From: Hyphomonadaceae bacterium BL14
GTDB taxonomy: Bacteria; Pseudomonadota; Alphaproteobacteria; Caulobacterales; Maricaulaceae
DNA: 64,000 nt
Direction: 5' to 3'
Assembly (NCBI GenBank): GCA_027627705.1
Contig: CP091242.1
Location: 879,765-943,764 of the forward strand
The translations under genes were made by a program, and so were the position numbers. The notes below the pieces were generated by a model. The model had not been told where the DNA came from and did no database searches. It was given only the letters and a program-made list of their open reading frames with translations. Positions 1 to 64,000 of the stretch are shown here, piece by piece; the stretch's first letter is position 1; every line of letters starts with the position of its first letter.

Positions 1-4
1 CCCC

Positions 5-39
5 GTCAGACGCCTCCGGCGTCTGACCCCCTCAAGGGG
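5..39. repeat. Intergenic hairpin (palindromic element)
   Basis: A perfect 10-bp inverted repeat (GTCAGACGCC / GGCGTCTGAC) with a 3-base loop lies at 5-27. A second short stem (CCCC-TCAA-GGGG) follows directly at 28-39. The rest of the stretch to 171 carries more short stems (for example CCTCAG-CC-CTGAGG near 149-162) and no gene. It lies downstream of the minus-strand scoB gene, so it may end transcription, but there is no clean T-run. It also looks like the dispersed intergenic palindromes common in high-GC alphaproteobacteria. No second copy was seen in this window. Confidence 0.55.
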
Positions 40-171
40 AGGGAAAAAGTGCTCAACGCTCAAATGCGATAGCCCTCCCCCAGCGGAGAGGGAGAGCCGC
101 CTGCACGGCTCCACCCAAACCTGACTAAGCCGTCCAAAAGCGATCATCCTCAGGGCTGAGGCGGGTGGGAT

Positions 172-819
172 TTAAGCCGCCACGCCTTCCTTCACCCGGA
201 ATTTCGCTTCGGTCTGGGCCTCGATCTGATCCAGCGTGACGCCGGGTGCCATTTCGATCAGCTCCAGCCCGCCCTCGACCACGTCAAACACGCCCAGCGT
301 GGTGATGATGCGGTCCACGCACGCCTGGCCGGTCAGCGGCAGCGAGCATTCTTTCAGGAGCTTGGGTTCGCCCGCCTTGTTGGCGTGATCCATGATCACG
401 ACCACGCGCTGCACGCCCGCAACCAGATCCATGGCACCGCCCATGCCCTTGACCATTTTGCCCGGGATCATCCAGTTGGCGATATCGCCCTTTTCGGAGA
501 CCTCCATGGCCCCCAGGATGGACAGGTCAATATGGCCGCCACGGATCATGCCAAAGCTGTCCGCCGAGCTGAAATAGCTGGTGTGGGCGAGCTCTGTGAT
601 GGTCTGCTTGCCCGCATTGATCAGGTCGGGGTCCACCTCGTTCTCACGCGGGAACGGCCCCATGCCCAGCATGCCGTTCTCCGACTGCAAGGTGACATCC
701 ATCCCGTCGGGAATGTGGTTGGCCACCAGCGTCGGAATGCCGATGCCCAGATTCACATAGAAGCCATCCTGCAGCTCCCTGGCGGCGCGTTCGGCAAGCT
801 CGTCGCGGGTCCAGGCCAT
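172..819 (-). CDS. scoB: 3-oxoacid CoA-transferase subunit B
   Basis: Beta subunit of succinyl-CoA:3-ketoacid CoA-transferase, which moves CoA between succinyl-CoA and acetoacetate in ketone-body/polyhydroxybutyrate use. The 215-residue length is normal. The family signature [12 protein letters not shown] carries the glutamate that forms the CoA thioester, and the segment after it is typical of the family. The frame is open further upstream, but the start at 819 ([14 protein letters not shown]) is chosen because AAGGAG lies 6 bases before it; an earlier ATG directly abuts the Shine-Dalgarno. Its partner scoA lies at 1480-2175 on the same strand, and an unrelated secreted-protein gene sits between them, which is unusual because the two subunits are normally adjacent. 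Confidence 0.95.
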
Positions 820-887
820 GGTCATCTCCTTATGCGGGCGTGCGGCCAATTGACCGCTCGGGTGAAACTTACAGTGTTGGCCGCGCG

Positions 888-1376
888 TTACTGCGAGGCA
901 CCGCGCAGCAGGGTCGCCGCCTCGCGGTTATCCTGCGGCAGGTCGCGCCCGCCGGCGCGGGCCCGGTCGAGCTGGATACGCAGCGCCAGATCGCGCGCCG
1001 CCTGCTCGTTCGGGACGATATAGAGATTTTCAGTCCGGCACATGCGGGTGCCGGAGCGCACCGTGCGCGGAGCGCATAAAGCGGCGCTGGCGGGCAGGAC
1101 GCGGCGGCCCACATCCAGCATGCGGCACGGCTCTTCGAACTCGATCAGCACGGTGCGCGCCTGACCGCTCACCTCCACCCAGTGGAAACGCTGTTCATAG
1201 ACATCGTCGGTCAGCCAGGCTTCGCGGCGAAAATCATTCGGCGCGGGCAGGCAGCGCTCGGCAACTTTCAAGGAGGCAGGATCGACGTCCAGGTAATCGA
1301 TGTCAGATGCGCCGGCCGGCGCGGACATCATGGCGGCGGCAACGGCGAGCGCGGCCAGACAGGTCAGGGATCGCAT
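888..1376 (-). CDS. Secreted small protein, DUF6491-like
   Basis: 162-residue protein with a clear Sec signal peptide ([24 protein letters not shown], cut near residue 24). The mature part has four cysteines, including [13 protein letters not shown] near its start and a later [14 protein letters not shown] pair. The pattern (a cysteine start, a tryptophan and charged region, then a cysteine pair followed by a short acidic helix) resembles DUF6491 family periplasmic proteins, but this is from memory and tentative. The start at 1376 is chosen because GAGGAG lies about 10 bases upstream and the signal peptide begins there. The gene separates scoA and scoB. Function unknown. Confidence 0.6.
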
Positions 1377-1479
1377 GTGCGCATCACTCCTCATCAGCGT
1401 TGTCAGCCCCGTCATCATGATAGCGCAAAGACCCGCGGATCGCTGCCCTTGAAATGTGACACCTGCGCCTGAGCTGGCG

Positions 1480-2175
1480 TCAGCTGCGCACCGTGCGCTG
1501 TTCGATGCGCTTCTCGTGGCTACCCTTGATCAGGCGCTGCACAAAAATGCCCGGCGTGTGGATGGCGTCGGAATCGAGCGCGCCTGCTTCGACGATCTCT
1601 TCCACCTCGACCACGGTGATCTTACCCGCTGTGGCCATCATCGGATTGAAGTTCCGCGCGGTCTTGCGGTAGATCAGATTGCCTGCGGTATCGGCCTTCC
1701 AGGCTTTGACCAGCGACACATCGGCGATGAGGCCGGTCTCCATGATATAGGTCTCGCCGTTGAAGTCCTTGTGCTCCTTGCCCTCGGCCACCAGCGTGCC
1801 GACGCCGGTCTTGGTGTAGAAGCCCGGAATCCCTGCCCCGCCCGCACGGATGCGCTCGGCCAGCGTGCCCTGGGGATTGAATTCCAGTTCCAGCTCGTTC
1901 GACAGGTATTGCTTTTCGAAGGTCTTGTTCTCCCCCACATAGGAAGAGATCATTTTCCGGATCTGGCGGGTGTGCAGCAACAGCCCGAGCCCGAAATCAT
2001 CCACCCCGGCATTGTTGGAAATGACGGTCAGACCGGTGACGCCGCTATCGCGCAGCGCCGTGATGAGGTTCTCCGGAATGCCGCACAGGCCGAACCCGCC
2101 CGCCATCAGCGTCATGCCGTCGAACAGCAGGCCATCCAGCGCCGATGCCGCATCCGGATAAATCTTGTCAGCCAC
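1480..2175 (-). CDS. scoA: 3-oxoacid CoA-transferase subunit A
   Basis: Alpha subunit of succinyl-CoA:3-ketoacid CoA-transferase, with the glycine-rich CoA-binding start ([15 protein letters not shown]) and the [13 protein letters not shown] and [13 protein letters not shown] stretches typical of ScoA. I choose a GTG start at 2175 ([11 protein letters not shown]) because AAGGAG lies 8 bases upstream; an ATG ten codons earlier adds a segment that does not look like the family. This gives 231 residues, the usual length. It pairs with scoB about 660 bases downstream on the same strand, across the secreted-protein gene. Confidence 0.93.
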
Positions 2176-2261
2176 CGCGCCGTCTCCTTCAGACCCGAAT
2201 TTCAACGCTCGTTTAATCTGTGCCCCGGTTATAGCGCCGGCACCGCAAAACGCCAGTAGGC

Positions 2262-3410
2262 TTAGCCCAGCGCGCCGCCCGCTTTCAATGCGGCGATGTC
2301 ACTTGCGCTGAAGCCCCAATCGGCCAGGACCGGTTCGGTATCCGCGCCAGGCCTGGGCGCCGGTCCCTGAATGGCACCCGGCGTGCGTGAGAAGCGCGGC
2401 GCGGGGGCTGCCTGCATCACCCCGTCCACCGCTTCGAACACGCCACGCGCCTGCATGTGGGGATGGTCGCGCGCCTCGTGGATATCCAGCACCGGCGCAA
2501 AGCAGGCATCAGCGCCCTCCAACAGGGCCGTCCAGTGATCGCGCGGCTGGCTGGCGAAGGTATCGGCCAGAAGCCGGCGCATGGCCGGCCACTGCGCGGC
2601 ATCAAACTGTTGGGCCATAGCGGGGTGGTCATGCAGCCCCAGCTTGCCGATCAGCAGGGCGAAAAACTCCGGCTCCAGCGGCGCAACTGACACAAACTTG
2701 CCGTCGGCGCAGCGATAGGTGTCGTAGAACGGTGCCCCGCCATCGAGCAGATTCTCCCCGCGCGGAGCGCTCCACAGCCCCATGGCTGACAGCTGGTGTA
2801 CGGCGGCCAGGAGATGCGTGGTGCCATCCACTATGGCGGCGTCCACCACCTGGCCTTCGCCGCTGACACGCGCATGCAGCAGAGCGGCTAGAACGCCCAC
2901 GGCGAGGTACATGGAGCCGCCGCCGAAATCGCCCACCACATTCACCGGGGGCACGGGGCGCTCTTTGGGGCCGATGGCGTCGAGCGCACCGGTCAGCGCG
3001 ATGTAATTGAGATCATGACCGGCAGCATGGGCCAGCGGGCCGTGCTGACCCCAGCCGGTCATGCGTCCGTATACCAGCGCCGGATTGGCCTTCAGGCAGA
3101 CATCCGGTCCGAGCCCGAGCCGCTCCATCACGCCTGGACGATAGCCCTCCAGAAGGATGTCGGCAGACGTGAGGAGCTTGAGACAAGCCACTACAGCTTC
3201 AGGCTTTTTAAGATTGAACGCAACGCTTCGGCGCCCCCGTGCCAGCACCTCCGCCGCGCCGCCGCCACCGGCACCGGGCCGGTCGATGCGCACCACCTGC
3301 GCACCGAGATCGGAGAGCAGCATGGCGCAGAAGGGTGCCGGGCCCAGCCCGACAAACTCAATCACTTTAACGCCGTGCAAAGGCCCTTGTGCTTTGTTCT
3401 GTCGGGGCAT
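2262..3410 (-). CDS. CaiB/BaiF family CoA transferase (alpha-methylacyl-CoA racemase-like)
   Basis: 382-residue class III CoA-transferase family member. The N-terminus ([20 protein letters not shown], then [16 protein letters not shown]) is the typical CaiB Rossmann start. [17 protein letters not shown] carries the aspartate conserved in the racemase branch, which together with the length suggests alpha-methylacyl-CoA racemase, an epimerase for branched-chain acyl-CoA. The frame is open 88 codons further upstream, but that part is shadow sequence; the start at 3410 matches the family start. It lies upstream of scoA on the same strand with an 86-base gap and is divergent from the popA-like gene. 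A true CoA-transferase activity cannot be excluded from sequence. Confidence 0.85.
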
Positions 3411-3501
3411 TCTTTCGTCCCAGGCTGAGAAGTCAGGAAAACGGGTTGTGGCGCCGAAGCTGGACAGACACAATACACTCGGGACAATCCGCGGGGGGAG
3501 C

Positions 3502-4755
3502 ATGGGCCGGGCGTATTCGATCCTGGTGATTGCCAAGGGCGACGCCGCTATCGACGCGGTCGCCGGTCTGCGCCCGTTGGGCTTCGATGTCACCATGGCC
3601 GGGCCGGACAACGCGGCACAGTCGCACGCCTTCGAAGCGGTGGTTTCTTTCAGCCCGGTGCGCGCCAGTGACATTGCCGACCGGGTCCATCTGGCCGTCG
3701 GCGATCACACGGCGTCCGGCGCCGGCGGGCGGTTGCAGGCCGGGGCTCATCCCATTCAGATTGCGGCACGCTTGCGCGCGCTGATCCGCCTGAGCGTGCT
3801 GGAAGACGCCGCCCGGCTGCGCGCCGAGGATGCGCGGGCTGCGGGCGCCGCCCCTGCCGCCATGCCAACCGGCACAGACAGCGGCGGCGTGCTGTTCGTC
3901 GGTGCCCCCAGCCCGGGCTTCCTGCGCCTGGAGCATGCGCTGCGCGGTGCCAATGTGGAGACAGTCGCAGCCTTCTCGACGTTCACCGCGTTCGACTATC
4001 TCCATGAACGCCCGTTTGACGCCGTGGTGCTCAACGCCGAGCCCGATCCCGATCTGGCCCACACGGTGTGCTCGGCCATGCGCCGCAATACGCGCCTGTA
4101 CCACACGCCCGCGGTTCTGATGACGCGCAGCGATTCTTATGCCGGCGCGGACGAGGCATTTGCGCGCGGGGCGTCGGATCTGGTCTCGGCGCGCGCGGAC
4201 GACACCGACATGCGCACGCGCATCACAGGCCTGGCCGCCGAGCGCCGCCGGCGGCGGCGTGCCAAGACTTTGCTGGAAGCCTGCCGGGCCCCCGGCTTTC
4301 TCGACACCCACAGCGATCTGTTTGCATCCGGGTTTGGCGAGCGCCACCTGACATCGCTGCTGATGCGCGCCCAGGATCGCGGACAGGCGCTGGCGCTGGT
4401 GGGCCTGACCGCCGAGGCGCCGGCCGATTGCGGACCGGCCCACGCGTCTGCTGCGCTGAACCAGTTCGCGGCCATGCTGCGTCACTGCGTGCGCGCCGAG
4501 GACCTCGCCGTGCGTCAGGGACCGGGACGCTTCTGGCTCGCCCTGCCCAATACCCGCACTGAAGACGCCCGGCTGGTGGCCGCCCGGGTCGCAGCCATCG
4601 CCGAATGTACGGCCTATGAGGGCAGCGACCCGTTGCGTCCGTTCCTGCTGGATGTGCGCAGCCAGGTGTGTGAACCGCCCGCCGGAGCCGACGCCAAAGC
4701 CGCCCTCGCCCTGGCGTTCGCGCCCGAACCGGCGGCCCGCGCCGCTACCGGCTAG
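3502..4755 (+). CDS. PopA-like c-di-GMP effector: degenerate REC-REC-GGDEF
   Basis: 417 residues. A degenerate receiver-like region (about 5-100) is followed by a second receiver fold (about 128-240) without a full set of phosphorylation residues, then a GGDEF-type domain (about 275-400). The diguanylate cyclase signature is destroyed (GPGRF at 340-344 in place of GGEEF), while the allosteric I-site RxxD is intact (RAED, 331-334) at exactly the PleD spacing of five residues. This is the architecture of Caulobacter PopA, a catalytically dead PleD paralogue that binds c-di-GMP and helps deliver CtrA to ClpXP. The frame is open for 115 codons upstream, but that part runs through the divergent CoA-transferase gene; the ATG at 3502 follows GGGGGGAG closely. 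The stop overlaps the mfd stop by four bases. Confidence 0.72.
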   Translation: MGRAYSILVIAKGDAAIDAVAGLRPLGFDVTMAGPDNAAQSHAFEAVVSFSPVRASDIADRVHLAVGDHTASGAGGRLQAGAHPIQIAARLRALIRLSVLEDAARLRAEDARAAGAAPAAMPTGTDSGGVLFVGAPSPGFLRLEHALRGANVETVAAFSTFTAFDYLHERPFDAVVLNAEPDPDLAHTVCSAMRRNTRLYHTPAVLMTRSDSYAGADEAFARGASDLVSARADDTDMRTRITGLAAERRRRRRAKTLLEACRAPGFLDTHSDLFASGFGERHLTSLLMRAQDRGQALALVGLTAEAPADCGPAHASAALNQFAAMLRHCVRAEDLAVRQGPGRFWLALPNTRTEDARLVAARVAAIAECTAYEGSDPLRPFLLDVRSQVCEPPAGADAKAALALAFAPEPAARAATG

Positions 4756-7700
4756 GCGGCGTCGCGGGCGCGCCTCGCCGCATCCGCGATCGGCGCCAGC
4801 AGGCGCTGCACGCCCTTGAGGCGGTCGATGATCTCCGGGAAATCGCCCCGCAGCACGATGGAATTGTCCGGGCGCAGCTTGTAGTCCAGCGGCCGGCGCG
4901 TCATCAGATCCACCAGAGCGGCCGGATCGGCGAAGGCGTGCTCGCGGAAGGTCGCGACCGCGCCCTTGGGCCCGGCGTCCAGCTTGGACACCCCGGCGCG
5001 CTTGCACAGACCCTTGATGGCGACCACCTGCATCAGGCTCTCCACCTCTTCAGGCAGCGGGCCGAACCGGTCGATCAACTCGGCGGCGAAGCCTTCGCGT
5101 TCAGCCTTGGTCTCCAGCCCCGACAGGCGGCGGTAGAGCGCCATGCGCACGTCCAGATCGGGCACGTAATGGTCCGGGATCAGCACCGCGGCACCCACAT
5201 TGATGGCCGGCGACCAGTCGCGATTGTCTTCCGGGGCCTGCCCCTGCAGCGAGGCGACGGCCTCTTCGAGCATGGCCTGATACAGCTCCACTCCCACATC
5301 GCGGATATGGCCCGACTGCTCCTCGCCCAGCAGATTGCCGCCACCGCGCAGGTCCAGATCATGGCTGGCCAGCGTGAAGCCCGCGCCCAGATTATCCAGC
5401 GATTGCAGAACTTTGAGCCTCTTGTCCGCGCCTTCGGTCATGGACTGGTTGGCGGGCGTGGTCAGATAGGCGTAGGCGCGCGCCTTGGAGCGGCCGACCC
5501 GTCCGCGCAGCTGATAGAGCTGGGCCAGGCCGAACCGGTCGGCGCGGTGGACGATCAGTGTGTTGGCGGTGGGAATATCGATGCCGGATTCCACGATGGA
5601 GGTGGACACCAGAACATCGTACCGGCCCTCGTAGAACGCCGTCATGATGTCTTCCAGCTGGCTGGCCGCCATCTGGCCATGAGCCAATGTGAAGCTGACT
5701 TCGGGCACCTGCTCGCGCATGAAGGTGGCGATCTCGTCGAGATCGGTGATGCGCGGTGCCACAAAGAAGCTCTGACCGCCCCGGTAGCGTTCGCGCAGCA
5801 GCGCCTCGCGCACGGTCACCGGATCAAACGGCGTCACATAGGTTCGCACCGCCAGGCGGTCGACGGGGGGCGTCGCGATGATGGTCAGATCGCGAATGCC
5901 CGACATGGCCAGCTGCAGCGTGCGCGGAATCGGCGTGGCGGTCAGCGTGAGCACGTGCACGTCGGTGCGCAGCTCTTTGAGCCGCTCCTTGTGCTTGACC
6001 CCGAAATGCTGCTCCTCGTCGATGATCATCAGGCCCAGCGATTTGAACTCGATAGTCTTGGCCAGCAGGGCGTGTGTCCCCACGACGATGTCGCATCGCC
6101 CTTCGGCCAGGTCCTTGCGTGTCAGTGCGGCGTCCTTGGCCGGGACCAGCCGCGACAGCTGGCGCACCTGGACCGGCCAGCCGCGGAATCGCTCGGCAAA
6201 CGTGGAATAGTGCTGGCGCGCCAGCAGAGTCGTGGGCGTGACCACCGCCACCTGACGCCCGCTCATGGCGGTGATGAAGGCCGCGCGCAGGGCGACCTCG
6301 GTCTTGCCGAAGCCGACGTCGCCACAGATCAGCCGGTCCATCGGACGGCCCTTCTTGAGGTCCTCGAACACATCCTCGATGGCGCTGAGCTGGTCGTCGG
6401 TTTCCGCAAAGGGGAAGCGCGCCGCGAACTCGTCATACAGGCCGGACGGGGCCTCGATCACCTCGGCGTCCCGCGCATTGCGGGCTGCAGCGATGCGGAT
6501 CAGCTGGTCAGCCATATCGCGCAGGCGCTTCTTGGCCTTGGCCTTGCGCGCCTGCCAGGCCGCGCCACCCAGCCGGTCCAGCTGCGCGGTCTCGCTGTCA
6601 GCGCCATAGCGCGACAACAGTTCGATATTCTCAACCGGCAGGTAGAGCCGAGACTCCCCGGCATATTCAAGCTCCAGGCAGTCATGGGGCGCGCCGGTCA
6701 CGTTCAGGGTTTTGAGGCCCATATATCGGCCCAGACCATGATCGGCGTGGATGACCAGGTCGCCGGGGGTCAGCGCGCCGGCTTCGGCGATGACATCGCT
6801 GGCCTTGCGGCGCTTGCGCGGCCGGGCGAGGCGGTCGCCCAGAACATCCTGCTCGGAAATGACGACGAAATCGGGCGTTTCAAACCCGTGTTCCAGCGGC
6901 ATGACGATGCGCGCAATGGCTTTGCCGGGCAGGCGCAACGCCTCGTCCCAGCTGCCTACGGCTTGAACCGGCGACAGTCCATGTTCACCCAGAACGCCAC
7001 CCAGGCGCTCTGATGCCCCCTCGCTCCAGCTGGCGAACAGAACCCGCTTGCCAGTCTGGCGCACGCTGGCGGCGTGCCGCGCGGCAGCTTCAAACACGTT
7101 CTGGTCGCCCTGCCGCTCGGCGGCGAAGCTGCGGCCCTGCTTGCCGCCCGCGTCCAGCACGTGCTCGCCGGGTTCCTGAAAGCTGGTGAAGCGGCGCACC
7201 GAGCGCGCGCCCAGCGCCGCCTCCCACTCGTCTTCATCCAGGAACATGGCTTTGGGTTCAATGGCGCGATAGGCCGGCGCGCCCATGGCCCCGGCACCGG
7301 ATTTCTGGGCCTCCTGGCGGGCCTCGTAATAGTCCCGAACCAGTTCCAGCCGCTCTTCCAGCGCGGGCCGTGCCAGCGGATCGAGGCCGATCAGCGCGTC
7401 TTTGCCCGCATAATCAAAGACCGTGTCGAGATGATCGTGGAACAGGGGCAGCCAGTGCTCGGCTCCGGCCGGGCGGGCCCCGGCGCTGACCGCGTCATAG
7501 ACAATATCGCCTGATCCGGCCGCGCCGAAACGCTTCAGGAACCCGGTGCGGAAGCGCGAGATCGCGGCGGCGTCCAGCAGAACTTCACTGACCGGCGTGA
7601 ACCGGACTGCCTTGAGCTGGCGTGTGGTGCGCTGGGTTTCGGGATCGAAGGCGCGCACGCTTTCCAGGCTGTCACCGAAGAAATCCAGGCGCACCGGCTC

Positions 7701-8261
7701 GGACGCATCGGCGGGAAACACGTCGATCACGCCGCCGCGTACGGCATAATCGCCGCGCTCGGTTACGGTGGCGGCGCGCACGTAGCCGTTCGTGGTCAGA
7801 TGGGTCTTGAGCACTTCGCTGTCGAGTATTTCGCCCGGACGCGCAGACAAGCCGCCACCGGCCATCGCATCACGCGGCGCACACCGCTGGACCACCGCGT
7901 TGACCGTGGTGATCACCAGAAGCGGGCTGTCATTCGCCGTTCGTTGGGCCAGGCGGTGCAGCCCCCCTGCCCGGCGCGCGGCTGTGCGCGGGCTGGGGCT
8001 GATCCGGTCATAGGGCTGACAATCCCAGGCCGGAAGGCGCAGGCGGTCCAGATCAGACGCGAAGAATCGCACTGCCGCGTCAAACGCGCTGGCGCGCGCC
8101 TCGTCAGCGGCGATGTACAGGCCGAGCCCGCCGCGGGCCCGCAGCGCATCACAAAAGATCAGCGCATCAAACCCATCCGGCGCGCCACAGACTGTCAGCG
8201 CACCGGGGGTGCGGGCAATACGGTCAAGATCGTTCAAGGAGCGGCCCTTCCAGAACGCCAA
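4752..8261 (-). CDS. mfd: Transcription-repair coupling factor Mfd
   Basis: ATP-dependent translocase that removes stalled RNA polymerase and recruits UvrA. The ~1169-residue length is normal. In order: UvrB-like N-terminal part ([25 protein letters not shown]), CarD-like RNA polymerase interaction domain ([17 protein letters not shown]), RecG-like helicase with Walker A ([17 protein letters not shown]) and DEEQHFG box, motif VI region ([17 protein letters not shown]), and the C-terminal TRCF domain. No ATG is available at the 5' end. The frame opens with TTG at 8261, but a second TTG at 8237 (residue 9) has GGAAGGG seven bases before it and may be the real start. It converges with the popA-like gene; the stops share CTAG. 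Confidence 0.96.
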
Positions 8262-8272
8262 TGGGCCCGCGA

Positions 8273-8286
8273 GGCGAATATTCGCC
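8273..8286. promoter_or_regulatory. 14-bp perfect palindrome before mfd
   Basis: GGCGAATATTCGCC is a perfect palindrome 12 bases upstream of the first possible mfd start. It could be an operator or an mRNA hairpin. It does not match the alphaproteobacterial LexA half-site pattern (GTTC-N7-GTTC), so an SOS role is not supported. Confidence 0.4.
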
Positions 8287-8347
8287 CCCGGGTCAAGGCA
8301 GGTTGTTCAAGCCCCAGCCTGCGCGCAGGTCAAGACGCGAGGCGCGT

Positions 8348-8590
8348 TTATAGCTCGCAAGCCTCACGCAGAAAGGCCGCGTGCTGATCAAGGATGACCA
8401 CCATGCGCCAATCTGCGCCCTCGGCTACCAGGCGCTCGCGCCAGTGGCCGATTACGGTCTCCTGGGTCATCAGCCAGTCACGCACGGAATCGGACAGGGG
8501 GCTCGGCCCGGGGCCGCGCGCCGGCCCTGCCCGCTGAGCCAGGCTGCGCGGGCCGGGAAAGGCGATGACCTGGGCGCTGGCATGAGGCAT
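8348..8590 (-). CDS. Small conserved-looking hypothetical protein
   Basis: 80-residue soluble protein. A low-complexity start (MPHASAQVIAFPGPRSLAQR) is followed by a predicted helical part with SVRDWLMTQETVIGHWRE and ADWRMVVILDQHAAFLREACEL. No known family recognised. The start at 8590 is supported by AAGGA 6 bases upstream; an upstream in-frame ATG at 8686 lies in the terminator of the next gene. It is transcribed toward mfd with an 86-base gap and could share its transcript. Confidence 0.6.
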   Translation of the reverse strand: MPHASAQVIAFPGPRSLAQRAGPARGPGPSPLSDSVRDWLMTQETVIGHWRERLVAEGADWRMVVILDQHAAFLREACEL

Positions 8591-8661
8591 GGCGAGTCCT
8601 TCTGGCGTTCCGGGATCACCATCTTGCGACTCACTCGCATTCGCGTCAAGCGCAGGGCAGC

Positions 8662-8693
8662 AAAAAGCCCCTGCGCCGCAGCGCAAGGGCCTT
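8662..8693 (-). terminator. Rho-independent terminator of the outer-membrane barrel gene
   Basis: Read on the minus strand: AAGGCCCTTGCGC, loop TGCG, GCGCAGGGGC, then TTTTT. A GC-rich stem followed by a T-run sits about 30 bases after the stop of the 8723-9235 gene. It is a textbook intrinsic terminator. Confidence 0.85.
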
Positions 8694-8722
8694 CATGCCA
8701 CGCTCAGGCAGGCGGCTACGAC

Positions 8723-9235
8723 CTAGAAGCGGCGGACGTAGCCGAGCGTCCAGACATTCGCATCGCCGTCGAAGTCATACCGGGTGTAGTCGAAGCGAAT
8801 CGCGTTCGGACCCGAGAACGCCCACTCGGCACCCACGCCATAGGCCGGGCCGTCATTGTCTTCCTGGATGGTGAGGCCGGACGCCGACGCGTCAAATTCA
8901 CCCCACGCATAGCCGGCACGGGCGAACACGGAGAATTGCTCGGACACCGGGTATTGCGCTTTGGCAAAGCCAGCGAGGCCATAATTGAGGCCGACATCGG
9001 CGGTCAGTCCGCCACCGATCGCCACTTCGTCATCCTGAATGCCGATCTGGCCCTCGGCTTCCACGCCAAAGAACGCGGTCAAGTCGAACCCGCCGCGCAC
9101 GTAAATGGCATTGAAGTTGGCACCGTCAGCGTCGAAATGGGCGACACCGCCGCCGATATGGGTGCGGCCGTCTTGAGCCGAAGCGCCCGACGCCAGAACC
9201 AGCGCTGCGGCGGTGGAGAGGAGAATCGTTTTCAT
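8723..9235 (-). CDS. Small outer-membrane beta-barrel protein
   Basis: 170 residues. A signal peptide (MKTILLSTAAALVLASGASA, cut after residue 20) is followed by a chain of alternating-residue strands (HIGGGVAHFDADGANFNAIYVRG, GLAGFAKAQYPVSEQFSVFARAGYAWG) and a C-terminal aromatic strand ending in phenylalanine (TLGYVRRF), the BAM recognition signal. This is the OmpA-like/Opacity (OMP_b-brl) type with about eight strands. AAGGA lies 9 bases upstream of the ATG. It stands alone with its own terminator. Specific role unknown. Confidence 0.85.
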   Translation of the reverse strand: MKTILLSTAAALVLASGASAQDGRTHIGGGVAHFDADGANFNAIYVRGGFDLTAFFGVEAEGQIGIQDDEVAIGGGLTADVGLNYGLAGFAKAQYPVSEQFSVFARAGYAWGEFDASASGLTIQEDNDGPAYGVGAEWAFSGPNAIRFDYTRYDFDGDANVWTLGYVRRF

Positions 9236-9521
9236 GAGTTGTTTTCCTTGTTGTTAGAACCGGAACGCGTCCGGCCCGTCACAAGACAAGCGCCTCCCGC
9301 CACGGGGCAGCAAGCCGCTCCTGGCATCTGTGACCGTTCTGCGAATGAGGTGGTGGCGAACAAGATACGCACACAGGCAGAAGTGTGGCTGAACCGACCT
9401 GAATGTGGCCCCTTTGTGCCCAACATAACCAAGATATTTCAGCTATTTAATTAAGTGGATGTCATGTTTGACATCAGACCGCGCACTGGCCACCGGACAG
9501 CAACCGCGCTAAGGCGCGCCC
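9236..9521. other. Divergent intergenic region with an inverted repeat
   Basis: No gene seen. This 286-base divergent region between the barrel gene and nudC must carry promoters for both. It contains an A+T-rich block (about 9421-9465) and a perfect 7-bp inverted repeat GATGTCATGTTTGACATC at 9458-9475. On the minus strand ATGACA and TGAAAT, 18 bases apart, could form a promoter for the barrel gene, which would give a leader of about 200 bases. This is only suggestive. Confidence 0.45.
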
Positions 9522-10403
9522 ATGCGTCTGACCTTTACCGATTCGCTTCTCGACCATGCCGGCCTGCAGCGGGCGAACCCCGACTGGATGGCGCAGCAGC
9601 ATGTGCACGCCGAGGGCCGCGCTGTTCTGTTCGCCGGAGGCTCCATCGCCCTGGCCGAGGACGGCACGCCGCTGGTTCTGCCGGCGGGCATCGCCTCCGG
9701 CCTGGCGCTGAAATGGCCCGGCCTGATCTTCATCGGCCTGCAAAACGGCGCGCCCTGGTTTGCTGGCGCGCTGGAAAACGGCTTTGCCGAGCGCGGCCCG
9801 GATTTCCGCATGACGGCCATGCAGTTGGCACCGGAGCTGGCTTGCGTTTTCGGGCGGGCCCGCTCCATCCTCATGTGGTCCGGTCGCAGGCGTTTTTGCT
9901 CCAATTGCGGGTCGAAGAACGAGTTCTTCGACGGCGGGCTTCGCCTGACCTGCCCGTCCTGCGGTATGGAGCATTATCCGCGCACCGATCCCTCCATTAT
10001 CCTGCTGCCCTATTCGGGCGACCGGTGTGTGATGGGCCGCCAGCCCAGCTGGCCGCCAGGCATGTACGCGACGCTGGCCGGCTTCGTGGAGCCGGGCGAA
10101 ACGCTTGAGGCGGCCTGTGCGCGCGAGACGGCGGAGGAAGTTCACCTCAAAGTGCTGCGCACCGAGTATGTGGCCAACCAGCCCTGGCCCTTCCCCTCCG
10201 CGCTGATGATCGGCTTTCTGGCCGAAGTCGAGGACGGCGAGGTGCAGCCGGACGACGATCTCGAAGACGCCAGATGGTTCACCCGTGACGAGGTGCGCGA
10301 ACTCTATGACGGTGCGATGGCCAATTGGGCCCCGCGCCACTTCTCGATTTCCAGATTGCTGATCGAGCGCTGGCTTGGACGCGATGACGGCGCGACCCTG
10401 TGA
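9522..10403 (+). CDS. nudC: NADH pyrophosphatase / NAD-cap decapping hydrolase NudC
   Basis: Nudix hydrolase that cleaves NAD(H) to NMN(H) and AMP and removes the NAD cap from RNA. 293 residues. Zinc ribbon with four cysteines (C126, C129, C144, C147), then the Nudix box (GFVEPGETLEAACARETAEE, from residue 187) and the NudC-specific NQPWPFPSA at 219-227, which separates NudC from other Nudix proteins. The Nudix box ends EEVHL where glycine is usual (EExGU), a minor deviation. A strong stem-loop follows the stop. Confidence 0.95.
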   Translation: MRLTFTDSLLDHAGLQRANPDWMAQQHVHAEGRAVLFAGGSIALAEDGTPLVLPAGIASGLALKWPGLIFIGLQNGAPWFAGALENGFAERGPDFRMTAMQLAPELACVFGRARSILMWSGRRRFCSNCGSKNEFFDGGLRLTCPSCGMEHYPRTDPSIILLPYSGDRCVMGRQPSWPPGMYATLAGFVEPGETLEAACARETAEEVHLKVLRTEYVANQPWPFPSALMIGFLAEVEDGEVQPDDDLEDARWFTRDEVRELYDGAMANWAPRHFSISRLLIERWLGRDDGATL

Positions 10404-10463
10404 CGCGTCTTGTCCGCGGCGACTTGCGTTACATGGATTAGGCGTGTGTACCGGTTGCTTCGC

Positions 10464-10492
10464 CGGGCCGGGCGTGCCAAACACCCGGCCCG
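10464..10492 (+). terminator. Strong stem-loop between nudC and the cytochrome gene
   Basis: CGGGCCGGG-C-GTG pairs with CAC-CCGGCCCG around a CCAAA-type loop, with a single bulge. There is no T-run after it (TAATCAATG follows), so it may be a weak terminator of nudC or a leader structure of the cytochrome gene 29 bases downstream. Confidence 0.45.
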
Positions 10493-10520
10493 TAATCAAT
10501 GAAATCTGTCGAGGGCGCTG

Positions 10521-11201
10521 ATGGGCGATCTTTTCTTCAACAAGGTGGCGGGCGTGATCCTCGCCGTGGCCCTGTTCATGATGGCGCTGGGCGAGTTGTC
10601 CAACATCGTGTTTGGCGGTTCGAAGACCGCGGAACTCGCCTATCCGATTGATCTCGCCGCGCTGCAATCGGCTGCGCCGGTGGAGGACATCGAGAGCGGC
10701 CCGGTGGACTTCGGCCTTCTTCTGGCCAGCGCCGACCTGTCCGCAGGCGAGCGCGTCGCGCGCCGCTGCGCGGCTTGCCATACCTTCAACGATGGCGGCG
10801 CGAATGGCACCGGACCGAATCTGTGGGGTGTGATGGGCCGCGGCGTCGCAGAGGTGGCCGGCTTCAATTACTCCGGCGCCATGAACGCCTATGGCTCGGG
10901 CGGCACGCGCTGGCTGTTCGAGAACATGTACGAGTATCTCGAAAACCCGCGCGGCTATGTTCCGGGAACCTCCATGAGCTTCGCGGGCCTGCGGAACCAG
11001 GAAGAGCGCATCAACATCATTGCCTACATGCGCAGCCAGGATGATGATCCTCTGGCCCTGCCCGACCCTCTGGCCGCAGCGCCAGCCGGTGACGACAGCG
11101 TTGCCGGGCCCGAAGCCGAACCCATGGCGGCGGACGCCTCCCCTGCAGAAGCCGGAGACGACAGCCAGGAGCCTGCGGACGAGGATGGCGGCGCGCTTTA
11201 G
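10521..11201 (+). CDS. Membrane-anchored cytochrome c (CycM-like)
   Basis: 226 residues. An uncleaved N-terminal membrane anchor (residues about 9-30, VAGVILAVALFMMALGELS) precedes a class I cytochrome c domain with the haem motif CAACH (C83-H87) and a distal methionine in GTSMSF. A long acidic, alanine/proline-rich tail of about 55 residues follows. This is the CycM / cytochrome c552 type that carries electrons from the bc1 complex to a terminal oxidase in alphaproteobacteria. It acts at the periplasmic face of the inner membrane and would need the Ccm system. It is a single gene with its own terminator. Confidence 0.9.
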   Translation: MGDLFFNKVAGVILAVALFMMALGELSNIVFGGSKTAELAYPIDLAALQSAAPVEDIESGPVDFGLLLASADLSAGERVARRCAACHTFNDGGANGTGPNLWGVMGRGVAEVAGFNYSGAMNAYGSGGTRWLFENMYEYLENPRGYVPGTSMSFAGLRNQEERINIIAYMRSQDDDPLALPDPLAAAPAGDDSVAGPEAEPMAADASPAEAGDDSQEPADEDGGAL

Positions 11202-11231
11202 GCCCCGCCCCTCACGACGCACACAAGAAGA

Positions 11232-11260
11232 GGCGCGCGCTGCACAGCGCGCGCCTTTTT
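11232..11260 (+). terminator. Rho-independent terminator after the cytochrome gene
   Basis: Perfect stem GGCGCGCGCTG/CAGCGCGCGCC with a minimal CA loop, then CTTTTT. It lies 30 bases after the cytochrome stop and before the convergent prmA stop, so it may also shield prmA. Confidence 0.9.
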
Positions 11261-11279
11261 CGTTTCTGCCAGGCCGGGA

Positions 11280-12149
11280 TCAGGCGTGGAACACCAGAAT
11301 GGTCCAGCCGTCTTGGGACTGCCCGGCCGCAGGGGTCAGTCCGGCCTTCACATACGCCTCACTGACACGGTCCGCCTGTTCATCCAGGAGCCCGGCAAGG
11401 ATGACCCGGCCGCCCGGTGCCAGATGACCTGCAGACTGTTCAGCCAGGGTGATGAGCGGGCCAGCCAGGATATTGGCGAAGATCAGGTCGAACCGGCGCC
11501 CCTCGAACACCGGATGGTCATAACCGTCCGCCTCGATCGACTCGATCCGCGGGGCCACGCCATTCTTCTGTGCGTTCACCAGGGTCTCGGCGACGGATTC
11601 ACAATCGATGTCCGTGGCGATGATCTGCGCGCCCGGCCACAGCTTGGCTGCCGCAATGGCGAGCAGTCCTGACCCGGCACCCAGATCCAGCACGCTGGCG
11701 GGCTCAAAGCCCTCGCGCTCGATGCGGTCCACAGCCTCAAGACAGCCACGCGTCGTGGCGTGATGGCCGGTGCCGAAGGCGGGACCGGCTTCCACTTCCA
11801 GACCGATGCAGCCTGGTGCCAGATCTTCCGCAGCATGGGCACCGTACACGGCGAAGCGACCGGCCTGCACGAGCGGCAGCCCTTTCAGGGACAGCGCGAC
11901 CCAGTCTTCCTCGGGCAAGGGCGCGATGTGAACATCGATGGACACCGCATCCAGCCCCGGCGTCGCCGCCATGGCTTCGGCGGCGGTCATCGTCTCGCAC
12001 AATATATCGAGGCGACCGGCCACTTCCGACCCGTCCTCGAACAGCGACCAGCTCAGGGCCAGAGGCTCTGGAACGGCGTCCAAAACAGCCAGAACCTCCC
12101 GCAGTGCGGCCATGGGGCCGCGCGCTTCAACCCGCCACAAAACACTCAT
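11280..12149 (-). CDS. prmA: Ribosomal protein L11 methyltransferase
   Basis: SAM-dependent trimethylation of ribosomal protein L11. 289 residues. An N-terminal substrate-recognition domain is followed by motif I VLDLGAGSGLLAIAAAKLW, GTGHHATTRGCLEA before it, and the PrmA motif FANILAGP. The start codon overlaps the stop of the upstream lipoprotein hydrolase gene by ATGA, so the two are translationally coupled. Confidence 0.95.
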   Translation of the reverse strand: MSVLWRVEARGPMAALREVLAVLDAVPEPLALSWSLFEDGSEVAGRLDILCETMTAAEAMAATPGLDAVSIDVHIAPLPEEDWVALSLKGLPLVQAGRFAVYGAHAAEDLAPGCIGLEVEAGPAFGTGHHATTRGCLEAVDRIEREGFEPASVLDLGAGSGLLAIAAAKLWPGAQIIATDIDCESVAETLVNAQKNGVAPRIESIEADGYDHPVFEGRRFDLIFANILAGPLITLAEQSAGHLAPGGRVILAGLLDEQADRVSEAYVKAGLTPAAGQSQDGWTILVFHA

Positions 12150-13084
12150 TCCCTCACCTCATGCGCCAGCAGGCGCTCAATCTCGCCGACAATCACTGCC
12201 CAGGCCGGGGCGGCCGGGTCAATCAGTTCAAAATGCCCGGCCTCCGGCACGACGATCTCCCTCACCGGGTCACCGGCCGCTTGTGCGGTCCGGGCATAGC
12301 GGGTTCCCAAGGCCGGGGGAATGATGGCGTCAAGCTCGCCCGAAATGACCACTTGGGCCACGCCCAGTGGCAAGAGACGCGCCGGAGAGGTGTCCGCAAA
12401 ACGGTCACCGCCGCGATCAGCGCCGGCCAGCGACATCACTGTGTCCGGTTCGCCGCAGCGTCCCGGGCCGTCGGCCGCAAACGCCTCGAGATCCGGAATG
12501 CCGGCCAGCGCGATGACACCCGCGACCGGCAAGGGCGCGTCAACGGCCAACGGTCCGTCCGCGATTCGCCCGCGCGCGGCCGCCCAGACTGCCAGATGGC
12601 CTCCGGCTGAATGCCCGGTCAGGACCATACGATTGAGGTCGATGGCATGGTCGTCAGCCAGCCTGCGGACATGGTCCACGCCGGCTGAGATGTCGAGAAA
12701 TGTGCCGGGCCAGCCGCCTGTGTCGTGCCCGATGCGGGCATATTCCAGATTCCAGACCGCGAAGCCCCGTGCGCGCAGATCACCCGATGTCAGGTCCTGC
12801 AGTTCCAGCCCTGGCATGCTCGCGAGCCAGCACCCGCCATGGATCATGATCACCAGCGGGTGCGGTCCCGGCCCTTCCGGCAGCCAAAGCTCGCCAAATT
12901 GATGCTCGCCGGGTCCATAGGCGATCCGGTGATCGGCAGCGGGGCGCTCACGCTCCATCAGAGTGGTGAACCGGATCGGACGCTCCGCCGCGTACGGATC
13001 AACCGGCGCGTCGTCCGGCGCGCTGCGCGGCCCGCAGGCCGCCAGCAACGCAACCAGGATGATGAATGGCAGACGGCTGATCAT
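12146..13084 (-). CDS. Lipoprotein alpha/beta hydrolase (esterase, BD-FAE/HSL-like)
   Basis: 312 residues. Lipobox LLAAC (C17) predicts an acylated outer- or inner-membrane-anchored enzyme. Alpha/beta-hydrolase fold: oxyanion HGG at 82-84, nucleophile GHSAGG (S159), acid D252 (GELDAIIPP), histidine H284 (EAGHFELI). The architecture matches BD-FAE/kynurenine-formamidase-like esterases; the natural substrate cannot be read from sequence. The stop overlaps the prmA start (ATGA). Confidence 0.85.
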   Translation of the reverse strand: MISRLPFIILVALLAACGPRSAPDDAPVDPYAAERPIRFTTLMERERPAADHRIAYGPGEHQFGELWLPEGPGPHPLVIMIHGGCWLASMPGLELQDLTSGDLRARGFAVWNLEYARIGHDTGGWPGTFLDISAGVDHVRRLADDHAIDLNRMVLTGHSAGGHLAVWAAARGRIADGPLAVDAPLPVAGVIALAGIPDLEAFAADGPGRCGEPDTVMSLAGADRGGDRFADTSPARLLPLGVAQVVISGELDAIIPPALGTRYARTAQAAGDPVREIVVPEAGHFELIDPAAPAWAVIVGEIERLLAHEVRE

Positions 13085-13162
13085 GGCGCGTTCCCCTCAT
13101 GGTCACGCGCCGCTTATGTCATCACAGCCCGGATTGAGAAAGCCGTCCGGGTCAGCGCCGCG

Positions 13163-13495
13163 TCAGGCCGCGCGCGCGTCCGACAGCATTTCGGCGAAGA
13201 AGTCGGTCTCGTCATCGACGACCTGGGCGTAATCAGGCTTGTTCGCCAGACGCAAGGCATCGCGATAGATCGAATAGACCAGCTTGTCAGCCGGAGCAGG
13301 CTTGGCGTCCGGGCTGTTGAGCCCATCATGGACCCAGCGCCAGAGCGCCAGTTTCGAGGTCAGATCATCCCAGTCGGCGCTGGGGACGCTGGCCACAGCG
13401 GCCAGAAGATGGGCCGGCGGCTGCGCGCCTTCGTTTTCCTTGACCTCACGCCACATGCGAAAAGCCAGGGTGATGAAGCGGCTGTTCTGTTCCAT
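13163..13495 (-). CDS. Hypothetical protein, 110 aa
   Basis: Small, soluble, largely helical protein with several tryptophans (FRMWREVKENEG, WDDLTSKLALWRWVHDGL) and an acidic C-terminus (VVDDETDFFAEMLSDARAA). No family recognised. Codon use matches the neighbours, so it is probably a genuine gene. It lies between the esterase gene and the SRP RNA, as a single minus-strand unit. Confidence 0.6.
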   Translation of the reverse strand: MEQNSRFITLAFRMWREVKENEGAQPPAHLLAAVASVPSADWDDLTSKLALWRWVHDGLNSPDAKPAPADKLVYSIYRDALRLANKPDYAQVVDDETDFFAEMLSDARAA

Positions 13496-13759
13496 CGTTC
13501 AACTCTTTCTGCCCCGCTGCGCCGTCACCGCGCAAAGCTCAATCAGATACCAAGGCGGCAGCTCAGCGGCGCGCGTCTTGACAGGCCGCGCCGGCAAACT
13601 TGCCATGAGGCTGCAGACCCGCGCTGGGCACCTCTGCTGCCGCGGGCTTCCTAGAGACGAAAAAGGGCGCAATCGCGGCGAGTATGCGGCACTGCACAAA
13701 AACCATCATGAAAATGATGGAATGCCCTCGAGCCGTCGGCAAACCGCAGCGCCGCCCGC
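13496..13759. other. Intergenic region with an inverted repeat at 13703-13720
   Basis: No coding sequence is supported in this ~260-base stretch between the 110-aa gene and the SRP promoter. It holds a perfect 7-4-7 inverted repeat CCATCATGAAAATGATGG at 13703-13720. Read on the minus strand the repeat is followed by TTTTT, so it has the shape of a minus-strand intrinsic terminator, yet no minus-strand gene lies upstream of it. It could equally be an operator. Confidence 0.5.
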
Positions 13760-13788
13760 TTGCATCTGCACCGGCCAGCCCCGATAAT
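13760..13788 (+). promoter_or_regulatory. Predicted promoter of the SRP RNA
   Basis: TTGCAT (13760-13765), a 17-base spacer, and GATAAT (13783-13788) fit a sigma-70 promoter. The predicted first base of the SRP RNA (13797) is 9 bases downstream, as expected for a strong stable-RNA promoter. Confidence 0.55.
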
Positions 13789-13796
13789 CATTTATA

Positions 13797-13892
13797 GGAA
13801 GGTCGGCGGCGGACGAGCCCCTCGCCAACCCGGTCAGGTCCGGAAGGAAGCAGCCGTAACGAGTTTTGGTTCGGGTCGCCGTCCGGCCTTCC
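13797..13892 (+). ncRNA. ffs: Signal recognition particle RNA (4.5S, small bacterial type)
   Basis: The highly conserved SRP domain IV is seen: GGTCAGGTCCGGAAGGAAGC with AGCC after it (about 13832-13855), the Ffh-binding symmetric loop and tetraloop stem. The ends pair: GGAAGGTCGG (13797-13806) with CCGGCCTTCC (13883-13892) through one G-U pair, giving a hairpin of about 96 bases. It lies just upstream of dnaX, a common location in alphaproteobacteria. The exact 5' and 3' ends are inferred from pairing. Confidence 0.93.
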
Positions 13893-13956
13893 GCCACCTT
13901 CCGCCTCTTTCAAGGCCCGTATCGCCGGGTTCGCACGCGCGGGAGCCTGATATCCC

Positions 13957-15786
13957 ATGATGGACGACGACGCGCCCGGCCCCGACGCCCCGGACAGCAG
14001 CGACAGCCCCGCCCTGCCCGGCTTCGAGCCGGCGCCAGCGGGACCGGCGGGCTATCAGGTGCTTGCGCGCAAATACCGCCCGCAGACATTTCCCGATCTC
14101 ATCGGCCAGGAGCCGATGGTGCGCACCCTCACCAATGCCTTCGCCGCCGGGCGCATCGCCCATGCCTACATGCTCACCGGCGTGCGCGGGATCGGCAAGA
14201 CCACCACGGCCCGCCTGATCGCCCGGGCGCTCAATTTCGAAACCGACACCATCAAGACACCGTCGATCAATCTGGATCCGCCGGGCATTCATTGCGCGGC
14301 CATCACCAAATCCTCCCATGTGGACGTGATGGAAATGGACGCCGCCTCGCGCACCGGCGTCGGCGACATTCGCGAATTGCTGGACGGCCTGCGCTATTCA
14401 CCGGTCAGCGCGCGCTACAAGGTCTACATCATTGACGAGGTGCACATGCTGTCCACCTCGGCCTTCAACGCGCTCCTGAAGACGCTGGAAGAGCCGCCGC
14501 CGCACGTGAAATTCATCTTCGCCACCACGGAAATCCGCAAAGTGCCGGTGACCGTGCTCAGCCGCTGCCAGCGCTTTGACCTGAAACGCGTTGACCGCGC
14601 GGTGCTGGCAGAGCACCTGGCCAAAATCTGCGAGACTGAAGGCGCACCGGTGGAGCCTGAAGGCCTGATGGCCATCGCCCGCGCCGCAGAAGGCTCGGTG
14701 CGTGACGCGCTGTCCTTGCTGGATCAGGCGATCGTGCAGGCCGAAGGCGGCGGACCGGTGAGCGCCGCGCAGGTGCGCGACATGCTGGGTCTGGCTGACC
14801 GGACGCGGGTGCTCGACCTTCTGGCGGCTGCGCTGGAGCACCGCGCGGCGGACGCGCTCTCTGAGTTGCGCCACCAGTATGATTCGGGTGCCGACCCGGT
14901 CGTTCTGATGCGCGACCTGCTGGATTACCTGCACGCCATGACGCGCCTGAAGGCCGCCGGTCCCGACGCCGATCTGGGCGAGGCGAAAGAGACCATTGCG
15001 CGCCTTGCGGCCCTGTCTGACTCCCATTCGCTGGCCTCGCTGGGACGGCTGTGGAAGACGGCGCTGACCGGCCTTGATGATGTACGCACCGCGCCGGACC
15101 CGTCCTCGGCGGCGGAAATGGCCGTGATCCGCCTGATGAGTGCGGCCAGCCTGCCCTCGCCGGAAGACGCCGCGCGTCTGCTGGCCGGCGCCCCGCGCGC
15201 AGAAACACAGGCGGCGGCGCAGCCCGCCTTGCCCTCCGCACCGGCTCCGGATCAGCCGGAGGCGCGCGGGCCTGAAAACAAGATCGTGCCGTTCAGCCGC
15301 CCCGCCCCGCCCCCGCCTGCCGAAGCCCCGCCAGCCGACGACGCCGGGTATGACGATCACGAACCCATCGGCGACGCCCTGCCCGGGCCGGATAGTCTGG
15401 ACGCGCTGATCGCCGATATCGAGGCTGCCCGCGAAATCGGGCTGAAGCTGGATGTGGAGCGCTACGTCAAGCTGGTATCCTTGCGGCCTGGGGCCCTGTC
15501 ATATGAGCCGGCCCCCGGCGCGCCGTCCGATCTGGGCGGACGGCTGGCGCGCTTCCTTCAGGACGAGACCGGTGCGCGCTGGCTGGTGGACAGCTCGGCC
15601 AGGAATGGCCAGGAGACGGTCCATGACCGCCGCCGCCGCGAGGCCGAGGCCGAACGCGACACGGTGATGAAAGACCCGGCCATGGTCAGCGCGCTGGCCG
15701 CCTTTCCCGATGCCGAGTTGATCGCCGTGGAACCGGCACCCATGGCCGCCAAACCCGCCCAAGACCGCCAGGAGACCCAGCGATGA
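13957..15786 (+). CDS. dnaX: DNA polymerase III subunit gamma/tau
   Basis: Clamp-loader ATPase. 609 residues. AAA+ domain with Walker A GVRGIGKT (75-82), then IIDEVHML, ALLKTLEEPPPHVKFIFATTE and the sensor SRCQRFDLKR. A proline-rich linker (about 400-470) leads to a tau-like C-terminal domain. The four-cysteine zinc module usual between Walker A and B is not present; only C113 remains (PPGIHCAAITKSSHVDVMEMDAASRTG). GGGAG lies 11 bases before the ATG. The stop overlaps the ybaB start by ATGA. Confidence 0.96.
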   Translation: MMDDDAPGPDAPDSSDSPALPGFEPAPAGPAGYQVLARKYRPQTFPDLIGQEPMVRTLTNAFAAGRIAHAYMLTGVRGIGKTTTARLIARALNFETDTIKTPSINLDPPGIHCAAITKSSHVDVMEMDAASRTGVGDIRELLDGLRYSPVSARYKVYIIDEVHMLSTSAFNALLKTLEEPPPHVKFIFATTEIRKVPVTVLSRCQRFDLKRVDRAVLAEHLAKICETEGAPVEPEGLMAIARAAEGSVRDALSLLDQAIVQAEGGGPVSAAQVRDMLGLADRTRVLDLLAAALEHRAADALSELRHQYDSGADPVVLMRDLLDYLHAMTRLKAAGPDADLGEAKETIARLAALSDSHSLASLGRLWKTALTGLDDVRTAPDPSSAAEMAVIRLMSAASLPSPEDAARLLAGAPRAETQAAAQPALPSAPAPDQPEARGPENKIVPFSRPAPPPPAEAPPADDAGYDDHEPIGDALPGPDSLDALIADIEAAREIGLKLDVERYVKLVSLRPGALSYEPAPGAPSDLGGRLARFLQDETGARWLVDSSARNGQETVHDRRRREAEAERDTVMKDPAMVSALAAFPDAELIAVEPAPMAAKPAQDRQETQR

Positions 15787-16118
15787 AGGACCTTGCCGGC
15801 CTGATGAAGCAGGCCCAGGAGATGCAACAGCGTATGCGCCAGGCGCAGGAACGGCTGGAGACGCTGGAAGTCACCGGTGAAGCGGGCGCCGGCCTGGTGC
15901 GCGTCACCCTGACTGCCAAGGGCGAGCTGCGCGCGCTGTCGATCGATCCGTCCATCGTCACGCCGGACGAAAAAGAAGTGCTTGAAGACCTCATCAAGGC
16001 GGCCCACGCCGACGCGCGGCGCAAGGCCGAATCCGCGCAGGCCAAGGTGCTGGGCGAGGCCACCAGCGGCATGTCCCTGCCGCCCGGTTTCGATATGCCC
16101 TTTGGGATCAAGCCCTGA
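15783..16118 (+). CDS. YbaB/EbfC family nucleoid-associated protein
   Basis: 111 residues. Helical start rich in glutamine (MKDLAGLMKQAQEMQQRMRQ) followed by the small beta-domain (ETLEVTGEAGAGLVRVTLTAKGELRAL), the YbaB fold that binds DNA as a dimer. Coupled to dnaX by ATGA, the widespread dnaX-ybaB pair. recR, which normally completes the trio, is not present downstream. Confidence 0.93.
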   Translation: MKDLAGLMKQAQEMQQRMRQAQERLETLEVTGEAGAGLVRVTLTAKGELRALSIDPSIVTPDEKEVLEDLIKAAHADARRKAESAQAKVLGEATSGMSLPPGFDMPFGIKP

Positions 16119-16196
16119 GGCGCACGCCTGGTCGCTTTGCTATCCTCAAACGCGCTCTATCTTGCATGACAGACGCCAATTCGGGGACACGGTTTC

Positions 16197-16613
16197 ATGG
16201 ACTTACCGGTAGAATGGATCATCGCAGCGGCCGCAGCCGTGATTGGCGCGTGCATGGGGCTGTTAAGCCTGATCGTACCGCAATGGGGCGCGAGCGTGGT
16301 GCGCCTGGCCCCCGATCCGCGCTGGAAAGGCGGCTTCGCCGAATTTCGCGCCAGCTATGGCGGCGCGCTGGTGCTGGCCCATGGCGCGGTGCTGCTGACC
16401 CTGGCCATGAGCGGTCAGGCCGGGGCCGGTGCGGTGATGGGCGCCAGCTTTGCCGTCGCGCTGTACTGGGGCGGCATGGCGATAGGCCGGGCGGCCTCCA
16501 TGGTGCTGGACCGCCACAAGGAGACCGTCACTGGCTATAATGCGGGCGCAGTGGGTTTTGAGACCGTGATGGCGCTGGCGCTGGCCGCGCCGTTTATCGC
16601 GCATCTGGGGTGA
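16197..16613 (+). CDS. Small integral membrane protein, DUF4345-like
   Basis: 138 residues with four hydrophobic segments (about 6-28, 58-75, 79-97, 118-137). The conserved-looking stretch GGFAEFRASYGG and a charged loop (RLAPDPRWK) resemble DUF4345-type proteins; the assignment is tentative. It starts 78 bases after ybaB and may be read through from it. It converges with the A+T-rich endonuclease gene, 10 bases away. Confidence 0.6.
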   Translation: MDLPVEWIIAAAAAVIGACMGLLSLIVPQWGASVVRLAPDPRWKGGFAEFRASYGGALVLAHGAVLLTLAMSGQAGAGAVMGASFAVALYWGGMAIGRAASMVLDRHKETVTGYNAGAVGFETVMALALAAPFIAHLG

Positions 16614-16623
16614 GGCTAATCGC

Positions 16624-17481
16624 TTAGCGCTCGAACTTGAGCCGTAGTGGCTTGGTGTGCCAAACTACGTGCTTGATGTTCCTGATTGCGGACTTTTCGT
16701 GCCGCCTTGTGGTGTTTGCTACGCAGAAGAACAAATATTCGCCAAAATCTAAGATTCCTCTTATTTCAATAAGGTTTGCTTGCGCATTTGATTTCGAAAT
16801 CACACTTTGATGATCCGAATTTTGAAAGTGCGGAACCAATGTTGTTATAACGTCATTTCCGTAAAATGACCTTACCCTCATCACCATCATTGAATGAAGA
16901 TCATCAATCGAATCGTTATTTTTACTTTTCAACCAAAAACCTACATACATGAAATTGGTGTGGTACAACGCACTCTCGAACGAGTGTGTGATAGGATACA
17001 TAACTGCTGGACCCAACCCGTAGCGCGTACTGTCTATCACCCACGCAAATGGAGCAAGGAGTAGCGCGCCAGCACCCCCTGCATGAGGGATCCCGAACGC
17101 GCCTTGAAATTGACTGAGCTGTGTGGGCGAAAGGATTTCCAATTCAATGTTGCTGGAAAGGCTGGAAACCCGCTCATAGGCCGCGTCCGTATACCCCTTA
17201 TTCGTAACAATTATAAATCTGTCGCAGCCAATATCTTCAGCCATACCAATGGCGGATTCAACTGTTTTAATGCTAACCTTCTTATTATAATATTTGCAAT
17301 CTATCGCCGATATTATTTTATCAGTTCCAAATTTTTCAACGACGCAGACATCCACTTCTCTAACTATTTTTGATGTTTTGCCAGCCACCTTTGCATTCTT
17401 GGTGACAGTAGCACCGGGAAGCTTGAAACAGATTTCTTCATAAATGTAGTTTTCATAGTCACGCCACGTTCGAATATCCAT
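16624..17481 (-). CDS. Mrr-like PD-(D/E)XK endonuclease with an unknown C-terminal domain, A+T-rich
   Basis: 285 residues. The N-terminal domain (about 1-120) has the type IV restriction/Mrr fold: an early glutamate pair (YIYEEI, E15/E16), REVDVCVVEK with D44, and the IDCKYY core (D61-C-K63), then KTVESAIGMAEDIGCDRFI and VTNKGYT, the block seen in Mrr_cat-type nucleases. The C-terminal part (about 121-285) is not recognised; it has aromatic strands and a basic end (WHTKPLRLKFER). The start MDIRTWRD at 17481 has GAGGGG 8 bases upstream. Base composition is unlike its surroundings (15 G/C in 60 bases at 17281-17340) and codons are A+T-rich, a strong sign of recent transfer. It sits 16 bases after the phosphotransferase gene on the same strand. 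Confidence 0.85.
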   Translation of the reverse strand: MDIRTWRDYENYIYEEICFKLPGATVTKNAKVAGKTSKIVREVDVCVVEKFGTDKIISAIDCKYYNKKVSIKTVESAIGMAEDIGCDRFIIVTNKGYTDAAYERVSSLSSNIELEILSPTQLSQFQGAFGIPHAGGAGALLLAPFAWVIDSTRYGLGPAVMYPITHSFESALYHTNFMYVGFWLKSKNNDSIDDLHSMMVMRVRSFYGNDVITTLVPHFQNSDHQSVISKSNAQANLIEIRGILDFGEYLFFCVANTTRRHEKSAIRNIKHVVWHTKPLRLKFER

Positions 17482-17497
17482 CACGTGCGCCCCTCGC

Positions 17498-18556
17498 TCA
17501 CGCCCTCTCCGCAATGCTCCACGCATAATCGGCCATCGGCGCCACCAGCGCGCCCAGCTCCTTGGCCCGCTCATTCGAGGCATTGCCCTGCACCGAGCGC
17601 GCATATACGCCCTGGGCGATGCCGGCCAGGCGGAAGATGTTGTAGACAAAATAGAAATCGAGATTCTCGATGCCGTCGCGTCCGGTGCGGCGGCAATAGG
17701 CGGCCACGTATTCATCTTCGGTGGGGATGCCAAGCGCCTTCAGGTCCACGCCGAGAAAGCCGGAACGGATTTCCTTGGGCGTGCGCCACTGCATCAGCTG
17801 GTAGGTGAAGTCGGCCAGCGGGTCGCCCAGCGTGGATAATTCCCAGTCCAGTACCGCGATGACGCGCGGCTCGGTGGGGTGGAAGATCATGTTGTCGAGG
17901 CGATAATCGCCGTGGACCACGCTGATGCGCTCCTGCGCCGGCGCATGGGCGGGCAGCCATTCGATCAGCCGGTCCATGGCGGCGATGGGCGTGGTCTCGG
18001 CAGCTTTGTACTGCTTGGTCCAGCGTGCGATCTGGCGCTCGAAATAATTGCCCGGACGGCCATAGTCAGACAGCCCCGCCGCCTCCACGTCGATGGCGTG
18101 CAATTGCGCCAGCGTGGCGTTGGACGCGTCGTAGAGCGCGGCACGCTCGGCCGGCGCCAGATCGGGCAGATAGGCGTCCCAGAATATCCGGCCCTCGACA
18201 AAATCCATCACGTAAAACGCCGTGCCGATGACGCTTTCGTCCTCGCACAGCGCATGCATGTGCGGGGCGGGGAAACCCTGCCCGCCCAAGGCCTTCATCA
18301 CCTGATATTCGCGTTCGACCGCATGGGCCGAGGGCAGGAGCTTGCCCGGCGGCTTGCGGCGCAGGACATAAGAATGACGCGGCGTGGTCAGCTTGTAGGT
18401 GGGGTTTGACTGACCGCCCTTGAACTGCTCGACGGTGAGCGGTCCGGCAAAGCCCTCCACATGCTGGTCCATCCAGTTTTCCAGCGCGCGCTGGTCGAAT
18501 TTCAGCGCGTCGGCGACCGCCTTGGTGCCGGAAAACGCGTCATCAAGCTGGGACAT
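17498..18556 (-). CDS. APH-family phosphotransferase (ACAD10/11-like)
   Basis: 352 residues. Kinase-like fold with the Brenner motif HGDYRLDN (H215-N222) and the metal-binding DWELSTLGDPLADF (D237). The sequence FKGGQSNPTYKL and the pattern of the N-lobe match the aminoglycoside-phosphotransferase-like kinases that sit near acyl-CoA dehydrogenases and act on 4-hydroxyacyl-CoA, rather than antibiotic resistance enzymes. The start at 18556 (MSQLDD) has AGGAG 9 bases upstream; the longer open frame adds an unlikely leader. Substrate is inferred only. Confidence 0.85.
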   Translation of the reverse strand: MSQLDDAFSGTKAVADALKFDQRALENWMDQHVEGFAGPLTVEQFKGGQSNPTYKLTTPRHSYVLRRKPPGKLLPSAHAVEREYQVMKALGGQGFPAPHMHALCEDESVIGTAFYVMDFVEGRIFWDAYLPDLAPAERAALYDASNATLAQLHAIDVEAAGLSDYGRPGNYFERQIARWTKQYKAAETTPIAAMDRLIEWLPAHAPAQERISVVHGDYRLDNMIFHPTEPRVIAVLDWELSTLGDPLADFTYQLMQWRTPKEIRSGFLGVDLKALGIPTEDEYVAAYCRRTGRDGIENLDFYFVYNIFRLAGIAQGVYARSVQGNASNERAKELGALVAPMADYAWSIAERA

Positions 18557-18643
18557 GCGGGCAGTCTCCTGAGCAGGCGGCAAAACGGAGCGGCGTCCGG
18601 CGTGCAGTTCACCCGGTTCGGACGCCCGCCTCAAGGGCGATGG

Positions 18644-20332
18644 TCATTCGGCATCGGCGCGCCACGCCACAGCGCCATCGATGACCGTCATCACAGGGCG
18701 GGCATCGCGCAGATCGAGGTCGGCTGCGGTCATCAGATCGGTGTCGAACACGCTGAAATCGGCGCGCTGGCCCACGGCGATCTCGCCCAGATCCCCGTCC
18801 AGATGAACCGTCCAGGCCGGCCAGAGGGTGAAGAGTTTCAGCGCATCGTCGCGGTCCAGCGCCTGATGCAAATTCCACCCCTCCCCGGCGTAGCCCTCGA
18901 GATCGCGGCGCACGGCGGCGGCGTAGAACTCGATGCGCGCTTCACCGCGTTCCACCGGCGCGTCGGACCCGCCCGCGACAATGGCACCGGTCTCCACCAG
19001 CGACCGCCAGGCATAGGCGCCCTCCAGGCGCTGCAGCCCGATGCGCGCCGGCGCAAAGTGCAGATCGCCGATGGCGTGGCTGGGCTGCATGGACGCGACA
19101 ACGCCCAGCGCGCCGAAGCGCGCAATATCATCGGGGTGCAGCACCTGGGCATGCTCGACCCGCCAGCGCGGCTCAGGCCTCGCGCGTTCGCCGGCCGGCA
19201 CGGCGTCCAGGGACGCCTCCATCCAGTCGAGCAGGCGGCGATTGCCCGCATCCCCGATGGCGTGGGCGGATATCTGCACGCCATCTTTCAGCGCCCGGCG
19301 CATCATCGCCTGGCTCGCCTCGTCACGCGCAATGAACAAGCCGGTCGAGCCCGGCGAGTCGTCATAGGGCGACAGGAGCGCTGCGCCGCGCGAGCCCAGC
19401 GCGCCATCCATGTAGAATTTGATCCCGTTGGCGGTCACCCGGCCGCCGGCCTCGACGCGCGGTGCACGCCCGGCCACCGCGTCATAGTGTTCGGGATTGG
19501 CGAAGACATGGACGCGCAGGGGCAGCCGGCCCTCTTGCGCCAGCTGCGCCAGAATATCCACGTCGTCATAACGCACCGACATGGAATGCGCGCCGGTCCA
19601 GCCGGACGCCGCCAGAACGCGCGCGCCCGCCTCATAGGCACGCACCCGGGCCTCGCCTTCCGGCTCGCGCAGGAAGATGGAAAATGGCGCCATGGCCGTG
19701 TCGATGATCATCCCTGTCGCCGCACCGGTCTCGTCGCGCAGGATTTCACCGCCATCGGGATCGGGCGTATCCGCCGTCACCCCGGCCTCGGCCAGCGCAG
19801 CCGAATTGGCCACCAGCGCATGCCCGTCCGCGCGCACCAGCACGACCGGGCGGTCCGGCACGACGGCGTCGAGATCGGCAGCGGTGGGAAAGCGGCCTTC
19901 GGGCCAGTGCGTCTCGATCCAGCCGCGCCCCGCCACCACGTCCACGGCCCCATCAGCGGCGGCCGCGACGCGCGCCTGCAGCTCGGCAATGGATCCCACG
20001 CCTTCCAGATTGAGGTTCAGCTCTCGCAGGCCCACGCCCAGGATATGCACATGGGCGTCCGTGAAGCCGGGAAACATCGCCGCGCCATTTAGATCGACGC
20101 GCTCGGTCGCGGGGCCGGCATGGGCCTCACAGGCCTCGGGCGCGCCTGCGCACACGATCCGGCCGCCCGCCACAGCGACCATGTCCACCTGACGGTTTTG
20201 CGTGCCACCGGTATAGATCACGCCCCCTTCAAAAATGCGCTCGGCAGCCGGCGTTCCGGATGCGGCGGGCAAATCCGGATCCTGGCAGCCGGCCAGCGCC
20301 AGAACCGCCAATCCTGTCAGAATGATGCGCAT
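18644..20332 (-). CDS. Lipoprotein amidohydrolase, YtcJ-like
   Basis: 562 residues. Lipobox ALAGC (C16) gives a membrane-anchored enzyme. Amidohydrolase superfamily (Amidohydro_3): metal motif DAHVH (D92, H94, H96), FYMDGALGSRGAAL with a likely metal-bridging residue region, HAIGDAGNRRLLDWME, EHAQVLHPDDIARF and GSDAPVE. YtcJ-like members are exported or cytosolic hydrolases of unknown substrates. The frame is open far upstream, but the start at 20332 has GGGGAGG 7 bases before it and begins the signal peptide. It lies downstream of the MoxR cluster on the same strand after a 77-base gap. Confidence 0.88.
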   Translation of the reverse strand: MRIILTGLAVLALAGCQDPDLPAASGTPAAERIFEGGVIYTGGTQNRQVDMVAVAGGRIVCAGAPEACEAHAGPATERVDLNGAAMFPGFTDAHVHILGVGLRELNLNLEGVGSIAELQARVAAAADGAVDVVAGRGWIETHWPEGRFPTAADLDAVVPDRPVVLVRADGHALVANSAALAEAGVTADTPDPDGGEILRDETGAATGMIIDTAMAPFSIFLREPEGEARVRAYEAGARVLAASGWTGAHSMSVRYDDVDILAQLAQEGRLPLRVHVFANPEHYDAVAGRAPRVEAGGRVTANGIKFYMDGALGSRGAALLSPYDDSPGSTGLFIARDEASQAMMRRALKDGVQISAHAIGDAGNRRLLDWMEASLDAVPAGERARPEPRWRVEHAQVLHPDDIARFGALGVVASMQPSHAIGDLHFAPARIGLQRLEGAYAWRSLVETGAIVAGGSDAPVERGEARIEFYAAAVRRDLEGYAGEGWNLHQALDRDDALKLFTLWPAWTVHLDGDLGEIAVGQRADFSVFDTDLMTAADLDLRDARPVMTVIDGAVAWRADAE

Positions 20333-20409
20333 GTCTTCGCCTCCCCGCGAGTGAGTCCCTGCGCACGCTAGCGCGCCGGGGCCCGGACGCCAAATCGCCC
20401 GGCGGCCTG

Positions 20410-22458
20410 CTACCGGCCCTCCCGGCGCCAGGCACCGCCCAGCAGCCCCATCAGCACAATCGCCAGCGCCAGCCCGGGTGCCAGCGGCGTACGCTCGGCG
20501 CTGGTGACCACATAGGCCTCGTTGCGTTGCAGCCCGGCCCAGTTGGGTCCGGCCTGGCGAACGCCAGCGCGGGTGCGCCGCAGGTCCGGCACGCTGACCT
20601 CCGACCCCAGCATGAACACCCCGCCACCGCTGGCGTCGGCCAGCGCGGACAGACCTTCGGGGTCGGGACGCAAATCGGTGAACTCGCGCGGATTGAGCGG
20701 GCCGGACGCGGTCACTGCGGTGAGATCGCCCGAGCGCAGGCGCACCAGCCCCTGCTCCTCGGCGTCGGTGGCCGCTGTGAACCGCCCGGGCTCCACCTCG
20801 CTCATGTCCAGCACCTGGCTGGCACCCGACGGCCATTCGATCTCGAGCGGCGGTGCGGTTTCAGCCAGCGTGGTGCGCGTCACCGAGAGCTGCCCGCCCG
20901 ACACGCTGGCGGTCAGGCGCTCCTCATCCAGCTCCGGCTCGCCCATCAGCCAGTGGGCCACCCGGCGGAACAATTCATCATGCGGCCCGCCGCCGTCATA
21001 CCCACGCGCCCACAGCCAGGCCTGATCAGACAAAAGGATCGCCGCACGACCCTCGCCGGCCCGCGCCAGAGTCAGCAGTGGCGCGCCATCGGGGCTTTCC
21101 AGCACGGTCTCGCCTGCGACCGACCGCGCGCCGATGCGCCTGTGCCAGTCGCCCCAGCCCGCCTCACCGCCCGCCATGGGCGCGGTCACGGGATGACGCG
21201 CGCCGGCCTCGGAGATGCGCGGCGTGAAACGCGTCTCGATCACCGTGCCGTCCGGGGATGCCGGCAGAACGCCTGCCAGCGCCGTGCGCGCCAGGCTGTC
21301 AGGACCCGCAAACGGCGGCCCCGTGGTGACCAGCAGCGCGCCGCCTTCTTCCACGTAGCGGGCAATGTTTTCAAAATAGAGCGGACGCAGAATGCCGCGG
21401 CGGCGATAGCGGTCAAAGATGACCAGATCGAATTCGCCGAGACGCATCTGGAATAGCTCGAACACCGGAAACGCGATCAGAGCGAGCTCGTCAGCGGGGA
21501 CTGAATCGTCCCGGTCGAGAGGGCGCAGAATGGTGAAATGCACCAGATCCACGCTCGGGTCAGACTTCAGGAGATTGCGCCAAGCCCTTGCGCCATTATG
21601 GGGTTCTCCGGTGATCAGCAGCACTCTCAGCCGGTCGCGCACTCCGGTCACGCTCACCGCCGCCCGGTTATTGACCAGGGTCAGCTCTTCTGTGCCCGGC
21701 TCCACGGCGATCTGGACCACATTGGTTCCGCGATTTCGGATTTCAGCCTGGACCTGCACCTCGCGGCCTATGGCCACGCGCGCCTCGATGGGTTCGCCGC
21801 CATCCACCGACAGGGTCACCAGAGCGGTCCCGCCCTCATCGGCTTCATCCTCGACGCGCAAGGTGAAACTGACCAGCTCGCCCACCAACCCGTAGCGCGG
21901 CGCTTCGGAAATGATCAGGCGGCGGTCGCGCGCCCGCGGGTCGCCGGTAACCAGGTGATGCAGGGGCGCGGTCAGACCCAGTGCATCGCCGTCGGCCGGC
22001 GCATCGTGGACCTGGCCGTCCGAGGCGACGAGCACCCCGGCCAGGCGCTCACGCGGTATGCCGGCGAGGCCGCGCTGGACCGTCTCCATCAGGCGCGTGC
22101 CGTCGGCGGCGCGCCCGCCGCGCACTTCCACCAGCTCCAGCGAGCCGTCACGGTCGGCCAGCGCACGCGCCGTCCCGGCCACGGCCTCAGAGGCGGCGGC
22201 ACGCCCGTCCACCTCCATGGAGGCACTGTCATCGATCACCAGAAGCGCGATATCGGTCAGCGGCTCGCGCGCCTCGCGCACCAGTGCTGGGTTCATCAAC
22301 GCGGCCGCGATCCCCAACGCCGCCAGCGTCCGCCACAGCCAGCCCTTGAGACCACGCGCCAAAGCCAGCCCGGCACCCGCCAGCGCCAGCGCCGCCAGCA
22401 CGGCGATCACCGGGGCGGGGATCAGCGGCGCGAAGATCAGGCTGGTTGCATCCATCAC
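20410..22458 (-). CDS. Membrane protein with vWA-like and glutamine-amidotransferase-like domains
   Basis: 682 residues, last gene of the MoxR/DUF58 operon. Two N-terminal membrane segments (about 10-34 and 40-58), then a vWA-like part with a MIDAS start (VIDDSASM), a beta-sandwich, and a class I amidotransferase-like Rossmann domain (LRVLLITGEPHN, FDLVIFDRYRRRG, GGALLVTTGPPF). One membrane segment is at the C-terminus (APGLALAIVLMGLLGG), followed by a basic tail. Such proteins accompany BatA/DUF4159 proteins in alphaproteobacteria. No nucleophilic cysteine stands out in the amidotransferase-like part, so it is probably structural. ATGA overlap with the upstream gene. Confidence 0.8.
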   Translation of the reverse strand: MMDATSLIFAPLIPAPVIAVLAALALAGAGLALARGLKGWLWRTLAALGIAAALMNPALVREAREPLTDIALLVIDDSASMEVDGRAAASEAVAGTARALADRDGSLELVEVRGGRAADGTRLMETVQRGLAGIPRERLAGVLVASDGQVHDAPADGDALGLTAPLHHLVTGDPRARDRRLIISEAPRYGLVGELVSFTLRVEDEADEGGTALVTLSVDGGEPIEARVAIGREVQVQAEIRNRGTNVVQIAVEPGTEELTLVNNRAAVSVTGVRDRLRVLLITGEPHNGARAWRNLLKSDPSVDLVHFTILRPLDRDDSVPADELALIAFPVFELFQMRLGEFDLVIFDRYRRRGILRPLYFENIARYVEEGGALLVTTGPPFAGPDSLARTALAGVLPASPDGTVIETRFTPRISEAGARHPVTAPMAGGEAGWGDWHRRIGARSVAGETVLESPDGAPLLTLARAGEGRAAILLSDQAWLWARGYDGGGPHDELFRRVAHWLMGEPELDEERLTASVSGGQLSVTRTTLAETAPPLEIEWPSGASQVLDMSEVEPGRFTAATDAEEQGLVRLRSGDLTAVTASGPLNPREFTDLRPDPEGLSALADASGGGVFMLGSEVSVPDLRRTRAGVRQAGPNWAGLQRNEAYVVTSAERTPLAPGLALAIVLMGLLGGAWRREGR

Positions 22459-25175
22459 TGGCGCCCCAGCCGCTGCAGGATGGCCGGCACGTGCACCTGG
22501 TCTTCCTTGTAGTTTCCGGTGAGCGCATACATCGCCAGATTGACACCAAACCGGTTGGCCAGCTCGCGCTGGCGCGCTCCGCCCTCGACCGGGGCCAGCG
22601 CCCGGCCCGCCTCATCCGCCGCCCAGGCAGAAGCCCAGTCGGCCGATCCGATGATCAGACCGGAGACGCCGTCGCGCGCCGACCCGTCGCGGCTGGCCTC
22701 CACCCAGACCTCGCCACCGGCATAGCGGCCGGGGTAATCGCTCAGGAGATAGAAGGTCTTGCCCAGGACATGATCGGGACCAATGCGCTGCAAGGGTGGC
22801 ACATTGATGCGCTCCAGCGTGCGCATCAGGCCGGGATGGGGCTGGCCGGCACCGGCGCTGTCGCGTCCGTCGCGGGTGTCAAAGACGATCAGGCCGCCGC
22901 CCTGAAGGTACGCGCTGACCCGCGCCGCGGCTTCATCTGACAGCGCAGGCGCCTCCGGCGTCAGCGGCCAATAGACCATCGGGAAGAACAGGATGTCATC
23001 GGTCTCGATGTTCACCGCCGTCGGGGTGCCCGGCTCGACAGCACTGCGCCGCCGGGCTTCGCGCGACACGCCCTCCAGCCCGGCCCGGCTGATGGAGTCG
23101 ATGCGGCTGTCGCCGGTGAGGACATAGGCGAAGCGCACTTCCAGCGCGTTGGCCGCGTCATCGGCTTCGGCCGGGGCGGGCAAAGCCAGGCCGGCCGCAA
23201 ACACAAGCGCGATCGCGGCCGTGCTGCGCGGGACCGCCACCCGCGGCATCCGCCCCGACAGGGTCAGCGCGATCAGGGCGTCGATGGCAAGAATGAGCAA
23301 CGCCAACGCCAGCAAGGCCCCGGCGAAGCGAAGCTCTCGCCCCTGGCCGCGTGCCTCGTAGACCGCCCCCGGCAGATCGCGCGCCAGCGGAGCCAGCGCA
23401 TCGCCCTGGCGCATGACATTGAGCGGCGCACTCGCTGCCCCGATGGCATAAATGCCCGGCGGGGTGCGGGCACTTGCCCGTACCAGGTGAAACTCATCAG
23501 CAGGGACCGGGTCGGTATCAGCGCGTGGGTCCACCAGCGCTCCGGCCCCGTCCAGCATGCGCTCCAGCCTCCAGGCCCCGCCCTGCACCTGCGCGGGCTG
23601 GGCCGCTGCGCCGCCTGACAGGGCCAGGACGCGCTCCAGCATGGCCGGATACAGGCCTGACAAAGGCAAGCTGGACCAGTCAGGCCCCGCCGTGACGTGG
23701 AACAGCACCAGCCACCCATTACCGCGCCGGTCTGCGGTGACCAGCGGCGTGCCATCCTCCAACCGCGCCCAGACGCGCGCATCCAGCGCCGGTCCGGGTT
23801 CCGCGAGCACCTGACGCGTTACGCGCGCCTCGGGAGACGTCGCAAGGCCGGCGAAAGGACTGTCATCCGCAAAGGCCGCAATGCCCTGGGGCGCTTCCCA
23901 GGCCATCGCGCCACCAAACAGCCTTCCGCCCTCGCGCAGCGGGGCCGGCACCAGCTCGCCGCTGCGCACCGCCAGGCGCGGGCCGGCAAAACGGATGATC
24001 AGGCCGCCGGCTTCGAGGAATTCGACAAGGCGGGGGTCCTGGGCGCTGGCGGCATCCACGATGACGAGGGCGGCGGGTTCTGCCTCCAGCACCGTGTCGA
24101 GATCATCGGCCACGATTTCAGAAATGCCCGCAAGCGCCTGACGCGCATAATGAATATCGGACAGAAGTGGCTGGCCCTCGCCGCCCCCGCCTTCGGCTTC
24201 CAGCAGGCCCACGCGCGGCCGGCGCCAGCGATCGCCGGTCACCTGTACCGCGCCGGCGGACGCCTCGCCGTCGATCTGCACCCGGGTGATGCGATTGCGC
24301 AAATCCAGAGGCAGCCGCGCCTCAAGGCGTAGCGTCCGGGCACCGTCCGCCAGTTGACCACTGGCCACCGCCAGCGCTCGTCCATCCGCGCCCAGCGCGG
24401 TGATGGCGACCGGCCTCGTCCCGCTCCCGCCTGCGCGGGTGACCACAGCGGCAAAACCATCCGGCTGGGCTTCCACCGTGGACAGGCCCAGCGGTCCGGC
24501 ACCCGGCTGCGGCATCAGCACCCGCAAGGGTCCACGCGCCTGCGCGGCCCGCGCCAGTCTCACATCGCCCTCGCCCCCACTCACGCCGTCATTGATCCAG
24601 ACCGTCTCGATGCGCGAAGGCGCGCCGTCGGCGCTGAGCGCGGCTTCCAGACGCTGCGCGGCATCGGCGCGGTCTGGCGCCCAGGCGCGCGGCGCATGCG
24701 CGTCCAGCCGCGCGACCGCCTCGCGGGCATCCACAAAGCGGATTGTGCCGGCGCTGCGCGGTGTGGGCGCGGTAAACAGGATTGCCGCCGGGCGGCCGTC
24801 GGCGCGCGCCGCGTCGAGCCGGGCACGCGCTTCAGCAGCGGCACCGGGCCAGGCCGCAGCCGCAGTCCAGCCATCATCCACAATGACCAGAAGCGGATCG
24901 GTGGAGCCGGCGCCCGCATCGGGCTGCCAGACCGGCCGCGCCAGCGCCAGAATGATCATCGCTGCAAGCAGGAGCCGTAGAAGCACCAGCCACCAGGGCG
25001 TGGTCTGTGGCGTTTCCGGGGTCCGCGCCAGGCGCTGCAGCAAGCGGATCGGGGCAAACACCACCGTGCGCGGCGCCGGCGGTGTGGCGCGCAGCAGCAT
25101 CCAAAGCAGCGGCAGGGCGGCAAGCGCCGCCAGCGCCCAGGGCGCTGCAAAGGCAAGCGGACCGAAGCTCAGCAT
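22455..25175 (-). CDS. BatA-like / DUF4159 membrane protein
   Basis: 906 residues. The N-terminus is the aerotolerance-regulator (BatA) module with two membrane segments (FAAPWALAALAALPLLWMLL and WWLVLLRLLLAAMIILALAR) followed by a vWA-like part. A central membrane pair lies around residues 650-700. The C-terminal DUF4159 domain begins FAYVLTGDSRIDSISRAGLEG and includes PMVYWPLTPEAP and SAYLQGGGLIVFDTRDG. It is thought to work with MoxR ATPases in envelope stress or assembly of periplasmic complexes. The ATG at 25175 is the first methionine of the hydrophobic start, and its first base is also the last base of the DUF58 stop codon (TAATG). Confidence 0.85.
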   Translation of the reverse strand: MLSFGPLAFAAPWALAALAALPLLWMLLRATPPAPRTVVFAPIRLLQRLARTPETPQTTPWWLVLLRLLLAAMIILALARPVWQPDAGAGSTDPLLVIVDDGWTAAAAWPGAAAEARARLDAARADGRPAAILFTAPTPRSAGTIRFVDAREAVARLDAHAPRAWAPDRADAAQRLEAALSADGAPSRIETVWINDGVSGGEGDVRLARAAQARGPLRVLMPQPGAGPLGLSTVEAQPDGFAAVVTRAGGSGTRPVAITALGADGRALAVASGQLADGARTLRLEARLPLDLRNRITRVQIDGEASAGAVQVTGDRWRRPRVGLLEAEGGGGEGQPLLSDIHYARQALAGISEIVADDLDTVLEAEPAALVIVDAASAQDPRLVEFLEAGGLIIRFAGPRLAVRSGELVPAPLREGGRLFGGAMAWEAPQGIAAFADDSPFAGLATSPEARVTRQVLAEPGPALDARVWARLEDGTPLVTADRRGNGWLVLFHVTAGPDWSSLPLSGLYPAMLERVLALSGGAAAQPAQVQGGAWRLERMLDGAGALVDPRADTDPVPADEFHLVRASARTPPGIYAIGAASAPLNVMRQGDALAPLARDLPGAVYEARGQGRELRFAGALLALALLILAIDALIALTLSGRMPRVAVPRSTAAIALVFAAGLALPAPAEADDAANALEVRFAYVLTGDSRIDSISRAGLEGVSREARRRSAVEPGTPTAVNIETDDILFFPMVYWPLTPEAPALSDEAAARVSAYLQGGGLIVFDTRDGRDSAGAGQPHPGLMRTLERINVPPLQRIGPDHVLGKTFYLLSDYPGRYAGGEVWVEASRDGSARDGVSGLIIGSADWASAWAADEAGRALAPVEGGARQRELANRFGVNLAMYALTGNYKEDQVHVPAILQRLGRQ

Positions 25176-26059
25176 TACACGCCCCCGTCCAGCGCCTGAT
25201 AGAGCGCCAGCACGGCAGCACCCGCCGGACGGTCCGTACGGTGGGTGATCAGCGTCCAGCCAGTGCGCCGGGCCAGATCGCTCAAAGCCACTGTGTGCTC
25301 GGCCCACAGGCGCGCATAGCCCGCCCGCGCCGACTCAGCCCGTCCGAACATCAGGGACTCGCCTCCGCCCGCCGGGTCAAACCGCGTGCGGCCTTCGAAG
25401 GGGAAATCTTCTTCGGACGGATCGATGATGCGCAGCATGATGCCGCGCGCGCCTGCCGCAGACAGCGCAGCCAGCCGCCGAGCCCACGTCTCGGGCGGGT
25501 CCAGAAAGTCGCTGGCCAGCACCAGGCGCGCATGGCGGGGCAAGTCCGGCGCTTCGACACTGGCCAGCGCGCCGGGGCCATCGGCCAGCGCCCGGCCCGT
25601 CAGTTCCAGCCCCGCTTGGCGGGACCGCGCCCGGCCGGTTTCGCCCAGTGCTGCAATCCGCTCGCCGCCGCGCACCAGCAGGCTGGCGCAGGCCATCAGG
25701 CAGACCGCGGCCCGGTCGCGCTTGGCTGCAAGTCCGGGACTGTGCGCGTCCATTCCTGCGGACCCGTCGCGCCAGAGATAGACGGCATTGGCCGCCTCCC
25801 ACTCGGTCTCGCGCACGAATAATTGATCACCGCGCGCCGAGCGCCGCCAGTCCACGGCGCGCGCGCCGTCCTCGGCGCGGTGGCGGCGATATTCCCAAAA
25901 CGTTTCGCCCGACCCGGCGCGCCGGCGCCCATGGGATCCGAATGCCACGGTCGCGGCGATGCGCTCAGCCTGCGCCAGCAGCGCCGGAAAACGCGATGCG
26001 GCCTGCGCCGCGTCGCGGCGCAGGCGGTCATGGGTCCGGGGCGTTTTGGATACGGCCAT
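25175..26059 (-). CDS. DUF58 domain protein
   Basis: 294 residues. The DUF58 signature is clear: YRRHRAEDGARAVDWRRSAR followed by GDQLFVRETEWEAANAVYLW and a vWA-like DGSAGMD (degenerate MIDAS). It lies between moxR (26 bases upstream) and the BatA/DUF4159 gene (overlapping). In this gene set MoxR and the vWA protein are thought to act as a chaperone pair. Confidence 0.9.
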   Translation of the reverse strand: MAVSKTPRTHDRLRRDAAQAASRFPALLAQAERIAATVAFGSHGRRRAGSGETFWEYRRHRAEDGARAVDWRRSARGDQLFVRETEWEAANAVYLWRDGSAGMDAHSPGLAAKRDRAAVCLMACASLLVRGGERIAALGETGRARSRQAGLELTGRALADGPGALASVEAPDLPRHARLVLASDFLDPPETWARRLAALSAAGARGIMLRIIDPSEEDFPFEGRTRFDPAGGGESLMFGRAESARAGYARLWAEHTVALSDLARRTGWTLITHRTDRPAGAAVLALYQALDGGV

Positions 26060-26085
26060 GGACAGGTGTTCTGCCTCCTCGCGCG

Positions 26086-27084
26086 TCAGGCGGCTTCAGC
26101 GGCCAGGCGCCGGATCAGCGCCTCCACCGCCAGCCCGTCGGCGCGCGCGGCGAAGGTCAGCGCCATGCGGTGCTTGAGCACGGGCTCGGCCAGCGCGATG
26201 ACATCCTCGGTCGACGGTGCCAGGCGGCCCTGCAGCAAGGCGCGCGCGCGCACGGCCAGCATCAATGACTGACCCGCGCGGGGTCCCGGACCCCAGGCGA
26301 CGCCTTCGCGCACATCGGCGTCTTCAGATCGGTCTGGCCGCGCGCGCTCCAGCAGCGCCAGGATCGCATTCAGTACCGCATCGCCCACCGGCATGGCGCG
26401 CACCAATTGCTGCAGCCCGGCGATCTCATCGGGCGACAGCACAGCCACGGCCTCCCCTTCGTCGGTGCCGGTGGTCGCCAGCAGGATCGCCCGCTCCTCC
26501 TCGCGTGACGGGTACGGCACGTCGATCTGCATCAGGAAGCGGTCCAGCTGGGCTTCGGGCAGCGGATAGGTGCCTTCCTGCTCGATCGGGTTCTGGGTGG
26601 CCAGTACGTGGAAAGGTCTGGGCAGGTCATGGCGCTGACCGGCGATGGTGACGAAACCTTCCTGCATGGCCTGCAGCAGGGCTGCCTGGGTGCGCGGGCT
26701 TGCCCGGTTGATCTCGTCCGCCATCAGGAGGCGGCAGAAAATGGGGCCGGGAATGAAGCGGAAAGCGCGCTTGCCGCCGGGGGCTTCCTCGAGCACTTCC
26801 GATCCCAGAATATCGGCAGGCATCAGATCGGGCGTAAATTGCACCCGCTTGTCCTCAAGCCCTGTCACCACCGCCACAGCATGGACCAGGCGGGTCTTGG
26901 CCAGACCCGGCGCGCCGACCAGCAATCCGTGACCGCCGGCCAGGATCACGGCGAGCGTGCGTTCGACCACTTCGTCGAGCCCGATAATGGACCGCGCGAT
27001 GGACGCGCGGGCCTCTGAAAGCCGCGCTGCGGCTGCGTCCGCCCGTACTGCAATGTCGCCGGAGTCTTTCATCGCGCTGGTCAT
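26086..27084 (-). CDS. MoxR family AAA+ ATPase
   Basis: 332 residues. AAA+ core with Walker A GAPGLAKT (57-64), Walker B LLMADEINRASPRTQAALLQAM, and ATQNPIEQEGTYPLPEAQLDRF typical of MoxR. First gene of a four-gene minus-strand operon (moxR - DUF58 - BatA/DUF4159 - amidotransferase-like). The start MTSAMKDSGD at 27084 has AGGA 9 bases upstream; ATG codons further up belong to the divergent gene. The divergent DUF1285 gene begins 65 bases away. Confidence 0.93.
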   Translation of the reverse strand: MTSAMKDSGDIAVRADAAAARLSEARASIARSIIGLDEVVERTLAVILAGGHGLLVGAPGLAKTRLVHAVAVVTGLEDKRVQFTPDLMPADILGSEVLEEAPGGKRAFRFIPGPIFCRLLMADEINRASPRTQAALLQAMQEGFVTIAGQRHDLPRPFHVLATQNPIEQEGTYPLPEAQLDRFLMQIDVPYPSREEERAILLATTGTDEGEAVAVLSPDEIAGLQQLVRAMPVGDAVLNAILALLERARPDRSEDADVREGVAWGPGPRAGQSLMLAVRARALLQGRLAPSTEDVIALAEPVLKHRMALTFAARADGLAVEALIRRLAAEAA

Positions 27085-27148
27085 AGCCCTAGATCCTTTG
27101 GAGCGAGACGTCCTTGGCCAAACATGGCCGCAGCCTGCCGAGGTGTCC

Positions 27149-27733
27149 ATGGCCGGGCCTGACCATGACCAAGATGCAATGCAGTCGCTGATCAAAGCGG
27201 CCGAGGCCGCCAGTGGTGCAAACGGCTATCCGCCCGTGGAGCGCTGGGAGCCGGAGTATTGCGGCGAGATGGACCTCGTTATCCGACGGGACGGCAGCTG
27301 GTGGCATGAGGGAACCCGCATCGGCCGCGAGCGCATGGTGCGGCTGTTCGCCCGCATCCTGCGCAAGGATGCCGATGGCCAGACCTATCTGGTTACGCCG
27401 GTGGAAAAGATCCGCATCAAAGTGGACGCCGCGCCGTTTCTGGCGGTCGCGGTGGAAAGCACCGGCGAAGGCCGGCACCAGACCCTCGCGTTTCGCACCA
27501 ATCTTGACGACGCTGTCATCGCGGACGCTGATCATCCCATCCGGGTCGAGACCGGCCCGGAGGGTGCCCCCGACCCCTATGTCCTGATACGTGGCCGGCT
27601 GGAAGCGCTGATCACGCGCGCGGCCTTCTATGACCTGGCCGCCCTTGCCGTGCCGGGCCAGGACGAGGCCGGCCAGCCCGTGATGGGCGTGTGGAGCCGG
27701 AGCGCGTTCTTTCCGCTGGGGCCGGCTGCATGA
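27149..27733 (+). CDS. DUF1285 family protein
   Basis: 194 residues, cytoplasmic. The family start is seen: WEPEYCGEMDLVIRRDGSWW, HEGTRIGRERMVRLFARILR and then YLVTPVEKIRIKVDAAPF. The fold is two beta domains; biochemical role unknown. The start at 27149 has GAGG 5-6 bases before it. It heads a tightly coupled plus-strand run; its stop overlaps the next start by ATGA. Confidence 0.88.
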   Translation: MAGPDHDQDAMQSLIKAAEAASGANGYPPVERWEPEYCGEMDLVIRRDGSWWHEGTRIGRERMVRLFARILRKDADGQTYLVTPVEKIRIKVDAAPFLAVAVESTGEGRHQTLAFRTNLDDAVIADADHPIRVETGPEGAPDPYVLIRGRLEALITRAAFYDLAALAVPGQDEAGQPVMGVWSRSAFFPLGPAA

Positions 27734-28407
27734 GCGCCTCTGCCGCCATGGCAAACCCTGAAGATATCCTCGCCCGTCTCCAGTCCGTTCTGGACCCGGT
27801 GGATGCGCGCATGCCCGCGCCCCGGCTCGGCGATGGCGATCTCAATGGCGAACCCTCGCCCAGCGGGCGGTTGCTGCGCCCGGCCGCGGTGCTGGCCCTG
27901 CTGGTGCAGGACGCCGACGCGCTGCGCATCCTGTTCACCCGGCGCGCGGACCACTTGCAGGCCCATGCCGGTCAGGTCAGTTTTCCCGGCGGGCGCCAGA
28001 TGGCGGGGCGCGAGACCCTGGCCGAATGCGCCTTGCGCGAAACCCAGGAAGAGATTGGCCTGACACCGGACCGCATCACACTTCTGGGCCGCTGGGAGAG
28101 CTATGAGACGGTCACCGGTTTCGAAGTCACCCCCTTCGTGGGCGTGACCCGGGCGGGCTTCACGCTGAATCCCGATCCCGGCGAAGTGGCCGAAGTGTTT
28201 GAAGCGCCCTTCGACTTCCTGATGAATCCCGCTAACCACCGGCTGGAGGAGCGTGAATTTCGCGGCATGCTGCGCCGATATTACGCAATGCCCTGGCAAG
28301 GGCGCTATATATGGGGCGCGACGGCGGGCATGCTGCGCGCGCTCTCGCGGCGCTATGCCGAGGGCCGCCCCGGCGGCCCGCAATTCGCCGGAAAGGCCGC
28401 CCGATGA
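27730..28407 (+). CDS. CoA pyrophosphatase (Nudix, NudL/PCD1 type)
   Basis: 225 residues. Nudix box GRETLAECALRETQEEIGL preceded by the CoA-pyrophosphatase motif HAGQVSFPGGRQM, which fits enzymes that split CoA and acyl-CoA to 3',5'-ADP and phosphopantetheine. The start at 27730 is the ATGA overlap with the DUF1285 gene; an earlier in-frame ATG lies inside that gene. The stop overlaps the start of the next gene. Confidence 0.9.
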   Translation: MSASAAMANPEDILARLQSVLDPVDARMPAPRLGDGDLNGEPSPSGRLLRPAAVLALLVQDADALRILFTRRADHLQAHAGQVSFPGGRQMAGRETLAECALRETQEEIGLTPDRITLLGRWESYETVTGFEVTPFVGVTRAGFTLNPDPGEVAEVFEAPFDFLMNPANHRLEEREFRGMLRRYYAMPWQGRYIWGATAGMLRALSRRYAEGRPGGPQFAGKAAR

Positions 28408-28778
28408 TGCGCATGATCCTGATTTCCGCCCTCGCCTTCATCATCCCCTTCATCGTCTGGTACGCGGCTGCGCGCGTGCGCAAGCATGACGGCCACGCAC
28501 CCATCGGCCTGTTGTCACTGGCCGGTGCGGCCTGTGTGATGGTGACGGTGACGGCTCTGGCGCTGGTCGCGTCGGACGATGGCGACGGGGCACAGGACTA
28601 CGCGCCACCGCGCATTGAACGCGAGCGCACGCCGCCCGGTCATCTGGGGCCGAGAGGCGATTCGCCCGGTCAGCACCGGACCCCGAATGACCCCGGTCCG
28701 AGCGATCCGGATCTTGAGCCGGTTCGCGAACCGGCACCCGGGCCCGCCCCCGAACCCGCTCCCGCTCCCGATCGCTGA
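28404..28778 (+). CDS. Small membrane protein with proline-rich tail (DUF6111-like)
   Basis: 124 residues. Two hydrophobic segments (about 3-20 and 35-58) are followed by a hydrophilic, proline-rich tail with short PAPGPAPEPAPAP-type repeats. It resembles small DUF6111-type inner membrane proteins found beside the CCA-adding enzyme in alphaproteobacteria (tentative). Coupled to the Nudix gene by ATGA and 8 bases before cca. Confidence 0.6.
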   Translation: MMRMILISALAFIIPFIVWYAAARVRKHDGHAPIGLLSLAGAACVMVTVTALALVASDDGDGAQDYAPPRIERERTPPGHLGPRGDSPGQHRTPNDPGPSDPDLEPVREPAPGPAPEPAPAPDR

Positions 28779-28786
28779 GGTGGGTC

Positions 28787-30016
28787 ATGGGGGAGGTTCG
28801 GCTCGATCCGCATGCCCACCCCTGGCTGACCGCTCCGGCGGTGCGCGCGGTGATGGATGCCCTGAGCCCGGGTGCCAGTGACCAGGCACGCTTTGTTGGC
28901 GGATGCGTGCGCAGCGCCCTGCGCGGCGAGCCGGTCAACGATATTGATGTGGCCACTTGCCTGCGGCCCGAAGCAGCGGTGCACGCGCTGGAAACGGCCG
29001 GCATTCGCGCAGAGCCCACCGGCATTGACCACGGCACGGTTACGGCCATCGTCAGCGGGCAGACGATCGAGGTGACCAGCCTGCGCCGCGATGTCGAGAC
29101 GGACGGGCGGCGGGCCATCATCGCCTATACAGACGACTGGGCCGAAGACGCCGCCCGGCGCGACTTCACCATGAACGCCGTCTATGCCCGGCGCGACGGG
29201 ACGCTGTTCGATCCTTTCGGCGGCGTCGACCACGCCTGCACAGGCCAGGTGATCTTCATCGGCGACCCGCGCGCGCGCATCGCCGAGGACCATTTGCGCA
29301 TCCTGCGCTTCTACCGCTTCGGCGCCTGGATGGGCGGGGCGCTCGACCCCCACGGGCGGCGCGCCTGCGAAGCGCAGGCAGATACGCTCAGGCTGCTGTC
29401 GGCCGAACGGATCTGGAAAGAGCTCAAGAAACTGCTCTGCGCACCCGACCCCGGCCCTGTGGTGGAGGCGATGCACAAAGGCCACGTTCTGGAGGTCTTC
29501 TGGCCCGGAACACTCGACTTCAAGCTTTTCTTAAGCTTAATTAACAGCGATCGAGGGAAGGTCCGGCCTGCTGACGCGCTTGTTCGCATAGCGGCCTTGG
29601 CCGGGCAGGATGGGGACACAGTGGCAGGCTTGAGCGCACGCATGAAAGCCTCGCGGGCCGAGACCGTCCGGCTGGCCGCCATGAGCGGACCGGTGCCAGC
29701 GCGCGCCGGCGTGGTGCGCGCGCGCATGGCCGATTGCGATCTGGACCGCGCGCTTTACGTGCTTGGCCCCCAAGCTGTCTCAGACCGGCTGCGTCTGGAC
29801 GAGGCGCGCTCGGGAGACGACGCCTCACCTGCCCTCGCCCAGGCCGCCCAATGGACCCGTCCGCGCTTTCCTGTGACCGGCCATGATCTGATCGCAGCGG
29901 GTGCCGCGCCCGGTCCGGAGCTGGGTGCCCGTCTGGAAGCACTGGAAGATGCCTGGATCGCGTCTGGTTTCACCCTGCCGCGCGAGGCCCTGCTCGCCGG
30001 GGTGGACCGGTCATGA
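28787..30016 (+). CDS. cca: CCA tRNA nucleotidyltransferase
   Basis: 409 residues. Class II nucleotidyltransferase head: VGGCVRSALRGEPVNDIDVA with the catalytic DxD (D52, D54), then RRDFTMNAVYARRDGTLFDPFGG and RIAEDHLRILRFYRFGAWMG. It adds or repairs the tRNA 3' CCA end. Around 29519-29550 the codons turn A+T-rich, with two TTA leucines (LFLSLIN), unlike the rest of the gene. The stop overlaps the next start by ATGA. Confidence 0.93.
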   Translation: MGEVRLDPHAHPWLTAPAVRAVMDALSPGASDQARFVGGCVRSALRGEPVNDIDVATCLRPEAAVHALETAGIRAEPTGIDHGTVTAIVSGQTIEVTSLRRDVETDGRRAIIAYTDDWAEDAARRDFTMNAVYARRDGTLFDPFGGVDHACTGQVIFIGDPRARIAEDHLRILRFYRFGAWMGGALDPHGRRACEAQADTLRLLSAERIWKELKKLLCAPDPGPVVEAMHKGHVLEVFWPGTLDFKLFLSLINSDRGKVRPADALVRIAALAGQDGDTVAGLSARMKASRAETVRLAAMSGPVPARAGVVRARMADCDLDRALYVLGPQAVSDRLRLDEARSGDDASPALAQAAQWTRPRFPVTGHDLIAAGAAPGPELGARLEALEDAWIASGFTLPREALLAGVDRS

Positions 30017-31482
30017 GCGTCACCGAGCTCTTCAGTCAGCGTTATCAGGCGCGGATCGGATGCGGGGATCTGTTCCACGACGATCTGCACCTGCATGACT
30101 ACCGCGCCCTCGAGGAAGAGGCGCGCGACTTGCTGCTTCAGCCCGGTGACGCCGCCCAGCGTCATCTCGACGCCGAGCACGCCCTGCGTGCTCAGGTCCA
30201 GCGCGCCATTGACAACGCCAATGAGCAGCGCACCGTCAAGGACCTGCCCCGGCGCGCCCTCAGGCGCATGGCGGACGCCTATCTACAGGCGCGCCTGCCC
30301 GCCCACGCCGAAGCGGCGGAAGCGGGCGTAAACTGGCTGTTCGACCTCAGCGGTCCCGCCCCGGCCGGCCCTGTTTTCGAGCAGGGCCCCTACGGGGTCG
30401 CGGCAAACCTGCTGCTGTTCGATTTTGTCGAAGTGTTCTTCGACCTGTTACCCGCTGAAGAGCAGCTTGATTTCAGCCGGGATCTGAACACCCGCCTGCA
30501 GCGCGGCGCGTCACGCTGGTATTTCCAGCTCGGCCGCTGGCGGCGCGATGACTGGCCGCGCGATCGCGACGCCCAGTTCGACCTGATCCTGTTCTCTCTC
30601 AAGCGCCAGTCCGAAGCGGCGCTCACCCGGCGCGAGAACCTGGCCGACGCTGTGCCCGGCGTGAGCTTCGATGCACAGACGGCGTCGGATTCGCTGGAAG
30701 CCGCAGCGCGCAGCCTTTGGCAGGCTGACCGGCTGCTGTCGTCTGATCTCCTGTCAGACAAGGTGCGCCATTCTGCCGCCGTGCGCGCCGCCCGGCAGGC
30801 TTTCGACGCCTGCCTGCGCAGCTTTGGCGGGGTTGTCCGCGGCCCGTTCGTCGCCGCCAAGCCGCCGCGCGACACCCGCACCCGTATGGGCCGCCTGTTC
30901 GGGCCGGCGACGGAAAAGGTTTCGTCCGCCGCCCTGAAAGGCGTTGAAGAGCCGTTGGCAGCCGCCTATCGGATCAAGCGCCTGGGCGAGGCGCTGGCGC
31001 AAGGTCACGGCATTGACCGGGCCGAGCGGGTGAAGCTTCTGGAGCGGGCCAATCTCGCCGAGTTTGTCATGCGGCTGGTGCTGTTCGGCCTGCCCGCCGA
31101 CAAGCCGGACGCCGAGGACGCCGAGTCAGACGAGGTGCGCCGCTATTCCAAGCTCACCCGCACCGATGCGCCCACCATCATCGCGGGCAAGCGGCTCAGC
31201 CACGGCGAGGGTGCGCTGCATTTGCAGCTCCACGAGAAGGCCACGGCGCGTCTGGCCGTCGATCTGATGGCGCGGCTCAGCCAGTTCGCGGCGGGCGCGG
31301 CCACCAGCCATCCCGGCGGCGACGCCCATGACTCCCTGCCCGACGCCGCCTTCGCCCGCCATCCCCGCCAGGCCGATCTGGCCCGCGCGATGTTTTGGCG
31401 GCGGGTCGGATTCGGCTTGATCATCACAGCGGCTGCCTGCGCGCTGGTAGCGCTGGGCGTGGCGGTTGGTATGCGGGTGTAG
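30013..31482 (+). CDS. Tail-anchored protein of unknown function, 489 aa
   Basis: Not recognised. A long, highly charged, helical cytoplasmic part (coiled-coil-like stretches at about 35-100 and 200-240, rich in Arg/Asp) ends in a single C-terminal membrane segment (VGFGLIITAAACALVALGVAVGM) with a two-residue tail, so it should be tail-anchored in the inner membrane. It contains WYFQLGRWRRDDWPRDRD, a tryptophan-rich basic block. Start is coupled to cca by ATGA. Its position in this run suggests the same transcript, not a known function. Confidence 0.7.
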   Translation: MSVTELFSQRYQARIGCGDLFHDDLHLHDYRALEEEARDLLLQPGDAAQRHLDAEHALRAQVQRAIDNANEQRTVKDLPRRALRRMADAYLQARLPAHAEAAEAGVNWLFDLSGPAPAGPVFEQGPYGVAANLLLFDFVEVFFDLLPAEEQLDFSRDLNTRLQRGASRWYFQLGRWRRDDWPRDRDAQFDLILFSLKRQSEAALTRRENLADAVPGVSFDAQTASDSLEAAARSLWQADRLLSSDLLSDKVRHSAAVRAARQAFDACLRSFGGVVRGPFVAAKPPRDTRTRMGRLFGPATEKVSSAALKGVEEPLAAAYRIKRLGEALAQGHGIDRAERVKLLERANLAEFVMRLVLFGLPADKPDAEDAESDEVRRYSKLTRTDAPTIIAGKRLSHGEGALHLQLHEKATARLAVDLMARLSQFAAGAATSHPGGDAHDSLPDAAFARHPRQADLARAMFWRRVGFGLIITAAACALVALGVAVGMRV

Positions 31483-31485
31483 GCG

Positions 31486-32262
31486 CTAGCCCGCCTTCGA
31501 AAAATCCGGGGGACGGCGCTCCAGGAAGGCCGTGACCGCTTCCTTGAACTCCGCCGAGGCCAGCTGGTGAGCGAACACGTCGCCCTCGGCGCGGATCACA
31601 TCCATCAGCGCCGACTGGCCGGCCAGGATCAGCGCCTTTGACTGGCGCATGGCGTCGGGGGCCTTGGCGGCCAGCGTGCGGGCGCGCGTCATCACCTCAC
31701 CCTCGAGAGCCTCGGGCGCAAACACGCCATTGACGAGACCATAGCGCTCGGCCCGCGCCGCATCCCAGCTTTCGCCCAGCAAAAGCAGCTCGCCCGCCAC
31801 GGCGCGCCCGGCGAGACCGGGTAGCAGCACGGACGACCCGAACTCCGGCACCAGCGCCAGATCGACGAAGGGCGTGCGGAAGACCGAACGGCCTGTGGCG
31901 TAGGCGAAATCGCAATGGAGCAGAAGGGTCACGCCGATACCGATGGCCAGGCCATCCACCGCCGCGATGACGGGCTTCTCACACCCCATCAGCGCCCGCA
32001 TGAAATGCTCGACCGGCGGCGTCTCCGCCCCGCCGATATGCGGCGGCGACTCCATGAAGTCCATGAGATCATTGCCCGCGGTGAACACCCCGTCCGTGCC
32101 CGCGATCACCACCACGCGCACAGCCGTGTCGGAACTGGCGCTATCAAGCGCCTCAGCCATCGCCGTGTACATGGCGCGGGTGATGGCGTTCTTCTTGGCA
32201 GCGCGGTTGAAGCGCACAATGCGCACGCCGTCGGCATCCTCAACGCGGATATCATCAGTCAT
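31486..32262 (-). CDS. Enoyl-CoA hydratase/isomerase family protein
   Basis: 258 residues. Crotonase fold: VRFNRAAKKNAITRAMYTAM, FTAGNDLMDFMESPP (oxyanion hole), AIGIGVTLLLHCDFAYA and LVPEFGSSVLLP with a catalytic glutamate. C-terminus FLERRPPDF is typical of the family. The start at 32262 (MTDDIRVE) has AAGGA 7 bases upstream. It is 27 bases downstream of the paraoxonase-like gene end, on the opposite side of a convergent pair with the tail-anchored gene (3-base gap). Confidence 0.9.
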   Translation of the reverse strand: MTDDIRVEDADGVRIVRFNRAAKKNAITRAMYTAMAEALDSASSDTAVRVVVIAGTDGVFTAGNDLMDFMESPPHIGGAETPPVEHFMRALMGCEKPVIAAVDGLAIGIGVTLLLHCDFAYATGRSVFRTPFVDLALVPEFGSSVLLPGLAGRAVAGELLLLGESWDAARAERYGLVNGVFAPEALEGEVMTRARTLAAKAPDAMRQSKALILAGQSALMDVIRAEGDVFAHQLASAEFKEAVTAFLERRPPDFSKAG

Positions 32263-32289
32263 GGAACAATCCTTCATGGGATTCGCAAG

Positions 32290-33369
32290 TCAGCCTGCAT
32301 AGGGGCAGACGAGCACATGCCCGTCAAACACGGCACCAACCAGAAGCCGGCCATCGTGCACAGCGCCGACGCTGGCCGAATTGATCAGGGACCCGTCATT
32401 CATGAACACGGTCCGGCGCTCGCCCGTTTCGGGATCCAGGCGCATGACCACTGACGGCGCGAGGGCCTCCGGGTCGGTCGAATGGGCCAGAAAGGCGAAG
32501 ACATCCACATTGCCGCCGACATAGAGCGCGCCATCGGAGCCGATCTCAATATTGTCCGCGCCCATGGGCAGGCGGTGCGAGGCCAGGCGGCGCAGTGATC
32601 CGTCAGACGCATCGCGCTCGAACACCCGCACTTCACGGCCGAGGAATGCCGCAACGTAGAGCCGGTCGCCCGCGCCGCTCACATTGATGCCATTGGTGTA
32701 GATAAAGCCGCCGGCGACGATGCGCGCCGCCTCGCCGTCAAAATATGCCACACTGCCCAGCGGCAGCCCCAGAAAGGCTTCCAGAAAGCCCATGGGCGTG
32801 TCGCCAAAATACGTATCATTGGTGATGTAGAACTGGCGCGGCCCCACCCCGACCACATCATTGGGCGAGCGGATGTCCGGCGCGCTGACTGTCTCCAGAT
32901 GTACCAGCGCCCCGCCCTCGCCCACATCATAAATCAGCACGCGGCTGCCACCCGCCGGGTGGCTGATCACGAACAGGCGGGCGATGTCTTCGCCGTCCGG
33001 CCCCCTACCGCGCCACAGGCTGATGCCGTGGGGTCGAAAATCGGCGGGCGAATCAATCGATGCCAGCGTCACCCGCGACGGGTCAGCCGGGTTGAACACA
33101 TAGATGCCGTTGGTCTGGGCCATCGCGCCCGCGCGCCCGCCCTGGGTGGCCGCGCCTGCGCGCCGGTCCTGGGCTGAGACGAAGGCGAGACCGGTCACAG
33201 GGTCGACGGTCACGTCCTCGGTCCCGGGTGCCACCGCGACCCGCTCGCATCCCTGCGTCCCGATCTCGCTGACAGGCGTCAGCGCACCGGACGCCGGGAT
33301 GACGATAAAGGCCATCCTCGCCGCAATCAGCAGCACGATCAGTCCAATCGCCCAGAGCCCGTAGCGCAT
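32290..33369 (-). CDS. Paraoxonase-like calcium lactonase/arylesterase (PON family)
   Basis: 359 residues. N-terminal membrane anchor (about 3-22). Six-bladed beta-propeller of the PON/arylesterase family. The calcium-ligand positions of human PON1 align by eye: GTED (E51, D52), SPND (N170, D171), YTNGIN (N226) and ADNIEI (D272, N273). The two active-site histidines match (H114 in FRPHGIS, H137 in VISHPAGG), and a terminal cysteine pair (C41, C355) matches the PON1 disulfide. Family members are lactonases, including homoserine-lactone hydrolases. The start at 33369 has a GGGAGGG tract about 5 bases upstream. It is anchored, so it should act in the periplasm. The enoyl-CoA hydratase gene follows, 27 bases downstream. 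Confidence 0.85.
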   Translation of the reverse strand: MRYGLWAIGLIVLLIAARMAFIVIPASGALTPVSEIGTQGCERVAVAPGTEDVTVDPVTGLAFVSAQDRRAGAATQGGRAGAMAQTNGIYVFNPADPSRVTLASIDSPADFRPHGISLWRGRGPDGEDIARLFVISHPAGGSRVLIYDVGEGGALVHLETVSAPDIRSPNDVVGVGPRQFYITNDTYFGDTPMGFLEAFLGLPLGSVAYFDGEAARIVAGGFIYTNGINVSGAGDRLYVAAFLGREVRVFERDASDGSLRRLASHRLPMGADNIEIGSDGALYVGGNVDVFAFLAHSTDPEALAPSVVMRLDPETGERRTVFMNDGSLINSASVGAVHDGRLLVGAVFDGHVLVCPYAG

Positions 33370-33492
33370 CTCACCCTCCCCACATGCCCGAACCGGCAGA
33401 GCCGGCATTCAGGCCAAGCACCCTAGGAACCGGCTCATACGGCGTCCAGCACAATGCGGGCAGGTCCGGCACCGGATTTGCCATCCCGCAGT

Positions 33493-33507
33493 TGACAATC
33501 ATTCGCA
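33493..33507. promoter_or_regulatory. Fur-box-like site 1 before bfd
   Basis: TGACAATCATTCGCA fits the 7-1-7 Fur pattern (TGANAAT N ATTNTCA) with two mismatched positions. It overlaps a TTGACA (33492-33497). Its right part AATCATTCGCA is an exact inverted repeat of TGCGAATGATT in site 2, with 18 bases between the two arms. Confidence 0.6.
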
Positions 33508-33525
33508 CTTGCTGCTTGATGCGTT

Positions 33526-33540
33526 TGCGAATGATTTGCG
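33526..33540. promoter_or_regulatory. Fur-box-like site 2 before bfd
   Basis: TGCGAATGATTTGCG fits the 7-1-7 Fur pattern. Together with site 1 it lies 55-100 bases upstream of the bfd start, where repression by iron-bound Fur would make sense for a bacterioferritin-associated ferredoxin. Confidence 0.6.
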
Positions 33541-33595
33541 GGAATGGCGTGCCGACCCCGCCATCGCCACAGACCAGATCAAGGACGCCGCATCC

Positions 33596-33787
33596 ATGTA
33601 TGTCTGCCTTTGCAACGCCCTGCGCTGCCGCGACATCAAAGCCGCCGCTGAAGGCGGCGCGCGCGATACAGCATCGGCGTTCAAGGCCTGCGGGGCCAAA
33701 CCCCGCTGCGGACGCTGCCTGGAAGAGGCCGGCCGCATGATTGCGGCAATGGGGCCTGCGCCCGCTCACATGGTTCCGGCAGAATAA
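33596..33787 (+). CDS. bfd: Bacterioferritin-associated ferredoxin (Bfd)
   Basis: 63-residue [2Fe-2S] protein. Cluster motif C4-x-C6 ... C38-x2-C41 (MYVCLCNALRC, then CGAKPRCGRC), with the spacing of 31 residues expected for Bfd. It reduces the iron core of bacterioferritin to release Fe(II). AAGGA lies 10 bases before the chosen ATG at 33596; the frame is open upstream but without family similarity. Two Fur-like sites precede it. It converges with fahA (3-base gap). No bacterioferritin gene lies in this window. Confidence 0.92.
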   Translation: MYVCLCNALRCRDIKAAAEGGARDTASAFKACGAKPRCGRCLEEAGRMIAAMGPAPAHMVPAE

Positions 33788-33790
33788 GCC

Positions 33791-34804
33791 CTAGCGGGCA
33801 TACCGGACCACTGTCTGCTCAATCGCCCCGAAGATCGACTTGCCGGCTTTGTCCTGCATGTCGATGCGCACCGTATCGCCGGGGATCATGAAGCGGGTCT
33901 TCGGCGCGCCATCCTGGATGGTCTCGATCATCCGGATTTCGGCGATGCAGGAATACCCCTTCCCGCCATCCTTCACCGGCTTGCCCGGCTCATCGCCCAG
34001 CTTGTTCGAGACCGTGCCCGAACCGACAATCGTGCCGGCGGTGAGCGGACGGGTTTTGGCCACATGGGCCACCAGCTGAGCGAAATCGAAATGCATGTCC
34101 ACCTGGCAGTCCGGCTCGCCGAACAGCTCGCCATTGAGCCAGGAGCGAAGCGGAAGATGCACCCGGCGGCCGTCCCACGCCGCGCCGAGCTCGTCCGGCG
34201 TCACGGCTACCGGTGAGAAGGCCGTGGGCGGCTTGGACTGGAAAAAGCCGAATCCCTTGGCCAGCTCGCCCGGGATCAGGCCGCGCAAGCTGACATCATT
34301 GAGGATCATGATCAGGCGGATGGCACCGGCCGCCTCCTCCACCGAGCACCCTTGCGGCGCGTCACCCGTCACAACGGCGACTTCAGCCTCGAAATCGAGG
34401 CCCCAGCTGTCATCGCCCAGCGGGATGTCCTCACGCGGTGCCAGAAAGGCGTCAGACCCGCCCTGATACATCAGCGGATCGGTCCAGAAGCTCTCGGGCA
34501 GCTCGGCGCCGCGCGCCTTGCGCACCAGCTCCACATGATTGACGTAGGCCGAGCCGTCCGCCCACTGAAACGCGCGCGGCAGCGGCGAGAGCGCCTGGCG
34601 TTCGTGGAAACGCTCGCGCGGAATGGTTTCACGCTCCAGCTCTTCAGCCAGCGTACGCAGCGCCGGCTCGATGCGCGTCCAGTCATCCAGCGTGGCCTGC
34701 AGGGTGGGCGCGATATGGCGCGCATCGGCGCACCAGTTCAGGTCATGAGAGACCACCACCAGGCGGCCATCGCGGCCAGTGGACTTCAGACTGGCGAGTT
34801 TCAT
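33791..34804 (-). CDS. fahA: Fumarylacetoacetase (FAH family)
   Basis: 337 residues. Hydrolyses fumarylacetoacetate to fumarate and acetoacetate, the last step of tyrosine/homogentisate breakdown. FAH-fold signatures: DFEAEVAVVTGDAPQG, LIMILNDVSLRGLIPGELAK, and the metal/acid region AGTIVGSGTVSN. It is of the shorter bacterial type. Start coupled to the carbonic anhydrase gene by ATGA. The acetoacetate produced could feed the ScoAB enzyme at the window start. Confidence 0.9.
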   Translation of the reverse strand: MKLASLKSTGRDGRLVVVSHDLNWCADARHIAPTLQATLDDWTRIEPALRTLAEELERETIPRERFHERQALSPLPRAFQWADGSAYVNHVELVRKARGAELPESFWTDPLMYQGGSDAFLAPREDIPLGDDSWGLDFEAEVAVVTGDAPQGCSVEEAAGAIRLIMILNDVSLRGLIPGELAKGFGFFQSKPPTAFSPVAVTPDELGAAWDGRRVHLPLRSWLNGELFGEPDCQVDMHFDFAQLVAHVAKTRPLTAGTIVGSGTVSNKLGDEPGKPVKDGGKGYSCIAEIRMIETIQDGAPKTRFMIPGDTVRIDMQDKAGKSIFGAIEQTVVRYAR

Positions 34805-35463
34805 GGGATTTCCTCCGCGCGGAGCGCGTCCGCATCATCAAAGCTGACAGGGCGGAACACGCTGTCCTCATCCATCCATTCCAGCACGCCATCGGCGATC
34901 CCGAAACGGGCACCGTGCAGGCAAAGCCGGCCGTGCTCCACCGCCTCGGCCACGAATGGAAAGCCGATCAGGCGTGCCAGCGAATGGCGCACAGAACGCA
35001 GTTCCAGATCATCGCACAGCGCGTCCTCACCGGCGTCATCCCCCAGCGCATCGCGCGCTTCAATGCAGGCCGGCTGCAGCGGATCGAGCCAGCGCTCGAT
35101 GAATTGCGTGCCGCAGGCCGATCCGGTCGCCGCCGCTTTCACGCCGCTGCACAGCCGGTGCCCCAACACGACGATATGATCCACCTGAAGCGACTTCACG
35201 GCGAACTCCAGTGCTGCAGAGACGCCGTGATGGGCCCCATCGGGCTCGTAGGGCGGGACCAGATTGGCCACGTTGCGCACGATGAACAGCTCGCCGGGGC
35301 CGGCATTAAAGATGGCGGCCGGATCGACCCGGCTGTCGGCGCAGCCGATCACCAGCGCCTTCGGGGACTGACCCATGGAGAGCCGCCGCCACAGGCGCTG
35401 CTTGTTTTCGAAATGCTCCGCACGAAACTGCGCGTAACCGTCTCTGAGCTGGCCGGGTATCAA
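34801..35463 (-). CDS. Beta-class carbonic anhydrase
   Basis: 220 residues. Interconverts CO2 and bicarbonate. Zinc ligands and dyad are present: CADSR (C41, D43, R45) and GHRLC (H102, C105). Length and the sequence FIVRNVANLVPPYEPDG are typical of the bacterial beta class. It sits between hmgA (6-base gap) and fahA (ATGA overlap), so it is translated with the tyrosine catabolic enzymes. Such placement is not the usual one. Confidence 0.93.
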   Translation of the reverse strand: MIPGQLRDGYAQFRAEHFENKQRLWRRLSMGQSPKALVIGCADSRVDPAAIFNAGPGELFIVRNVANLVPPYEPDGAHHGVSAALEFAVKSLQVDHIVVLGHRLCSGVKAAATGSACGTQFIERWLDPLQPACIEARDALGDDAGEDALCDDLELRSVRHSLARLIGFPFVAEAVEHGRLCLHGARFGIADGVLEWMDEDSVFRPVSFDDADALRAEEIP

Positions 35464-35469
35464 ACGCCC

Positions 35470-36600
35470 CTACCCCTTCCAGGAATTGACATAGTCGGGA
35501 TTTTCCACCCGTGCGGCATCGGCACCGACATTGAGCGGATCGCGGGTGTCGATCATCACGGCGTACTCGTTGGTCGCCGGTTTGGACTGGGTGAGCATGT
35601 TTTTCAATGCCTTGGGGTGCGGCCCATGGGTGAAGCCCGACGGGTGGAAGGTCATCATGCCGGCATCGATATTGTCGCGGCTGAAGAAATCGCCGGCATG
35701 GTAGAACAGCACTTCATCATAGTCGTCATTATTGTGAAAGAACGGGACCTTCAGCGCCCCCGGATCGGTCTCGAACGGGCGCGGCGCAAAGGTGCACACC
35801 ACAAACCGGTCGGAGAGGAAGGTCGTGTGGGCGCTGGGCGGCACATGATAGCGATGGCTCATCAGCGGGCGGATATGGCGCACATTGATGCGCACCGGAT
35901 GCAGCTCGCCATGCCAGCCCACCGCGTCCAGCGGATTGTAGGGATAGGTGATGACGCTCACCTGCCCGCGCTTCTTCACCTCTACACGCCATTCATGATC
36001 AGCGTCCGCCTGCTGGGCGCGGAAGGCCTCGTCCATCGCGGGCACATCGAACATCGCGGGATCAAAGATCGCGTGCGGCCCCACCAGGCCCTTGTCCGGC
36101 AAAGTGTAATGGCTATTGGTCGCCTCGATCATCAGCACCGCGACCGGCTCTGACGGTGCCAGCCGCCACATGGTGCCGCGTGGCAGGACGACATAGTCGC
36201 CCGCCTCGACGGTCAGATGACCAAAGTCACAGTACAGCGACCCGGTCCCGGTATGGATGAACAGGATCTGGTCCCCGTCGCCATTGCGGGCCAATGCCGG
36301 CATGGCCGCATCAAGTTTCCAGAACCGAATCTCGCATGACGCGTTGTGCAGCACCACCGGGGCCGCCCAGGGCGAGGCGTCGTGCACCTCCAGCCGCGTC
36401 AGATCGAAGGCGTAAGGTTTCAGCGGGCCTTCAAAATTGCTCCAGCCGGTGGGCGGGCGTTTGTGGTGCAGGAAGGCGGCGGGGCCGAAAAACCCCTCCT
36501 TGCTCATCTCGCGCTCATACGTGCCTCCGGGCAGATCGGCGTGGGCCTGACGAGAGGCCGTGCCCTCCGTGCGCGAGGCGTAAATCCATTTTCGAGCCAT
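35470..36600 (-). CDS. hmgA: Homogentisate 1,2-dioxygenase
   Basis: 376 residues, the shorter bacterial form. Cupin-like iron dioxygenase that opens the ring of homogentisate to maleylacetoacetate. Family stretches: GFFGPAAFLHHKRPPTGW, DYVVLPRGTMWRLAP, HPVRINVRHIRP and FHPSGFTHGPHPKAL with metal-binding histidines. The start at 36600 (MARKWIYA) is preceded by GGAGACCGCCC. A+T-rich inverted sequence lies 30-60 bases upstream, a likely operator. First gene of hmgA - carbonic anhydrase - fahA. Maleylacetoacetate isomerase and HPPD are not in the window. Confidence 0.92.
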   Translation of the reverse strand: MARKWIYASRTEGTASRQAHADLPGGTYEREMSKEGFFGPAAFLHHKRPPTGWSNFEGPLKPYAFDLTRLEVHDASPWAAPVVLHNASCEIRFWKLDAAMPALARNGDGDQILFIHTGTGSLYCDFGHLTVEAGDYVVLPRGTMWRLAPSEPVAVLMIEATNSHYTLPDKGLVGPHAIFDPAMFDVPAMDEAFRAQQADADHEWRVEVKKRGQVSVITYPYNPLDAVGWHGELHPVRINVRHIRPLMSHRYHVPPSAHTTFLSDRFVVCTFAPRPFETDPGALKVPFFHNNDDYDEVLFYHAGDFFSRDNIDAGMMTFHPSGFTHGPHPKALKNMLTQSKPATNEYAVMIDTRDPLNVGADAARVENPDYVNSWKG

Positions 36601-36631
36601 GGGCGGTCTCCGTTCAGTCAGCGCGTCAGAA

Positions 36632-36661
36632 CCAAATTTAGTTACAAATGAAACCAATTGG
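36632..36661. promoter_or_regulatory. A+T-rich imperfect inverted repeat between hmgA and pyrB
   Basis: TTTAGTTACAAATGAAACC contains a GTTAC-AAAT-GAAAC inverted repeat with one mismatch, followed by the palindrome CCAATTGG. It lies 30-60 bases before the hmgA start in otherwise high-GC DNA. It looks like an operator of a homogentisate-pathway regulator; which family cannot be said from sequence. Confidence 0.4.
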
Positions 36662-36731
36662 AAGCCGGGCGAACGCCTTGCCGCAGACCCTTCACACGCT
36701 TATACCGCGCCGACGCAATGCGCGAGGGCTC

Positions 36732-37721
36732 ATGAACCGGACCGGTTTCAGCTACGATTTTCCCCACGCGAGCCTCGTTTCCATCGGCGATCTCAATCCG
36801 CTCGATGTGCGGATGATCTTTGAGCGCAGCGCGGTGCATTTTGATCATAACCGCGCCGGGGTGCGGGCCGAGCGCACGCTCGACGGCGCGACGCTGATCA
36901 ATCTGTTTTTCGAAAACTCCACCCGCACGCTGGCAAGCTTCGAGATTGCGGCCAAGCGGCTGGGCGCGCATGTGGTCAATTTCTCGGCCGGCAGCGCCTC
37001 CATCTCCAAAGGCGAAAGCCTGGAAGACACCGCGCTGAACCTGGCTGCGATGCGGCCTGATATCCAGGTCGTGCGTCACAGCGCTGCGGGGGCCGCAGCA
37101 CATTTCGCGCGGGTCACCGGCGTGTCCACGGTCAATGCCGGGGATGGTGCCCATGAGCACCCCACCCAGGCGCTGCTGGACGCCTTTACCCTCTCGCAGC
37201 GCTGGGGTGAGGTGGGTGGGCGCCGCATCCTGATCGTCGGCGATATCCTGCACTCGCGCGTGGCGCGCTCCAATGTGGCGCTGCTGAACATGCTCAACGC
37301 GGACGTGAGGCTGTGCGGCCCGGCGACACTGTTGCCGGAGGATGCCGACCGCTGGGGTGTTCAGGTGTTTCACGATCTGGACACCGCGCTGGAGGGCTGT
37401 GACGCGGTGATGGCGCTGCGCGTACAGCGTGAACGCATGAGCGGCGGGCTGATCCCGTCAGACCGCGAGTACCGCACCCTGTACGGCCTCGATCATGGCC
37501 GGCTGGAGCACGCCAAGCCGGACTGCCTGGTCATGCATCCCGGTCCCATGAATCGCGGCGTCGAGATTGACGGTGCCCTGGCCGACGACGGCGAACGGGC
37601 GGTGATCCTGGAGCAGGTCGAGGCGGGTGTCGCAGTCCGTATGGCCGTGCTGGAACTGATCAGCGCCGCCTCCCCTAACCAGCGCTATCACGACCGCACG
37701 CGAAGCGAGGCGTACTCATGA
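36732..37721 (+). CDS. pyrB: Aspartate carbamoyltransferase catalytic subunit
   Basis: 329 residues. Second step of pyrimidine synthesis. Carbamoyl-phosphate motif FFENSTRTLASFE (ENSTRT at 61-66), DGAHEHPTQALLD and MHPGPMNRGVEI are all present. The start MNRTGFSYDFP at 36732 follows GAGGGCTC closely. The stop overlaps the pyrC-like start by ATGA, the usual pyrB-pyrC arrangement with the inactive dihydroorotase. Confidence 0.95.
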   Translation: MNRTGFSYDFPHASLVSIGDLNPLDVRMIFERSAVHFDHNRAGVRAERTLDGATLINLFFENSTRTLASFEIAAKRLGAHVVNFSAGSASISKGESLEDTALNLAAMRPDIQVVRHSAAGAAAHFARVTGVSTVNAGDGAHEHPTQALLDAFTLSQRWGEVGGRRILIVGDILHSRVARSNVALLNMLNADVRLCGPATLLPEDADRWGVQVFHDLDTALEGCDAVMALRVQRERMSGGLIPSDREYRTLYGLDHGRLEHAKPDCLVMHPGPMNRGVEIDGALADDGERAVILEQVEAGVAVRMAVLELISAASPNQRYHDRTRSEAYS

Positions 37722-38986
37722 GCGCGATCCTGTTTCGCAAGGCCCGGGTGATCGACCCGGCGGCGCGCCATGATGCGCCGGGCGATGTGCGCATTCGCGG
37801 CGGCGTGATTGCGGAGATCGCGCCGTGCCTCGATCCGCAGAGTGGCGAGCGGGTGATCGATCTCGACGGCGCGGTGCTGGCGCCGGCGCTGATCGACGCG
37901 CGCTGCTGGGTGAACCCCGCAAGCACCGGGCAGTCCGGGCTGGATGCAGCGGCGCGCGCGGCGGCGGCGGGCGGAATCGGCACGCTGATCCTGGCCCCTG
38001 ACAGCGGGACCGGGCTCAGCCGGCCCGAGCACTTCGCTGCCATCGAAGCGGCCAGCCTGACCAGCCCGGTGCGGCTGATGGCCTCCGGCCTCGCCATCGA
38101 TCACAGCGGCGAGATGGGAGAGATCGGCCTGATGCTGCGTGCGGGCGCGGCCTATGTGGGCGATGGCGGACGACCCGAAGCCGATACGCGTCTGGTACGC
38201 CGGGTGCTGTCCTATGCCGGCGGGTTCGACGCCTGGACGGCGCTGATCTGCGAGGATGCCGCCCTGTCGCGCGGGACCTGCGCCACGGAAAGCGACCTGT
38301 CCATGCGCATGGGCCTGCCGGCCCGGCCCGCAGCCGGTGAGCGGCTGGCGATCGAGCGCGCCGCCTTGCTGGCTGAACTGACCGGCGCGCGCATCCTGCT
38401 GGACCGGGTGACCACGGCGGGGGGGCTGAAAGCCCTTGAAGCCGCTTTGGCGCGCGAGCTGGACATCGCCGCCACGACACCGATTACCCATCTCATCTTC
38501 AACGAGATGGATGCGGGCGGGTTTGATGCGCGCTTCCGGCTGGAGCCACCCTTGCGCCGCGAGGAGGACCGGCTGGCGCTGATCGAGGCGCTGGCAGGCG
38601 GGACGATTGCCGCCCTGGTGTCAGACCACCGCACCTGTACAGGCGAATCCAAGGCCCACCCCTTCCCCGAAGCGGCACCGGGCTCGGCCAATCTCGAAGC
38701 GCTTCTGCCGGCGCTCTGCACGCTCGTGGCTGAAGGCCGCCTCAGCCTGCTGGACGCGCTCTGGCCCGTCACCGCCGGACCGGCGGATTTGTTCGGGCTG
38801 GACCAGGGCTGTCTCGCGCCCGGCTCGCCGGCGGATCTGGTGGTCTTCGATCCCGATGCACCGGTAGTCTATGGCCGCGGCGAGCGGGTCTGCATCGCGT
38901 CCAGCGCGTTCGAGAACCGCCGCATGGCGGGAAAGGTCTTGATCACGCTCGTGGAAGGCGCGATCATCTATCAACCTGAAGGATAG
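37718..38986 (+). CDS. Dihydroorotase-like protein, catalytically inactive (PyrC')
   Basis: 422 residues of dihydroorotase fold (VIDLDGAVLAPALIDARCW, HLIFNEMDAGGFDARFRLEPPLR, ALVSDHRTCTGESK). The zinc motif D-x-H-x-H is replaced by D60-A-R62-C-W64, so both metal histidines are lost. Such inactive PyrC' paralogues are coupled to PyrB and hold its dodecameric complex together. A working dihydroorotase must lie elsewhere. ATGA overlap with pyrB supports the structural role. Confidence 0.87.
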   Translation: MSAILFRKARVIDPAARHDAPGDVRIRGGVIAEIAPCLDPQSGERVIDLDGAVLAPALIDARCWVNPASTGQSGLDAAARAAAAGGIGTLILAPDSGTGLSRPEHFAAIEAASLTSPVRLMASGLAIDHSGEMGEIGLMLRAGAAYVGDGGRPEADTRLVRRVLSYAGGFDAWTALICEDAALSRGTCATESDLSMRMGLPARPAAGERLAIERAALLAELTGARILLDRVTTAGGLKALEAALARELDIAATTPITHLIFNEMDAGGFDARFRLEPPLRREEDRLALIEALAGGTIAALVSDHRTCTGESKAHPFPEAAPGSANLEALLPALCTLVAEGRLSLLDALWPVTAGPADLFGLDQGCLAPGSPADLVVFDPDAPVVYGRGERVCIASSAFENRRMAGKVLITLVEGAIIYQPEG

Positions 38987-38989
38987 ACT

Positions 38990-39589
38990 ATGCCGTTTGA
39001 TCCGGTTCTGATCCTCGCTCTGACGGGCGGATACCTGTTCGGCTCCATTCCGTTCGGCCTGGTGCTGACACGGATGGCGGGGCTGGGCGATATCCGCACT
39101 ATCGGGTCAGGTAATATCGGCGCGACCAACGTGCTGCGAACCGGCCGCAAGGATCTGGCGGCGGCCACGCTGGTGCTCGACAGCGCCAAGGCGGGCATTG
39201 CGTGCCTCCTCTTTACATTTCTGGTCTCCACACCGGCCGGCCTGATCGCAGGCGGCGCGGCCTTTTTTGGCCATTGCTTCCCGGTCTGGCTGAAGTTCAA
39301 GGGCGGCAAAGGCGTGGCGACGTTTCTGGGCGTACTGCTGGCTGCGGCCTGGCCCGTGGGCGTACTGACCTGCCTGACATGGCTTGGCATGGCCTTGCTG
39401 ATGCGCATTTCCAGCCTGTCGGCGCTGGTCGCCGCGGCGGCTGCGCCGGCGCTGGCGCTGGCTTTTGACCGGCCCGACGTGGCTCTGCTCACGCTGGTGC
39501 TGGCCCTGCCACTGTACCTGCGCCACAAGGACAATATCGTGCGCCTCCTCGATGGCAGCGAGCCGCGCATAGGAGCGGCCAAGACGTGA
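38990..39589 (+). CDS. plsY: Glycerol-3-phosphate acyltransferase PlsY
   Basis: 199 residues, integral inner-membrane acyltransferase that uses acyl-phosphate in the first step of phospholipid synthesis. Motifs: GYLFGSIPFGLVLTR, IGSGNIGATNVLRTG and KFKGGKGVATFLG. About five membrane segments. It starts 3 bases after pyrC' and overlaps the dprA GTG start by four bases (GTGA). Confidence 0.95.
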   Translation: MPFDPVLILALTGGYLFGSIPFGLVLTRMAGLGDIRTIGSGNIGATNVLRTGRKDLAAATLVLDSAKAGIACLLFTFLVSTPAGLIAGGAAFFGHCFPVWLKFKGGKGVATFLGVLLAAAWPVGVLTCLTWLGMALLMRISSLSALVAAAAAPALALAFDRPDVALLTLVLALPLYLRHKDNIVRLLDGSEPRIGAAKT

Positions 39590-40716
39590 CGCCGGCGCGC
39601 CTGTCCGACGCCGGCCGGCTCGACTGGCTCAGGCTCGCGCGCACCTCCGGGGTCGGACCGGTCACGTTTCACCAGCTCCTCACCCGCTTCGGTACGGCCG
39701 ACACCGCCATCGCCGAGCTGCCAAGGCTCGCCAGGCGCGGCGGCAGGGCGGGCCGTCTGCAGATTGTAACAAGTGATCAGGCGCGCGCCGAGCTGGACCG
39801 GCTCGACGCGCTGGGTGCCCGCCTGATCTGCGCCTGCGAGCCGGACTTCCCCAAACTGCTGGCCGCCCTCGACCCGCCCCCGCCCGTCCTCTCGGTCATC
39901 GGCCCGCTGGATCCGGACGCCCGCCCGTCCTGCGCCATTGTCGGCGCACGCAACGCCTCGGCGGTGGGCCTGCGTTTCGCGGGCGACCTCGCGCGCGAAC
40001 TGGGCCGGCGTGGGGTCACCGTTGTTTCAGGCCTCGCACGCGGCATTGACGGTGCGGCCCACGCCGCCTCGCTGGAGACCGGGACCATCGCAGTCATTGG
40101 CGGCGGTCTGGCGCGGATTTATCCGCCCGAACATGCTGATCTGCACCACGCCATAGCCCGCGAGGGGCTGATTGTCAGCGAATCACCGCCCGATTACACC
40201 GCGCAGGCACGCGATTTTCCGCGCCGCAACCGGCTGATCGCGGGCCTGTCGCTGGGCGTGTTGGTAGTGGAGGCGGCGGAACGCTCCGGCTCCCTGATCA
40301 CCGCCCGGCTGGCGGGCGAGCAGGGGCGCGAAGTGATGGCCGTCCCGGGCTCGCCGCTGGACCCGCGCGCCCGGGGCACGAACCGCTTGCTGCGCGACGG
40401 TGCGGCCCTGATCGAAAGCGCCGATGATGTGCTGGCCATCCTCCAGAATATCCGCCCGCCGCTGATGAAGGAGCCCGGCGGATACGACTATGAGAACGAG
40501 CCGGACGATGCGGCGTCAGCCGAGGCCGCAGCAGACACGGTGCGTGAGCGGATCGCAGAGCTGCTCTCTCCTGCCCCGGTGTCCAAGGACGAACTCGCCC
40601 GGCTGACCGGCGCGCCGGTCGGCGCGGTGCTGGCGGCTCTCGTGGAGCTGGAACTGGCCGGGCGTTGCGAAATCCAGCCTGGCGGCATGGTGCGCACGGC
40701 CTACCCTGAACCTTAA
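39586..40716 (+). CDS. dprA: DNA-processing protein DprA
   Basis: 376 residues. Loads RecA onto incoming single-stranded DNA during transformation. N-terminal SAM-like part, Rossmann fold (AIVGARNASAVGLRFAGDLA, SGLARGIDGAAHAASLE, GGGLARIYPPEH) and C-terminal DprA winged helix (SKDELARLTGAPVGAVLAAL). GTG start overlapping the plsY stop. The plsY-dprA pair is a conserved neighbourhood; topA, often next, is not here. Confidence 0.95.
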   Translation: MTPARLSDAGRLDWLRLARTSGVGPVTFHQLLTRFGTADTAIAELPRLARRGGRAGRLQIVTSDQARAELDRLDALGARLICACEPDFPKLLAALDPPPPVLSVIGPLDPDARPSCAIVGARNASAVGLRFAGDLARELGRRGVTVVSGLARGIDGAAHAASLETGTIAVIGGGLARIYPPEHADLHHAIAREGLIVSESPPDYTAQARDFPRRNRLIAGLSLGVLVVEAAERSGSLITARLAGEQGREVMAVPGSPLDPRARGTNRLLRDGAALIESADDVLAILQNIRPPLMKEPGGYDYENEPDDAASAEAAADTVRERIAELLSPAPVSKDELARLTGAPVGAVLAALVELELAGRCEIQPGGMVRTAYPEP

Positions 40717-40788
40717 CCGAGCCTTCACCGTGCCGCTTAACCTGGATTTGAGGCCGAACCTTCATGATTGGCAGCGAAGGAGCACGTC

Positions 40789-41337
40789 ATGGCCAAAGCT
40801 GTCTTTCACAAGCACCAGCGGGTCTTCGTTCGCCCCGTCGGGACCTGGGCGCTGATCGAGCGGGTCAAGCCGCAATGGGTTAAGGATGTCGAGGAGCCGG
40901 TGCGCATCTATTATGATTGCGGGTTGGGGCGCGATTTCACCACAGACGAATTGTCCGCCGAAGCCATTGATCAAAGCGATCCGGGCCAGTGGCGCCTGAT
41001 GCGCGCCCACAACAAATGGCAAACGGCTGAGGAGTGCGCCCACCACCCGCAACCGGGCACCTATCCGGTGGTGGTGACCGACGCCCAGAACTGGGGCGGC
41101 TGGCGGGTGCCGGGCGCCGAATATGACCGCGACCCGAACCGCATCGAGCAGCAGGCGCGCCTGATTGCACAAAGCCCGCGCCTTCTGGCCCTGGCCGAAG
41201 CGATCGCCCGTCTTGCCGCCGAGGACCCTGATGCCAGCCCGGACTGGGTCGCGCTCGCACGTCGTGCCAAGGATATGGTGCGGGCGGTGAAAGCCCGGCC
41301 TGACGCAGCCGCCCAGATTGCGGCTGCAGCCGAATAA
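40789..41337 (+). CDS. Conserved hypothetical protein, 182 aa
   Basis: Soluble. N-terminal beta-rich part (FHKHQRVFVRPVGTWALIER, QWVKDVEEPVRIYYDCGLGR) that looks like an SH3-like barrel, and an alanine-rich helical C-terminus (about 120-182). No named family recognised. AAGGAG lies 6 bases before the chosen ATG at 40789. Two CTTAACC direct repeats (40712-40718, 40736-40742) lie upstream, 24 bases apart. Confidence 0.7.
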   Translation: MAKAVFHKHQRVFVRPVGTWALIERVKPQWVKDVEEPVRIYYDCGLGRDFTTDELSAEAIDQSDPGQWRLMRAHNKWQTAEECAHHPQPGTYPVVVTDAQNWGGWRVPGAEYDRDPNRIEQQARLIAQSPRLLALAEAIARLAAEDPDASPDWVALARRAKDMVRAVKARPDAAAQIAAAAE

Positions 41338-41374
41338 TCTATAACGATCATTAGGCGTCTCACTGCTTAAGGCA

Positions 41375-41396
41375 TACACTTTAAGCGGGCGTAGCG
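41375..41396. promoter_or_regulatory. Inverted repeat before the CheY-like gene
   Basis: GCTTAA and TTAAGC flank 10 bases (GGCATACACT), forming a symmetrical site 19 bases before the GTG start of the response-regulator gene. TTAA half-sites recall CtrA boxes, but the spacing (10, not 7) does not fit the CtrA consensus. Confidence 0.4.
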
Positions 41397-41415
41397 TCCG
41401 GGAGAAGGCCGCCCT

Positions 41416-41916
41416 GTGATAACTGGTATCAATCGCCTGTCTGCACTGATCATTGATGACAATGCGCACATGATTTCCATTGTCCGCTGCATGCTTCTGG
41501 GCTTTGGAATCAACAAGACATGGGAATCGCGCGACGCCGCCGAAGCGCTCGAGATTGTCCGCCACGAGGCGGTGGACATCGTCATCACCGACCTGCAGAT
41601 GCCCATGCTGGACGGGCTGGAGTTCACCCGCCTGGTGCGCACGAGCGATGATGTGCGCAACCCCTTCATCCCGATCATTATGCTGACAGCGCACTCCGAG
41701 CGCTCGCGCATCGTGGCTGCGCGCGATGCTGGCGTCACGGAGATTTGCGCCAAGCCGATCAATGCCCGCGAGCTTTGGTCCAAGATTGCAGCGGTAGTGA
41801 ACCAACCCAGACCGTTTGTGCGCACGCGCAGCTATGCCGGGCCTGACCGGCGCCGGCGCAATGCTCCATACGAGGGCAAGGAACGGCGCAAGACTCAGCC
41901 GAGCGCCCAGGTGTGA
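41416..41916 (+). CDS. Single-domain response regulator (CheY-like) with basic tail
   Basis: 166 residues. Receiver with all phosphorylation residues: D14/D15, D59 (VITDLQMP), T91, K113. After the receiver comes FVRTRSYAGPDRRRR (134-148) and a basic tail (KERRK). The same F-(I/V)-x-T-x-x-Y-x-G-P-D-R-R-R block follows the degenerate receiver of the 52037-53041 gene. GTG start, GGAGAAGG 7 bases upstream. It lies 89 bases before the kinase gene and probably takes part in the same phosphorelay. Confidence 0.85.
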   Translation: MITGINRLSALIIDDNAHMISIVRCMLLGFGINKTWESRDAAEALEIVRHEAVDIVITDLQMPMLDGLEFTRLVRTSDDVRNPFIPIIMLTAHSERSRIVAARDAGVTEICAKPINARELWSKIAAVVNQPRPFVRTRSYAGPDRRRRNAPYEGKERRKTQPSAQV

Positions 41917-42005
41917 GCCCGCAGGGCGACACCGCGCGCTCATTGAGCCGCAACCCGCTTACCAACGCTGGACGCGGATAGCAGCGGCGCTTTAGCTTCA
42001 AACTC

Positions 42006-44519
42006 ATGATTCGCAAGCGCGACGCCCGACGCAAACGGACCGGCTCGGCTCAGGCAGGCCAGACCCTGCGCCGCGGTGCCTCGGCGCGCCTCGCGTTTGC
42101 CCTGGTTCTGGGCTTTGTGATCGCGTTCGGCGGAGTCATCGCCATCAAGCTCTGGCAGGACTGGCGCTCGGCGGAAGCCGAAGTGACCAGCACACAGGCC
42201 CGGTCTGCCGCCTTTCTGGCCGAACGCGTCGCCGGACGCCTGGCGGAGGTGCGCAGCGCGCTCTCCATGGCCGCCGTCCAGCTTGAGGCCATCGCACCCG
42301 AGCACGCTGCCCGGCCTGCACTGGAGACGCTGACACGCTCGCCCTGGGTGGAGAGCGCCGCTTTGCTCCTCCCCGATGGACGGGTGATCGCCACGCAGGA
42401 CGCGTCCGCAGAGTCGTTGCGCGCCGCGGCTGACGCCGCGCTGGCGTCCAGCGCCGGCATGCATGTTCAGGCTGGCACCGCCAACCCCGTGGCCATCGCC
42501 TACCCGGCACGGCTTGCCGATGGCGCGGTGGGCGCGCTTCTGGCCCTGGTCGATCCGTCTGCACTGCTGCCGCGCCGGACCGAAGGCGAAATCGCACTGA
42601 TCACCGACGCCTCCGGGCGGCTGATCGCGGTGCAACCGGCAGCACCGTTCGAGGGCGCGCCGCTGGCGGCGGAGCGGTTCGGGCTTGATCCGGCGGCAGT
42701 GGCACGCATGGCCGAGCGCGGCGGCGCGCTGCGCGGCGCCAGACTGGGGGGCGCAGACAGCGTTCTGGGTGCCGCCGCCATCGCCGGTTCACCACTCCAT
42801 GCCCTGACACTCGGGCCGGGCGCGGTTGACAGTGCCGCCTGGCACCAGACCCTTCTTTTCAACCTGCTGCTGTTTGCCGCCACCCTGGGCGCGTCTGTCG
42901 CGCTGTTTCTGGTCCTGCACCGGCGCATGGGTGAGCTGGGCGTGGCTGAAGGCCGGCTGCTCGAATCCCAGAACCGCCTGCATCTGGCGATGGAAGGGGC
43001 CCGGGTGGGCGTTTGGGACTGGGACATCGATACCGACACTGTGCTCTTGACTGACTGGTTTGCACAGATTCTCGGGCGCACCCAGGCCGAGGAAATGTCC
43101 GGGCCGGAGTTTCTGTTGCTGCTCAGCGAGGAGGACCGCAACCGCGTGCGGGCCGCCCTGCGCAGTGCGGCGCAGTCTCATGATGTGGATGTGGAAGTGC
43201 GCGCAGCCCAGCTGCCGGTCTGGCTGCAGATGCGCGGACGGGTGATGGCAGGATCGCGCCGCCTGGTGGGCGTGGCCATCGATATCACCGAACGCAAGGG
43301 TGCCCAGGCACGGGTGCAAGCGGCCGAGACCCGCCTGCGCGCGGCGCTGGAATCCATGACCGAGAGCTTCGTTCTGTGGGATTCCCGGCGCCGTCTGGTG
43401 CTGTGGAACCGCAAGTTCCGCGACTTTTTCGGCCTCGCCGACACCGCCCTCAAACCGGGCATGCGCTATGGCGATGTGGAGGCGCTGGCAGCAAGCTCAA
43501 TCCGGCATGTCCATGGCGCGGCCAGCGCCGAGTCCTATGACCTGGAACTCGCCGACGGGCGCTGGCTGCACTATTCCGAGCGTCAGACTGCTGATGGCGG
43601 TTTGGTCAGCGTGGGCGCGGACATCACCGCCCTGAAAACCCAGGAAGCGGCACTGCGCGACAATGAACGCGCCCTGCGTGGCACGGTGGAGAATCTCAAG
43701 CGCAGCCAGGCGCGCGTCGAAGAGCTGGCCAGCGCGCACCAGCAAGAGCGCCTGCGCGCCGAGGAAGCCAATCGCTCCAAGTCGGAGTTCCTGGCCAACA
43801 TGTCCCATGAGCTGCGCACGCCACTCAACGCAATCAACGGCTTCTCCGAAATCATGACCGGCGAAATGTTCGGCCCGCTCGGCGATGAACGCTATAAGGG
43901 TTATGTCACAGACATCCTCAGCTCGGGCCAGCACCTCCTTCTGCTGATCAACGACATTCTCGACATGTCCAAGATCGAGGCCGGCAAAATGCAGCTTCAG
44001 CCCGAAGTGGTCCGTCCGGACGAGCTGATCGAGCAGTGCGTGCGGATCATGCGGGCGCGCGCCGAAGAGAAGTCCATCGCCCTGATCGTGGAGGCTGGCG
44101 CCCTCCCCGAGATCGAGGCGGATCCGCGCGCGCTCAAGCAGATCATGCTGAATCTGATGGCCAATGCGGTGAAATTCACGCCGGACGGAGGTCAGGTCAG
44201 GGTGCGCGGCTTCGATGCCGCCGACGGCGTGGTTCTGCAGGTGGCCGACACAGGCATCGGCATTCCCGCCGAACAGCTGCCAAGGCTCGGGCGCCCGTTT
44301 GAACAGATCGAGAGCCAGATCGCCAAGAGCCATCAGGGATCAGGCCTCGGTCTCGCCCTGTCCAAGTCGTTGATCGAGCTGCATGGCGGCACGCTGCGCA
44401 TCGATTCGGTGCTGGGCAAGGGCACGACCGTGTCCTTCACCCTGCCTTCCCGCGTACGCTCCGCCGCTTCCGGTGAACGACCCGCCCTTGCGAACGTTCA
44501 GGCCGCCGGCTCGGCCTAA
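42006..44519 (+). CDS. Membrane-bound hybrid-type sensor histidine kinase, PleC/DivJ-like
   Basis: 837 residues. Membrane segments at about 26-48 and 281-303 bracket a periplasmic sensor part. Two PAS domains (about 318-425; 440-555). HisKA with H601 (FLANMSHELRTPLNAINGFS), followed by GEMFGPLGDERYKGYVTDIL and LINDILDMSKIEAGKM, the PleC/DivJ type of dimerisation helix. HATPase with N-box NLMANAVKFTP (about 715), DTGIGIP (748-754) and GSGLGLAL (from 778). No receiver domain. Length and layout match Caulobacter PleC; whether it acts as kinase or phosphatase cannot be told. The last base of its stop overlaps the convergent hspQ gene. Confidence 0.85.
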   Translation: MIRKRDARRKRTGSAQAGQTLRRGASARLAFALVLGFVIAFGGVIAIKLWQDWRSAEAEVTSTQARSAAFLAERVAGRLAEVRSALSMAAVQLEAIAPEHAARPALETLTRSPWVESAALLLPDGRVIATQDASAESLRAAADAALASSAGMHVQAGTANPVAIAYPARLADGAVGALLALVDPSALLPRRTEGEIALITDASGRLIAVQPAAPFEGAPLAAERFGLDPAAVARMAERGGALRGARLGGADSVLGAAAIAGSPLHALTLGPGAVDSAAWHQTLLFNLLLFAATLGASVALFLVLHRRMGELGVAEGRLLESQNRLHLAMEGARVGVWDWDIDTDTVLLTDWFAQILGRTQAEEMSGPEFLLLLSEEDRNRVRAALRSAAQSHDVDVEVRAAQLPVWLQMRGRVMAGSRRLVGVAIDITERKGAQARVQAAETRLRAALESMTESFVLWDSRRRLVLWNRKFRDFFGLADTALKPGMRYGDVEALAASSIRHVHGAASAESYDLELADGRWLHYSERQTADGGLVSVGADITALKTQEAALRDNERALRGTVENLKRSQARVEELASAHQQERLRAEEANRSKSEFLANMSHELRTPLNAINGFSEIMTGEMFGPLGDERYKGYVTDILSSGQHLLLLINDILDMSKIEAGKMQLQPEVVRPDELIEQCVRIMRARAEEKSIALIVEAGALPEIEADPRALKQIMLNLMANAVKFTPDGGQVRVRGFDAADGVVLQVADTGIGIPAEQLPRLGRPFEQIESQIAKSHQGSGLGLALSKSLIELHGGTLRIDSVLGKGTTVSFTLPSRVRSAASGERPALANVQAAGSA

Positions 44520-44866
44520 TTGGCCCAGCCCGGTCGTGGCTTCACCGCATAGCGCTCGCCATCAAAACCGGTGAATAACTCCTGCGTGCCGGGATGGCCC
44601 ACCGCGCCATTGTGGGCGTCGGGCAGCAAATTCTGCTCTGACACATAGGCAGTGTAGTAGTTCTGCTCGTTTTCAGCGAGCAGGTGATAGAAGGGCTGGT
44701 CCTTGGCCGGGCGGATCGCCTCGGGGATCGACAGCCACCATTCCTCGGAATTGGCGAACTCGGGATCCACATCGAACACCACGCCCCGGAACGGAAACAG
44801 CCGGTGACGCACCACATCGCCCGGCGCGAACTTCGCCTGTCTCATCGCTGAATCGTATGTGGTCAT
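44516..44866 (-). CDS. hspQ: Heat shock protein HspQ (YccV-like)
   Basis: 116 residues. YccV/HspQ domain (FAPGDVVRHRLFPFRGVVFD, FYHLLAENEQNYYTAYVSEQNLLPD). HspQ binds hemimethylated DNA in vitro and serves as a specificity enhancer of the Lon protease. Start at 44866 with GGGAGG 8 bases upstream. Converges with the kinase gene; the two stops share CTAA. Confidence 0.93.
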   Translation of the reverse strand: MTTYDSAMRQAKFAPGDVVRHRLFPFRGVVFDVDPEFANSEEWWLSIPEAIRPAKDQPFYHLLAENEQNYYTAYVSEQNLLPDAHNGAVGHPGTQELFTGFDGERYAVKPRPGWAN

Positions 44867-45066
44867 CGTGGTGGCCTCCCGGTTCTACAAGGTAGGCGAT
44901 CCGCCAGCCGGTTCCAGACCCGGGTGCCGCCCGCAGCTTACGCTGCGCGTGAAGCGTGGTATGGTTGATGCCAATTGGAGACAGCGTTGCGATGGAATGC
45001 AGCGGGCTGCGCCCCCTTGAATGGCGGCGCGCCACGATTCCACCGCCCGCAAAGGGACGTGGAAAC

Positions 45067-46179
45067 ATGGCGAAGGATGCCGCCGGGGCCGATTCGCCCA
45101 AGCCGCGGCCGGATGGGGCCAACCGCCGACGGTCCACCGACCCGGTCTACGGGGCAATCGATCTGGGAACCACCAATTGCCGCATGCTGCTGGCCTGCAA
45201 GACCCACCACGGATTCCGTGTGGTGGACGCCTATTCGCGCATCGTGCGCCTGGGCGAAGGCCTTTTGTCGACCGGTCAGCTGTCCGAACCGGCCATGACG
45301 CGCGCCCTGGAAGCGTTGAGCGTGTGCGCAGACCGGGTCAAGCGCCGCAATGTGACGCGCCTGCGCGCCATCGCGACCGAGGCCTGCCGGGCTGCCACGA
45401 ATGGCCCTGAGTTTCTGGCGCGCGCGAAAGAATTGACCGGGCTCGATCTGGAAATCATCACGGCCGAGGAAGAGGCGCGCCTGGCCGTGCAGGGCAGCCT
45501 GGACCTGCTCGACCCGGCCTACGACGCGGCCGTGGTGATCGATATTGGCGGCGGTTCGACAGAGCTGTGCTGGGTGGATCTTGCCGAGTGGCGCGCGCGC
45601 GGTGCCCTGAAATCGGGTGGACGCCCGCCCTTGCGCGGCTGGTCGACCATGCCGCTGGGCGTGGTGACGCTGTCTGACCGGTTCCCTGAACCGTCCGACC
45701 CGGCGCAGCGGGCCGCCTGGTATCAGGCCATGAAAGCTTGTGCGACCGAACATTTACGGCCACCCAAGGGCGCGCGGCGGCTGCGCCCGCTGTTTGAGTC
45801 AGGGCGGGCCCATATCGTGGGCACGTCGGGCACGGTGACATCGGTGGCCGGAGTGCATCTCAATCTGGACAAATATGTCCGCGACCGGGTCGACGGCATG
45901 TGGATGAGCACGCAGGACGCCCGCATCGCCTGTCATCGCCTGGCCACGCAAGGCCGGGCCGACCGGGCGCGCGAGGGCTGTATCGGTGATGACCGCGCCG
46001 ACCTGGTGGTCGCCGGCTGCGCCATTTATGAAGCGGTGATGGATGCCTGGCCCACCGAACGCGTGCGGGTGGGCGATCGTGGCCTGCGCGAAGGCATTCT
46101 GCTGGGGCTGATGCGCCCGCGCCGGCGCCGGGGTGCCAGAGGCCGATCCGGGTCACGCAAAGGAAAAACGCCCTCATGA
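45067..46179 (+). CDS. Ppx/GppA family phosphatase
   Basis: 370 residues. Exopolyphosphatase/pppGpp phosphohydrolase. ASKHA fold: [18 protein letters not shown] (phosphate 1), [16 protein letters not shown] (phosphate 2), [18 protein letters not shown]. It may turn over polyphosphate or (p)ppGpp; the two cannot be told apart here. The frame is open from 44956, but I prefer ATG at 45067 ([11 protein letters not shown]), which has AAGGG 10 bases upstream; the earlier leader is compositionally odd. The stop overlaps rlmE by ATGA. Confidence 0.88.
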
Positions 46180-46904
46180 GCGGCTCTGACGACGACACCG
46201 AAGAACCGCGCCGGCGCCGCCAGTCGGGGCCGGTCACCGCAGGCGGCGACGCCCGCTCGGCCAAGCAGTTGCGCACACGGGTCAAAACCGCGCGCGGGCG
46301 CAAGCACTCCTCCCAGCGCTGGCTGGACCGCCAGCTGAACGATCCCTACGTGGCCAAGGCGCGTCAGGAGGGCTATCGCTCACGTGCCGCGTACAAGCTG
46401 ATCGAGCTGGACGACAAGTTCCAATTGCTCCACCCCGGGATGCGCATTGCCGATCTCGGTGCGGCACCGGGGGGCTGGACCCAGGTGGCGCTCAAGCGTG
46501 GCGCCAGCCATGTAGCCGGCATTGACCTGCTGGAAATCCCTCAGATTCCCGGCGCGATCCTGCTGGAGTTGGATTTCACCGCGCCGGGGGCACCAGAAGC
46601 CCTCAAACAGGCGCTGGGCGGGCCGGCGGACCTGGTCCTGTCAGACCTGGCCCCCTGGACCACCGGGCACAAGGCAACCGACCATTTGCGGATCGTCGCC
46701 CTGGTGGAGGCCGCCGCCCTGTTCGCGATGGATGTGCTCAAACCCGGCGGCGGGTTCGTCGCCAAAGTGTTCCAGGGTGGTGCCTCGCAGGACGTGCTGG
46801 ACGCGCTCAAGACCCGGTTCAAGAAGGTGCGCCACTACAAGCCGCCCGCCAGCCGGTCGGAAAGCGCAGAGACTTTCCTCATCGCCCAGGGCTTCAGGGG
46901 CTAG
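46176..46904 (+). CDS. rlmE: 23S rRNA (uridine-2'-O)-methyltransferase RlmE
   Basis: 242 residues. FtsJ/RrmJ fold: [12 protein letters not shown] with the catalytic lysine (written here as [12 protein letters not shown]), [19 protein letters not shown] (SAM motif I), [12 protein letters not shown] (catalytic Asp) and [13 protein letters not shown] (Lys). Methylates U2552 of 23S rRNA. A basic N-terminal extension of about 45 residues is longer than in E. coli. ATGA overlap with ppx/gppA and CTAG overlap with the convergent der. Confidence 0.94.
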
Positions 46905-48319
46905 GACTTCTTCGCGTACGGGTTTTCGCCCGCCTTCACGATCAGCCGGATCGGCACGCCGGGCAGGCCGAACGCTTCGCGCAAGCCATTGACCAGATAG
47001 CGCTTGTAGCTCTCCGGCAGATAGGCCGCGCGCGACGCCATCAGCACGAAAGTGGGCGGGCGGGCCTTGGTCTGGGCCATGTATTTGGCTTTGACCCGGC
47101 GCCCGTCCACCGCTGGCGGCGGATGGCGCTGGGTCATTTCACCCAGCCAGTCATTGAGATCGCGGGTCTTTACCCTTGCATTCCAGTTGCGGTGCAGAGC
47201 TTTGACCTCGGGCATGATGCGGTCGAGCCCGCGCCCGGTCACCGCCGAAATCGGGATCAGCGGCGCGCCCTTGATCTGGGGCAGCAGCCGCTCGAACATC
47301 TCGCGCAGCTCGGCCAGGCGCGCCTGCTTGTCGGGCACCAGATCCCATTTGGACAAAAGCACGATCAGACCCCTGCCCTCCGCCTCGACGCGCGAGGCGA
47401 TATTGAGGTCCTGGCGCTCGAAGGGCTGCTCGGCATCGACCAGCAGCAGCACCACTTCAGCGAACTTCACTGCGCGCAGCGTATCGGCCGCGCTCATCCG
47501 CTCGATGCGGTCATCCACCTTGCCGCGCTTGCGCAGGCCGGCCGTGTCGTGCAGGCGCACGCGGCGGCCTTCCCATTCCCACTCCACTGCAATGGCGTCA
47601 CGCGTCAGGCCCGCCTCGGGCCCGGTGATGACCCGCTCCTCGCCGATCAGGGCATTCACGAGCGTCGACTTTCCGACATTGGGGCGGCCGACGACGGCAA
47701 TGCGCAGCGGCGCACCCTCGTCCAGCTCCACGTCTGCGTCGGGATCGAAATCGGCGTCCACATGATCGGGTTTAACCGGGTCTTCCGGCGCGCCCGGCGC
47801 GGGCGGGATATCAAGGTCGATCTCGTCAATGACGGCCGCCAGGCGCACGAACAGATCACTCATGCCCTCGCCATGGGCGGCCGAAACCGGCACCGGCTCG
47901 CCCAGCCCCATGGACCAGGCTTCGTCCAGCCCGCCATCGCCGCGTGCGCCCTCGCACTTGTTCACCGCCAGAACCACCGGCCGGCCCGACCGGCGCAACA
48001 ATTCGGCAAAGCGCTGATCCAGTGCGGTCACGCCCTCGCGGCCATCAATGAGGAAGATGCAAACATCCGCATCCAAAAGGGCGCGCTCGGTCTGGGCGCG
48101 CATGCGCACTTCAATACCGGTGGCGGCGTCTTCGTAGCCGGCTGTATCGATCAGGCGCAGGTCCAGATCGCCCAGACGGCCACGGGCCTCGCGCCGGTCG
48201 CGCGTGATCCCCGGCCGGTCATCGACGATAGCCAGCGGCTTGCCGGCCAGCCGGTTGAACAGGGTGGACTTGCCCACATTGGGGCGGCCGACAATGGCCA
48301 GAGCGGGCAGGCGTTTCAA
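46901..48319 (-). CDS. der: Ribosome-associated GTPase Der (EngA)
   Basis: 472 residues. Two GTPase domains in tandem, each with GRPNVGKST, (about residues 10-165 and 205-375), an acidic linker between them, and a C-terminal KH-like domain ([20 protein letters not shown]). Needed for 50S ribosome assembly. It follows bamB and a YfgM-like gene on the minus strand, the same order as yfgM-bamB-der of E. coli. The stop shares CTAG with rlmE. Confidence 0.97.
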
Positions 48320-48354
48320 CAGAGACTCCGATCACCGCTTGGCCCGCCGCGCAC

Positions 48355-49758
48355 CTAGCGCAGCGCGATCAGGCGGCCGTTATTGGTGACGACCACGACG
48401 GTCTCGGCAGCGATAACCGGTGCTACAAACACCGGGTCGCCGAGGTTACGCGTTGCGCTCACTGCGCCGGTGGCCGCGTCCACAATCACAAGCTCGCCAC
48501 CTGACGACGCCAGAACCAGACGATCGCCAGCCAGTACAGGCCCGGCCCATGCAACGCGATCCCGGCGGCGGCGCTCGTTTTCGAACTGGCGCAGCTGGGT
48601 CAGCCAGCGCACTTCGCCCGTATTGCGATCAATCGCGGTCAGCCGGGCGTCCACGGTGACGAGAAACAGGAAATCACCCGCCAGCGCCGGTGTATGCACA
48701 CCGCCAGCCGGCAGGGTCCACAGGCGCTGGCCGGAGCGCAGATCGAGCGCCGCCATGACGCCCGAATGGCTCATCGCATAGACACGGTCACCTATCACCA
48801 CAGGGCTGGCAGCAATATCGTTGATGGTCGACATCGGCGTCAGACCGCCGGCACGCGTCAGTGCCTCGGTCCACAGCTCGCGCCCGTTGGGCACGCTCAG
48901 CGCCGCCACTTCGCCCGAGCTGTACGGCGCAATCAGCGTTGTACCCAGAACAGCGGGGCTCGGCGTTGCCAGCACCCGGGCTGTCTCGGCGATCGACCGG
49001 TGCGACCAGACCACCTCGCCGTTTGCGGCATCAAGTGCCAGCAGCTCGTTGTCATCCGTGGTCACGAACACGCGCCCGTCAGCAATCGTGGGCGCAGAGT
49101 GATACGGTGTCAGCGCGGTGCGCCGCCACAGCTCTTCCCCCGACCGCGCATCCAGCGCGACGAAGAAGCGCCCGCCTGTATGTGCAAACAACCGCCCGGA
49201 ATCATACCCGATGGAGCCGCCGAAGGTCGGCGGCTGGGACGACCCGCCCATGAAGGGAATCCACGAGCCGCCCGCCGACGCGCTGCTTTCTTCGCGGACC
49301 TGGACGCGCCAGTTTTCAGCGCCGGTGTCCAGCGACCTTGCCGAAATCTGCCCTTCAGCATCCATCGCATAGACCACGCCGTCGGATATCACCGGACGTG
49401 CGCGCACGCGCCGGTCGCGCGAGGAGCCCGCGCCGATATCCACACGCCATACGCGGTTCAGATCACCGGAGGCGCGCGTGTGCTGCATGGCATGGGTCGG
49501 AAAACCGTCCGACTGCGGCCACGATGTGTTCACATAGGACCGTGGCAGCGTCACCGGAGCCGCGTCATCGGCAGCCGCCAGCCGGGCGTCAAGCTCGAGA
49601 ACCGGAATCCGCTGATCGCGCGGCGGGGCGTTGGGATCGTCGCGCTCCTCACCGGAAAACGGATTGATGCGGCTGAGCTGCTCGCCCGCCCCGCATCCTG
49701 CCAGAGCCAGGCCCGCGCACAGGGCAAGCGTCAGGCGAAACAGTCTGGCTAGGCTCAT
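48355..49758 (-). CDS. bamB: Outer membrane protein assembly factor BamB
   Basis: 467 residues. Lipobox LALAGC (C22). Eight-bladed PQQ-like beta-propeller (VWRVDIGAGSSRDRR, ISARSLDTGAENWRVQ, FVALDARSGEELWRR, LLALDAANGEVVWSH, MAALDLRSGQRLWTL). Lipoprotein of the BAM complex, periplasmic face of the outer membrane. A longer N-terminal spacer (about 23-90) precedes the propeller. ATGA overlap with the upstream YfgM-like gene. Confidence 0.93.
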   Translation of the reverse strand: MSLARLFRLTLALCAGLALAGCGAGEQLSRINPFSGEERDDPNAPPRDQRIPVLELDARLAAADDAAPVTLPRSYVNTSWPQSDGFPTHAMQHTRASGDLNRVWRVDIGAGSSRDRRVRARPVISDGVVYAMDAEGQISARSLDTGAENWRVQVREESSASAGGSWIPFMGGSSQPPTFGGSIGYDSGRLFAHTGGRFFVALDARSGEELWRRTALTPYHSAPTIADGRVFVTTDDNELLALDAANGEVVWSHRSIAETARVLATPSPAVLGTTLIAPYSSGEVAALSVPNGRELWTEALTRAGGLTPMSTINDIAASPVVIGDRVYAMSHSGVMAALDLRSGQRLWTLPAGGVHTPALAGDFLFLVTVDARLTAIDRNTGEVRWLTQLRQFENERRRRDRVAWAGPVLAGDRLVLASSGGELVIVDAATGAVSATRNLGDPVFVAPVIAAETVVVVTNNGRLIALR

Positions 49759-50624
49759 TGCCCGTCCTCCTCATCATCAGCACCGGCATTGCCGGCCTGC
49801 TCACGCAGGCGCCGCAGGGCCTCGATCGGATCGTCTTCATCGGGTGCGGGCGCAGTTTCATCCATCACCCGGCGCAGGGAGTCAGGCAATTGGCCGTCCG
49901 TACCGTCGTTCGCCGCAGGCTGACCTGCATCGTCCGCCGGCGCGTCAGCTTCGGCAGGTTCCACCGCCATTTCGGCGGGGGCATTCTGTTCAATGAAGGC
50001 CAGGGCCTCGCGCGCCCGCCGCTGGACGCCGGCAGGTGCATCGAGCGCAATGGACAGCAGCTCATACCGGCGGCGCGCATCATCCCAGCGCTGGTCGCGC
50101 AGGGCCGCCGCCGCCATCAGTTCACGCGCGAGCGGACCCACCGCCGAATCCGAACGGGTCAACGGCTCCAGTCGCAGATTGAGGTCATCCAGAGACAACA
50201 CATCGAACACAGCGAGGACCGCGCGATACCGCGCGATATCCCGGGTCAGCGGGTCCGGCGAGCGCTCTGCGGCTGCCTCGTAAAGGCGTGCCGCTTCCTC
50301 GGCGTCGCCGGCCGTCTGGGCGATCGCGGCACGGCGCATCAGGGCCAGGGTGGCGTACCCGCGCGGACCGGTGTCTGCGAGGCTGGCAAACGCGGCATCC
50401 GCTTCATTCAGCGCATCGGCTTCATAGAGCGTGGCAGCCGCCTGGTAGGCGTCGGACGCAGCGTCCGCAGCCTGCCTTGAGGTGGCGGTCCAATACTGGT
50501 AACCCGCCGCGCCCAGCACGATCGCCGCAGCAACACCGGCGACCCAAGGGCCCCATTTGCGCAGCATCGCCTGATAGCGTTCGCGGCGCAGTTCTTCTTC
50601 GACTTCGTCGAATGCGTCAGCCAA
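49755..50624 (-). CDS. YfgM-like tetratricopeptide inner-membrane protein
   Basis: 289 residues. N-in single-pass membrane protein: cytoplasmic start (MADAFDEVEEELRRERYQAM), membrane segment at about 25-45, then a periplasmic helical repeat domain (YEADALNEADAAFASLADTG, GDAEEAARLYEAAAERS) and an acidic, low-complexity C-terminus. YfgM works with PpiD at the Sec translocon; the ppiD-like gene lies at 54028-55941. Position before bamB and der supports the assignment. Confidence 0.85.
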   Translation of the reverse strand: MADAFDEVEEELRRERYQAMLRKWGPWVAGVAAAIVLGAAGYQYWTATSRQAADAASDAYQAAATLYEADALNEADAAFASLADTGPRGYATLALMRRAAIAQTAGDAEEAARLYEAAAERSPDPLTRDIARYRAVLAVFDVLSLDDLNLRLEPLTRSDSAVGPLARELMAAAALRDQRWDDARRRYELLSIALDAPAGVQRRAREALAFIEQNAPAEMAVEPAEADAPADDAGQPAANDGTDGQLPDSLRRVMDETAPAPDEDDPIEALRRLREQAGNAGADDEEDGQ

Positions 50625-50716
50625 GACAGGGCTCCGGATTGATACTCAAAACAGTGCGCGCGACCCTAGCCGCGCCGTGTCCCACGGGCAACAACGCCGT
50701 GCCGCTCAGCGCGGGC

Positions 50717-51544
50717 TCATGATGGCTTGGGTTTGTAGACCTGATCGGGTCCGGGGAAGGCGCGTGACCGCACATCATCGGCATAGGCCTTCACGCCGTC
50801 CTCGACCTGCCCCTTGATGTCCGCGTAGCGCTTCACAAACCGCGGCGTCCAGTCGAACAGGCCCAGCATATCCGGGGTCACCAGAATCTGGCCGTCACAG
50901 GCCGCCGAGGCGCCAATGCCAATCGTGGGCGCTCTGACCTTGCCCGTGATTTCCGCGGCAAGATCCTCCGCCACGCCTTCGATCACGATGGCGAAGGCAC
51001 CTGCCTCATCGGCCGCGATCGCTTCTTCCAGCACCTTGGCGCGGCTGGCCGCGTCGCGGCCCTTGGCCTTGAACCCTCCATCGGCCAGCGAGGCCTGGGG
51101 CCGCAGGCCGATGTGCCCGATCACCGGAATGGCCCGTTCAGCCATGAAGCGAATGGTGTCGGCAATATAGACGCCGCTTTCCACCTTCACCGCATGGCAG
51201 CCGGTTTCGCGAAGGATGCGCGAGGCATTGTCAAACGCCTGCTCCCTGGAGCGCTCATACGTGGAGAACGGCATGTCCACAGCCACCAGCGCGCGCCTGG
51301 AGCCGCGCATGACCGCCTGACCGTGCAGGATCATCATCTCCAGCGTGACGGGCAAGGTATTGGGCAGGCCGTGCACCACCATGCCGACCGAATCGCCCAC
51401 CAGCAGCAGGTCGCAATGCGGGTCGAGCAACGCTGCCATGGGCGCGTCATAGGCGGTCAGACAGACCAGCGGCTCGCCGCCCTTTCGGGCGCGAATATCC
51501 GGCGGCGTGATGCGCCGCACATCGGGTTTGGATTGGGCAGACAT
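50717..51544 (-). CDS. panB: 3-methyl-2-oxobutanoate hydroxymethyltransferase
   Basis: 275 residues. First step of pantothenate synthesis (ketopantoate from 2-oxoisovalerate). Motifs: LTAYDAPMAALLDPHCDLLLVGDS, DMPFSTYERS, VKVESG, GHIGLRPQ and the catalytic glutamate in AIVIEGVAEDLA. Single-looking unit between secG and the yfgM-like gene, which is not a usual neighbourhood. panC is not next to it. Confidence 0.95.
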   Translation of the reverse strand: MSAQSKPDVRRITPPDIRARKGGEPLVCLTAYDAPMAALLDPHCDLLLVGDSVGMVVHGLPNTLPVTLEMMILHGQAVMRGSRRALVAVDMPFSTYERSREQAFDNASRILRETGCHAVKVESGVYIADTIRFMAERAIPVIGHIGLRPQASLADGGFKAKGRDAASRAKVLEEAIAADEAGAFAIVIEGVAEDLAAEITGKVRAPTIGIGASAACDGQILVTPDMLGLFDWTPRFVKRYADIKGQVEDGVKAYADDVRSRAFPGPDQVYKPKPS

Positions 51545-51589
51545 GGATCGCCTCGCACGCCGCGCCGGGCTGTTTAAGGGTATGCGCCC

Positions 51590-51988
51590 CTAGAGGCCCG
51601 GAATTTCAGGCTCTTCCTCAACCGGCGCCGGAGCCGGCGTATCGCCGGTTTCCGCGTCCGGCTGAGCGCCATCCGCCTCATCGTCCGGCATGGTCGTAAA
51701 GTCGAACGGCAGCTGGTCGGTCTGTTGCCCGCCCATGCGGTCAATCACCGAGCGCCCGCTATCATCCACGCTCGCCAGAACGGCCAGCAGAATGGAATTA
51801 CCAACGAACAGCGCGCCCAGGATCATCGTGGAACGCGTCAGCAGATTGGCCGCGCCGCGTCCGCTCATCATGCCGCCCGGCCCGCCACCGCCAATACCCA
51901 GTGCACCGCCTTCCGAGCGCTGCATGAGAATGACGGTCACCATCGCGGCGATAATCAGAAGGTGGATAATCAGGAGAACTGCAATCAT
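51590..51988 (-). CDS. secG: Preprotein translocase subunit SecG
   Basis: 132 residues. Two membrane segments (about 2-22 and 52-72) with the conserved loop MQRSEGGALGIGGGG and RGAANLLTRST. An acidic, proline-rich C-terminal tail is typical of alphaproteobacteria. Part of SecYEG. tpiA lies two genes upstream, as in many alphaproteobacteria. Confidence 0.94.
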   Translation of the reverse strand: MIAVLLIIHLLIIAAMVTVILMQRSEGGALGIGGGGPGGMMSGRGAANLLTRSTMILGALFVGNSILLAVLASVDDSGRSVIDRMGGQQTDQLPFDFTTMPDDEADGAQPDAETGDTPAPAPVEEEPEIPGL

Positions 51989-52036
51989 CTCGGCGCGGCC
52001 CTGTGGTGCAAATGGCGCGCCGGGGCTCCGGCGCGC

Positions 52037-53041
52037 TTAACTTGCCGCGCGTTTTAGCTCAGCCGCAGCCGCAACGCCACTATCGGGCTGCGCCTTGCGC
52101 ACAGACGCCTGGGCCATGCGTTGCTGAAGCAGCTGAACGGCCGATTCGATTTCGTGGCGCGACCGCTCGATCCCGTCATCCCCGGCGAACGCCACATAGG
52201 CCGCCATGGCCAGCTCGCGCGCCAGCGACAGATTGGCCACCGTGAAACCGCCCGGCTCGCGCAGCTCTGCAGCCACCTCACACAGCGCGTGGGCGACCCG
52301 CTTGGCCTCAGCCGACCGCGAACGGGCGAGCCGCGCGCGCACTTCGCGTGCGCCGCGCTCCAGATCGGACAAATCCATGACCGGTTGGCGCCCGGCATTC
52401 AACTCGGCCGCCGCCGCCTCGGCACCGATGACCACCCGCATGCAAAGCCTGCGCAGGCGCTCACCGTCCACGGTGCGGCGCGCCTCGTCGATCCAGACGC
52501 GCGCGTGCGCCAGGGCTTCAGCATCATTCTCGACGATCGCACGCAGAACATTGGGCGCATCAATCGGCTGCGCCGAACCTCCGCCGCGTGCCTTGTCGCG
52601 CCGGCGGTCCGGGCCGATGTAATCGCTGGTGACGATGAAGGGCTTGCGGGCGCGGACCAGGGTGCGCACCCGGTCTTCGGCAAAAGATGTTGAGAACGGG
52701 CGGATGATGACATCATCGGCACCCGACCCGATCGCCTCGCGCACCAGACCGGTGTCGCGCCGCCAGGTGGTCAGGAGGATGGCGGCGAACGGATTGGTCG
52801 AGACTTCGCCAGCCCGGATCGCCCGGACCATGCGGAATACGTCTGCCTCGTGGTTTCCGGTTTCGATCACCAGCAGATGCGGGGCCTCATCGGCGAGCCT
52901 GCGATTGAGCTCGGCCATCGAGTTGAGGGACACGATCTCCCGGAATCCGATTTCATGCAGCGCATATCGAGTTATGCGCAGGTTTACATGCACGGGATCG
53001 AAGAGCGCCACGGTTGCGCGGCGATAATCCAGTTCTGCCAT
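52037..53041 (-). CDS. Degenerate receiver-domain protein with helical output part
   Basis: 334 residues. A receiver fold at about 10-130 keeps D15 (LFDP) and T91, but the phosphoacceptor position is glutamate (LLVIETGN, E60) and the conserved lysine is arginine (R114 in IIRPFS), so it is probably locked in a phospho-like state. After it comes FIVTSDYIGPDRRRD (135-149), the same block as in the 41416-41916 regulator. The rest (about 160-320) is alpha-helical and resembles no output domain I know. It sits between tpiA and secG, which are normally close neighbours, so it may be an inserted paralogue. Confidence 0.75.
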   Translation of the reverse strand: MAELDYRRATVALFDPVHVNLRITRYALHEIGFREIVSLNSMAELNRRLADEAPHLLVIETGNHEADVFRMVRAIRAGEVSTNPFAAILLTTWRRDTGLVREAIGSGADDVIIRPFSTSFAEDRVRTLVRARKPFIVTSDYIGPDRRRDKARGGGSAQPIDAPNVLRAIVENDAEALAHARVWIDEARRTVDGERLRRLCMRVVIGAEAAAAELNAGRQPVMDLSDLERGAREVRARLARSRSAEAKRVAHALCEVAAELREPGGFTVANLSLARELAMAAYVAFAGDDGIERSRHEIESAVQLLQQRMAQASVRKAQPDSGVAAAAELKRAAS

Positions 53042-53117
53042 CCGCCACTCCAGCGCCCGCTGTCCGGGTCTCGTGAGTTATGGATGACAATCCTATTCAG
53101 GAAGTCTGAAGAACGCC

Positions 53118-53849
53118 TTACCCGGCCGTGCGAATGATTGCCGCGAAGCTGGCGGCATCAAGACTGGCACCGCCGACAAGCGCCCCGTCAACGTGCGGGC
53201 GCGACAGAAGGCTGGCCGCATTGTCCGGATTGACCGAACCGCCATACAGAATGCGCAACTGGTCGCCATCGCCGGAACGCCAGGCCTCGCGGATGGCCCG
53301 ATGCATCCGGTCAGCGTCCTCGGGACTGGCGTGCAGGCCCGACCCGATCGCCCAGACCGGTTCATAGGCGAGGATAACGCGCCCGGCGGCCGCGTCCGGC
53401 ACGCTGGCGAACATCTGGCGCAGAACCACTGCCTCTGCCTCGCCGGCCTCGCGCTGCTCCAGCGTTTCGCCGATGCAAATGACCGGCGTCAGCCCGGCGT
53501 TCAGCGCCGCCTCGGATTTGGCGCGCACCAGCGCATCGCTCTCGCCATGTAGCCGCCTGCGCTCGCTGTGCCCTGTGATGACAAAACGCGTGCCGAGATC
53601 GGCGAGCATGGCCGCCGAAACATCCCCGGTCTGCGCACCGCCGGCCTCTGCGGCACAGTCCTGGGCCCCGACCGCCACCCAGCCCGGCGCACGTGCCTGC
53701 ATTCCCGACAGCAAAGTGGCGGGCGGGCAAACCAGAACCTCACTGCGCGGCGGCACGGCCAACAGGCCGGACAACTGGTCCGCCCAGGCCAGATCGGCGC
53801 TGAGCCCGTGCATTTTCCAGTTGCCTGCAATCAACTTGCGCCGCGTCAT
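53118..53849 (-). CDS. tpiA: Triosephosphate isomerase
   Basis: 243 residues. TIM barrel: IAGNWKMHG with catalytic lysine, VITGHSERRR with catalytic histidine, AYEPVWAIGSG with catalytic glutamate, and LYGGSVNPDNA. The frame is open 29 codons further, but ATG at 53849 has GGGGGAG 6 bases upstream and begins the family sequence. Divergent from the ppiD-like gene. Confidence 0.97.
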   Translation of the reverse strand: MTRRKLIAGNWKMHGLSADLAWADQLSGLLAVPPRSEVLVCPPATLLSGMQARAPGWVAVGAQDCAAEAGGAQTGDVSAAMLADLGTRFVITGHSERRRLHGESDALVRAKSEAALNAGLTPVICIGETLEQREAGEAEAVVLRQMFASVPDAAAGRVILAYEPVWAIGSGLHASPEDADRMHRAIREAWRSGDGDQLRILYGGSVNPDNAASLLSRPHVDGALVGGASLDAASFAAIIRTAG

Positions 53850-53960
53850 GGGCTGCTCCCCCGCTGGTCCGGACGTCCCATGCGCCCCGCCGGAACTTCG
53901 GCGCGGAGCGATACCAGCCGGACGCCTGCGCCGCAATGCAGGGCGCGGCGCGCACGCGGC

Positions 53961-53989
53961 TTGCCGCTGCGGCGCCGCCCGGCTAGGTT
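53961..53989 (+). promoter_or_regulatory. Possible promoter of the ppiD-trpE unit
   Basis: TTGCCG (53961-53966), a 17-base spacer, and TAGGTT (53984-53989) fall about 40-65 bases before the ppiD-like start. The match to sigma-70 is only partial. Confidence 0.35.
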
Positions 53990-54027
53990 CGCCCTCCTTT
54001 CAAACGGCCCTGGAACCGGTTCACCGC

Positions 54028-55941
54028 ATGCTTACGCTCATCCGTCAAATGGCCAAGAACCCGCTCATTGGCGGGATCATCATTGCGCTGCTCGTCGCCG
54101 CCTTCGCCCTTTGGGGCGTCACTGACATCATTCGCGGCGGCGGCACCTCCGCCATTATCGTCGGGCCCGAGCGGGTCAGCGCACAGGAATTGCTGCGCAC
54201 ATACAACCGCCAGGTCGCTCAGGTTCAGCGCGAGAATCCGCGCCTGACCCGCGAGGAGATCGATGCCGCCGGGTTTGGCGAGCAGGTTGTCCAGCAGATG
54301 ACGCTGCAGGCGGCCCTGGCCGGCAAGGCGAACGAGCTGGGCCTGTCGATCTCGGACCGGATGGTGTTCGACGCCATTCAGGAAATCCCCGCTTTCCAGA
54401 ACCCGTTCACCGGCCGGTTTGACCGGGCGACCTTCCTCGAAGTGCTGTCCCAGAACGGATATGCAGGCGGCGCGATCGACCGCCAGTTCGAGCGCGATAT
54501 CGCCCGCGAGCTTCGCCAGGGACAGTTTGTCGACGCCCTCTTGGGATCCGTGCAGGCTCCGGCGTTGTTTGCCGAAACGCGCCAGGCCTGGACCAATGAA
54601 CGGCGCGCCCTGCGCGCGCTTCTGATTCCGCCCAGCCTGGCTGGCGATGTGGGCGATCCCGATGAAGCCGCACTTGAAGCGTTTATCGCGGACAATGCCG
54701 GCGTGTTTGAACGGCCCGAACAGCGCAGCTTCACGCTGATCCGCTTTGCGCCGGCGCTGTTTGAGCGCGATGCCGAGGTGAGCGCCGCCGACATAGAAGA
54801 CCTGTACGCCTTCCGTCTCGACCAGGGTGATCTGGCCGATCCGCAGGTGCGATCCTACGAGCAGTGGGCCGCCCCCGACGAAGCCACCGCCGAAGCCGCC
54901 GCCACCCGGCTCGCGGCTGGCGAGGCGGCTGCGGACGTCCGCGCGGCGCTTGAGCTTGGCGAGCGGGTCGCCTTCACAGAGCTTCAGCAAACCCAAGTGC
55001 CCGATCGTGCCATCGCATCAGCCGTGTTCGCCATGAATGCCGGTGATGTGCGGGTTGTGGACAGCCGGCTCGGCTGGCGCGTCGTCCGCGTGACCGAGGC
55101 CGTCGATCCGCAAGCGCCGTCTCTGGATCAATTGCGCGATGAGCTTCGCTCGGAACTGGCCGCTTCACAGGCCGAAGACGACATGTTCACCGCCATGAGT
55201 GCTTTCGAGGACGCCCGCCGGCGCGGGTTTGATCTTGATCAGGCCGCGTCCGAAACCGGCGTTCCGATGGAGCGCTTCGACTTCATCACGGCTGACGGGT
55301 TCACGCTCGAAGGCGCGCCCGCGTCCTCTCTGCTTGAAGAAGGCGGCGACGCCATCCTGCAGCTGGTCTTCTCCCTCACCCCCGGCCTCGACAGCGAGCT
55401 GGAGCCTTATGGCGAGGGCAGCTATGTGGTCGTGCGGGTCGACTCCGTCGAGGCACCGCGTCTGCCGCGCGTGGATGAAGTGCGCGACGACGCCGAAGCG
55501 TTCTGGCGGCTGCGCACGGTAGACGAACGCCTGCAGGAGATTGTGGATGACGCGCTGGCGCGCTCGGAAGCGGGCGAGAGCCTCGAAGGCATTGCCGCAC
55601 TCATCGGCGGCGGTGCCAGTGTCGAGATCGCCACGCTGGGACGCGAGGAAACGGCCGGACCGTTCAACCGCAATCTGGTCTCCCAGGCATTCAGCGTTGC
55701 CCCTGGTGGCCGCTTCGCTGCCCGTGCGGGTGATCAACGCACCCGCGCCATTGTGGTGGTGGACGAGGTCATCGCCCCGGCCGTGACCATGGCCGGGCCC
55801 GAGTTGCAGACAGCCATGCGTGAGGAGCTCGAAAACGATATCGCGATTGCGCTTCAGAACGCCCTGCTCGAGGCCTATGAAGTGCGTGCCGATCAGCGCC
55901 TGATCGATCAGGCGCTGGGCCGCATCGATCCCCAGCAATAG
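54028..55941 (+). CDS. PpiD/SurA-like periplasmic folding factor
   Basis: 637 residues. Inner-membrane anchored: cytoplasmic start MLTLIRQMAKNPLIGG, membrane segment about 12-34, then a SurA-like N-terminal helical domain (ERVSAQELLRTYNRQVAQVQ, FQNPFTGRFDRATFLEVL) and long helical arms. The central part keeps the PPIase outline (FAMNAGDVRVVDSRLGWRVVRV), but it is diverged, so chaperone rather than isomerase activity is likely. The start at 54028 begins the family sequence; a longer open frame runs back through tpiA. trpE follows after 10 bases. Confidence 0.87.
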   Translation: MLTLIRQMAKNPLIGGIIIALLVAAFALWGVTDIIRGGGTSAIIVGPERVSAQELLRTYNRQVAQVQRENPRLTREEIDAAGFGEQVVQQMTLQAALAGKANELGLSISDRMVFDAIQEIPAFQNPFTGRFDRATFLEVLSQNGYAGGAIDRQFERDIARELRQGQFVDALLGSVQAPALFAETRQAWTNERRALRALLIPPSLAGDVGDPDEAALEAFIADNAGVFERPEQRSFTLIRFAPALFERDAEVSAADIEDLYAFRLDQGDLADPQVRSYEQWAAPDEATAEAAATRLAAGEAAADVRAALELGERVAFTELQQTQVPDRAIASAVFAMNAGDVRVVDSRLGWRVVRVTEAVDPQAPSLDQLRDELRSELAASQAEDDMFTAMSAFEDARRRGFDLDQAASETGVPMERFDFITADGFTLEGAPASSLLEEGGDAILQLVFSLTPGLDSELEPYGEGSYVVVRVDSVEAPRLPRVDEVRDDAEAFWRLRTVDERLQEIVDDALARSEAGESLEGIAALIGGGASVEIATLGREETAGPFNRNLVSQAFSVAPGGRFAARAGDQRTRAIVVVDEVIAPAVTMAGPELQTAMREELENDIAIALQNALLEAYEVRADQRLIDQALGRIDPQQ

Positions 55942-55951
55942 CGGCGCGGCG

Positions 55952-57460
55952 ATGTCCCAGCCGGAATTTGCGCCTGATCTCGACGCCGCGCGCGCCGAGC
56001 TGGCCGCTGGCCGCCCGGTGCTGCTCACCGCGCGCCGGGTGGATGATCTTGAGACCCCGGTTTCGGCCTATCTCAAGCTCGCTGCTTCGCATGCGAACAC
56101 CTTCCTGCTCGAAAGCGTCGAGGGCGGTGCCTATCGCGGCCGGTATTCGGCGATCGGGCTGGATCCAGATCTGGTCTGGCGCTGCACCGGAGACACAGCC
56201 GAACAGGCCCGGGCCCCGGGTTCCGGCATGGCACCGGGCCGATTCGAAGCCTGCGCCGAACCGCCGCTGGAATCGCTCAAACGCCTGATCGCCGACAGCG
56301 CCATGGACCTCCCTTCGGGGATTGCGCCGCTGGCTGCCGGCCTGTTCGGTTATCTTGGCTATGACATGGCGCGCCTTGCCGAGCGCCTGCCGTCAAACGC
56401 TGCACCCGATCCGCTAGGTACGCCGGACGGGTATCTCGTGCGCCCGCGCGTGATGGTGATCTTTGACGCCCTGCGTCAGGAAATCCTGGCCGCAGCCCCG
56501 GTACGCCCGGAGCCCGGCGCCGACCCGGCCCTTCAGATTGATGCGGCGCGCCGCCGGATCGAGGCCGTCTTCAACCGGCTTGATTCCCCGGCCCCGCTGC
56601 CTTCGGGTGCCAGCGCGGCCGCCACGCCGGACCCCCAGGCGAACATGAGTGAGGCCGATTTCCGCGCCAAGGTGCAGACCGCGCGCGCCTACATCAAGGC
56701 AGGCGACGTGTTCCAGGTGGTGCCCAGCCAGCGCTTCTCCACGCCTTTCACTGCGCCGCCGTTTGCGCTCTATCGCTCGCTGCGCCGGACCAATCCGTCA
56801 CCCTTCCTGTTCTTCTTCAACCTGCCGGGCTTCGCCATCGCCGGTTCCAGCCCGGAGATCCTGGTGCGCCTGCGCGGGTCGACCGTCACCGTGCGCCCCA
56901 TTGCCGGCACCCGCCCGCGCGGCGCCACACCGGAAGCCGACGCCGCGTTCGAAGCAGATCTCAAAGCGGATCCCAAGGAGCGCTCGGAACACCTGATGCT
57001 GCTCGATCTGGGGCGCAATGATGTGGGCCGGGTGGCGCGTCCGGGCAGCGTGCGGGTCACCGAGCGCGAGACGGTCGAGCGCTACAGCCATGTGATGCAT
57101 CTGGTGTCCAACGTGGAAGGCGATCTGGCCGAGGGCGAGGACGCGGTGTCTGCCCTGATGGCCGGCTTCCCGGCGGGCACCGTATCGGGCGCGCCCAAGG
57201 TACGCGCCATGGAAATCATCGACGAGATGGAGCCGCACCGGCGCGGGGTTTACGCCGGCGCCGTGGGCTATTTCGGTGCCCAGGGCGATATGGATGTGTG
57301 CATCGCCCTGCGCACCGCGGTCATCAAGGACGGGCGCATGCACGTCCAGGCCGGTGCCGGCGTGGTGCTCGATTCCGATCCCGAAGCCGAGCGCCAGGAA
57401 ACCGTGAACAAGGCCCGCGCCCTGTTCCGCGCCGCGGCCGAAGCATGGCGGTTTGTGTGA
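55952..57460 (+). CDS. trpE: Anthranilate synthase component I
   Basis: 502 residues. Converts chorismate to anthranilate. The tryptophan feedback site LLES (52-55) is present, with chorismate-binding motifs SEHLMLLDLGRNDVGRVA, MAGFPAGTVSGAPKVRAMEI and the end motif RRGVYAGAVGYFG. It lies 10 bases after the ppiD-like gene, with no room for a leader peptide or attenuator, so control must come from the ppiD promoter or elsewhere. trpG is not next to it. Confidence 0.96.
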   Translation: MSQPEFAPDLDAARAELAAGRPVLLTARRVDDLETPVSAYLKLAASHANTFLLESVEGGAYRGRYSAIGLDPDLVWRCTGDTAEQARAPGSGMAPGRFEACAEPPLESLKRLIADSAMDLPSGIAPLAAGLFGYLGYDMARLAERLPSNAAPDPLGTPDGYLVRPRVMVIFDALRQEILAAAPVRPEPGADPALQIDAARRRIEAVFNRLDSPAPLPSGASAAATPDPQANMSEADFRAKVQTARAYIKAGDVFQVVPSQRFSTPFTAPPFALYRSLRRTNPSPFLFFFNLPGFAIAGSSPEILVRLRGSTVTVRPIAGTRPRGATPEADAAFEADLKADPKERSEHLMLLDLGRNDVGRVARPGSVRVTERETVERYSHVMHLVSNVEGDLAEGEDAVSALMAGFPAGTVSGAPKVRAMEIIDEMEPHRRGVYAGAVGYFGAQGDMDVCIALRTAVIKDGRMHVQAGAGVVLDSDPEAERQETVNKARALFRAAAEAWRFV

Positions 57461-57553
57461 GCGCACGATCCTTGAAGTAAAAACACTCGCGTCCGGGCCC
57501 GCCGCTCGTATAGCCTTGCCGGCTTGAGAGCCAGACGGCCCCGAGGGACAGGC

Positions 57554-59359
57554 ATGCCAGATTGGTTCACGCTAGACACGCTTCAGATGGTGTTCGTGCT
57601 GGCTCTGGTCGGCGCGGTATTTTTCGGATTCGCCCGGGAAATCCTGCCGCCGGACATCATTGCGCTGGTGGCCATGGGCCTGTTGCTCATCACCGGGATT
57701 CTCACCGCCAACGAGACCTTGTCGGTGTTCTCCAACGCCGCGCCGATCACCGTGGCGGCCTTGTTTGTCCTGTCCGCCGCCCTTGAACGAACCGGGGTGA
57801 TTGACGCCGCCGCAAAGCTGGTGTCGCGCCTGTCCAAAGGCTCCCACCCGGCGACCGCCCTGATCGCGCTGATGGCGGGGGTGATCGGCATGAGCGCCTT
57901 CATCAACAACACGCCTATCGTGGTAGTTGTTATCCCGGTGGCCATCGGGCTGGCGCGGTCACTGGGCGTGGCACCATCGCGCTTTCTGATCCCTGTCTCC
58001 TTCGCCGCGATTTTCGGCGGCACCACCACGCTGATCGGCACCTCGACCAATTTGCTGGTGGACGGCGTGGCCCAGACCGGCGGCATGGCCGCGTTCGGCA
58101 TTTTCGAGATCACGGCAGCCGGCGTGATCATGGCGGTGGTCGGCTGCATCTATCTGGCCATTGCCGGACCGTTTCTGCTGCCGGATCGCGATACGCTGGC
58201 CGGGCTTTTGCCCGACCCCAAGGAGCGCCGCTTCCTCGCCCACGTCGCGGTACCGTTTGATTCCGAGCTGATCGGCAAGACCCTGAACGAAGCCGGCCTG
58301 ACCGCACGCAAGGGGTTCTCGATTGTGGACGTGGTCCGCAAACGCCAGTCCTTGCGCCACGCCCTGACCGATGTCGTGATCGAGGGCGGTGACCGGGTGG
58401 TGATCAAGTCACGCATGTCAGAAATGCTGTCGCTGCGGGACCAGGGCGATGTGGCGCTGGGCGTTACCGGCGGACGTCATGCCTTCGAGCCCATCGAGAC
58501 CAGCGAAACCGTGATGCGCGAGGGCGTGATCGGGCCCAATTCGGGCCTGATCGGACGGCCTCTGGGACGGCTCGGCCTGGCCCGCCTGTATGGCGTCTAT
58601 GTGCTGGCGGTACACCGGCGCGGCGAGAATGTCTCCCGCAAGGGCGAGGCGTTGCGCCTGGAAGTGGGCGATACGCTGCTGGTCGAAGGCACGCCGGTCG
58701 ATTTGCGCACCATGTTCGATGACGGGCTGCTCAATAATCTTGCCGAACCGCAGGACCGCCCGTGGCGCCGGGAGAAGGCGCCCATCGCCATCGCGGCCAT
58801 CCTGGCGGTGATCGCCCTGGCGTCGTTCAACGTGCTGCCTATCGTGGCGCTGGCGCTGATCGCGGCGGGCGCGGTGATCGCACTGGGCTGCCTCGATCCC
58901 AAGGACGCCTATGATTCCATCCAGTGGAATATCCTGATCCTGATTTTCGGGATGCTGGCGGTCGGGATGGCGCTGGAAAAGACGGGCGCGGCAGCCCTTC
59001 TGGTCGGCTTTCTGGCCCAGCACGCGCAGGGACTCGGCCCCATTGCCGTGCTGGCCCTGATCTATGTGGTCACGTCAGCGCTGACAGAGACGATCTCCAA
59101 CAATGCCGCGGCGATCCTGATCACGCCCATTGCGATGGGTCTGGGCGTAGAGCTGGGCGTGGACCCGCGCGCCTTCGTGGTGGCGGTGATGTTTGCGGCC
59201 AGCGCCAGCTTCGCCACGCCCATCGGGTATCAGACCAACACGCTGGTCTATAATGCCGGTGGATACAAATTCATGGACTTCGTGCGAATCGGTTTGCCGC
59301 TTAACATCATCCTCGCCGTAGTGGCCGTGATCGTGATTCCGATCTTCTGGCCTCTGTGA
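57554..59359 (+). CDS. SLC13-family anion permease with TrkA_C domains
   Basis: 601 residues. DASS/SLC13-type permease: two halves of membrane helices (about 8-180 and 405-600), with SAFINNTPIVVVVIPVAIG and ISNNAAAILITPIAMG (the repeated NTP/NNA anion motifs). Two TrkA_C (RCK-C) domains lie between them (about 210-300 and 305-385). Probably transports sulfate, dicarboxylate or a similar anion with Na+. Start at 57554 with AGGG 6 bases upstream; a start 10 codons earlier is less likely. No function-linked neighbours. Confidence 0.88.
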   Translation: MPDWFTLDTLQMVFVLALVGAVFFGFAREILPPDIIALVAMGLLLITGILTANETLSVFSNAAPITVAALFVLSAALERTGVIDAAAKLVSRLSKGSHPATALIALMAGVIGMSAFINNTPIVVVVIPVAIGLARSLGVAPSRFLIPVSFAAIFGGTTTLIGTSTNLLVDGVAQTGGMAAFGIFEITAAGVIMAVVGCIYLAIAGPFLLPDRDTLAGLLPDPKERRFLAHVAVPFDSELIGKTLNEAGLTARKGFSIVDVVRKRQSLRHALTDVVIEGGDRVVIKSRMSEMLSLRDQGDVALGVTGGRHAFEPIETSETVMREGVIGPNSGLIGRPLGRLGLARLYGVYVLAVHRRGENVSRKGEALRLEVGDTLLVEGTPVDLRTMFDDGLLNNLAEPQDRPWRREKAPIAIAAILAVIALASFNVLPIVALALIAAGAVIALGCLDPKDAYDSIQWNILILIFGMLAVGMALEKTGAAALLVGFLAQHAQGLGPIAVLALIYVVTSALTETISNNAAAILITPIAMGLGVELGVDPRAFVVAVMFAASASFATPIGYQTNTLVYNAGGYKFMDFVRIGLPLNIILAVVAVIVIPIFWPL

Positions 59360-59442
59360 CAAAGGCGTGTACGGGCCGTTCTCCTATGCCTCCGCCCGCG
59401 CTAGGATGAGACTGACAGGACCATGAATAGCCAGGGACGCCC

Positions 59443-60207
59443 GTGACCCGACCGTTCAACACCCGCCAGCTGCCGTTCTTTCTGACAGCGCCCTCGCCCT
59501 GCCCCTATCTGCCGGGGCGGCTGGAGCGCAAGGTGTTCACCCGCGTCGATCCCCATGAAGGTCCCGGCCTCAACGATACCCTGACCCATGCCGGTTTCCG
59601 CCGGTCCCAGGCGATCCTCTACCGCCCGGCCTGCGAACGCTGCGCGGCCTGCAAGTCGGCGCGCATCCCGGTGGAGGCGTTTGAGCCCAGCCGCAGCCAG
59701 CGCCGAATCCTGCGCCGCAATCAATCCCTTCTGCGCCTGCCGCGCCATCCCGAAGCCACGCCCGAACAATACGCGCTTTTGAGCCGCTATCTGGACGGGC
59801 GTCACGGCGATGGCGACATGGCGGGCATGGATTTCTTCGACTTTGCCACCATGGTGGAAGAAGGCGCAGCGCGCACCGAGCTGGTGGAGTACCGCGACGC
59901 GGCGGGCACCCTTGTGGCCGCGGTGCTGGTTGACCGGCTCCAGGACGGCTTTTCGCTTGTGTATTCCTTCTTCGACACCACGCGCGAGCGCGACAGCCTG
60001 GGTGCCTTCATCATCCTCGATCACATTGCGCGCGCCCGAGAGGCGGGACTGCCCTACGTCTATCTCGGATATTGGGTGCAAGGCAGCCGGAAGATGGACT
60101 ACAAAGCGCTCTACCACCCGCTGGAAGTGCTGGAGCCGTCCGGCTGGCGCCTGCTGGCCGAGAGCGACCGCCTGGCGGCACCCGAGCCGCTCAAGCAGGT
60201 GGGCTGA
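59443..60207 (+). CDS. bpt: Aspartate/glutamate leucyltransferase (Bpt, N-end rule)
   Basis: 254 residues. R-transferase/ATE family, bacterial Bpt type, which adds leucine to N-terminal Asp or Glu and marks proteins for ClpS-ClpAP. Characteristic start FFLTAPSPCPYLPGRLERKVF, the zinc/cluster-like CERCAACKSARIPV, YRPACERC and the C-terminal part GYWVQGSRKMDYKALYHPLE. GTG start with AGGGA 5 bases upstream; an earlier ATG is stopped after seven codons. Alone between the permease and the TRAP genes. Confidence 0.92.
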   Translation: MTRPFNTRQLPFFLTAPSPCPYLPGRLERKVFTRVDPHEGPGLNDTLTHAGFRRSQAILYRPACERCAACKSARIPVEAFEPSRSQRRILRRNQSLLRLPRHPEATPEQYALLSRYLDGRHGDGDMAGMDFFDFATMVEEGAARTELVEYRDAAGTLVAAVLVDRLQDGFSLVYSFFDTTRERDSLGAFIILDHIARAREAGLPYVYLGYWVQGSRKMDYKALYHPLEVLEPSGWRLLAESDRLAAPEPLKQVG

Positions 60208-60269
60208 ACGGTGCCCGGCTGCCGCCGACGCTAAAAAAACAAATAAACGGCTTTTGGGGGAGAGACATC

Positions 60270-61391
60270 ATGGATCGCCGCACATTCCTTTCCGGTGCCG
60301 CAATCGTGGCCGCAGGGGCCGCCAGCGCGTGCTCGCAGGACGCCGGCACACAGAACGGACCCGCCGCGCCCGCCGTGGCGCGCCGGCGCACGCGGCGCCT
60401 ACGCATGGTGACCACCTGGCCGGCGGGCTTTCCCGGTCTTGGCACGGCGGCGGAACGCACCGCGCAGTTCATTCGCGACATGTCCGGGGGTGAGCTGGAT
60501 ATCCGCGTCCACGGCGCGGGCGAGATTGTCGGCGCATTTGAAGTCTTTGACGCTGTCTCCGGCGGGGTCGCCGACATGTATCACGGGGCGGAGTATTACT
60601 GGCAGGGCCGCTCGCCCGCCTATAATTTCTTCTGCTCGGTCCCGATGGGCCTGACCGCTACCGAGATCATGGGCTGGGTGGAGTATGGCGGCGGCCAGGA
60701 GCTCTGGGACGAGTTGGCCGGCCAGTTCAATCTGATCGCTTTCCAGGCCGGCAATACCGGCCACCAGATGGGCGGCTGGTTCAAGCGCGAGATCAATGCC
60801 CTGTCCGATTTCCGCGGCTTGCGCATGCGAATCCCCGGCATCGCCGGCAATGTGATCCGCGAGCTGGGCGGCGCGGCGGTGGCGCTGTCAGGCGGGGAAA
60901 TCTACCAGGCGCTCCAGTCCGGTGCCATCGACGCGACCGAGTGGGTGGGCCCATGGAACGACATGGCGTTCGGCTTCTATCGCGAGGCCCCGTACTATTA
61001 CGGCCCCGGCTTCCATGAGCCCGGCGCGGCGCTGGCGGTGGGGATCAATCGCAGCGTCTGGGACTCGCTGTCCGCCGATCACCAGGCCATCGTGCGCGCG
61101 GCCTGCCGGGCGGCCAATAACCAGAGTCTGGCCGAGTTTACCTATCAAAACGGCCTGGCGCTGGAGACGCTGCGCACCCGCCATGGCGTGCAGCTGCGCG
61201 ATTTCTCAGACGAGATCTGGCGCGAGATCGGACGCGTGTCCGAACAGGTTGTGGCCGACAGTGCCCAGAGCGATCCGCTGACCCGCCGGGTCTATGACAG
61301 CTATATCGAAGCGCGCCGGGTCATGCGGTCGTGGAGCTCGATCTCCGAGGCACCCTACCTGCAACGCCGCGACATGATCCTGGGAGGCTGA
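60270..61391 (+). CDS. dctP: TRAP transporter solute-binding protein, TakP-like
   Basis: 373 residues. Tat-type start (RRTFLSGAAIVAAGAASACS) with a possible lipoprotein cysteine (C22), so it may be a Tat-exported lipoprotein. The mature protein closely follows the TakP family (2-oxo-acid binding): WPAGFPGLGTAAERTA, SGGELDIRVHGAGEIV, GNTGHQMGGWF, RMRIPGIAGNV and ATEWVGPWNDMAFG. GGGGGAG 7 bases before the start. Followed by dctQ (4-base gap) and dctM. Confidence 0.92.
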   Translation: MDRRTFLSGAAIVAAGAASACSQDAGTQNGPAAPAVARRRTRRLRMVTTWPAGFPGLGTAAERTAQFIRDMSGGELDIRVHGAGEIVGAFEVFDAVSGGVADMYHGAEYYWQGRSPAYNFFCSVPMGLTATEIMGWVEYGGGQELWDELAGQFNLIAFQAGNTGHQMGGWFKREINALSDFRGLRMRIPGIAGNVIRELGGAAVALSGGEIYQALQSGAIDATEWVGPWNDMAFGFYREAPYYYGPGFHEPGAALAVGINRSVWDSLSADHQAIVRAACRAANNQSLAEFTYQNGLALETLRTRHGVQLRDFSDEIWREIGRVSEQVVADSAQSDPLTRRVYDSYIEARRVMRSWSSISEAPYLQRRDMILGG

Positions 61392-61395
61392 CGGC

Positions 61396-62178
61396 ATGCG
61401 CGCCGGCGACGCGCTGTTACTGGTATTGCTGGGAGCAACCCTGGCCGGACTGGCGGTGGACGCCGCCTCGGGCGGCTCCCTCGGCGCGTGGCTGCAAGCC
61501 AATTTGCCCGCACTTGGCCAAAGCACAGGCGCGGCGCTGGGCTGGATCGGGCTCATTCTCTCGCCGCTCCTGGCCATCCCCCTGCTCGCCGGGCTCTGGG
61601 GCCGGTTTGCCGGATTGCCAGCCCCTGTCGAAACCCTCCTGCGGCGGGGTGCGGGGTCTATTGATGCGGTGAACACCGCCATCGCCGACATGGTGCGCTG
61701 GGCGGCCCTGGCGCTCGTCGTCGTCACCGCTGTGATCGTGGTCCAGCGCTATGTGTTCGGCCTGTCGCTCTCACGCCTGCAGGAAAGCGTCATCTATCTG
61801 CACTCGGCATTGTTTCTGCTGACGAGCGCGGCGGCGCTGCTCAATGGCGGACATGTGCGCGTGGATATCATCTACTCAAAGCTCTCGGCGCGCGCCCGCG
61901 CCTGGACCGATCTGGCGGGCACCTATCTCGCTCTGATGCCGATGTGCTGGCTGATCCTGTACACCTCCACCGGCTATGTCGGCGGGGCCTGGCGCATTCT
62001 GGAGCGCTCGCGCGAGGGCGACGGCCTGCCGCTGATCTTCCTGCTCAAGACCCTGATTCCGGTCTTCGCCGTGCTGATGATCGTGCAGGGCGCGTCCATG
62101 GCCGCGCGTGCCGCGCTGACACTGGCCGGACGCACGGCACCTGCACCGCCCGGCGACCTGGCCGGACAGGAGCTCTAG
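61396..62178 (+). CDS. dctQ: TRAP transporter small permease (DctQ)
   Basis: 260 residues, longer than most DctQ (about 170), with an extra N-terminal membrane pair (about 1-60). The four-helix DctQ core starts near residue 85 (MVRWAALALVVVTAVIVVQRYVF) with SLSRLQESVIYLHSALFLLTSAAALLNGGHVRVDIIY, the family core. It pairs with DctM at 62182, 3 bases downstream. Confidence 0.92.
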   Translation: MRAGDALLLVLLGATLAGLAVDAASGGSLGAWLQANLPALGQSTGAALGWIGLILSPLLAIPLLAGLWGRFAGLPAPVETLLRRGAGSIDAVNTAIADMVRWAALALVVVTAVIVVQRYVFGLSLSRLQESVIYLHSALFLLTSAAALLNGGHVRVDIIYSKLSARARAWTDLAGTYLALMPMCWLILYTSTGYVGGAWRILERSREGDGLPLIFLLKTLIPVFAVLMIVQGASMAARAALTLAGRTAPAPPGDLAGQEL

Positions 62179-62181
62179 ATC

Positions 62182-63759
62182 ATGGAACTGGTGATTGATC
62201 TCCTGCCATTCGTGATGTTCGCCGCCGCCTTCGCAGCGCTGCTGCGCGGCTATCCGGTAGCGTTCACGCTGGCGGGCGTGGCGATTGTCTTTGCGCTGAT
62301 CGGACTGGCGCTGGACCTGTTCGATCCGCTGCATCTGCGCGCCTTCCCGCAGCGCATCTACGGCAACATCATGGAGATGGACAAGGCGATCCTGGTGGCC
62401 GTGCCGCTGTTTGTCTTCATGGGCGTGATGCTGGAAAAATCACGCATCGCGGAAGAGCTGCTCGAGGCCATGGGGGCGCTGTTCGGGGCCATGCGCGGAG
62501 GCCTCGGGATTTCAGTGGTGATTGTCGGGGCCTTGCTGGCCGCCTCCACCGGCATTGTCGGTGCGACGGTGGTGACCATGGGCCTGTTGTCCCTGCCCAC
62601 CATGCTCAAGCGCGGCTATGATCCAGGGCTCGCATCGGGCACCATTGCCGCATCCGGAACCCTGGGCCAGATCATTCCGCCTTCCATCGTGCTGGTCTTG
62701 CTGGGTGATCAGCTTTCATCGGCCTATGCCGATGCCCAGCGCCGGCAAGGTGTTTTCTCGCCCGATATCATTTCTGTGGGCGATTTGTTCGCCGGCGCGC
62801 TGATCCCCGGCCTGATGCTGGTGGGCGCGTATATTCTCTATCAGGTGTTTGTCGCCATCACCCGGCCCGGCGCCGCGCCAGCTGCACCGCGCTCCGAAGT
62901 GAAGGCCGACTGGGGCAAGATCCTGGCCGCCCTCCTGCCCCCGCTTGTGCTGATGATCGCCGTGCTCGGCTCGATCCTGGGCGGACTGGCTACACCCACA
63001 GAAGCGGCCGCCGTCGGCGCGGTCGGCGCGACCTTGCTGGCGGGCTTCCGCAATGCCGGGGGAAGCGCCAACCCGCTGGCGGGGCGCGGCGTTGTCGCGA
63101 TCGGGGCGCTGGCGCTGGCGGTCCTTATCGGATCAGTGCTGGTCATAGATTTGCGGTCGGGCGCTCCGGGCGCAGCGCTCACCGCAGGCTATGCCCTCGC
63201 CGCGATGGCCGCAGCGGGCGGTGCGTTTGCGCTCTGGCGGTTGCACCGCACCGGCGTGCTCGATGCCGTTATGCGCGCGACTGCCCAGATCTCGGCCATG
63301 GTGTTCGTGATCCTGATCGGTGCCAGCCTGTTCGCCCTGGTGTTCCGCGAACTGGGCGGCGACGAAACCGTGCGCGCCGCGCTGGAAGCTGTGCCCGGCG
63401 GGATATACGGCGCACTGGCCGTGGTCATGATCATCATGTTTCTGCTGGGCTTTTTCCTCGATTTCATCGAGATCACCTTTGTGGTGGTGCCCATCGTCGC
63501 GCCGGTGCTCCTGTTCATGGGCGTGGATCCGATCTGGCTCGGCGTATTGATGGCGCTGAATCTGCAGACAAGTTTCCTGACGCCCCCCTTCGGTTTTGCG
63601 CTATTTTACCTGCGCGGCGTGGCGCCGCCGCAGGTCACCACCGCAGCGATCTACCGTGGTGCCATGCCCTTTGTCGGCATCCAGATAGCGGCGATCATCG
63701 CGGTGATCGCCCTGCCCTGGCTGGCGACCGCTTTGCCAAGGATGCTCTATGGTTCATGA
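62182..63759 (+). CDS. dctM: TRAP transporter large permease (DctM)
   Basis: 525 residues, about 12 membrane helices. DctM signatures: LAASTGIVGATVVTMGLLSLPTML, SGTIAASGTLGQIIPPSIVLV, TPTEAAAVGAVGA, FLDFIEITFVVVPIVAP and LQTSFLTPPFGFALFYLRGV. Completes the dctPQM system for uptake of a 2-oxo acid or related carboxylate with sodium. The stop overlaps the next gene start by 11 bases. Confidence 0.94.
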   Translation: MELVIDLLPFVMFAAAFAALLRGYPVAFTLAGVAIVFALIGLALDLFDPLHLRAFPQRIYGNIMEMDKAILVAVPLFVFMGVMLEKSRIAEELLEAMGALFGAMRGGLGISVVIVGALLAASTGIVGATVVTMGLLSLPTMLKRGYDPGLASGTIAASGTLGQIIPPSIVLVLLGDQLSSAYADAQRRQGVFSPDIISVGDLFAGALIPGLMLVGAYILYQVFVAITRPGAAPAAPRSEVKADWGKILAALLPPLVLMIAVLGSILGGLATPTEAAAVGAVGATLLAGFRNAGGSANPLAGRGVVAIGALALAVLIGSVLVIDLRSGAPGAALTAGYALAAMAAAGGAFALWRLHRTGVLDAVMRATAQISAMVFVILIGASLFALVFRELGGDETVRAALEAVPGGIYGALAVVMIIMFLLGFFLDFIEITFVVVPIVAPVLLFMGVDPIWLGVLMALNLQTSFLTPPFGFALFYLRGVAPPQVTTAAIYRGAMPFVGIQIAAIIAVIALPWLATALPRMLYGS

Positions 63760-64000
63760 CGCGCGCCGGCTGCAGCTTCAACGGGTCTTCATTGTCGCGC
63801 TCGCGCTGGGCCTGACCGCCGTTTTCCTGTGGATGATCCGAGATTATCTCGGCGCGCTGTTTCTGGCCGCCGTGATGGCCATTTTCCTGATGCCGGTTCA
63901 GCGCAGGCTTTCATCACTGCTGGGCGGGCGGCCCAAGATCACCGCGTCCCTGCTTCTGGTTCTGGCCGTGTTTCTGATCCTCCTGCCCCTGCTGGCAGTC
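63749..64000 (+). CDS. AI-2E/PerM family transporter, partial (cut by window end)
   Basis: First 84 residues only. The start MVHDARRLQLQRVFIVALAL, two membrane segments, and the AVMAIFLMPVQRRLSSLLGG stretch match the AI-2E exporter/PerM family N-terminus. Start at 63749 overlaps dctM; AAGG lies 7 bases upstream. Despite the name, the family includes Na+/H+ antiporters, and a role in AI-2 export is not implied. The gene runs off the window. Confidence 0.75.
   Translation, partial: MVHDARRLQLQRVFIVALALGLTAVFLWMIRDYLGALFLAAVMAIFLMPVQRRLSSLLGGRPKITASLLLVLAVFLILLPLLAV

Follow-up and report, generated by a model that had tools for sequence, protein, structure and literature searches.

A single inserted gene of Hyphomonadaceae bacterium BL14 is predicted to join an Mrr-type nuclease to a Mog1/PsbP-fold domain

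The window, the whole 64-kb stretch of Hyphomonadaceae bacterium BL14 DNA that was analysed, contains a gene of foreign composition that encodes a predicted two-domain nuclease (Table 1). The gene starts 16 bp beyond the stop (17498) of an APH-type phosphotransferase gene on the same strand, and its own stop lies 10 bp from the stop (16613) of a convergent gene; both gaps had been given correctly by a sequence-only reading of this DNA. The G+C content of the gene is 0.43, against 0.666 for the window, and is 0.25 over 17281-17340. GC3 is 0.46 in the nuclease gene vs 0.82 and 0.80 in its two neighbours. When 858-bp stretches were sampled across the 64-kb window at 10-bp steps, excluding any that overlap the gene, the lowest G+C was 0.60. 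Thus the unusual composition claimed by that reading holds. Its DUF4345-like label for the convergent gene was not recovered, as the 138-aa product matches zero Pfam families at E≤1. There is one sub-threshold NCBIfam match to this protein, AGROH133_08824 (E 3e-6), a model named phage infection protein family.

Table 1. Genes, domains and inserted segment at the nuclease locus (window coordinates)
Feature	Position	Strand	Basis or detail
Mrr_cat + Mog1/PsbP-like fusion gene	16624..17481	-	ORF 17481..16624, 285 aa + stop, ATG start
PD-(D/E)XK (Mrr_cat) domain, residues 5-126	17104..17469	-	
Predicted active-site codons: E10 17452-17454, D44 17350-17352, D61 17299-17301, K63 17293-17295	17293..17454	-	
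C-terminal domain, residues 127-285, predicted Mog1/PsbP/DcrB/Eag fold	16627..17103	-	
APH-type phosphotransferase family host gene, upstream	17498..18559	-	PF01636 E 8.3e-59
Convergent host gene, 138 aa	16197..16613	+	ORF; same gene seen in sister loci
Inserted segment	16615..17498	.	by-eye comparison with empty junctions of sister genomes

The nuclease gene is a recent acquisition, an insertion of one gene, because the site is empty in sister genomes and the gene is absent from 14 same-genus genomes. The APH protein is present in 14 of the 15 genomes of the genus, the window's own included, by protein search. The nuclease was not found at any of the 13 sister loci that carry the APH gene, and in eight of these (L036, L037, L039, L041, L043, L045, L047 and L048) the APH and convergent genes stand end to end. 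In L044 they are separated by about 1.3 kb that holds two other ORFs, and in L038, L040, L042 and L046 the convergent gene falls outside the fetched stretch (~0.9 to 1.5 kb). Measured against the empty site of L037, whose APH protein is 96% identical, the inserted segment is 881 bp with a single copy of GCT counted. GCT is found at both segment ends (16615-16617 and 17496-17498); so short a repeat may be due to chance. When the nuclease itself was searched for, 0 of 14 same-genus genomes and 0 of 46 other relatives gave a match at E≤0.001. No mobile-element gene, transposase or partner is attached at the window locus. The transfer is supported by the sister-genome comparison that the sequence-only reading had proposed, and the description of the gene as a singleton stands.

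Integron capture was considered by eye and dropped; the stop codon is <10 bp from the junction and the GTT core is absent at the joints. A defence hotspot at the insertion site was not supported either, as other members of the genus carry near the APH gene what appear to be a TetR + DoxX-like pair, an enolase-like gene or a TonB-receptor-like gene. The putative TetR-like regulator and DoxX-like membrane protein adjoin the APH gene in L042 and L044 (1-1500). In L044 the pair sits between the APH and convergent genes, the intergenic site that holds the nuclease in the window.

Judged by alignment and tree, the window gene belongs to a larger family, within which it is divergent. The first sequence search returned two full-length relatives of 72-73% identity and two nuclease-only ones. 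Scanning contigs with a four-row alignment then gave 15 loci whose best segments are 25-37% identical; they come from Pseudomonadota, Bacteroidota, Nitrospirota, Acidobacteriota, KSB1, TA06 and further groups. Alignment A2 (17 members) and the tree use 14 of these 15 loci, with both domains aligned; L016 was left out because part of it reads N (masked bases). A profile search raised the family to at least 268 proteins at E≤1e-5. Among 121 aligned proteins, 50 have ≤360 residues and 70 have ≥400, and many of the longer members carry a TPR annotation. The C-terminal domain of a Vibrio member, used as query, retrieved 403 proteins; of the best 120, 117 have Mrr_cat, and no Pfam domain is noted for the other three, of 280, 194 and 213 aa. 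In the tree the window protein and its two 72-73% relatives cluster by themselves (100/100) on a long branch of 2.45, and a Vibrio member is placed with one from Bacteroidetes (100/98). The window subfamily lacks residues conserved elsewhere, e.g. YQRG is replaced by YPIT.

The Mrr-Mog1/PsbP family is thinly distributed. Among 289 genomes of the class to which the window belongs, full-length matches were confined to the window genome itself; they were found in 3 of 395 genomes of the phylum of G348, a Paludibacter MAG, and in two of the 369 genomes in the class of G346, with G348 and G346 included in these counts. Nuclease-only matches occur in two further genomes of the G348 phylum and three further ones of the G346 class. 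G348 itself has two family paralogues, L020 and L026, whose open frames are 290 and 475 codons long. A phage collection and viral contigs gave no relative, and E. coli genomes gave no DNA-level match to the Vibrio homologue. Mucilaginibacter and Rhizobium plasmid matches were excluded from the family, as only the nuclease part is covered. A Vibrio alginolyticus plasmid gene (L056) was excluded as well, its C-terminal part aligning unconvincingly with the Mog1/PsbP domain. This short Mrr-like endonuclease gene (5956-6738) lies in an array of small genes in which DUF3265 ORFs recur, and the array also holds a putative phage abortive infection protein.

The N-terminal domain resembles that of the Mrr_cat restriction endonucleases. 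Residues 41-114 match PF04471 with E 1.3e-8 and 35.4 bits, above the cut-off of 21. The sequence-only reading had recognized an Mrr-type PD-(D/E)XK core with D44, D61 and K63, to which E10, located in the first helix, is to be added; the four residues group together as the predicted active site. Across the 121 aligned proteins, a set that includes the window protein, E10, D44 and K63 are invariant; position 61 is E in one of them and D in the other 120. The window protein keeps all four. In A2, PF04471 is matched by 17 of 17 members at E≤1, and the catalytic lysine K63 is retained in 16 of 17, being lost in L017. The PADLOC candidate PDC-S02 is weakly matched by 14 of the 17 (best E 1.3e-6); the window protein itself has zero matches to PADLOC models at E≤1. 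A sequence search of the PDB with the window protein alone gave one match, at E 0.75, and a profile search gave none. From its Mrr_cat-type PD-(D/E)XK domain, the protein would be expected to have a metal-dependent DNA-cutting activity.

The C-terminal ~165 residues had been described as unassignable. Structure prediction now assigns them: from about residue 127 the model has the Mog1/PsbP/DcrB/Eag (DUF1795) fold, shared with solved members. The domain differs from the rest of that group in being fused to a nuclease and in lacking a sequence-model match, and identity to the fold group is 4-14% in the first 37 rows of matches. No Mog1/PsbP/DcrB/DUF1795-type Pfam or NCBIfam model was matched, nor is one present among the 13 families hit by the 17 members at E≤1. 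A viral fold search gave a single match below 1e-3, a phage lipoprotein. Residues 124-152 of the window protein weakly match phrog_27500, a PHROG of unknown function (E 6e-4), a match that it alone gives among the 17 members. By analogy, a sensing role is compatible with this fold, some members of which bind proteins. The domain may likewise bind a ligand, a suggestion argued from the fold, and a shared fold shows no function.

The sequence-only reading had also considered a C-terminal domain that reads a modified base or nucleotide, an idea that found no support here. A related alternative is a type IV modification-dependent restriction enzyme, in which the C-terminal domain would read a modified base or DNA feature and the Mrr domain would cut, with no protein ligand involved. 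Mrr_cat is common to Mrr-type enzymes, the gene stands alone, and weak matches to PADLOC mREase_IV come from 3 and 1 of the 17 members, all of which fit such an enzyme. However, the matched fold is not among the base readers SRA, YTH, EVE and winged helix, and the named structures among the fold matches are mostly PsbP-type, Mog1, cell-envelope, Eag and immunity proteins. In addition, E. coli Mrr has an N-terminal winged-helix DNA-recognition domain before its catalytic domain, whereas in the window protein the winged helix is absent, the nuclease comes first (from residue 5) and the Mog1/PsbP-fold domain follows; the Mrr layout of DNA-binding domain and then catalytic domain is not found. A type IV enzyme is considered unlikely.

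Gene neighbourhoods were compared at 20 homologue loci (L002, L004-L018 and L049-L052). An all-against-all comparison of neighbours found partners in common at two of them, L002 and L012. In L002, on the Sulfuricurvum plasmid pSULKU03, a DUF4062 protein and a second protein precede the family gene with gaps of 5 and 15 bp. In L012, from Paludibacteraceae, a relative of the L002 second protein and an HNH protein precede it with gaps of 82 and 11 bp. The two second proteins are 22% identical over 284 residues (E 3e-16). Since HEPN_RiboL-PSP scores 22.7 bits in the L002 protein, below the Pfam cut-off of 28.4, and the L012 protein has an LprI match only, with HEPN absent, HEPN-like is a weak label. 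This protein could be a shared toxin partner. The DUF4062 protein has a C-terminal region in common with the HNH protein (32% over 87 residues, E 1e-12), so the front effector of the three-gene row looks exchangeable, DUF4062 or HNH, on sequence comparison. The L012 HNH protein matches PADLOC candidate models and effector models that are presumably of CBASS type (best E 2.4e-30).

The weakly HEPN-/LprI-like family is found at L002 7029-7988, L012 8129-9094, L053 4956-5900, L054 4872-5816 and L055 4719-5795. It recurs on plasmids beside differing genes, either DUF4062 or HNH together with the Mrr-Mog1 protein, and its other contexts appear to be a trypsin-like gene in Neorhizobium and helicase-nuclease-like genes in Ensifer.

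Defence-type or nuclease neighbours occur at ~7 of the 20 homologue loci. GmrSD is near L018, PD-Lambda-1 adjoins L052 and an HNH protein adjoins L010. Type I or IIG restriction genes are present at L002, L009 and L016, the L009 and L016 assignments being inferred from a pooled result. The other ~13 loci have ordinary or unassigned neighbours only, such as the apparent methionine-synthase-like and FKBP-like genes of L004. Searched against a defence library, 94 neighbour proteins matched 95 families, of which 25 were listed. A control of 72 proteins from 12 same-genome stretches matched the library too; among its 25 listed families, 22 are GajB (UvrD helicase) and the remainder are PDC-S22, RTasHel and mad3. 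Because the control proteins also match, the apparent enrichment of defence genes beside the family is suggestive. The earlier proposal of a stand-alone defence gene therefore stands in part: defence-type neighbours speak for it, the ordinary neighbourhoods and the control matches against it.

These neighbourhoods bear on two further alternatives. The protein could be a cellular nuclease, acting for example on branched or damaged DNA, that was acquired by chance and has no defence role. The sparse distribution and mobility of the family argue against such a job, as do the rows at L002 and L012, where HEPN-like proteins stand beside DUF4062 or HNH proteins, and it is judged improbable. Least likely is that the protein is a subunit of a larger system and the solo window copy a leftover, which would fit the three-gene rows in L002 and L012 and a window copy on a long branch with no adjoining partner, but the copy has an open frame and its full active site, both 72-73% relatives are also full length, and the comparison of neighbours found shared partners at those two loci only.

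Mrr-type nucleases and sensor-nuclease fusions are already known. In Can2 and Card1, among other proteins in which a sensor is joined to a PD-(D/E)XK effector, the sensor is CARF; here it would be a Mog1/PsbP domain. One other defence protein with a Mog1p/PsbP-like (DUF1795) domain, BrxP/SspD, was found in the literature search (PMC12839542). There the domain is part of a PAPS reductase that also has a cysteine-rich region, and a nuclease fusion is not mentioned in the part of that article covered. DUF4062 is described, in the part of a 2026 preprint covered, as the TIR-like NADase of the anti-phage system Swarozyc, activated by a phage portal protein and tested as one protein (PMC13174449). 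The Sulfuricurvum row resembles it in having a DUF4062 protein; the window protein and its two flanking genes differ in having no DUF4062 match at E≤1. According to the portion of the DefensePredictor study covered, PD-(D/E)XK domains are present in 13 of 31 additional validated systems (PMC13092281). Among the papers listed by the search, none stood out as combining an Mrr-type nuclease and a Mog1/PsbP domain; subscription literature is thinly covered there, and DefensePredictor (PMC13092281) may hold a relative. Within the literature searched, the Mog1/PsbP-fold pairing is the new element.

The favoured reading, with a probability of roughly 60%, is a self-contained mobile defence effector in which an Mrr_cat PD-(D/E)XK nuclease is gated by the C-terminal Mog1/PsbP-fold domain. 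In the resting state, the C-terminal domain would keep the nuclease inactive or untargeted. An infection-specific protein or peptide ligand would engage the Mog1/PsbP-like domain, and its binding would release or direct the nuclease to cut invader or host DNA. In some lineages, such as that of L015, a TPR-type arm may be added behind the binding domain. At two loci the protein stands in a row of three genes, whose other products are the weakly HEPN-like protein and another candidate effector, either TIR-like DUF4062 or HNH. The window copy probably uses transcription from the APH host gene just upstream on the same strand.

A broader version is offered tentatively. The proteins would be cross-phylum one-gene immune effectors whose Mog1/PsbP-fold infection sensor captures an exposed hydrophobic or structural phage protein and thereby sets off the PD-(D/E)XK nuclease; they might also form part of three-gene modules in which the effector is interchangeable, a TIR-like NADase or an HNH protein. 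The Mog1/PsbP fold is that of DcrB and of T6SS transmembrane-helix chaperones.

If the gated-nuclease reading is true, a new sensor fold would join those of bacterial immune nucleases, and the gene would be a compact one-gene candidate, directly testable, with homologues in several phyla. It would also give Mog1/PsbP-like domains a testable role in immunity, the role of the one in BrxP being called unclear by its authors in the part of their article covered (PMC12839542). The pairing of a nuclease with a predicted Mog1/PsbP shape recurs across several bacterial phyla, and may represent a switchable anti-virus nuclease.
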